A DNA stretch of 30,336 nucleotides from a virus: IMG/VR virus record IMGVR_UViG_3300046460_000432, positions 1 to 30,336 of that record, one strand, 5' to 3'. The translations under genes were made by a program, and so were the position numbers. The notes beneath the pieces were generated by a model that saw nothing but the letters and a program-made list of their open reading frames with translations, was not told the origin of the DNA and made no database searches. Below, one piece after another: positions 1 through 30,336 of the stretch (positions are counted from its first letter, which is position 1; every line of letters begins with the position of its first letter).

Positions 1-441
1 CAGATGCTGATCGGTTATCGCGAAACCCAGCGGGAGAACGGTTACGACGGTCAGTTCCTGTTCCCGTCCCGCAATGGCAAGGCGTTGAGCGAGGGTCAGG
101 CGTGCGCAGTATTCACGCGGCTGGGGCTGGGCGAGTGGACCAGCCACGACCTGCGGAAGGTGGCCCGTACCGGCTGGGCCGACATCGGCATCGACCACCT
201 GATCGGTGAGCTGTTGATCAACCACGCCATGGGCCACAACGTGAAGGTGTACATCCAGTCGGACGTGATGAGCCGCAAGCGTGAGGCCTTGGATCGGTGG
301 TGCGCCTATCTAGATGCAAAGGGTTTCAAGCGCATCCACACCTTGACCGGCCTTAGATCGGGAGATTCTGGTAATCAGCTACAGCCCACGGACGACGTGG
401 CTTTGAGTGCTATTCCAAAAACAACCATAGGCGAGGTTTAA
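1..441 (+). CDS. Tyrosine recombinase (phage integrase), C-terminal part
   Basis: This is the catalytic C-terminal part of a tyrosine site-specific recombinase; the reading frame is open from base 1, so the gene begins upstream of the window. Counting from the Met at base 4, the visible active-site elements are HDLRK (His48, Arg51), the downstream NHAMGH segment (His74/His77) and the likely nucleophile Tyr83 in KVYIQSD. About 60 residues follow the Tyr, and the last 35 or so look low in conservation. The family cuts and rejoins attachment sites during prophage integration and excision. It sits directly before late-control genes, 2 bp from the next ORF, rather than beside an attachment site. 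It may therefore be a second or relocated integrase. The family is clear; its role as the integrase of this prophage is inference. Confidence 0.85.
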   Translation, partial: QMLIGYRETQRENGYDGQFLFPSRNGKALSEGQACAVFTRLGLGEWTSHDLRKVARTGWADIGIDHLIGELLINHAMGHNVKVYIQSDVMSRKREALDRWCAYLDAKGFKRIHTLTGLRSGDSGNQLQPTDDVALSAIPKTTIGEV

Positions 442-443
442 AA

Positions 444-758
444 ATGATGAAAAAGCAGCATGGACCTGCCCTTGTGCGCAGTTTGATCCCGATGACCGAA
501 TGCCCGTCATGCGCCGGAAAGGGGGTAATCAAGGGAATGTTCCATGAACTCGACTGCATTGGCTGTCATTCATCCGGCTTCGTTCATGCCCAGACCATGG
601 AGCCGCTGTTGATCGAAGACCTGGTGGTCCAGCTTGGTCGATTGGTTCGTCGGGAGCGCAGTCAATTGGTCGACAAGAACCCAGCACGCTGCATCGTTGA
701 TGAATACCAGCAGAACAATAGCCGCGGTGCAGGCCGGTCGACTTACAAGGGGGATTGA
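444..758 (+). CDS. Small zinc-finger protein of the late-control region
   Basis: A 104-residue protein with a treble-type cysteine cluster near the N-terminus: CPSC, then about 15 residues, then CIGC. Gly-rich spacing resembles half of a DnaJ-type zinc finger. The rest is a helical, charged region with no motif I recognise. The start is ATG 444, two bases after the integrase stop, with GAGG just upstream; a second ATG follows at once at 447. It lies 3 bp before the next gene, so the two are probably co-transcribed. In lambdoid phages, small Zn-binding proteins of the nin region often precede the late antiterminator; the same place here suggests a nucleic-acid-related role. Function unknown. 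Confidence 0.7.
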   Translation: MMKKQHGPALVRSLIPMTECPSCAGKGVIKGMFHELDCIGCHSSGFVHAQTMEPLLIEDLVVQLGRLVRRERSQLVDKNPARCIVDEYQQNNSRGAGRSTYKGD

Positions 759-761
759 GTC

Positions 762-1325
762 ATGGGCATCTATAAAGACGTGATGAGCACGCTGGTCCGG
801 GTACTGGCCGCCGACAACATCGACAACAGCACGAAGCAATCCTGGCAGAAGCTGATCGACGCTGACGTTCGCTCGGGCGGTACCGGCAGTTCGCTCTCGG
901 TGCGCGATAAGTTCGATTACGACTGCTGCCTTTATGCGCTCCTGCATCGTCAGCTTGAGCCGGCACAGTGGGATGTTCTGGTTGCGAAGTACTCCACGCA
1001 TAAGGCCAACAAGGTTGCCGCCATCGGCCGTCTGGTGACCCGTATGGTTTCCCCAGCACCGCAACTGTTCATATATAAGGCGCTCACTGCGTGGGCCATT
1101 CCTAAACTGAAGGGTGTCCAGAACGGCAAGCGCTCCACCGACATGATCGTCCTGCCGGCCGAGTTCTACGACATGAACACCTGGGATTTGGAGGGTAAGC
1201 CAGAGTCGACACGCCGGCGCTGGAAGACGGGCATCGCAAAGCGCCTCGAGTCGTTGGAAGAGGCAGCAGTCATCCATGCGACCGAGATATTCGAACGGGA
1301 AGAAATCTTCATTGATGCCGCTTGA
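762..1325 (+). CDS. Conserved phage protein in the position of a late antiterminator (Q-like)
   Basis: A 187-residue basic/acidic mixed protein with no transmembrane segment or signal peptide. A conserved-looking core runs from SVRDKFDYDCCLYALL (about residues 46-61) through KYSTHKANKVAAIG to a helical C-terminus. ATG 762 is preceded by a good ribosome site (GGGGGA, about 8 bp upstream). Its stop codon lies inside a strong candidate promoter (1322-1350) followed by an intrinsic terminator at 1394. That is exactly the arrangement of lambda Q, pR' and tR', so I infer a late-transcription antitermination role. I do not recognise a Q-family sequence motif in it, so the function rests on context only. 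Confidence 0.6.
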   Translation: MGIYKDVMSTLVRVLAADNIDNSTKQSWQKLIDADVRSGGTGSSLSVRDKFDYDCCLYALLHRQLEPAQWDVLVAKYSTHKANKVAAIGRLVTRMVSPAPQLFIYKALTAWAIPKLKGVQNGKRSTDMIVLPAEFYDMNTWDLEGKPESTRRRWKTGIAKRLESLEEAAVIHATEIFEREEIFIDAA

Positions 1326-1350
1326 CGTAATGGCGGAATGATCGTAATTT
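1322..1350 (+). promoter_or_regulatory. Candidate late promoter (pR'-like)
   Basis: TTGACG at 1322-1327, a 17-bp spacer, then TAATTT at 1345-1350. This is close to the sigma70 consensus, and it overlaps the stop codon of the preceding Q-position gene. Transcription would start near 1357 and meet the terminator at 1394-1423, giving a leader of roughly 65 nt. A second, weaker candidate (TTGGCA 1349-1354, 19-bp spacer, TATTAT 1374-1379) lies just downstream. Confidence 0.55.
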
Positions 1351-1393
1351 GGCACCATCATGTCGATCTTGCGTATTATGAGAGACGACTTCA

Positions 1394-1423
1394 AAAGCCC
1401 GACTGCTGAGTCGGGCTTTCTTT
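1394..1423 (+). terminator. Intrinsic terminator (tR'-like)
   Basis: Perfect 11-bp stem AAAGCCCGACT / AGTCGGGCTTT (1394-1404 with 1409-1419), loop GCTG, followed by CTTT. It would stop transcripts from the promoter at 1322-1350 unless RNA polymerase is modified. Confidence 0.85.
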
Positions 1424-1448
1424 AAATGGAAGAATTTCAGAGATACGA

Positions 1449-1592
1449 ATGGACATTTCTAGCCATCCAGACAACTGCCAGTGCGAAGCTTGTGACGAGC
1501 TAGAGTATCGGGAAGAGCTTTGCGCCGATTGTGAGCGTCCTGCGACAGCGCTTCGCGATGGTGACTATGTTTGCGACGAATGCCTTACTTAG
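1449..1592 (+). CDS. 47-residue Cys-rich (zinc-ribbon-like) mini-protein
   Basis: A short ORF between two strong terminators encodes a 47-residue acidic protein with seven cysteines in pairs: CQCEAC (residues 10-15), CADC (25-28) and CDEC (42-45). The paired CxxC spacing and the high Asp/Glu content look like a genuine small zinc-binding protein rather than chance; no function is known to me. ATG 1449 is the only convincing start, with a weak purine-rich stretch upstream. Being between terminators, it would be expressed only when late transcription reads through. Confidence 0.55.
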   Translation: MDISSHPDNCQCEACDELEYREELCADCERPATALRDGDYVCDECLT

Positions 1593-1611
1593 ATCAAGAG
1601 AATTCCTAGAC

Positions 1612-1638
1612 AAGCCCTGCCACTGAGCAGGGCTTTTC
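1612..1638 (+). terminator. Intrinsic terminator
   Basis: 9-bp perfect stem AAGCCCTGC / GCAGGGCTT (1612-1620 with 1627-1635), 6-nt loop, followed by TTC and T-rich sequence. Confidence 0.8.
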
Positions 1639-1725
1639 TGTCTATGCGCTGTTGAAAAGGCGTTCACCCTCGTCAGCTTCATGTCCCGTAACGCAAGTCC
1701 GAATCGAACCAGCAATAAATTCAAG

Positions 1726-1752
1726 GCCTCGGCATTTTTGCCGGGGCTTTTT
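1726..1752 (+). terminator. Intrinsic terminator before the lysis genes
   Basis: Stem GCCTCGGC / GCCGGGGC (1726-1733 with 1740-1747, one T-G pair), loop ATTTTT, then TTTTT. It is the third terminator in about 360 bp between the candidate late promoter and the holin. The stretch 1593-1840 holds these two terminators and no other gene I can support. Confidence 0.7.
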
Positions 1753-1840
1753 CGTTTTCGGTTCCACCACACCCATCGCTCCGAGCTGGGAGTGCTGCTG
1801 GAGCCGGATCTATTTCGCTCCCCGAAAGGGAGGATTTCGG

Positions 1841-2170
1841 ATGCCAAACATGCCCGACAAACCAGATACTTGGCTTATCGCGGTGGCCTGGCTCAGCCAG
1901 CATGCCCCGATGTTCTATGCCGCGACGCTGTCGTGTTGGATTGCCTTCCTCCGCGTCATTTACGGCGGTGGAGGGCGGCGGCAGGCCCTGTTGGAATCCT
2001 GCTTGTGCGGCGCGATCACAGCTGGGGCCTTCCCACTGCTCGAATACTTCAACCTCCCATCAAGTCTGGCAGCAGCCCTCGGCGCCGTCATTGGCACTCT
2101 GGGGGTGAAGAAGGTGGCCGCACTGGCCGACCGATTCACTGACTTCAAGTTGCCCAAGCGGCAGGAGTGA
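1841..2170 (+). CDS. Class I holin (lambda S-like family)
   Basis: A 109-residue membrane protein that would form the inner-membrane lesion releasing endolysin. Three hydrophobic segments are visible, at about residues 21-39, 50-68 and 74-94, followed by a charged tail ending KLPKRQE. The length and three-segment layout fit the lambda S / Phage_holin_3_1 type. ATG 1841 has an excellent ribosome site (GGGAGGA at 1828-1834). The frame is open further upstream, but that extension crosses a terminator and has no ribosome site. The N-terminus MPNMPDKPD has a second Met at codon 4, recalling the dual start of lambda S. The next gene begins 3 bp downstream. The endolysin is about 26 kb away at the other end of the prophage. 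Confidence 0.8.
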   Translation: MPNMPDKPDTWLIAVAWLSQHAPMFYAATLSCWIAFLRVIYGGGGRRQALLESCLCGAITAGAFPLLEYFNLPSSLAAALGAVIGTLGVKKVAALADRFTDFKLPKRQE

Positions 2171-2173
2171 TCC

Positions 2174-2368
2174 ATGCAACTCATCGACAACTGGAAACAA
2201 GCGCTGACCATGACCAGTGTTCAGGCAGGCGGCGCTATTGCAGTTCTGGGTGTGGCCGAGCAGCTGATGCCATCGCTACAGGCAGTGCTGCCACCGGTGG
2301 CCTATGGCGTGCTGGGCCTCCTGGTGATGATCGCCCGGGTCGTGCTGCAACCGAAGCTGACCAAGTAG
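2174..2368 (+). CDS. Second small holin-like membrane protein
   Basis: A 64-residue protein with a short polar N-terminus, an Ala/Gly-rich hydrophobic stretch (about residues 17-31) and a stronger membrane segment (about 38-58), then the basic tail QPKLTK. It is directly downstream of the holin with a 3-bp gap, and has its own ribosome site (AGGAG at 2165-2169 approximately). Size, topology and position suit a second holin or antiholin of the kind often paired with class I holins in Pseudomonas prophages. Whether it promotes or delays lysis cannot be told from sequence. Confidence 0.65.
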   Translation: MQLIDNWKQALTMTSVQAGGAIAVLGVAEQLMPSLQAVLPPVAYGVLGLLVMIARVVLQPKLTK

Positions 2369-2378
2369 GTGGCTGGTG

Positions 2379-2567
2379 ATGGTGTGCACTGGATGCGCCG
2401 CCCGGCGTGAATGGATTAAGAAGTGGAGTGCAGTTGCATATGAGCGGGCAAGCGATCTCCTATCTCGCCGAGATACTGAGCGAACAGAAGAAGCAGACAG
2501 CGATCCTCGAACGGATGGCAGAGCAACAGACCCTGCTGATCCAAACGATGGCCGAGGACGAGCCTGA
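2379..2567 (+). CDS. Small phage protein with N-terminal CxxC, overlaps the next gene
   Basis: A 62-residue ORF beginning MVCTGCAARREWIKKW, preceded by AGGTGG 8 bp upstream of ATG 2379 (GTG 2376 is an alternative start). The CxxC followed by a basic, Trp-rich helix and AYERA looks like a real phage protein start. After about residue 30 the sequence becomes a low-complexity Asp/Arg/Thr-rich stretch that overlaps the next gene in another frame, so only the N-terminal half may be constrained. Function unknown. Confidence 0.45.
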   Translation: MVCTGCAARREWIKKWSAVAYERASDLLSRRDTERTEEADSDPRTDGRATDPADPNDGRGRA

Positions 2568-2619
2568 AGACTCTGATGCACCGCCCCTCACCTACATGGA
2601 TGGCACACCATGCCGCTGA
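2440..2619 (+). CDS. Small coiled-coil phage protein
   Basis: A 59-residue acidic protein: a helical segment ISYLAEILSEQKKQTAILE, then a second helix rich in Gln/Met, ending with an acidic linker and YMDGTPCR. Such Gln/Glu-rich short coiled-coil proteins are common just before the HNH gene in Pseudomonas phages. The start is taken as ATG 2440 (GGAG 11 bp upstream); GTG 2428 and ATG 2407 are in frame as alternatives. It overlaps the preceding ORF by 128 bp in a different frame and the HNH gene by 10 bp. Function unknown. Confidence 0.55.
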   Translation: MSGQAISYLAEILSEQKKQTAILERMAEQQTLLIQTMAEDEPEDSDAPPLTYMDGTPCR

Positions 2620-2984
2620 GGCCGCAGAAGCCGTGCAACGCCCAGGGTTGCAACACACTCACGCGCAACCCTCGCTACTGTGATGAACATGCTCACCTGC
2701 TGAAGAGTACGGCCCGGGCCAAGCCTCGGGAGAGCAGCACCAAGCGACACTACAACTACAAGTGGCAGCAGGCCCGGGCCGGCTTCCTCGCGAAGCATCC
2801 GCTCTGTCTTCATTGCTCGGCGCGTGGGTTGGTGGTTGTGGCCACCGATGTCGACCACATCATCCCTCACAAGAACGACATGGCCCTGTTCTGGGACAAG
2901 ACCAACTGGCAGAGCCTGTGCGGACCGTGCCACTCGGCCAAGACGGCCGCCGAAGACGGCGGATTCGGCAATGCGAGGCGCTGA
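2610..2984 (+). CDS. HNH endonuclease (packaging-associated)
   Basis: A 124-residue HNH nuclease. The core is DVDHIIPH (Asp82-His83), Asn99 in TNW and His108 in CGPCH, with structural zinc cysteines C66xxC69 and C104xxC107. A second small Cys/His cluster (C9, C14, C24, H27) sits at the N-terminus. In HK97-like phages an HNH protein encoded beside the terminase (HK97 gp74) is needed for terminase to cut cos ends. Its place just before the small terminase matches that role here. It overlaps the preceding gene by 10 bp. The nuclease call is firm; the packaging role follows from family and context. Confidence 0.9.
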   Translation: MPLRPQKPCNAQGCNTLTRNPRYCDEHAHLLKSTARAKPRESSTKRHYNYKWQQARAGFLAKHPLCLHCSARGLVVVATDVDHIIPHKNDMALFWDKTNWQSLCGPCHSAKTAAEDGGFGNARR

Positions 2985-3143
2985 AAGCAGAAAAACCCCG
3001 GAAAAACAGTGAAATTTGACCAAATGAGAGCGATTCGCGCTCATGGGGAGGGGGAGGGGCGAAAGTCTGGGCCTTTTGGCTTCTAGACCGCGCCCTCAGT
3101 CTTTTTCTTACACCCGCGAAATTAAAAGTTCAGGAGTTGCGCG
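2985..3143 (+). other. Candidate cos region
   Basis: A 159-bp gap between the HNH and small terminase genes. It contains an imperfect inverted repeat (ATGAGAGCG at 3024-3032, CGCGCTCAT at 3036-3044) immediately followed by a G-rich run with three G-blocks (3045-3059). Phages with HNH + P27 small terminase + this type of large terminase are usually cos-packaged, with cos next to these genes. The exact nicking positions cannot be read from sequence alone. The ribosome site for the terminase gene (CAGGAG) lies at the right end. Confidence 0.4.
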
Positions 3144-3632
3144 ATGGGAGGCACCGCCACGGTCGCCGGCCGTGGTCGCAAACCCAAGCCGACGGCCAAG
3201 AAAGAGTTGGCCGGGAACCCCGGCAAGCGGGCTCTGAACAAATCCGAGCCCAAGTTTTCCGAGATCACCAAAGACATCGATCCGCCGGAATGGATGAGCG
3301 AGCTTGCCGCCACGATGTGGAAGATGGTCGTGCCGGAACTGCTGCGTGAACACGTTATCGCGCTCACCGATCTGCACAACGTTGAAGCTTTCTGTACGGC
3401 CTACAGCAAGTGGCGGATGGCTGAAAAATCCGTACAGGATTTCGGGATCGTCGTTCAGTCATCGCAGGGCAGCCCTATGAAAAACCCTGCGCTCACCGCT
3501 GCCAACGAAGCAATGCGTCAGATGGTGACCTTTGGATCGATGCTCGGGCTTGATCCGGCCAGCCGTACGCGACTGATCGGAGGCAACAAGCAGCGCACAA
3601 CCAATGAATTCGCCAACCTACTGAGTTCCTGA
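3144..3632 (+). CDS. terS: Terminase small subunit, P27 family
   Basis: A 162-residue DNA-recognition subunit of the packaging motor. The N-terminus has the basic, Gly/Pro/Lys-rich opening typical of P27-family subunits (GRKPKP, then LAGNPGKR), followed by an all-helical body with the [11 protein letters not shown] helix. The C-terminus has the family ending with [10 protein letters not shown] (about residues 132-141). ATG 3144 has CAGGAG about 8 bp upstream. The stop codon overlaps the ATG of the large subunit (ATGA), indicating translational coupling. The length is normal for the family. Confidence 0.9.
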
Positions 3633-5356
3633 TGACCAAATCCCTGCACGCCAATGTCGACAAGGCAATGGCTTGGGGGCGGTCATTGCTGCGCGGAAAG
3701 GTGCCAGCCTGCCGATACATCCATCAGGCAGTGCAGCGCCACTTCGACGACCTGGCTGCGAGCAGAAAGCGCGGCTTCAAGTTCAAGTTCGACGCGGTCA
3801 AGGCTGAGAAAAAGCTACGTCTGATCCAGCTGCTACCGCACACGAAAGGCGAGTGGGCGTTCAAGCGTCAGCTAATCAGCCTAGAGTCGTGGCAGCTATT
3901 TGGCCTGGCAGTCACCTTTGGTTGGGTAAAGAAGAAGGGCGGCCACCGCCGTTTCCGTGAAAGCTACTGGGAAGTGCCGCGCAAAAACGGCAAATCAGTA
4001 GTCGCAGGTGGTGTCGGTATCAGCATGTTTGTCGCGGATGGTGAGTTCGGTGCCGAGGTGTACGCCGGCGCGACCACAGAGAAGCAGGCGTGGGAGGTTT
4101 TCAGGCCAGCGAAACTGATGGTCAGCAAGTCGCCGATGCTAATCGAGGCGGCCGGCATCGAGGTCAACGCCTCGAACATGAACATCCCTTCCGACTTCAG
4201 CCGCTTCGAGCCGCTGATTGGAAACCCAGGCGATGGTGCGTCACCCAGCTGCGCCATCGTCGACGAATACCACGAACATCCGACATCGGCTCAGTACGAC
4301 ACCATGCTCACCGGTATGGGCGCACGACGGCAGCCGCTGATGTTTATCATCACCACCGCCGGCGCCGATATCGAAGGTCCGTGTTACGACAAGCGCCGCC
4401 AAGTCGTTGAGATGCTGGCGGGAACGGTCCCTGACGAAGAGTTGTTCGGCTGGATCTGGACGCTGGACGAGGGTGATGACTGGACCGACCCGAAGATGCT
4501 GGCCAAGGCGAACCCCAACCACGGGGTTTCGGTGTTCCAAGAGTATTTGGAGAGCCAGCAAGCCAGAGCAATACGCTCAGCGCGCTTCGCGAACACGTTC
4601 AAAACGAAGCACCTGAACCTCTGGGTGAGCGCGAAATCCGGCTTCTACAACATGGAGAGCTGGAAATCCTGCGAAGACACCACGCTCACCCTTGATCAAT
4701 TCGAGGGGCAGGAGTGGATCGGCTCATTCGACTTGGCTCGCAAGCTCGACATGAACTCCAGGGCTCGTCTGTTTTGGCGTGTCATCGACGGCAAAGTTCA
4801 CTATTACAGCGTGGCTCCAAAGTTTTGGGTGCCGGAAGATACGGCCTTCAACAGCGACAACAAGCGCATGGCGGAGCGGTTCCAAGCATGGATCAATTCT
4901 CGTCATCTGGACGTGACTGATGGTGCCGAGATCGATTACCGAGAAATCTTGGAAGACACCAAGGAAGCCAATCACCAGGCACCGATTCGCGAATGCCCTA
5001 TCGACCCTTTCGGCGCGACGGGGCTGATGCACGACTTAGATGACGAGGGCTTCAACCCGATCACGATCACCCAGAACTACACCAACATGTCGGACCCAAT
5101 GAAAGAGCTTGAGGCCGCCATTGAGTCCGGGCGCTTTCACCATGACGGCAACCCGATCATGACCTGGTGTATCGGCAACGTGATCGGCAAAAACCTGCCA
5201 GGCAATGACGATGTCGTCCGCCCGATCAAGCAGGGCGACGACAACAAGATAGATGGCGCGGTCGCGCTGATCATGGCCATTGGCAGGGTTCTGATAAATG
5301 TGAAACAGCCAGACACCAGCGGCTTCTACGAAAACCCAATCATGGTAGGCATTTAA
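3632..5356 (+). CDS. terL: Terminase large subunit (packaging ATPase/nuclease)
   Basis: A 574-residue motor protein that pumps DNA into the procapsid and cuts the concatemer. Walker A is PRKNGKS (residues 116-122) and Walker B is AIVDEY with Asp211-Glu212. A C-terminal RNase H-fold nuclease is indicated by the [10 protein letters not shown] stretch near residue 365 and later acidic residues. Size and motif order match the HK97-type large terminase. It is coupled to the small subunit by a 4-bp overlap and to the portal gene by ATG/TAA sharing of a base at 5356. No lesions were seen. Confidence 0.95.
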
Positions 5357-6654
5357 TGGCGCGCGATAAGAAACCCGGGCGGGTTCGATCTGCCCTCCAG
5401 AATTGGCTAGGCGTGCCGGTTGGGCTCAATAACGATTCTTTCTGGCAGGAGTGGTTTGGAACATCAGCCAGCGGGCAGGTCGTTACGGTAGATAAGGCAC
5501 TTCAGTTGTCCGCTGTCTGGTCCTGCGTGCGTCTTCTGTCCGAGACTGTGTCGACGCTCCCTCTCAGGCTGTACGAGCGACGTGCAGATGGCGGCCGCAT
5601 CGCCGCAACGAACCACCCGCTTTACGAAATATTGACCAAGCGGCCCAACGCGGAGATGACTCCTGGCAGATTTATGCTGATGGTCGTTGCGAGCATCTGT
5701 TTGCGGGGAAACGCATTCGTTGAAAAAAAGCGCGTAGGTAGTCGAATTGTCGCGCTCGACCCATTGCTGCCCCAGTACATGACCGTCAAGCGTCTCGATA
5801 CGGGCCGGCTGGAATACAAGTACACCACCAAGGGGCAGAGCCGGGTAATACCCGAAGCCGACCTCATGCATATCCGTGGCTTCGGTCTTGATGGTGTGTG
5901 CGGCATGCTGCCTGTTTCAACTGGCAAGGAGATTTTTGGCGCCGCGATATCCGCCGAGGAGGCCGCGGCGAAGGTTTTTGCCCAAGGCATGCAGGCCTCA
6001 GGAATTTTGAGCAGTGATACCGCGCTCAAGCCTGAGCAGCGTGAACAGCTAAGGGCAAGCCTGCAGGCTTTCATGGGCTCGAAGAACGCCGGCAAGATCA
6101 TGGTGGCCGAAGCGGGGTTGAAGTATCAGGGAATCACGATGAATCCTGAGGCGGCCCAGATGCTGGAGTCGCGATCGTACGGCATCGAAGAGGTCTGCCG
6201 CTGGTTCCGCGTCCCGCCATTTATGGTCGGGCACATGGACAAGCAGAGCAGCTGGGCCTCCAGTACTGAGGGGCAAAATCTTCAGTTCCTGACCAATTGC
6301 CTGCGCCCGCTTCTTGAAAACATTGAGCAAGAAATCATTCGTTGTTTGCTGGATCGGGACGATCGGTACTTCGCTGAGTTTGCCGTCGAGGGTTTGCTAC
6401 GGGCTGACAGCCAGGGCCGAGCCAACTATTACAACATCTGCCTGCAGAATGGATGGATGAGCCGGAACGAAGTTCGAAAGCTTGAAAACCTCCCGCCTAT
6501 CCCAGGTGGCGACGTTTACACCGTGCAGTCGAACCTACTCCCGATTGAACAGCTTGGCCAAGGAAAGGACGGTGGCGAGCAAGTACGTGCCGCGCTATCA
6601 GCTTGGCTTCTACCGAATGAAATAAGCCGGGCCCCCGGCAGTTCTGGAGACTGA
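5356..6654 (+). CDS. Portal protein, HK97 family
   Basis: A 432-residue protein forming the dodecameric ring through which DNA enters and leaves the head. Family features are the N-terminal ALQLSAVWSCVRLLSETVS helix region (about residues 47-65), a central alpha/beta domain, and the C-terminal stretch RVPPFMVGHMDKQSSWAS followed by the TNCLRPLLENIEQEI helix. The ATG overlaps the stop codon of the large terminase. The length is typical of HK97 gp3 relatives. The next gene starts 3 bp downstream. Confidence 0.95.
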   Translation: MARDKKPGRVRSALQNWLGVPVGLNNDSFWQEWFGTSASGQVVTVDKALQLSAVWSCVRLLSETVSTLPLRLYERRADGGRIAATNHPLYEILTKRPNAEMTPGRFMLMVVASICLRGNAFVEKKRVGSRIVALDPLLPQYMTVKRLDTGRLEYKYTTKGQSRVIPEADLMHIRGFGLDGVCGMLPVSTGKEIFGAAISAEEAAAKVFAQGMQASGILSSDTALKPEQREQLRASLQAFMGSKNAGKIMVAEAGLKYQGITMNPEAAQMLESRSYGIEEVCRWFRVPPFMVGHMDKQSSWASSTEGQNLQFLTNCLRPLLENIEQEIIRCLLDRDDRYFAEFAVEGLLRADSQGRANYYNICLQNGWMSRNEVRKLENLPPIPGGDVYTVQSNLLPIEQLGQGKDGGEQVRAALSAWLLPNEISRAPGSSGD

Positions 6655-6657
6655 TTC

Positions 6658-7530
6658 ATGACAATTCGAAGCCTTCCGGCAGCGCCGGCGGGTCGTCCCT
6701 GCGCGGGCGTCTCCTTTGATCTCATGCCTCAGGCCATGGAGCGTTGGAACGCGGACATCCAAGCCGCCTCGGAAGATGACAAAAACACGATTTCAATACT
6801 GGACGCGATCGGCTTTGACCCATGGTCAGGCGAGGGCGTGACCGCAAAGCGTATCTCTGCCGCATTGCGCGGCATGGCCGGCGCTGATGTGACGGTGAAC
6901 GTGAACTCCCCCGGCGGCGACATGTTTGAAGGGTTGGCTATTTACAACATCCTCCGCGAATACAAAGGCCATGTGACGATCAAGGTTCTGGGTCTTGCGG
7001 CATCCGCGGCGTCAATCATTGCTATGGCCGGTGACGAAATTCAGGTGGCTCGATCGGGCTTCTTGATGGTGCACAACGGATGGACCATCGCCGCCGGTAA
7101 CCGTCACCAGTTCCGAGAAGTGGCCGACATGATGGAGCCCTTCGACGCAGCCATGGGCGATATCTACTCCGCCCGCACCGGTGGTGATCTGAAAGCAATG
7201 CAAAAGCTGATGGACGCCGAGACGTGGATTGGCGGGTCTGCTGCAGTTGAGCAGGGCTTCGCTGATTCACTTCTCGACTCCGACTCCATCAAAGAAGGAA
7301 CGAAGGCCCAAGTGGGCCTGATCGCCGCCCGGAAGCTGGATCTGATTCTCGCCAAGCAGGGCATGCCCCGCAGCGAGCGTCGATCACTCATTCAAGAAAT
7401 CAAGTCCGGCACGCCTTGCGCTGCCGAACCCGGTACGCAAGACGCTGCCGACAACCTGGCCAATCTGGCCGAACCAATCGCCGAACTGGAACGAGCACTC
7501 TCTCGGTTCTCGGCAGCCGCTACCAATTAA
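6658..7530 (+). CDS. Prohead protease, ClpP-like (S14 type)
   Basis: A 290-residue protease that would trim the capsid scaffold domain during maturation. The ClpP fold is shown by VNSPGGDMFEG (about residues 82-92), the nucleophile in LAASAASI (Ser116) and MVHNGW (His139). An acidic residue in MGDIY (Asp168) is the probable third triad member. The 75-residue C-terminal tail is polar and low in conservation. ATG 6658 has CTGGAG about 9 bp upstream and follows the portal stop by 3 bp. Many HK97-like phages use an unrelated U35 protease; this one uses the ClpP-type replacement. It is 12 bp from the capsid gene. Confidence 0.93.
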   Translation: MTIRSLPAAPAGRPCAGVSFDLMPQAMERWNADIQAASEDDKNTISILDAIGFDPWSGEGVTAKRISAALRGMAGADVTVNVNSPGGDMFEGLAIYNILREYKGHVTIKVLGLAASAASIIAMAGDEIQVARSGFLMVHNGWTIAAGNRHQFREVADMMEPFDAAMGDIYSARTGGDLKAMQKLMDAETWIGGSAAVEQGFADSLLDSDSIKEGTKAQVGLIAARKLDLILAKQGMPRSERRSLIQEIKSGTPCAAEPGTQDAADNLANLAEPIAELERALSRFSAAATN

Positions 7531-7542
7531 GGAAAACGAACC

Positions 7543-8751
7543 ATGTCTGAACAAGCCCAGTTGCTTGCCAAAATGAGCGCCGAGCTCGAAAAAGCTTCCA
7601 GTGATTTCAGCTTGAAAGCTGAAGCCGCGCTCGGCGAAGCGAAAAAGGCAGGCACTTTGTCTGCTGAAACCAAAGCCGCCGTCGATGAGATGGCCCTGAA
7701 GTTCAACACCCTGACCGAAGCCGAGAAGCAGCTCAAAGCCCAACTCGGTGAACTGGAGCAGGAGTTCGCACGTATTCCTACCCAGGCAGCCGCCTCTCAG
7801 CGCGAGACCCTGGGCGGTACCGTCATCAAGAGCGAAGCCCTGGTTGAGTTCGCCAAAAGCATTCAAGGCAACCGCCGCGTCAGCGTTCCGGTTAACGCAG
7901 CGCTGCTGAGCACTGGAGTTGCCGAAGGCGTTGTCGAGCCTCAGCGCCTGCCAGGCATCGACGTGATGCCGAAGCAGCGCCTGTTTATCCGCGATCTAAT
8001 CGCTCCGGGGCGCACCACGTCGCCAGCGATCTTCTGGGTCCAGCAAACCGGCTTCACCAACGCCGCGCGGGTTGTCGCCGAGAACACCGCCAAGCCTTAC
8101 AGCGATATTCAGTTCGATACCAAGATCACGCCGGTGACCACCATCGCGCACATGTTCAAGGCCTCGAAGCAGATCCTGGATGACTTCGCGCAGCTGCAAT
8201 CGACCATCGACGCCGAAATGCGCTACGGCCTGAAATACGCCGAAGAGTCGGAAATTCTGTTCGGTGATGGTACCGGTGTTCATTTGCACGGCATCGTTCC
8301 GCAGGCAGAGGCTTACTCCGCTGCCTTCGAGCCTGATGCAATGACCCAGATCGATCAGCTGCGCCTAGCTATGCTCCAGTCGCAACTTGCTCGCCTGCCG
8401 GCCAGCGGCCACGTTCTGCACTTCACCGACTGGGCGAAGATCGAACTGACCAAAGACACCCTGGGCCGATACATCATTGGCAACCCGCTGAGTCTCGCCG
8501 GCCCAACGCTGTGGGGTCTGCCGGTGGTTGCGACTGAACTGGCTGCGTTCCTCGGCAAATTCCTCACTGGCGCCTTCCAGACCGGCGCGCAAATCTTCGA
8601 TCGCGAAGATGCCAACGTGGTGATCTCCACCGAGAACGCTGACGACTTCGAGAAAAACATGATCTCGATCCGTTGCGAAGAGCGACTGGCACTGGCCGTG
8701 AAGCGCCCAGAAGCGTTCATCTACGGCACCTTCGCCGTCCCTACCCCTTGA
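7543..8751 (+). CDS. Major capsid protein, HK97 fold, with N-terminal scaffold domain
   Basis: A 402-residue capsid subunit. The first 95 or so residues are Ala/Glu/Lys-rich coiled coil, the fused scaffolding (delta) domain expected to be removed by the upstream protease. The HK97-fold core follows, with recognisable stretches QRLFIRDLIAPGRT, VQQTGF, the VTTIAHMFKASKQILDD helix, and the E-loop/A-domain region ending LAVKRPEAFIYGTF. It has a strong ribosome site (AAGGAAAACGA). The 402 residues match other HK97-like capsids with a delta domain. Confidence 0.95.
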   Translation: MSEQAQLLAKMSAELEKASSDFSLKAEAALGEAKKAGTLSAETKAAVDEMALKFNTLTEAEKQLKAQLGELEQEFARIPTQAAASQRETLGGTVIKSEALVEFAKSIQGNRRVSVPVNAALLSTGVAEGVVEPQRLPGIDVMPKQRLFIRDLIAPGRTTSPAIFWVQQTGFTNAARVVAENTAKPYSDIQFDTKITPVTTIAHMFKASKQILDDFAQLQSTIDAEMRYGLKYAEESEILFGDGTGVHLHGIVPQAEAYSAAFEPDAMTQIDQLRLAMLQSQLARLPASGHVLHFTDWAKIELTKDTLGRYIIGNPLSLAGPTLWGLPVVATELAAFLGKFLTGAFQTGAQIFDREDANVVISTENADDFEKNMISIRCEERLALAVKRPEAFIYGTFAVPTP

Positions 8752-8792
8752 TATTGCGGGGCCGTCTGCGCGGTGGCCCACTGGAGGCCGAC

Positions 8793-9050
8793 ATGAAATT
8801 GAAGACCCTCAAGCCGCTGTATCTCGGCGGTAAGACCCTGATCGAAGGAACCTCGTTTTTAACAGGGGAGCAGCATGGTAGGCAGCTGCTCCAGAAAGGT
8901 TATGCCGAGGCGGACGACGGCAAGGATGAGGCGGTGGTGGATCTGACTGACTCTGAAACCCAACCCACTCCCATGACCTCGGTCGGCGCGTTAACCGATC
9001 CCAAGCACGCCGCCAAGGCGAAGACCACCGAAAAGAAAAAGGCTGACTGA
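8793..9050 (+). CDS. Small phage protein between capsid and connector genes
   Basis: An 85-residue protein beginning MKLKTLKPLYLGGKTLIEG, where a short beta-rich domain (residues 1-45) precedes an acidic then Lys-rich disordered tail ending EKKKAD. The start is ATG 8793, with GGAGG 5-6 bp upstream; the frame is open further left, but that extension lies inside the capsid gene. Similar small proteins are often found at this point in HK97-like head operons, but no function is known to me. It ends 2 bp before the next ATG. Confidence 0.65.
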   Translation: MKLKTLKPLYLGGKTLIEGTSFLTGEQHGRQLLQKGYAEADDGKDEAVVDLTDSETQPTPMTSVGALTDPKHAAKAKTTEKKKAD

Positions 9051-9052
9051 GC

Positions 9053-9529
9053 ATGAGCGTGATCGACATTGAACTGGCGATGAAGCATTTATTGGCAGAG
9101 CCGGAAGACCAGGTGCTGGTCCAAGCTCAGCTTGATGCTGCCGAAGAGGTCGCCCAGCAGTTCCTGCAGCGCCGGTTCTTTGTCAATCAGGCCGCGGTGA
9201 ATGCGGCCAAGTCAGCAACAATTCAACGCACCCGTGCTGCCCGCGATGTTTACGCCGCGGCCAACGCGGTAGCCGATTTACCCGAGAACCACGAATTTCG
9301 CTGCCGCCTACGCGAGCAGGCGAGGCAGTCGCTGGCTGACAGCTATGAAGCCATCGACATGGACGAGTACGGTATCGTCATCAACGCTGCAATCACTGCG
9401 GCCTGTCTGCTGAAGTTGGGCCACCTTTTCGCGAATCGTGAAGAGGTGGTGACCGGCACCATCGCTACCGAATTACCGTTGGCGTCCAAGTCTCTGCTGA
9501 TGCCATATCGCATCCGGATGGGTGTTTGA
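9053..9529 (+). CDS. Head-tail connector, gp6-like
   Basis: A 158-residue, mostly helical protein. It opens with SVIDIELAMKHLLAEPEDQ followed by long Ala/Gln-rich helices, the usual start of Phage_gp6-like connector subunits that dock below the portal. The C-terminal LPLASKSLLMPYRIRMGV also fits: the MPYR ending is a common signature of this group. It is longer than the roughly 100-residue family core because of an extended helical middle (about residues 35-105). It overlaps the following ATG by one base. Confidence 0.8.
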   Translation: MSVIDIELAMKHLLAEPEDQVLVQAQLDAAEEVAQQFLQRRFFVNQAAVNAAKSATIQRTRAARDVYAAANAVADLPENHEFRCRLREQARQSLADSYEAIDMDEYGIVINAAITAACLLKLGHLFANREEVVTGTIATELPLASKSLLMPYRIRMGV

Positions 9530-9867
9530 TGCGCGCCGGCTCATTGCGTCACCGGATCACATTCCAGGCGGCCGGTCAGGTTCAGGATCCTGAAAGCGGC
9601 GAGATGATCGACGGCTGGGAAACGATCTGGGAGAAAGTCCCGGCATCAGTTGAACCGCTCAGTGCTCGCGACCTGATCGCAGCGCAAGCGGGCCAGTCCG
9701 AGGCATCAGGCCGCATAGTGATCCGCTACCGCGCCGGCGTTCTGCCCACGATGCGCATACTGCACCGTGGCGACATCTACAACATTCAGGGGCAGCCGAT
9801 GCCGGACCCTGTATCGGGCCTTGAGTACCTCACTGTTTTGGTGGCGAAGGGGTTGAATGATGGCTGA
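9529..9867 (+). CDS. Head closure / head-tail adaptor (SPP1 gp16-like)
   Basis: A 112-residue beta-rich protein. MRAGSLRHRITFQ at the start, the DGWETIWEKVPASVEPLSAR strand-loop and the C-terminal YLTVLVAKGLNDG are typical of the Phage_H_T_join family, which closes the head below the connector. The start is ATG 9529, sharing TGATG with the previous stop codon. It overlaps the next gene by 11 bp, a sign of coupled translation. Confidence 0.88.
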   Translation: MRAGSLRHRITFQAAGQVQDPESGEMIDGWETIWEKVPASVEPLSARDLIAAQAGQSEASGRIVIRYRAGVLPTMRILHRGDIYNIQGQPMPDPVSGLEYLTVLVAKGLNDG

Positions 9868-10393
9868 CAGCGTGGAGTTCCAGCTTCAAGGTATCGACAA
9901 CCTGGTATCGAAGCTTGAAGCAATCAGTTACGACGTAAAGCGTAAAGGTGGACGGGCAGCGTTGAGGAAAGCTGCTGCCTTGATTTCTGAGAAGGTCAAG
10001 GAAAGCGCTCGCCGTATCAACGATATCGAGACGTCCGAAGACATCTCTAAGAACATCACCATCCGCTGGAACGGCAAGCTATTTAAAAGCAGCGGCAATT
10101 TGGGTTTTCGAATTGGCGTACTTGGCGGTGCCAAGCAGTACAACAACATGCACACCCGCAAGGGTGGTAGGCGTGGCACCTACCCTGTAGGAGGCAGCCA
10201 CGACAACCCTGGCGGCGACACGTTTTATTGGCGTTTCGTTGAGTTCGGAACTTCCCATGTAGCGGCTCGACCGTTCATTCGGCCCGCAATGGCGCAGAGC
10301 GTTTCAGAGGCCACTGATACTTTCATAACCGAATACGAGAAAGCCATTGATCGCGCTATCAAACGCGCGGCAAAGGCGTCCGGGAGTAGCTGA
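9857..10393 (+). CDS. HK97 gp10-like tail completion protein
   Basis: A 178-residue protein of the HK97-gp10-like family, which acts at the head-tail junction. Visible features are the N-terminal VEFQLQGIDNLVSKLEAI, a Lys/Arg-rich helix, and the conserved FYWRFVEFGTSHVAARPFIR segment (about residues 123-142), which is the family hallmark. Two consecutive ATG codons (9857, 9860) could start it; both lie within the previous gene. The stop overlaps the next ATG at 10393. Confidence 0.9.
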   Translation: MMADSVEFQLQGIDNLVSKLEAISYDVKRKGGRAALRKAAALISEKVKESARRINDIETSEDISKNITIRWNGKLFKSSGNLGFRIGVLGGAKQYNNMHTRKGGRRGTYPVGGSHDNPGGDTFYWRFVEFGTSHVAARPFIRPAMAQSVSEATDTFITEYEKAIDRAIKRAAKASGSS

Positions 10394-10761
10394 TGCCAGC
10401 GGCACCAATTTTCGCCGTATGCGCGGCTGATGTCGGCGTTCGCGCTCTGCTCGGGGTAACGTCACACCGGCTGTATCCGTTTGGTGAGGCGCCGGAGGGT
10501 GTGACCAAACCATATGCTGTTTGGCAGTTGGTCACTGGCAGTCCGGAGAATTACTTAGCTGGCCGCCCGGATTTGGACGGCTTTACGCTGCAGGTTGACG
10601 TGTACGCGGTCACTGCCACTTCTGCCAGAGCGGTCACCGACGCAATAGCCCATGCCATTGAGCTAAAGGCCAACGTCGTCAGCTGGGGGGGCGAGAGCAA
10701 GGACACAGCTACAAAACTTTACCGGTCGAGCTTCGATGTCGACTGGCTTGTACCCAGATAG
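10393..10761 (+). CDS. Tail terminator / completion protein (DUF3168)
   Basis: A 122-residue protein with the DUF3168 pattern: an opening segment leading to LLGVTSHRLYPFGEAPEGV, the strand PYAVWQLV, then GFTLQVDVYAVT and a C-terminal YRSSFDVDW strand. Family members cap the tail tube at the neck (SPP1 gp17 / lambda U type). The ATG overlaps the previous stop. A T-run hairpin follows at 10779-10800. Confidence 0.88.
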   Translation: MPAAPIFAVCAADVGVRALLGVTSHRLYPFGEAPEGVTKPYAVWQLVTGSPENYLAGRPDLDGFTLQVDVYAVTATSARAVTDAIAHAIELKANVVSWGGESKDTATKLYRSSFDVDWLVPR

Positions 10762-10778
10762 CCAATCCCTGAACCCGG

Positions 10779-10800
10779 CCCGCCATGTGCGGGTTTTTTT
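10779..10800 (+). terminator. Intrinsic terminator between head-tail and tail genes
   Basis: CCCGC / GCGGG stem (10779-10783 with 10789-10793), loop CATGT, then seven T. It is located inside the late operon just before the tail tube gene. Confidence 0.65.
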
Positions 10801-10823
10801 ATGTCTGACATTTGGAGAAAGCC

Positions 10824-11324
10824 ATGTCGATGCTTACCCAAGGCACCCAGATTTATGCTCTGGTGCCGACCGCCGCTGACCCCTCCGATCTCGAAATCAT
10901 CGAGATCGAGTGCGCTACCGCATTCAACCCAGGCGGCAACCCTGCCGACCAGATCGAAGTCACTTGCCTGAGCGACAAGGTACGGCGCTATCTGCGTGGT
11001 CTTCGCACCCCTGGCCAGGCTTCCATTACCCTCAACGCAGATTCGCGCAACGCCTCGCACATTCGCCTGCACGCCCTCTCCGAAGACGACACCATCGAGA
11101 GCGTTTCGTGGGCTGTTGGCTGGTCCGATGGCATCGGCATCGCGCCGACCCTAAACGTCGCTGGCGACGACTTCGTGCTGCCGACCACTCGCACCTGGTT
11201 CATTTACGAGGGCTATGTTTCGGACTTCCCGTTCGACTTCGCCGCCAACGCTGTGGTCACCACAGTGGCGACCATTCAGCGTTCGGGCGGTTCTGCCTGG
11301 ATCCGTAAGACAACAACTCCGTAA
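10824..11324 (+). CDS. Major tail (tube) protein
   Basis: A 166-residue beta-rich protein in the position of the tail tube. It begins [12 protein letters not shown] and contains [20 protein letters not shown] and [17 protein letters not shown] (about residues 28-64), a pattern I associate with phage tube proteins of the lambda V type. No C-terminal Ig-like domain is present. ATG 10824 has GGAGAAA 4-5 bp upstream; an in-frame TTG at 10812 is unlikely. It lies between the tail terminator gene and the frameshifted chaperone gene, the standard order for long flexible tails. Confidence 0.88.
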
Positions 11325-11333
11325 GGATCAATC

Positions 11334-11759
11334 ATGCAGCTGAGTATCAACAGCCTGAAAGAAGTGGGCGCCTTCACCGGCGCTCCGGTAGAAAAGCAAA
11401 TCACCTGGAAGCAGGGAGATGCCGAGCTCACTGCTACCGTGTTCGTCCGTCCGCTTGGTTACTTGTCGGCGGTCAGCGATGTGCTGGCGGCTGGCGGCAA
11501 GCGTGATGGCATCGCCGGGCGCATTGCGGCGTGCATTTGTGATGAGAGCGGCGCGCCGGTGTTCTCCGTCGAGGACATTACTGGCGCCGCTGATCCGGAG
11601 CGGGGCGCCTTGGATGGCAACTTGACCGTGTCGCTTCTGTCAGTGATATCTGAGGTCACCGGCATGGGAAAGCCGATGAGCTCAGCGACCTCGACGAGCT
11701 CTGGCACGAAATCGCGATCACGTTCGGCTGCTCAATCGCGGAAGCCCAAGTTCGCCTGA
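11334..11759 (+). CDS. Tail assembly chaperone, short form (gpG-like)
   Basis: The 141-residue zero-frame product of the tail chaperone locus. It begins MQLSINSLKEVGAF and has a beta-rich domain through about residue 110; after the slippery site (codons 112-113) the zero frame continues for 28 Ser/Lys-rich residues of low complexity. It is expected to bind the tape measure protein and load tube subunits. Its place between tube and tape measure genes matches lambda G. The extended G-T form is listed separately. Confidence 0.9.
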   Translation: MQLSINSLKEVGAFTGAPVEKQITWKQGDAELTATVFVRPLGYLSAVSDVLAAGGKRDGIAGRIAACICDESGAPVFSVEDITGAADPERGALDGNLTVSLLSVISEVTGMGKPMSSATSTSSGTKSRSRSAAQSRKPKFA

Positions 11760-11968
11760 GCTATCCGGAATTCCGGCAGTGGCAGAAGTACCGAGCCAAG
11801 CGTGGATCGCTCAACTGGGGGATGCGCATAGAGCGCGGCACAGCAATGCTCGCGACGCTCTACGCCAATTCGAAAAGCCAGAAGGGCGGGTTCAAGATTT
11901 ACGATTTCATGCCACATGATTCGGAGCAGCCTCTGACGCTCGAACAGGCAATGGAGTCGTGGGCATAA
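11334..11968 (+). CDS. Tail assembly chaperone, -1 frameshift product (gpGT-like)
   Basis: Joined product: 11334-11672 in frame zero, then 11672-11968 after a -1 slip, giving 113 + 98 = 211 residues. The T extension has no stop in the new frame and reads as a well-formed domain: ELWHEIAITFG, LSYPEFRQWQKYRAKRG, a Gly-rich turn, KIYDFMPH and a C-terminal EQAMESWA. The LSYPEFxxWxxYR and DFMPH features fit tail assembly T domains (DUF4035-like). The 98-residue T domain has no credible start of its own, so it would be missed by ordinary gene calling. Confidence 0.88.
11666..11701 (+). promoter_or_regulatory. Programmed -1 frameshift signal (GGGAAAG + stem-loop)
   Basis: GGGAAAG at 11666-11672 is read as G GGA AAG in the incoming frame; this is the same heptamer as in lambda G-T. 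Five bases downstream, GAGCTC (11678-11683) can pair with GAGCTC (11696-11701) across a 12-nt loop, a plausible stimulatory hairpin. Confidence 0.88.
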
Positions 11969-12001
11969 CTGCTGCCTCTGTTGAGAGCATCCGAAAATTT
12001 G

Positions 12002-12023
12002 ACTCGCTAAGGCGGGTTTTTTT
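12002..12023 (+). terminator. Weak intrinsic terminator before the tape measure gene
   Basis: ACTCGC / GCGGGT stem (12002-12007 with 12012-12017, one T-G pair), loop TAAG, followed by a T run to 12023. Confidence 0.5.
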
Positions 12024-12038
12024 ACGCCTGGAGTTTTT

Positions 12039-14525
12039 ATGGCTTCCCGATCGCTTGGTACTTTAACGCTGGACCTGATCGCCAAGATCGGAGGGTTTAC
12101 AGGTCCGCTCGATAAAGCCAGTCGCGAATCTCAAAAGCGTATGGCTGAGATCCAAAAATCCGCAGAGAAAATCGGGATTGGCATCGGCGCCGGCGTCACG
12201 GCTGGCGTTGTAGCTTTGGCGGCGCTGACGGTTTCGTCTGTCAAAGCTGGGGCCGAGATTACTCGTTTTGCGCAGGTGTCCGGCGCGAGCTCCACCGAGT
12301 TCCAGAAATATGCTGCCGGTGCAAAAGCCGTGGGGGTTGAGCAGGACAAGCTGGCGGATATATTCAAGGATGTGAACGACAAAGTCGGCGATTTTTTGCT
12401 CAATGGCGGCGGGGAGTTGCAGGACTTCTTCAAAACAATCGCGCCTAAAGTTGGTGTGACTGCCGAGCAGTTCCGGAATCTCTCGGGGCCTCAGGCGTTG
12501 CAGCTGTTCACGTCCAGCCTGCAAAAGGCAGGACTCAGCCAGGCTGAAATGACGCAGCAAATGGAGTCGCTGGCGAACGATGCCACATTGCTTCTGCCTC
12601 TACTGCGGGACAACGGGGCAGCGTTCAAGGTGTTGGGCGATACAGCGCAGCAAGCTGGCGCGATCATGGACGAGAAAACCATCAAGGCTACTCAGGGTTT
12701 GGCCGCCGCCGGGTGGCTCGCAGAGCAATCCCTGGCCGGTATCAAAAATCAAGTTGCGGCATCGCTAATGCCGACGCTGAGCGACTATGCGGACATTCTT
12801 TTTGGTCTGAGCCAGGACACCGCCTCGGTTTCCCTGCTTTCCGATGGCCTTAACAGCGTTCTCAAGTTTACTGCGAAAACTGCGGTTGGCATTGCGTACA
12901 CCTTTGAGCTGCTAGGTAAATCCATTGCTGGCGTTGCTGCGATCGTAGTAAGCGCTTTTGATGGGGTGGATTTTTCCAGTCCGATCGATGCAATCAAAAA
13001 AATTAGCGAAAACTCTTCCCGTACGGCGTCAATCGTTGGCGATGATCTGGATGAGTTAGACAAAAAATACAACAACCTTTGGGGGCGAATCGACCAGGCG
13101 GGTTCTAGCGGACAGGCAAGTGGGCATCTGAAAGAAATTGCTGATGCGTTGAGTGGAGTTGGAGCGGCGGCGCGTCCGGGCACTTTTAAAGCGCTGACCA
13201 AGGATCAACAAGATGCGGCCAAGGCGGCTGAGGCGGCTGCTAAGAAATTGCAGGGTGTCTTCGATACCACTGAAGAGGGGTACGAGCGTCAAATTGAGCT
13301 GATCAATACGTCAAACGATGCTCGGAAAGATGCTACCGAAATCGCCAAGCTTCAGTTTGAGATCGAATCCGGCAAGCTGGTTGGTATCAATGCTCAGCAG
13401 CAGAAGCGCCTTGAGGGGTTGGCATCTGAACTGGACGGCTTGAACAAGCTGAAGCAGGCCAATGAGGACGCTGGAAAGCTGGCGGCCTTCGGCAACACGC
13501 TCAAAGACAGCAATCAAACGATCAAACAAGGGTTTGAGGTTGAACTGGCTGGCGCTGGTTCAGGTGACAAACTCAAAGAGCGCCTGCAGGCCGATCTGGA
13601 GATTCAGCAGGACTACAACAAGCAGGCCGCCGACCTACAGAAGCAGCTCAATGGGGGAGACATTACCCAGGAACTGTACGACAAAGAAACCGAAATGCTC
13701 AGCGAGGCGCTCGCCGAGCGCATGGTGATCCAGCAGGACTATTACAACCAGCAGGATGCTGCGCAGCAAAACTGGCTCGACGGCGTCAGCTCGGCCTGGG
13801 AGAACTACAAGGATACGGCTACCGACTACCAGCAGCAGGCTGCCGATTTTACTTCTAGTGTGTTGGAGGAAAGCACCAGCGCAGTTTCAGAGAATCTCAA
13901 AGACATGCTCACTGAGCACGAGAGCTTTGGTGATTCGGTGATGGACGCCGCCTCTTCCATGGCTGAAGCCTTCATTGATGCCTTGGTCAGGATGGCCGCG
14001 CAGTGGCTCGTGTATCAAGGCGTTCAGCTTGCGATGGGTGCCACCGGAGCAACCGCTGCAGTTGCAGAGGCTGCTATTTCGGGACCGGCTATTGCGGCGG
14101 CATACGCTCCGGCTGCGGCGATGGCTTCCCTGGCTTCTTTCGGTGCCAACTCGGTTCCGGCAATCGCAGCTATCACGACAACCAATGCCACCGCCTCATC
14201 GATGGCGCTGCTGGGCATGGCCCACGACGGTATCGACTCGGTTCCGGAGACCGGTACTTGGCTTCTGCAAAAGGGTGAGCGGGTGACCACAGCTGAAACC
14301 AGCGCAAAACTTGACCGGACACTCAGTCAGATCAACGGCAGCAACATGTCGAGCAAGACGGAAGTAAACCTTCACGAAGACGCCAGCCGCGCCGGCCAAG
14401 TCCAAACCAGCACCGGGCCGGACGGCAAGCAGTTCATGGAAATCTTTGTGTCCAACATCCGCTCGCAGTCGGCCGCAGCTAAAGCCTTTGAACAAACTTA
14501 TGGACTGAAGAGAGTGGGGCGATGA
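12039..14525 (+). CDS. Tail tape measure protein
   Basis: An 828-residue protein that sets tail length and is ejected ahead of the DNA. It starts MASRSLGTLTLDLIAKIGGF, a common tape-measure opening. Hydrophobic segments lie near residues 46-68, 280-305 and 655-705; between them is a long helical region rich in Gln, Lys, Ala and Asp (about 380-620), including the repeated DLEIQQDYNKQ / MVIQQDYYNQ pair. At roughly 1.5 angstrom per residue the tail would be about 120 nm long. Its stop overlaps the start of the next gene by 4 bp. No peptidase domain was seen. Confidence 0.93.
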   Translation: MASRSLGTLTLDLIAKIGGFTGPLDKASRESQKRMAEIQKSAEKIGIGIGAGVTAGVVALAALTVSSVKAGAEITRFAQVSGASSTEFQKYAAGAKAVGVEQDKLADIFKDVNDKVGDFLLNGGGELQDFFKTIAPKVGVTAEQFRNLSGPQALQLFTSSLQKAGLSQAEMTQQMESLANDATLLLPLLRDNGAAFKVLGDTAQQAGAIMDEKTIKATQGLAAAGWLAEQSLAGIKNQVAASLMPTLSDYADILFGLSQDTASVSLLSDGLNSVLKFTAKTAVGIAYTFELLGKSIAGVAAIVVSAFDGVDFSSPIDAIKKISENSSRTASIVGDDLDELDKKYNNLWGRIDQAGSSGQASGHLKEIADALSGVGAAARPGTFKALTKDQQDAAKAAEAAAKKLQGVFDTTEEGYERQIELINTSNDARKDATEIAKLQFEIESGKLVGINAQQQKRLEGLASELDGLNKLKQANEDAGKLAAFGNTLKDSNQTIKQGFEVELAGAGSGDKLKERLQADLEIQQDYNKQAADLQKQLNGGDITQELYDKETEMLSEALAERMVIQQDYYNQQDAAQQNWLDGVSSAWENYKDTATDYQQQAADFTSSVLEESTSAVSENLKDMLTEHESFGDSVMDAASSMAEAFIDALVRMAAQWLVYQGVQLAMGATGATAAVAEAAISGPAIAAAYAPAAAMASLASFGANSVPAIAAITTTNATASSMALLGMAHDGIDSVPETGTWLLQKGERVTTAETSAKLDRTLSQINGSNMSSKTEVNLHEDASRAGQVQTSTGPDGKQFMEIFVSNIRSQSAAAKAFEQTYGLKRVGR

Positions 14526-15007
14526 CGGCACTGGAAACTCTGTACGCCTCCGGGGGGAAGGCCGTCATCATCCCAACGCTTGAACTGTTCTGCACGCCCT
14601 GGGCAGCGCCGATCTATATCTGCCAGGGGTTCGACGACATCACGGCTACCACGGAAGGTGGCGTGACCGCGACATTCACTGCCGCCGGATTCGCCGCGGC
14701 ACTGCCAAAGCGGGACAACAGCGGCAACCAGACGCTGACCTTCGCCATCGACAACGTGACAGGTGAGGCTCAGCGACTGATCGACCAGGCGCTGGATGCT
14801 CGGGCGAGTATCGGGTTGGTGTTCCGCATCTTTCTCTCTACGGACCTCACTACTCCGGCTGAGCGGCCTTATCGGATGAAGGTGTTGAACGGATTCATGC
14901 AAGGCCCGAGCGTCCAGCTCAACGCGGGATATTTCGACCTGATCAACCTCGGCTGGCCTCGACGCAAGTACACCTTGGGCTTCGCGCCCTGCCTTCGGTA
15001 CATCTAA
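14522..15007 (+). CDS. Tail tip-associated protein, DUF1833 family
   Basis: A 161-residue protein with features of DUF1833: MTALETLYASGG at the start, the strand pair PTLELFCTPWAAPIYICQGF, then LPKRDNSGNQTLTFAIDN and a C-terminal YFDLINLGWPRRKYTL. DUF1833 genes regularly lie between tape measure and NlpC/P60 genes in siphoviruses and are thought to belong to the distal tail. The start overlaps the tape measure stop by 4 bp, and the stop abuts the next ATG. The exact structural role is not established by sequence. Confidence 0.88.
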   Translation: MTALETLYASGGKAVIIPTLELFCTPWAAPIYICQGFDDITATTEGGVTATFTAAGFAAALPKRDNSGNQTLTFAIDNVTGEAQRLIDQALDARASIGLVFRIFLSTDLTTPAERPYRMKVLNGFMQGPSVQLNAGYFDLINLGWPRRKYTLGFAPCLRYI

Positions 15008-15409
15008 ATGTTCGAGAAATACCTGAACGCTTCCTACGAGGATGGCGGGCGCGGCCCTGCGCGACTGGATTGCTGGGGGCTGGCTCGACTTGTGCGGCAT
15101 GAGGTCTACGGGCTGCCCTTGCTTCCCAGTTGGGGCTACGTCCGAAACACCATGCCGAGGGATTTCACCCTGGCTGCAAATGACGTGACCGGCGCCATGG
15201 AGCGCTGCGAGCCAGAAGTTGGCGCTATCGCCTGCGTGTGGCGCGGCCTGATCTGCATTCATGTCGCCGTGATCATCGAGGTGGACGGCCGGCTTCACGG
15301 AATGGAAATGAAGCCGTCCGGCGCGACCATCAAGCCGCTGCGTAAACTCCAAGACCAATACCTGACAGTGAGTTATCACCGTGATCGAACTCTACCCGAG
15401 CAAACTTGA
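15008..15409 (+). CDS. NlpC/P60-type tail tip peptidase (C40)
   Basis: A 133-residue protein of the NlpC/P60 superfamily, which opens peptidoglycan locally or helps tip assembly (lambda K-like domain). The catalytic Cys is in [16 protein letters not shown] (Cys22) and the catalytic His in [12 protein letters not shown] (His83, with the His-Val-Ala pattern). The typical third polar residue after the His is less obvious, and the domain is close to minimal length. It overlaps the following GTG-started gene by 29 bp. No separate Mov34/JAMM domain, as in full lambda K, is present. Confidence 0.88.
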
Positions 15410-18400
15410 AGGCCAGCCACTGGAGCGCCACAAGACCGATCGCGTGATGACCATCGAAAGCTGGTTAGTGGCCAAGGTGCCGAGCTACCAGGTGCGCGAG
15501 TCGCCGCCGATCAGCATCGAGGTCAACGGGTTGTTCATTGATCCGGCGAACTGGTCCAAGGTTGAGTTCGGGCCAACTGACACGGTTCGGATTTATCCTG
15601 AGCCCAAAGGCACCGGCCTTGAGATTGCGGCCTGGGCCGTCGTTGCAGCAGTTGTTGCCGTCGGCGTGATCATGCTGACCCAGAAGCCGTTGGTGACGCC
15701 GAGCTCGGCAAACAACGCAACAGGGAAGGGCCTGGGGCTGGCGAAGACCACGGCCAACCAGGTGAAGTTGGGCGACGTCATTCGCGAGTGTGCTGGCGAA
15801 AACGAAATCTTTCCTGACTATTTGACTCCGACTCGCCGTTACTTCGGCGATGACCCCAAAGTGCAATGGGTCGAGATGCTGCTGTGTATTGGCGTGGGCG
15901 AGTTCGACATCCCGCCGGGGCAGGTCCGCATCGGTGGAACGCCGCTCGCATCCTTGGGGAGCACGGCCCGTTACGCTATTTACGGCCCGGGCCAGTCGGT
16001 CGCGGCCGAGGATGCGCATCTATGGTGGCACAACTCGGACGAGGTCGGCTCGACCGCTACAGGCAGCGCCGGGCTCACGCTCACCACCACCACCAATATT
16101 GACCAGCAGTTGGCTGCCGCAACCGTGCAGTTCAGTGAGTATGTGGTCTCTGTTCCGGTCTCGGCTGGATGGTTTCCAGTGGGCTGGAACTCCGGCTTGA
16201 TTGCGCGCATCGAGGTGCTTTACCCCTACGCCTTCACTGCGTCCCTCGACGGTAGCGCCACGGTCATCAGTGGCGAACACGTGGCAATGTTGGGCGCCTT
16301 TATCGGCATGAAAATCGAGATCGCCGGCGCCAATGCGGGTGACTATGTTGTGGCCAGCTACACGCCAGAAGATCCGGGAGTACCTGGTGTCACGGGTAGC
16401 GCTTCAGTGGCTACCGGTGACGCCGCGCCGTTGCGCTATGACTTTGATGTCACACCGCTGACCTTCACGATCGGGCTTGGCGCCAGTTCGTACACGCTCA
16501 CGCTGAACACCGCGACCACCAACTTGCCGGGGCTGGTATCGGCCATCAATGCGCAGTTGTCCGGCACCAATCTGATCGCAAGTGCCTCCGGCTCAGTGCT
16601 GCGCATATCGGAGAAGGTAGCGCCGTTTGGCGGTCAGCCCATCGTGTTGACTGGTTCGACGGCCACCCTGTTCGGAACTGCGCCAAGCCTCGTCACGGGC
16701 GTCCAAACAGTCGGGGCTACGCCGTACGTGCCCGCTCGCATGACCCTGGCCTATGACGGCGGGGCTCCGGCGATTGGCCTGCAAACCGGAACACTTTGGT
16801 CCTGTATCGGTTATCGCGACCTGCGGTACCGGATCAGTGCCGTGGCAGATGACGCCGAAGAGGAAGAGCACGGCCCGTCATCGATAACCGTGATACGTCT
16901 GACCGACGCCGGCGCCGAGGATTTGTTGTGGGACGGCTTTGACGACATCGAGAGCAATACCGCGCGAATTGTTCTGGATGGTTCGACGACCGAAGGTGAT
17001 TGGGCTGGTCCTATCGCGGCCTGTCCGCCGGGCGAGGCGGTACGCCGTATTGAATTGGATTTCTTCTTCCCTCAGGGCCTGGTCCGGTACACCGAACAGA
17101 ACGGCAACATCCGCTCGCACTGGGCGAAGGTCGAGGTCCAGTACCGTGACATTGCCACGGCGGGCGCTTGGACCAGTCACACCTTTACGTATGAGGCGAT
17201 GAGCCCGGATCAGCAGGGCTATACGGACTGGATCACCATTCCGACCTATATGCGCCCCGAGGTTCGGGTGCGGCGGATCGGCGAAGAGTCATCGGAAAAC
17301 TTCAAGTTCAACCGCGTGCAGTGGTATGGACTGCGCGCCCGCATCGACAAGGCGCCGACCCGGTACGAAGGCTGCACGGTGATGGCGCTCTACGTGCGTG
17401 GCGGCGACAAGCTCTCCGCGCAATCCCAGAGCCAGGTGTCGGTGGTTGCGACCCGCAAGCTTCCGGTGCTGGTGAATGGCGCCTGGAGTGAGCCAACGGC
17501 GACGCGCGACATCGCGCCGTGGGTCAACTACGTGATGATGTCAGCCGGCGGTACCGACGATGACATGGACACTGATGAGTTGGCTCGTTACGGCGCGCTC
17601 TGGTCATCCCGGGGCGACTACTTCGATTACAAGGTGGAGGACGACAGCACCGTCAAGGAGTGCTTGAACGATGCGCTGCTTGCGGGCTTCGCTGAGTTCA
17701 CGCTGGAGCGCGGCCGTGTCACCCCGGTCCGGGATGAGCCGCGCTCGGTCTTTGAACAGATGTACAGCCCGCAAAACATGACCACGGACCTGAAGCGTAA
17801 TTTCATGTTGCCGGCGCCGGATGATTACGACGGGGTCGAAGTGAAGTACGTCGACCAGGTTACTCGCGCCGAAGAAGTCGTCGACTGCAGCCTGCCGGGC
17901 GATGCCAAGCAAACGGTGCAGACGATCACCTTGAAGGGGGTGACCAGCCGCGACAAGGCTTGGCGTTATGGCCGCCGGCGCCGGCGCATGCAGGTGTACC
18001 AGAACAAGAGTTACAGCTGGAGCACCGAGCTTGACGCGCTGAATAGCGGCTATCTGAGCTACTGCGCGGTTGCTGACGACATACCAGGTTATGGGCAGAG
18101 CGCGATTCTCATGGGGCTGACTGCTGGCAATGGCCTAGTGCTGTTGGAAAGCTCCGAGCCTCTCACGTGGAAGGCTGGCGCCTCTCATGTGGTCGGCTTG
18201 CGCCGTCCTGACGGCACAGTCAGTGGTCCATGGCCTGCAACCCGGGTCGATGATTTCCGCCTGTCTGTTCCTTTGCTCGACTTCGAGCCGGATGTGTCTT
18301 GGGATGTTGAACCCCCGCACCTGCTCTTCGGCGAGACCACCCGTTGGTGCTATCCCGTGCTGGTCACCTCAATTCAACCGGGCGACTACTCGGCAGACGT

Positions 18401-18461
18401 CGAGGCCGTCAACTACGACGTCCGTGTTTACGCCGATGACGACAACTTTGCTCCAACTTAA
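15381..18461 (+). CDS. Tail tip / host specificity protein (J-like) with fused N-terminal membrane segment
   Basis: A 1026-residue central tip protein. The first 75 residues form a small beta-rich domain ([18 protein letters not shown]), then a hydrophobic segment at residues 80-100. This resembles the small tail assembly protein I of lambda fused to a J-type protein. The rest is beta-rich, with the J-family stretches around [17 protein letters not shown] (about 125-141) and a C-terminal region with [18 protein letters not shown] 15381 is the start that keeps the reading frame; the upstream ribosome site is weak (AGTGAG), so coupling to the overlapping peptidase gene is likely. It probably contacts the fibres encoded next. 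Confidence 0.85.
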
Positions 18462-18472
18462 AGGAACGCGGA

Positions 18473-19015
18473 ATGCTTGCATATCCCGAAGGATTACCGC
18501 TGCCATTGAGGGAGGGGTACGGCTTTCAATCCGTCAGCCCTATGGTTCGAACGGAGCTTAAAAGCGGTCGAGCCCGGCAGCGGCGACGATTTACCAGCGC
18601 GCCTACTGTGGCCTCTGTTTCCTGGATTTTTAGTGATGCTGAAGCACAGCTCTTCGAGGCGTGGTTTGAGGAAGTGCTCGTTTCCGGTATCTCGTGGTTT
18701 GAGTGTCCCTTAAAGACGCCAATGGGCCTGGAAAAGTATCAGGCCAGGTTCACTGATATCTACAGCGGCCCGCTGCTTTTTGGTGTGAGTCACTGGCGAT
18801 TCACCGCCGATCTCGAACTGCTCAAACGTCCGATTCTAGAGCCTGGCTGGGTCTCAGTTGCACCTGAATACATTCTCCAGTCAGGCCTCTTTGACAGAGC
18901 CATAAACCAGTCATGGCCCGGATTTAAAGAAGATGCATCTGAGATTGTGTTTGCAAACGACGAACTTCGAGAAAACATGAAGGCGTGGCACTTACGCCTA
19001 GGGCCCCAAGAATGA
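18473..19015 (+). CDS. Minor tail protein linking tip and fibre genes
   Basis: A 180-residue protein starting MLAYPEGLPLPLREGYGF with a conserved-looking core: RRRFTSAPT, then DAEAQLFEAWFEEVL, WFECPLKTPMG and HWRFTADLELLKRP (about residues 35-122). This pattern is common for a small protein between J-like and fibre genes in Pseudomonas phages. Its role is probably structural at the baseplate or fibre attachment point. AAGGAACG upstream serves as ribosome site. Its TGA overlaps the ATG of the fibre gene. Confidence 0.75.
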   Translation: MLAYPEGLPLPLREGYGFQSVSPMVRTELKSGRARQRRRFTSAPTVASVSWIFSDAEAQLFEAWFEEVLVSGISWFECPLKTPMGLEKYQARFTDIYSGPLLFGVSHWRFTADLELLKRPILEPGWVSVAPEYILQSGLFDRAINQSWPGFKEDASEIVFANDELRENMKAWHLRLGPQE

Positions 19016-21633
19016 CTACATATGCTACTGGCAACCCTCTTGGTTCGATGCATCCAAAGGATATTAAGGACAATGCTCAGAACCTTGATTTTTTTCTAAA
19101 CGGAAAGGATCAGGGATATCCGGATCGGTTCTTTCTCTATCGCATCAGCTACAAAGGGATGGAGACCCAGTTCAAGGAGGCGCAGTCTCTAAGGGATGAA
19201 ACCTTCAAGTACGCGATACGGAACAGCGGCTTCAAGTTGCTCGGCGAGTACGTTGCGGGTGTCACCCTCACGACCTACAACCAGGTGGTGAGGTATCAGG
19301 GCGAGCTGTACGGATTGGCCACGGCGACAGAAACCCCCTACACGCTGACCGGCGCCTGGCCGGCCGACTCGGTCAACTTGGTATCGCGCGGCGATGCAGC
19401 CCTTCGTCAGGAACTGAACACCCTCGGCACAAGAATGGTCCCGCACAACAGCGGCCAGCCTAGTGCTGTGAACCAAACTGCGCACAAAAAATTGTCCGAA
19501 ATCGGCAGTACGCCCGGTGATTTCGGGGCCAAGGGTGACGACGTTGCTAACGACACCTCCAGCTACATGAACGCCGAGGCCGATTCCGACATTGTGCGGC
19601 TGCCTGAGGGCAAGGTGTTCGCGCTTGAGGCGGGTTACATTCCTTCGAAGATGGTTGCTGGCGGCGGTAAGGTGAGAATCGGGACAACGGTTTTCACGGG
19701 TCCTGAGTTGCTGTATGACCTGTTCCGCACAAGCCTCTATTGCACCCCAGAGTCCTACACCGACGAGATTGGTTTTCCGGGCGGGACATTAGGCAACCTC
19801 ACGGTGATGATCAGCCCAGGCGGAAAGAAGACCGGCAACCTGAACCGCTGTACCTTTTTTGGTACTCAAGGGCCGAGGCAAGCAATTAACCTTGATCGCT
19901 GCGACGGAATCGGCAACGGAACGTTGATGTTCACAAAGTATGCTGAGCGATCTACTGCTGTTGGTACCATCGCGCTCCAGTATCTTGGCTGTTCTGATCC
20001 GGGTGCCAACAATCACGGATGGTGGGGTAATGCTGGTGGCTTTACACCAGGTCAGCCAGGCTGGGATTACCAAGGAATGGAGACGCGAAACCCAGGGATC
20101 GGCGCCAAAATCGCCGCCTTCAATGGTTACGCCACGCAGGCGACGGATGTAGGTCGCAGTGTTGGTGTTGGTCGCAATGCATTCAACGGTACGGTGGTGG
20201 CGCGAGGCTCCTTGGCGGCCGGATATCGGGCGGGCGCTGGCTGCTTTGCGGTGGAGAACCTAACCTGTTTGGGCTCTGATGCATTTCGTGATGGAGTGTT
20301 CCAGTTCAATTCGATTGCCTCAGGCACCTTTGCTGGCGCTCGCTGGCAGGAAGGGGAGCGGAACACGCTAAATGGGTACAACACGGCGGCAAACACCATT
20401 CGCGGTTCAGGCAATACTCTGTACGGTGCGTTCGCCGGGTATGACTATTCCGATCTGAATGGCGTGATCCTAATCGGCACCGGTGCGGGCAATGTGATCG
20501 GCGGCACTTCACTGACCAACGTGCTGGCAATTGGTCCAGACGGCTTTGCCCCGCTGATCTCTGGGAGGCTGGGTGGTTATGCAGCGGGCATCAATATCAT
20601 GCCGGCGGACATCAAAGGCACGTTCCACATAAAGACGGCGACATACGGTGCCGATCTTCCAGCGCATTCGTCGGCGGATGATCTTATCATTGAAAATGGC
20701 GTTGGTTGCGGTATCACGATTCGCAGCAGTGCGACCGGTGCTTCCAATCTGTTGTTTGCCGATCCTGAGTCGGCCAATGTCGGTGGCGTTGTTTATAGCC
20801 ACACTACCGATACGCTGACGCTTCGAGTGGCGGACAATGATCGTTGGCGTGTAAACAGCACGTCATTTGCCCCATCTGCGGACAATGTCTATTCGCTGGG
20901 TGAGGCGTCTTTCAGGCCTTCTCAGTTGTTTGCCGCTACCAGCACGATTGGTCTGTCTGACGCACGCTTGAAAAAACTGCGCGGCGAGCTGACCACGCAA
21001 GAGCTCGCGGCCTGGGCGCGCGTGCGCCAGGTAATCTTTCGATTCAAGGATGCGGTCGAGGTTAAAGGCAACGAAGCGCGCTTGCATGCGGGTCATATAG
21101 CCCAACAAGTACAGGAGTCGTTTGGGGCGGAAGGGTTGGACGCTTCGAAATATGCGCTCTGGTGCGAAGACGAGGTGGTCGTGAAAGTGGTGCGTAGCCG
21201 CATCGCTACTCGTCAAAAACTGGTCGAGGTCGAAAAATCGTTCAGTGAAATTCAGATCGTCAACGGTGTACCGACGCAAATTAACTCGGTCAAAACTGTA
21301 TTCGAACCGTTGTTTGAACATCTGCAGGTGGTCGATGAACAGGGCTTTCCTCTGGCGCGAAGGGTCCCAGTTGACATCAACCCGCAAGAGGTTGGCCCCG
21401 GCGGCTATGCCGAACATCCAACTGGCGAAACGGTGATGGTCGAACAGCCAGTAACGCACGCTGTGCCCGTCATGGAGGAGTTTGAGGAGGACTACGAGGA
21501 GTTGGAGCCATCTGGTACGGTGCTTGGGTTGCGATATGAGCAGTGCCTCGTTTTTGAAACTGCTTACCTACGCTCCCTTTGCGCTGCATTCGAAGAACGA
21601 ATCAGCGCACTCGAGGGTGCCGAAAATAGCTAA
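19012..21633 (+). CDS. Tail fibre with C-terminal S74 intramolecular chaperone
   Basis: An 873-residue trimeric fibre. The N-terminus (GNPLGSMHPKDIKDNAQNLD, then YKGMETQF) is a virion-anchoring domain shared by many Pseudomonas fibre proteins. The middle is beta-structured, with YadA-head-like GxG/NxA repeats at about residues 370-520. The C-terminus carries a peptidase S74 chaperone that folds the trimer and cleaves itself off: LSDARLKK holds Ser649 and Lys654, the spacing of the endosialidase Ser/Lys pair. Cleavage before Ser649 would leave a mature fibre of about 648 residues. ATG 19012 overlaps the previous stop. Two terminators follow it. Confidence 0.9.
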   Translation: MTTYATGNPLGSMHPKDIKDNAQNLDFFLNGKDQGYPDRFFLYRISYKGMETQFKEAQSLRDETFKYAIRNSGFKLLGEYVAGVTLTTYNQVVRYQGELYGLATATETPYTLTGAWPADSVNLVSRGDAALRQELNTLGTRMVPHNSGQPSAVNQTAHKKLSEIGSTPGDFGAKGDDVANDTSSYMNAEADSDIVRLPEGKVFALEAGYIPSKMVAGGGKVRIGTTVFTGPELLYDLFRTSLYCTPESYTDEIGFPGGTLGNLTVMISPGGKKTGNLNRCTFFGTQGPRQAINLDRCDGIGNGTLMFTKYAERSTAVGTIALQYLGCSDPGANNHGWWGNAGGFTPGQPGWDYQGMETRNPGIGAKIAAFNGYATQATDVGRSVGVGRNAFNGTVVARGSLAAGYRAGAGCFAVENLTCLGSDAFRDGVFQFNSIASGTFAGARWQEGERNTLNGYNTAANTIRGSGNTLYGAFAGYDYSDLNGVILIGTGAGNVIGGTSLTNVLAIGPDGFAPLISGRLGGYAAGINIMPADIKGTFHIKTATYGADLPAHSSADDLIIENGVGCGITIRSSATGASNLLFADPESANVGGVVYSHTTDTLTLRVADNDRWRVNSTSFAPSADNVYSLGEASFRPSQLFAATSTIGLSDARLKKLRGELTTQELAAWARVRQVIFRFKDAVEVKGNEARLHAGHIAQQVQESFGAEGLDASKYALWCEDEVVVKVVRSRIATRQKLVEVEKSFSEIQIVNGVPTQINSVKTVFEPLFEHLQVVDEQGFPLARRVPVDINPQEVGPGGYAEHPTGETVMVEQPVTHAVPVMEEFEEDYEELEPSGTVLGLRYEQCLVFETAYLRSLCAAFEERISALEGAENS

Positions 21634-21666
21634 CGCATAATTTGCAATAACTGACTGACTCCGCGG

Positions 21667-21686
21667 CCGCTTCGAGCGGTTTTTTT
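21667..21686 (+). terminator. Intrinsic terminator after the S74 fibre gene
   Basis: CCGCT / AGCGG stem (21667-21671 with 2175-21679 in order along the strand, i.e. 21675-21679), loop TCG, then a run of seven T. Confidence 0.65.
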
Positions 21687-21702
21687 GTGACCAGTGTTTA
21701 TT

Positions 21703-21728
21703 GCCCGCCATCGTGCGGGCGTTTTTTT
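21703..21728 (+). terminator. Second, tandem intrinsic terminator
   Basis: GCCCGC / GCGGGC stem (21703-21708 with 21715-21720), loop CATCGT, then G and seven T. It lies 31 bp before the next gene, so the esterase fibre gene is insulated from the S74 fibre gene by two terminators. Confidence 0.75.
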
Positions 21729-21758
21729 GCGCGATTATTTAAAGTATTTGGAGCAAAT

Positions 21759-23693
21759 ATGACTGTAGCGTCTGAACTTGCGAGACTTACAGAGACCATC
21801 GATTCGGCCAATGAGCTTTTTTTATCTGATCAGATAAAGATGATGGATGTGGGTGACGGCGTGCAGCGCCCAACGAATGCAAAGGTGCTCGCTGATCTGG
21901 CAACGCAGATGTCAGGGGCGTTGATATACACATCGGCGTCCCTTGGCCTTGCTGGAACTGTCGCTGATGGATACTTCAGCGTGCTTTCCCCGGCGGCTGA
22001 TGAGTACTTGATCCTATACAAGAACAGCGGCGGCACAGCTGTTGAAGTCAAGCGGTATCCCGCACAGTCTTTGGTCTCATCCATATCGCAAATCCTGGAA
22101 AATATCGCGCCGACAGCACAATACCCAAGTCTCGACTTGGACTGGCCTTTCGTAATCGAGGATGCAAACGGATACCCGTTGCTCGGCGTAAAGGCGGAGG
22201 GTGTGGTGCATGCTGTGCTGGATGCAATGCCTGGCCTGCCGACAATCAGTGACTACGCCTGGGCGATTACAGACGTAAACGACGTCGTGATGATTGGCGT
22301 CACCTGGGATGGCCAGGTTGTTCTGTACGGCCAGGACTCGGTCGCGGTGTCGGCGTATGCGGACGGCCCGCCGGGTGCCCAGGACATTTTCGTTCTGATC
22401 AACAACATCCCGTATCAGATTACATCAAGGGGGGATAACTTCTCGCCGGTGGCAGCCTCGGGTCGTGTCCGGTACATCCAGCGTAAAGGGCTGGTGACGT
22501 CGGTTGTTCAGGATCTTCCGTTGGAGGGCTCTATTGCGCCGTTCGTGACCAAAATTCTGCATATCCTCGCTAGCGGTCAGTCTTTGGCGGTTGGTGGCGG
22601 CTCGGTAGCGATCACCATGCAGCCTCCCGTTGCAAATCGGATGTTGACTCTGCAGAGCGGTGTGCGCCTAACCAATCAAAACGACACCCTGACCAATGAA
22701 ATGGTAGTGCCGTTCAAGCCGCTGGTGTCCAACCAGATGGAGGCACCGGTAACCCAGCTCACTGCACAACTCGGGCGCATTCGGGCGCTGCCGGACAACG
22801 TCGGCACGCTGTCCAGTGTGCACGGACGCACCGGCTATCCAATCGCCTCGCTGTCGAAGGGTTCGGTCTACTACGCCAATAGCATCACGGCGGTAACCTC
22901 GGCCAAGGCCGAATGCACTCGGCTGGGGTATGGGTACGAAGTGCCATTTATGGACTGGATTCAGGGCGAGAACGATCGTTCGGCGGTGGCCGGTTATTAC
23001 GCCGGGCAACTGCTGCAGCTGCAGTTGGACTACAACACCGATATCAAGGCGGCGGCTGGCCAGAGCAAAAACGTCAAGATCCTGCTCGATCAAATCAGCA
23101 ACTGGACGGCATATAACCTAGTCAGCAGCAACGTCCCGCTGGAGCAGATCCAAGTGGCTCTGGACTATCCAGAGAAGTTCGTTTGCGCCGGGCCGAAATA
23201 CTGGCTGCAAACGAATGCCGAGGATGGGCAGCACCTGTCGGGCGAGAACTACACGCGCCTCGCCGCCATGCACGCCCGGCCAGCAGAGGCGTTGATCAAT
23301 GGCTACAGCTGGTTCCCGACGCACGCACGCTCCGCCGTTCGCACTGGGAACAAGGTGGCGGTGAAATTCCATTGCCCGGTCTTCCCGTTGGTCATCGACA
23401 CCGCGCTCGTTAGCGACCCCGGCAATCTCGGGCTGCGCTGGATCGACGACTCGAACAGCGCCGCGATTACCGCCGTGCGGCTATCAAGCTTCGACACCCT
23501 GGAAGTCACGCTTTCGGCCATCCCGAGCGGCGCCAATCCGAAAATCGGCATTGCGGACATTGGCACGGCCGGTGCGTACGGCGGCCCAATCACCGGTCCG
23601 CGCGCGTGCATTCGGGACAGTCAACAGGATCTCGATACCTACGGTGGCCACGTCTACAACTGGGCCTGCCATCAACAAATTCAAGTCGTATAA
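21759..23693 (+). CDS. Tail fibre/spike with SGNH-type acetylesterase domain
   Basis: A 644-residue protein with a fibre-like N-terminal region (about residues 1-265: helical start, then beta-rich repeats) and an SGNH hydrolase domain (about 270-525). The motifs are in order: ASGQSLAVG (Ser275, block I), WIQGEND (residues 400-406, the oxyanion/Glu-Asn block seen in sialate O-acetylesterase relatives) and DGQHLSGENY (Asp489, His492, block V). The family removes acetyl or other acyl esters from sugars, so the likely role is deacetylation of a surface polysaccharide during adsorption. The C-terminus (about 535-644) is a small beta domain. ATG 21759 with TTGGAG upstream is the start. The substrate cannot be read from sequence. 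Confidence 0.82.
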   Translation: MTVASELARLTETIDSANELFLSDQIKMMDVGDGVQRPTNAKVLADLATQMSGALIYTSASLGLAGTVADGYFSVLSPAADEYLILYKNSGGTAVEVKRYPAQSLVSSISQILENIAPTAQYPSLDLDWPFVIEDANGYPLLGVKAEGVVHAVLDAMPGLPTISDYAWAITDVNDVVMIGVTWDGQVVLYGQDSVAVSAYADGPPGAQDIFVLINNIPYQITSRGDNFSPVAASGRVRYIQRKGLVTSVVQDLPLEGSIAPFVTKILHILASGQSLAVGGGSVAITMQPPVANRMLTLQSGVRLTNQNDTLTNEMVVPFKPLVSNQMEAPVTQLTAQLGRIRALPDNVGTLSSVHGRTGYPIASLSKGSVYYANSITAVTSAKAECTRLGYGYEVPFMDWIQGENDRSAVAGYYAGQLLQLQLDYNTDIKAAAGQSKNVKILLDQISNWTAYNLVSSNVPLEQIQVALDYPEKFVCAGPKYWLQTNAEDGQHLSGENYTRLAAMHARPAEALINGYSWFPTHARSAVRTGNKVAVKFHCPVFPLVIDTALVSDPGNLGLRWIDDSNSAAITAVRLSSFDTLEVTLSAIPSGANPKIGIADIGTAGAYGGPITGPRACIRDSQQDLDTYGGHVYNWACHQQIQVV

Positions 23694-23704
23694 GGAATAC
23701 ATCT

Positions 23705-24511
23705 ATGACCGGACTTCGCATCGTGCTGAACACCGTGGACTCCAAAGCACCAGCCTCGGCACCGAAGGTGGCCATGAACGCGCCTGACTCGGTGGCGGCC
23801 AAGATTGCCGCGATCAAGCATTCCGTTTCGGCGCGCTCCCTCAAGTCGGTTACCGGAGGCGGGGTTTCTGGCCGCTGCCGGGTGACCGGAAAAGCGCTCA
23901 CCATGAAGGGGGTTAACCAGGCGAACCTGCAGATTTTTGATGTGATGGGCCGCCGAGCTCTTGGGCTCAGCCCTGTAGGTTATGCAGGTCTTGCCTTGCC
24001 GGTCGACAGCCTCACGTCGTCGTACACCTTCGTGACAGCCATCTACTTGGATGCCGCTGATTATGCGGCCGCCCTTACTTTGAACTTCCTCTCGGGCTTC
24101 GATGCGGCTGATACTTATCAGAACATGCTGTTGCGGTACTACGGCAGCATTCACGGAAGCAGTCCAAATGCGTTGCGAACTTCGGTATTCGGCAACGGCG
24201 CTGCAGCAACGGTGTCCACCATCACGCCAGGTTGGCACGTCGTAACGGTCGATTACAATAATTCGACCAGAACTCTTTCCTTGTCTTTGGACCAAGTGAC
24301 CACGTTTGCTACGGCGACAATGGCTGCTAGCCTGGCGCCTGCTGCGGGTGCTTATGTGGAAATCGGCTACCACCTTGGAGCAGAGGGCTTGAAGGGGTCC
24401 AAGATGGGTGACCTTTACACCTTCAGCACTTCATTGCGTGGCACCGAGCTTGGGCAAGTTCAGCTGGCGGATCTGGTCGCTTCGCTTAAAATTTATTACG
24501 GAGTCAGTTGA
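23705..24511 (+). CDS. LamG/concanavalin-like fibre-associated protein
   Basis: A 268-residue protein. The first 60 residues are Ala/Ser/Lys-rich; the rest is beta-rich with lectin-like (LamG/ConA sandwich) signatures such as SSYTFVTAIYLD, then GWHVVTVDYNNSTRTLSLSLDQ and YVEIGYHLGAEGLKGSKMGDLYTFS. The GW-xVxVxYN pattern followed by a MGDLYxFS strand is typical of LamG_3-like domains in phage fibres that bind glycans. ATG 23705 (AAGGAA upstream) follows the esterase gene by 11 bp, so the two are probably co-expressed and act on the same receptor. No signal peptide. Confidence 0.72.
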   Translation: MTGLRIVLNTVDSKAPASAPKVAMNAPDSVAAKIAAIKHSVSARSLKSVTGGGVSGRCRVTGKALTMKGVNQANLQIFDVMGRRALGLSPVGYAGLALPVDSLTSSYTFVTAIYLDAADYAAALTLNFLSGFDAADTYQNMLLRYYGSIHGSSPNALRTSVFGNGAAATVSTITPGWHVVTVDYNNSTRTLSLSLDQVTTFATATMAASLAPAAGAYVEIGYHLGAEGLKGSKMGDLYTFSTSLRGTELGQVQLADLVASLKIYYGVS

Positions 24512-24760
24512 GACGGCGAGCATTTTGACGCCCCCGTTTAGATGCTCATGCGAGGGCTTTTGACTTGCCCCGCTCCCAGGTGTAAAAAATTTACTCTTTA
24601 TCGGCTTCGTTGCCTGATGCTGTGAGGTGGTCTCCCCGGTTGCCCAGGATGCTTTCTCCATTTCTTCCTGGATGAGCTCTCTGAAGCGCTGTTCTTGCTC
24701 TGCAGTGAAAACGGACTCCGACAAGCCAATATTTACGGTGTTTCCTTCATTCTCTTGCAT
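24431..24760 (-). CDS. Hypothetical protein, reverse strand, after the fibre genes
   Basis: A 109-residue ORF beginning MQENEGNTVNIGLSESV, with a helix FTAEQEQRFRELIQEEMEK (about residues 18-36), followed by a Lys/Thr/Ser-rich, probably disordered C-terminus. The start at 24760 has AAGAAGGA 5-7 bp upstream, which supports translation. The last 27 codons overlap the end of the LamG gene on the other strand. Its direction is opposite to the late operon, as expected of a gene expressed in the lysogen. No known family was recognised; the N-terminal half looks more convincing than the tail. Confidence 0.5.
   Translation of the reverse strand: MQENEGNTVNIGLSESVFTAEQEQRFRELIQEEMEKASWATGETTSQHQATKPIKSKFFTPGSGASQKPSHEHLNGGVKMLAVSTDSVINFKRSDQIRQLNLPKLGATQ
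24530..24561 (+). terminator. Possible terminator of the fibre operon
   Basis: GCCCCCG / CGAGGGC (24530-24536 with 24551-24557, one mismatch), 14-nt loop, then TTTT. Imperfect; it lies inside the reverse-strand ORF described next. Confidence 0.3.
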
Positions 24761-25204
24761 CTTTTTCCTTCTTACTCTCATCAACACGTCACGCGCGGCG
24801 AAAGCCGCATTGATCTCGCGCGGCCTCGCTGAGATGTCGCGGTTCGTGGTAACGCATGAGGTGGCTCAGCAACCGCCAGCGGCCTCGCGGGCTAGGTAAC
24901 CTCGTGTTGATTGCGATAAGCCATCAGTCACAAATCTGCGGCTTGACATCAGCATTTGATGAATTTTCACAAATGCAACCGTCTCACTACTTGGTCAAAG
25001 GAGCCCTATGTGGCTCAATAATTGCTCGAAAAATTTGACGGGCGCATGCCATTCGTTGATGCTACGGCCGGTAAAAAAATGGCCGCCGCGCTGTGCAGAC
25101 CGCAATGAGACAGTTCATGAACCGTCGAATTACAACCGAATAGGTGCCGAAGCGCCGCACGTTATGCATAGAACGAACACATATCTATCCAAATGGGAGC
25201 ATTC
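24761..25204. other. Intergenic stretch before the LicD-like gene
   Basis: 444 bp without a convincing gene. It has a GCGGC-GAAA-GCCGC hairpin at 24795-24808, a TTGACA hexamer at 24943-24948 without a good -10 partner, and AAAGGAGCCCT before ATG 25008. That ATG opens a 76-codon ORF of odd composition (many Trp, His, Arg, Pro), overlapping the LicD gene out of frame. It may be the degraded remains of earlier accessory genes and probably holds the promoter of the LicD operon. Confidence 0.4.
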
Positions 25205-26266
25205 ATGGAAAAGGCCGTGCAGGAGATTTGGGGATTAGTTGAGACGTTCAATGACAAGGAACTTACGGGTTGGGTCAATTTGGCTCAGGGCGAGACTTAT
25301 CGAGAAATCTTTCTTTGCGTAAATGGTAAGCCGGTACAGAAAATTAGGACTTCCGGCCCCATCGAGCGGGATTTGCCTTTTGCTGTTCACCGCTTCTCAT
25401 TGCGGATGAGCTCGCTATGGCATTACGTCTCCCCGAACGACAAAGTTTCAATTAAAGTCAACGATCACGACTTACATATTGCAGGGTATGGTCGTGTGTA
25501 CTCGCCTCTAATCGCGGGCGTGTTAACTACCAGCGTACTTTTCACTAAGCTGGGACGAAAGTATGTTTTCAACCAAAAGGGATCTCTGCAGCTTTCAAAA
25601 ACAGTTGATTTGAAATGGCAGAAAAGGACGTTTGATCTCTATAGTATGGTACGAGAGCACTTGAAGGCGGTGTTCTCTGTCGACCTCGTTGTCATCTATG
25701 GCACTCTCCTTGGCGCTGTGCGGTCAGGCCAGTTCATCGGTCATGATCACGACTTTGATGTTGGCTTCATTTCGAAATTTTCGGCACCAGAAGAGGTTCG
25801 CCAGGAAGCAATTCGAATAGCTGAGAACCTCGTGACATCTGGCTTCCAAATAACGGTGAAACCGTCTTGCATCTATGTTAGACATCCAAGCATCCCAAAA
25901 GCTCAAATCGACATCGGAAGAATTTTTCTCGGCCAGGACAGCAAGCTGCAAACAGCTTTCGGTTTTGCTGGCACGACAGAGTACACAGCTGATCATTTCA
26001 GCGGCGTGGTTCCGATCGAACTTGCCGGAAGCACCGTATATTCCGTGTCCAATCCTGAGGTGCTATTAAGCTGTATCTATGGTGACGAGTGGCGTATTCC
26101 GAACTCTGGCTTCAACTGGGATAGAGAGCGCCGCCGTATCACCCGAGCAGCGCGACTCACCAAAGCTGAAATTCTCTCAATAGCAGAATTTGTAGAGAAG
26201 CACGCAGATGTTGAAACACAAGAGCCGGATCAACCAGGCTCCGCTAACGCTGAAGTTAAGGGATGA
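25205..26266 (+). CDS. LicD/fukutin-family phosphotransferase with N-terminal beta domain
   Basis: A 353-residue cytoplasmic enzyme. Residues 1-100 form a beta-rich domain (GLVETFNDKELTGWVNL, FLCVNGKPVQKI) of a type I associate with bacterial glycan-modifying enzymes. The catalytic part has IYGTLLGAVRSGQFIGHDHD with Gly166 and the metal-binding Asp181, Asp183 and Asp185, the core of the LicD/fukutin nucleotidyltransferase fold. Members transfer phosphocholine or glycerol/ribitol phosphate from CDP-activated donors to glycans. The next gene makes CDP-glycerol, so a glycerol-phosphate transferase is the best guess. ATG 25205 has GGGAG 5 bp upstream. The gene is more AT-rich than the phage structural genes, suggesting separate acquisition. 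The substrate is inferred. Confidence 0.8.
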   Translation: MEKAVQEIWGLVETFNDKELTGWVNLAQGETYREIFLCVNGKPVQKIRTSGPIERDLPFAVHRFSLRMSSLWHYVSPNDKVSIKVNDHDLHIAGYGRVYSPLIAGVLTTSVLFTKLGRKYVFNQKGSLQLSKTVDLKWQKRTFDLYSMVREHLKAVFSVDLVVIYGTLLGAVRSGQFIGHDHDFDVGFISKFSAPEEVRQEAIRIAENLVTSGFQITVKPSCIYVRHPSIPKAQIDIGRIFLGQDSKLQTAFGFAGTTEYTADHFSGVVPIELAGSTVYSVSNPEVLLSCIYGDEWRIPNSGFNWDRERRRITRAARLTKAEILSIAEFVEKHADVETQEPDQPGSANAEVKG

Positions 26267-26279
26267 GGCGGATCTCCAC

Positions 26280-26696
26280 ATGCAAAAGGAAACAGGAAAG
26301 TTGAAGCGAGTTATAACATTCGGAACATATGATGTCCTGCATGTCGGACATATACGCATTCTGCAGCGTGCGCGTGCTTTGGGCGATTATCTAATTGTTG
26401 GTGTTTCTACTGATGCTTTGAACTATTCCAAAAAGCAGAAGTACCCTATTTACAACGAAGCTGACCGAATGGAGATTATCCGTTCGATTGCGGGCGTCGA
26501 TGAAGTTTTTCTTGAGGACTCGCTCGAGCTAAAGGGGGAGTATATCAAGGAGTTCAACGCCGATTTGCTGGTCATGGGCGATGACTGGGCCGGTCGATTT
26601 GACGAGTGGAAGTCTCATTGTGAAGTGCTTTATCTCCCAAGAACCGACGGTATCTCAACGACGATGACACTTGAAGGAATTCGAAGCAGTATATAA
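26280..26696 (+). CDS. CTP:glycerol-3-phosphate cytidylyltransferase (TagD-like)
   Basis: A 138-residue nucleotidyltransferase that makes CDP-glycerol from CTP and sn-glycerol 3-phosphate. The signature motifs are FGTYDVLHVGH (HxGH at residues 21-24) and RTDGISTT (residues 121-128), which bind CTP. DDWAGRFDEW (about 101-110) is also typical of the TagD/GCT group rather than of heptose or FAD enzymes. The length is normal for TagD (about 130). The start is ATG 26280, 13 bp after the LicD stop; the frame is open upstream, but that would overlap LicD. It is co-directional with LicD and supplies its probable donor substrate. Composition is AT-rich like its partner. Confidence 0.88.
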   Translation: MQKETGKLKRVITFGTYDVLHVGHIRILQRARALGDYLIVGVSTDALNYSKKQKYPIYNEADRMEIIRSIAGVDEVFLEDSLELKGEYIKEFNADLLVMGDDWAGRFDEWKSHCEVLYLPRTDGISTTMTLEGIRSSI

Positions 26697-26918
26697 CTAA
26701 TGTACTGTTCTCGAAATTATTTATCCTCCTCTTGCGCCCTCTAGGGATGATCTGAACTGGCCACCGATAATTGATGCAATCCGCGCTCGGGTTTCAAAAA
26801 ACGGTGGCCTAACTGAAAGTCAGACCTGGGCGTCTCTCAACTCAAGCTTTTCCTTGAGTTGCAGTTCTCCAAAGCGGTTGACTTGCCCCTGACGGGGCAG
26901 GCGCTCAGATCGACGCTA
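26697..26918. repeat. Inverted repeats between convergent accessory genes
   Basis: No gene seen. It contains GGCCACCG (26759-26766) and its inverse CGGTGGCC (26802-26809), each flanked by TCTGA/TCAGA-like sequence in inverted order. There is also a perfect 8-bp hairpin AACTCAAG / CTTGAGTT (26839-26846 with 26853-26860) and TGCCCC-TGAC-GGGGCA (26884-26899). The first pair could be leftover ends of an IS21-like element; the hairpins may end transcription of the two converging genes, but neither is followed by a T run. Confidence 0.4.
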
Positions 26919-27701
26919 CTAGCCTTTACGGAATTTAAAAATCTTCGGCTTGAACTCTGAGATGGAACCTGCCGCTATTTCTGCGCTGAGCTTTTTACAG
27001 AAGCTAGCAGGGTCTGCATACCCAATTTCAGAAATCCTCTTGGGGTCGTAATTCCACCACTCAAGTCTGCTTAGCTCAGCTATCACTTCGGGGTCGAACC
27101 GATATTTGAGGACTCTTGCAGGATTACCCCCAACAACCGCATAAGGTGGGACGTCTTTAGTCACCAGCGAGCCCGCTGCCACCACAGCCCCATTACCTAT
27201 TTTGATGCCCATGCATAGGGTAACGTCCCGGCCGATCCATACGTCGTGACCTAGCACCGGGTATTCTTTTCCCCCGAATTTGTGCCAGTTGTATTGCGCG
27301 GTCTGCTCCTTTGTCACAAATTCGCTGACGAGCGAATTGTTTGGCCGGAATGTGATGATGGATGTAGTTACCAGGTCCATCGGATGGTGGGAATCGAGGA
27401 TGGCCAATCCATTGGAGATTGAGCAGTACCGGCCCACTTTCATGGGTTCTGGCAGTGCCGAGTAGGAATAGGAGAATGAGCCAATGCTGCACAGGCCAGA
27501 ATAGCTTCCCCCACCTACACAGCCTTTGTAGTTCCCTTTGTACAGCCCTGAGTAGCTCTCAATGCGGACGTAGGATTTGATTTTCACCTCCACATTGAGA
27601 GGCAGCCAGCCGAAGGCGTTTACTGATGGTGCTGGCGAGTTTACGCGAAACAACACCTTGCTTTGCCACAGTTGCTCAGCTAATGCAGTAGTGAAAATCA
27701 T
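26919..27701 (-). CDS. CatB-like (left-handed beta-helix) O-acetyltransferase
   Basis: A 260-residue hexapeptide-repeat acyltransferase. The repeats are clear in [34 protein letters not shown] and [19 protein letters not shown] (about residues 155-205). The segment [22 protein letters not shown] carries the catalytic-type His of the CatB/xenobiotic acyltransferase group. The C-terminal RLEWWNYDP is also typical of that group. The first 80 residues include Gly/Tyr/Ser-rich repeats ([19 protein letters not shown]) that lengthen the helix. The family moves acetyl from acetyl-CoA to sugars or antibiotics; in a prophage next to LicD/TagD, acetylation of a surface glycan is most likely. ATG 27701 has AAGGA upstream. 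It faces left, against the late genes. Confidence 0.85.
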
Positions 27702-27737
27702 CAACAACGTCCTTGCCTATCATCGAGCGGGGCAGCA

Positions 27738-27766
27738 TTGTATCTAAACGCATGAAAAATTAAATA
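27738..27766 (+). promoter_or_regulatory. Candidate promoter for the endolysin gene
   Basis: TTGTAT (27738-27743), 17-bp spacer, TAAATA (27761-27766), about 57 bp before the endolysin ATG in an AT-rich divergent gap. On the opposite strand the same hexamer gives TACAAT, a possible -10 for the acetyltransferase gene with a poor -35. Confidence 0.4.
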
Positions 27767-27822
27767 TTTCTCATATTCGTGACTAAAACTCAGTTCTTTG
27801 TCGGATAGCCTAGGAGTAACGA

Positions 27823-28356
27823 ATGCCCATAACCCAGCAGCAACTGCTGCAGATCCTCCCCAATGCCCGCCTAGTAGCGGGTATTTTTTTGCCTGCACTT
27901 AACCGGGCGATGGCTCGATTCAAGATCGACAGTAGGGTACGCCAGGCTGCATTCCTGGCCCAGGTCGGCCATGAGTCAGGCCAACTTGTTTACGTCAAAG
28001 AGTTGTGGGGCCCGACCCCGGCACAGATCAAATACGAGGGCAGGGCGGATCTGGGCAACACCATGGCGGGCGACGGGTTAAAGTTTCGTGGTCGTGGCCT
28101 GATCCAGATCACAGGGCGGGCGAACTATGTGGCGTGCGGGCAAGCGCTCGGCCTGGACCTAATCCGTCAGCCAGAGCTACTTGAGCAACCGCAGTATGCC
28201 TGTCTATCGGCAGCCTGGTTCTGGGCAACCAAGGGGATGAATACACTCGCGGACGCTGGCGACTTTGAAAAGATTACTCGCCGGATCAATGGCGGGCTCA
28301 ACGGCCAACCGGATCGGCTGAAGCTGTGGGTAAAAGCCTCCGCGGTGCTGGCATGA
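27823..28356 (+). CDS. Endolysin, glycoside hydrolase family 19
   Basis: A 177-residue chitinase-type lysozyme that cuts the glycan strand of peptidoglycan at lysis. The catalytic region is FLAQVGHESGQLVYVKELWG, with Glu51 as acid and Glu60 the likely second Glu, then FRGRGLIQITGRANY (about residues 88-102) forming the substrate cleft. The C-terminus RRINGGLNGQPDRLKLW is also family-typical. No signal peptide or SAR segment is present, so a holin is needed for release. ATG 27823 has TAGGAG 7 bp upstream. The enzyme is separated from the holins by the whole structural region. No Rz/Rz1 spanin pair could be found after it. Confidence 0.93.
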   Translation: MPITQQQLLQILPNARLVAGIFLPALNRAMARFKIDSRVRQAAFLAQVGHESGQLVYVKELWGPTPAQIKYEGRADLGNTMAGDGLKFRGRGLIQITGRANYVACGQALGLDLIRQPELLEQPQYACLSAAWFWATKGMNTLADAGDFEKITRRINGGLNGQPDRLKLWVKASAVLA

Positions 28357-28500
28357 TTCCGCTATCGCGGCGCGCTGCGTCGGGCAGTCAATCCAGTTGC
28401 CGGTGCTTTTGATTTTGCACGGATCCACGAACATAACTTCCTTGTACTGTTTGGATATTCAGTCGAAGATCGCTTTTTTTAAGATTTTGCAATAGGAACC

Positions 28501-29313
28501 ATGATGCGTTGGGCAAGAGCACTCACGTTTTTCGCTGCAGCTTCGTATTCAGCCATCATTTTTGCCTGGGGAATCGAGGGACATCGAACCGTCGCCCTTA
28601 TCGCCGATGCGGAACTGACTGCTTCCGCGAGGGCTCAGGTCCATCAGCTACTGGCACTAGAGGGACGAGAAAGCATGGGCGATGTCGCATCATGGGCTGA
28701 CGAAATCCGAGGTAAGGAGCCTGAGCTGTCAAATCACACTGTACGCATTCCCTTCAAAGCGACGCAGTACGACCCGAATCGTGACTGCAGTCGCAAAGGA
28801 CGATGCGTCATCTACGGCATTCAAAGTGCATCTGAGCAATTGGCCAACCAAAACATCCCCCCTCTTGAGCGACTTCGAGCCCTTAAATTCCTTATCCACT
28901 ATGTCGGCGACATCCATCAACCCTTGCATGCAATCAAGCAAATAGGTCAAATGCAAGCTCAATGGGGCAAGCGCCATTGGAGGCTGCACAAAATCTGGGA
29001 CACCATCCTTATTCGATCACTTAAAAGAAGCCCCGAAGAGCTCGCGCAAGACCTTTTTACCGACCCGACATATGCATATGTACAACAGGGAACCCCCGAG
29101 CAATGGGCGATGGAAAGCCATGACATCGCCCGAAATTTTATCTATCACAACGACATGAATACTGCCAAAACCAAGGAGACTATTACTCTACCGAATGGTT
29201 ATCCAGAGGACTCAGTACCTGTCGTAAAGAAACGTCTTGCGGCCGCGGGTATTCGCCTTGGCAGATTACTCAACCAATTACTATCGACCTCTCCGCACGC
29301 TTCTGAAAAATGA
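28501..29313 (+). CDS. Secreted S1/P1-family zinc nuclease
   Basis: A 270-residue protein with a signal peptide (residues 1-22, charged start, Phe/Ala core) such that the mature chain would begin with Trp23, itself a zinc ligand in this family. All nine ligands of the tri-zinc site can be placed: Trp23, His28, Asp67, His79, His133, Asp137, His143 (HYVGDIHQPLH), His163 and Asp167 (LHKIWD). The family cleaves single-stranded nucleic acids and 3'-phosphates; here it would be periplasmic or secreted. ATG 28504 has better spacing from AGGA than 28501. It sits alone after the endolysin, so it may be an accessory cargo gene. Its benefit to phage or lysogen is unknown. Confidence 0.88.
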   Translation: MMRWARALTFFAAASYSAIIFAWGIEGHRTVALIADAELTASARAQVHQLLALEGRESMGDVASWADEIRGKEPELSNHTVRIPFKATQYDPNRDCSRKGRCVIYGIQSASEQLANQNIPPLERLRALKFLIHYVGDIHQPLHAIKQIGQMQAQWGKRHWRLHKIWDTILIRSLKRSPEELAQDLFTDPTYAYVQQGTPEQWAMESHDIARNFIYHNDMNTAKTKETITLPNGYPEDSVPVVKKRLAAAGIRLGRLLNQLLSTSPHASEK

Positions 29314-29450
29314 GCCTGACTAGCTTTCTTGGGTAACTCTGATCAAGAATCAACCCCCGCGTTGAATTGATAAGCTCTATGCGAATCAGCGACTGAAGAG
29401 CGGTTGAGATCGCTGGCCGCAACTTAGAGTCAGTCTATGGAAGGAATTAA

Positions 29451-30167
29451 ATGATCAGTAATTTTGAAGGCTATCTTGATAGCTCATTCGATGATGCACT
29501 AGCTGCTCTAGCATTGAATTGGCGACCGTGGGTTGGAAGCGAATACCTGGCCTCAGAACGCAAGACCATTATTCTGGGTGAGAGCATCTATCTCTACGAC
29601 GGTGAATCCAGTCGCCAGAGAATCTTGGATAGAGACAGCCTTAGAAAGCGACAGTTAAACCACGGTATCCTGGCTAAGTACAAAAGCCGTTTCTTGCGTA
29701 ATTTTGAACGTGCCGTCTTCCAGAAGAAGCGCCCCAAGGCAGTTGAACGAAAACGGCTTTGGACTGGAGTGATCTACCACAATCTCGTCCCACGCATGAT
29801 GGAGTCGCTCAAAGATCGGCCGACTTATGACGACTACTACACCGGTTGGAGTGATTTTCTTCAGCTAGTTACTATTGTGAAGGCGCAGCAATGCATCGTT
29901 TATGGGCTAGAAACCCCAAAAATTGGCGCTTTGCTCGCTATGCTAGCCACTCAGAGTGTTGAGGTTCATAGGCAAAAACTTCCCGCTGTGGGGAAAAACA
30001 CCCCTTATATCCTGACCTTCCGGCACAACAATCAATCATTAAAATTGCTGTTTATTCGCCATCCAAGCGCGTTTTTTGCGTGGCGCGAATGGGCGGCGAC
30101 ACTTCGTGAGTCCGGACTGCTCCCTTCAGAAATAATAGGGCCAACTGAATCACATCCTGTTTCATAG
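29451..30167 (+). CDS. Unrecognised protein, possible uracil-DNA-glycosylase-like fold
   Basis: A 238-residue soluble protein, AT-richer than the late genes. ATG 29451 has GGAAGGA 6 bp upstream. Features that recall the uracil-DNA glycosylase superfamily are TIILGESIYLYDG (about residues 39-51), a central IYHNLVPR, QCIVYGLETPKIG (about 158-170) and a terminal FIRHPSAFFAWREW (about 209-222), matching the order ILGE...G...HPS. I cannot identify a catalytic residue with confidence, so activity is unproven. It lies between the nuclease and the last, opposite-facing gene, a typical place for accessory genes. Confidence 0.5.
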   Translation: MISNFEGYLDSSFDDALAALALNWRPWVGSEYLASERKTIILGESIYLYDGESSRQRILDRDSLRKRQLNHGILAKYKSRFLRNFERAVFQKKRPKAVERKRLWTGVIYHNLVPRMMESLKDRPTYDDYYTGWSDFLQLVTIVKAQQCIVYGLETPKIGALLAMLATQSVEVHRQKLPAVGKNTPYILTFRHNNQSLKLLFIRHPSAFFAWREWAATLRESGLLPSEIIGPTESHPVS

Positions 30168-30178
30168 ATATATCCGAA

Positions 30179-30194
30179 CGGCTACTTTTAGCCG
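30179..30194. terminator. Possible bidirectional hairpin between convergent genes
   Basis: Perfect CGGCTA / TAGCCG stem (30179-30184 with 30189-30194) with loop CTTT, between two converging genes. There is no T run on either side, so termination is only possible. Confidence 0.35.
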
Positions 30195-30201
30195 ATAGCC
30201 T

Positions 30202-30336
30202 TCACTCCGGCGCCATCATCACCGCGAGCGTCATCTTGATGAACTCTTCATTCTTGTCGATGGCTTCCAGGGCAGCGCGCACGTTGTCGGCGACATCAGC
30301 CGCACCCCGCTGCTCGACCCAGTTCGAGAGCTCCAT
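30202..30336 (-). CDS. Small hypothetical prophage protein, at window edge
   Basis: A reverse-strand ORF of at least 44 residues, whose first visible codon is an ATG exactly at the last base of the window; it may be complete or continue beyond. It starts MELSNWVEQRGAADV and continues helical with ALEAIDKNEEF, ending MMAPE. Composition is like the phage core genes. It resembles short helical proteins found near prophage ends in Pseudomonas, but I know no function. Confidence 0.55.
   Translation of the reverse strand: MELSNWVEQRGAADVADNVRAALEAIDKNEEFIKMTLAVMMAPE

Follow-up and report, generated by a model that had tools for sequence, protein, structure and literature searches.

The protein encoded at 762–1325 of the window, by which we mean the whole stretch of 30,336 nucleotides of viral DNA that was analysed, is very probably a processive antiterminator of the Q type belonging to a family that has not been recognised as such, and the DNA from 1322 to 1423 would be both its loading site and its first target. 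A preliminary description of this sequence had proposed a late switch of the Q–pR′–tR′ kind operated by a new antiterminator type. The proposal of a late switch is supported by cis-elements conserved in register, by co-variation between protein and DNA, by a held-out test on distant homologues and by the lack of any known Q family in phages carrying the gene. As to the new type, the novelty applies to the protein family, for which no sequence, profile or fold match was found; the mechanism looks like a known one, so the kind of regulation is not new. The coordinates of the features discussed below are given in Table 1.

Table 1. Features of the putative late switch and its surroundings (positions in the window)
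Feature	Position	Strand	Remarks
Q-like late antiterminator gene (putative)	762..1325	+	187 aa, ATG start; PHROG_3412; homologue of D3 Orf84 and F10 gp58
Codons 146–159, predicted recognition segment, start of long C-terminal helix 148–179	1197..1238	+	co-vary with the repeat
−35 element TTGACG	1322..1327	+	the gene's TGA stop (1323–1325) lies within it
Upstream half-site TGGCG of putative Q-binding element	1331..1335	+	
Downstream half-site TGATC	1339..1343	+	8 bp from upstream half-site
−10 element TAATTT	1345..1350	+	TAAATT in most relatives; predicted start 1357
−10-like CATCAT at −1 to +5, predicted sigma-dependent pause element	1356..1361	+	conservation; position as CACGAT in PalpB
Leader RNA hairpin (GTCG...CGAC), pause sequence in loop	1362..1389	+	fold and co-variation
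TGCG at +14 to +17, near-invariant	1370..1373	+	fits T-G-Y-G of elemental pause consensus
First late terminator (tR′-like)	1394..1423	+	perfect 11-bp stem, 4-nt loop, T tail
47-aa CxxC-rich ORF between terminators 1 and 2	1449..1592	+	possible first late gene
Second terminator ahead of holin	1612..1635	+	
Third terminator ahead of holin	1723..1750	+	
Holin, first recognised late (lysis) gene	1841..2170	+	PF05106, E 5e-24; TIGR01594

The gene is real and conserved. Its product matched PHROG_3412, a family listed as of "unknown function", with an E value of 4e-80. No match was found in Pfam (E<1), NCBIfam or the sequences of the PDB, and the protein therefore lacks a recognised Q motif, as had been stated. 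Relatives occur in 62 phage records, nearly all of them from Pseudomonas phages, under the annotation 'hypothetical'. In D3 (Orf84), F10, PAN70, Solano, BUCT566 and PMG1 the homologue comes last, behind the replication/nin genes, and the late/lysis region follows on its 3′ side, sometimes with tRNA genes first. Genes of the family thus lie at the end of the early operon, directly 5′ of the putative late promoter and the lysis genes. When 198 genomes from the host's family were sampled, a profile of the proteins found the gene in 29, and among 369 genomes sampled across the class the gene was present only in the query genome itself.

The predicted structure of the protein consists of helices throughout, and a long loop precedes the final one. 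AlphaFold models of the window protein and of one homologue (L114) were of moderate confidence (pLDDT 79 and 82), with flexible segments at residues 39–47 and 113–130. Several homologues (L108, L117, L271, L275 and others) carry an insert of about 40–50 residues in the loop at 118–124, between the helices that flank the recognition region.

Directly upstream of the gene, at 444–758, lies a reading frame for a small zinc-finger protein of the DnaJ type (CxxCxGxG; PHROG_5085), and directly upstream of these two genes is the C-terminal part of a tyrosine integrase (4–441; PF00589, E 2e-4; PHROG_1). Reading frames with CxxC pairs are found no more than 450 bp upstream in 185 of the 269 Q homologues with sufficient flanking sequence. 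As lambda Q contains a zinc finger within the Q protein itself, it is conceivable that the 444–758 protein is a partner of the 762–1325 protein.

The 3′ end of the gene lies inside a promoter, as first described, with the stop codon within the −35 element and a spacer of 17 bp (TAATGGCGGAATGATCG) between this and the −10 element. The promoter had been called near-consensus, which is too generous: the −35 element matches at five of six positions and TAATTT at three of six when compared with TATAAT, eight of twelve in total, and the −10 element of the window taken alone is weak. When positions 1–5000 of the window were scanned for sites matching the consensus at nine of twelve positions, no promoter-like site was found on the plus strand, 1322–1350 included, and the sole match was a minus-strand site at chance level. 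What raises the promoter at 1322–1350 above chance is therefore its conservation at the same place in homologous loci, and not its own score.

A module consisting of promoter, repeat and leader was found 3′ of the gene in 239 of 255 unique homologous loci. The spacing was 17 bp in 171 loci and 18 bp in 67, and the −35 element overlapped the stop codon of the gene in 166 of the 239 modules. Inspection of the sequences of the 16 loci without a module call indicated that several were misses of the search pattern, and the module is truly absent from the end of the gene in about 8 homologues. A blastn search with the module of the window returned a single phage record, so that DNA similarity alone would have missed this conservation.

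Between the −35 and −10 elements, where a Q-binding element would be expected, the modules contain a direct repeat with a period of 8 bp. Autocorrelation of the spacers at an offset of 8 was 0.70, compared with 0.26±0.04 for shuffled spacers and 0.36 or less at every other offset. The same periodicity was seen within each of five unrelated classes of half-site (TGGCC, TGAGC, GCAAC, CCATC and TGTCC), where identity at offset 8 ranged from 0.67 to 0.75. The repeat had been spotted by eye before the autocorrelation was computed, and a held-out test on distant homologues provides cleaner evidence. Twenty such homologues were chosen by protein profile alone (E 1e-18 to 1e-80) and their flanks were then inspected. 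By reading, 16 of the 20 had a promoter–repeat–terminator module at the end of the gene, mostly with TGAGC repeats; the module was absent from this position in L462, L464, L469 and L474.

Gene and module are also found together when the leader is taken as the starting point. IMG/VR contains 72 exact leader sites, of which 69 are found less than 70 bp after the gene and two at contig edges; at the remaining site the gene is 1.07 kb upstream and the TGAGC repeat promoter is kept. Locus L260 has about 1 kb between the Q-like gene and the module (553–1125 and 2187), with TGAGC repeat and leader both kept. At L208 and related loci a promoter with a TGAGC-type repeat is fused to a leader of the window type, suggesting recombination between binding element and leader.

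The sequence of the repeat is linked to that of the protein. Among 131 window-like proteins, residues 146, 149, 153, 156 and 159, all in the predicted recognition segment, track the repeat class. Residue 149 is serine in all 39 proteins associated with TGGCG/TGRTC repeats, and arginine in all 92 associated with TGGCC repeats. A lesser signal was seen at positions 143–164, 179 and 184, and most other positions carry little information on repeat class. On a tree of residues 1–140 of the window-like clade, repeat class changed at least 16 times, with only one independent pair on well-supported branches, so that co-variation within the clade is not proven to be independent of descent.

The arrangement of the module resembles that of the phage 21 late promoter. 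In the binding element of 21Q, TGAGCA is directly repeated, and the C:G pairs at −21 and −13 are essential (PMC6606751). Late promoters of the phage 21 type were retrieved together with their gene, whose product matches PDB entries 6jnx and 6p18. The TGAGC subclass of the present family has the same half-site as phage 21 pR′, the same 8-bp period and the same register to the start, and the two have in common their promoter layout, CA at −1/+1, a terminator just 3′ and tRNA or lysis genes thereafter (D3 resembles Sf6). The 21Q-type repeat, TGAGCA with C at −21 and −13, is present in the TGAGC subclass and in distant homologues, but not in the window, whose half-sites TGGCG and TGATC are shifted by one base in register. 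Phage 21 also differs from the 762–1325 family in that the latter has an extra leader hairpin between pause and terminator.

These likenesses raise the question of whether the 762–1325 protein belongs, as a strongly diverged member, to the 21Q family (Phage_antitermQ, PF06530) and not to a separate one, an alternative that concerns ancestry only and is compatible with antiterminator function. Besides the half-site, period and register shared with phage 21, the predicted structure, helical throughout and with a long loop ahead of its final helix, agrees with what has been described for 21Q. Against common ancestry, there was no Pfam match at E<1, and profile–profile comparison of 57 family sequences with 30 PF06530 members including 21Q, using hhalign, gave a probability of 0.5%. 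Foldseek searches of the PDB with the two models (pLDDT 79–82, with flexible segments) gave no convincing match and retrieved no structure of AlpA, of lambda Q or of 21Q, whose fold is a sigma-R4-like HTH core with an N-terminal ring segment, although 6jnx and 6p18 are in the database; the best viral match was an uncharacterised phage protein (E 5e-3). Membership of the 21Q family is thus doubtful, and without a profile or fold match the mechanism cannot be transferred to the 762–1325 protein on grounds of homology. A likeness between 'KPSLATCRREVDEIL' and 'KPESTRRRWKTGIAKRL', picked by eye as a sign of homology to 21Q, was not supported by the profile–profile comparison. DUF1133 (PF06576), a weak relative of 21Q, was absent from 59 Pseudomonas genomes. 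PF06530 proteins were found in 16 of 99 Pseudomonas genomes, and 34 phages that carry the gene had no PF06530 match and no match to PF03589 above cut-off.

Other known antiterminators were also considered. Like lambda Q and 82Q, for which we take the function to be equal, the gene closes the early operon and precedes the lysis genes, but its product has no match to PF03589 (Antiterm) and is missing the zinc finger of lambda Q. AlpA, of the P. aeruginosa alp cell-death pathway, is also a Pseudomonas antiterminator that acts between −35 and −10. Its promoter has a −10-like CACGAT at −1 to +5, close to CATC[AC]T here, and an intrinsic terminator downstream. AlpA differs in recognising the motif GGGACGN5GGTA as a single bound molecule, in contrast to the direct repeat here. 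This motif of the AlpA-binding element was absent from the window spacer and from the list of spacers of the homologues, and a search of Pseudomonas genomes with the published AlpA promoter motif returned unrelated coding sequence only. The PDB comparisons by sequence and fold, which should include AlpA, gave no match to the 762–1325 protein; AlpA was otherwise compared by description. GafZ of the Caulobacter gene transfer agent, likewise set against the family by description, resembles it in being dissimilar to Q proteins and in having its putative site in the −35 to −10 interval (PMC11150451), but works with GafY and IHF and has another promoter layout.

A common mechanism without sequence similarity has been described for 21Q, lambda Q, 82Q and AlpA (PMC9371919). 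Because known Q proteins are dissimilar in sequence, a lack of homology does not count against the functional reading of the 762–1325 protein; it does mean that this protein cannot be filed in the 21Q, lambda Q, 82Q or AlpA family. As no likeness to 21Q was detected in sequence or fold, nor a match to any other Q-like protein of solved structure, the 762–1325 proteins look like a further Q-type family, restricted, as far as the sampled sequences indicate, to the Pseudomonadaceae.

Two elements of the initial transcribed region are near-invariant in the 239 modules: CATC[AC]T at −1 to +5 and TGCG at +14 to +17. The second matches the T-G-Y-G part of what we take to be the elemental pause consensus, and would place the RNA end at +16. 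The first supplies A+1 and T+5 of a −10-like sequence, and a pause is predicted here. In PalpB the corresponding sequence is CACGAT at −1 to +5, and A+1 and T+5 are required for AlpA action (PMC9371919).

The leader tends to form a hairpin with the predicted pause sequence in its loop, and the two halves of this hairpin co-vary: 5′ and 3′ halves from the same native leader fold better than swapped ones, by 1.6 kcal/mol (z −6.4), and the difference persisted when leaders were collapsed to types (z −4.8; 0 of 20,000 permutations). Some leaders, for example those of L052, L054 and L106, do not have the hairpin. Comparison with Rfam gave sub-threshold matches only, with no family above the cut-off. 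One and the same leader can accompany repeats of different classes (L208 class), so that the recognition helix of the protein probably does not read it. Tentatively, the hairpin may have a role in pause escape or in RNA stability.

Terminators follow the leader as had been described. The stem of the first is formed by 1394–1404 and 1409–1419, with a T tail to 1423, and extends from about +38 to +67; two more precede the holin gene. An intrinsic terminator close to the promoter on its 3′ side was found in 232 of the 239 homologous modules, with a median start at +38 (interquartile range 36–44). The same lax scan gave terminators in 94 of 239 shuffled sequences and 78 of 233 control stretches.

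Further along the window, a cluster at 25193–27707, flanked by the tail genes and a chitinase-like endolysin, contains a LicD-like protein (a weak match), a cytidylyltransferase (CTP_transf_like, E 8e-23) and a hexapeptide acyltransferase (minus strand), and looks like surface-modification cargo. An S1/P1 nuclease (28501–29313; PF02265, E 3e-51) adjoins the endolysin, and its N-terminus resembles a signal peptide by eye.

An ordinary repressor or activator bound to the promoter repeats would affect initiation only; the intergenic terminators would then be ordinary ones and the late genes would be driven from elsewhere. The co-variation of protein and repeat speaks for DNA recognition only, and a site between −35 and −10 would fit a repressor. 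However, the near-invariant pause elements, the terminator at about +38 and the exact phage 21 register are left unexplained by such a factor. The scan of positions 1–5000 of the window at nine of twelve gave no plus-strand promoter-like site from which the late genes could be driven, and no other Q-family gene was found in the 34 phages carrying the gene. We consider an ordinary factor improbable. Still less probable is that the leader RNA itself antiterminates, as put of HK022 does, while the protein does something else: co-variation of the hairpin (z −6.4) and the pairing of one leader with different repeat types (L208 class) are in its favour, but the hairpin is missing in some leaders (for example L052, L054, L106), and this reading gives no account of the repeats or of the way they co-vary with the protein.

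The sequences themselves show where the gene lies, and they show the promoter, the repeats, the pause elements, the terminators and the co-variation of protein and repeat; DNA binding by the C-terminal helix, loading, modification of the polymerase and read-through are what we infer. In the antiterminator reading, host sigma-70 RNA polymerase would start at 1357. Region 2 of sigma would re-bind at CATCAT and, together with TGCG, cause the polymerase to halt near +16. Protein bound to the repeats with their 8-bp spacing would sit beside the RNA exit channel and transfer to the halted polymerase, which, so modified, would escape and ignore all three terminators, allowing transcription of the holin and later genes. 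When the protein is absent, transcription would stop after a leader RNA of about 67 nt.

A bolder proposal, which we regard as speculative and unlikely in its entirety, is that a Q protein whose fold is not related to those of 21Q, lambda Q, 82Q or AlpA arrived by convergence at the same tandem TGAGC-type loading site with its 8-bp period, and that the pause-enclosing hairpin works in loading, in pause escape or in keeping a short prophage RNA stable before induction. If this is true, unrelated proteins would have come to share a single DNA geometry, which would imply that the choice of site lies with the paused polymerase.

More families of Q-like antiterminators have been predicted still to be found (PMC9371919). 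We found no publication in the open-licence literature that gives the PHROG_3412 family an antiterminator function. With the present assignment these proteins, 'hypothetical' in D3 and F10, gain a specific and testable role as the missing late regulators of those phages, and one protein family would be added to the three classical Q families and AlpA. The variety of its repeat classes, linked as they are to a short helix, would amount to a natural specificity table for an antiterminator, which would allow orthogonal read-through switches to be made, as well as tests of what leads unrelated Q proteins to one common spacing.
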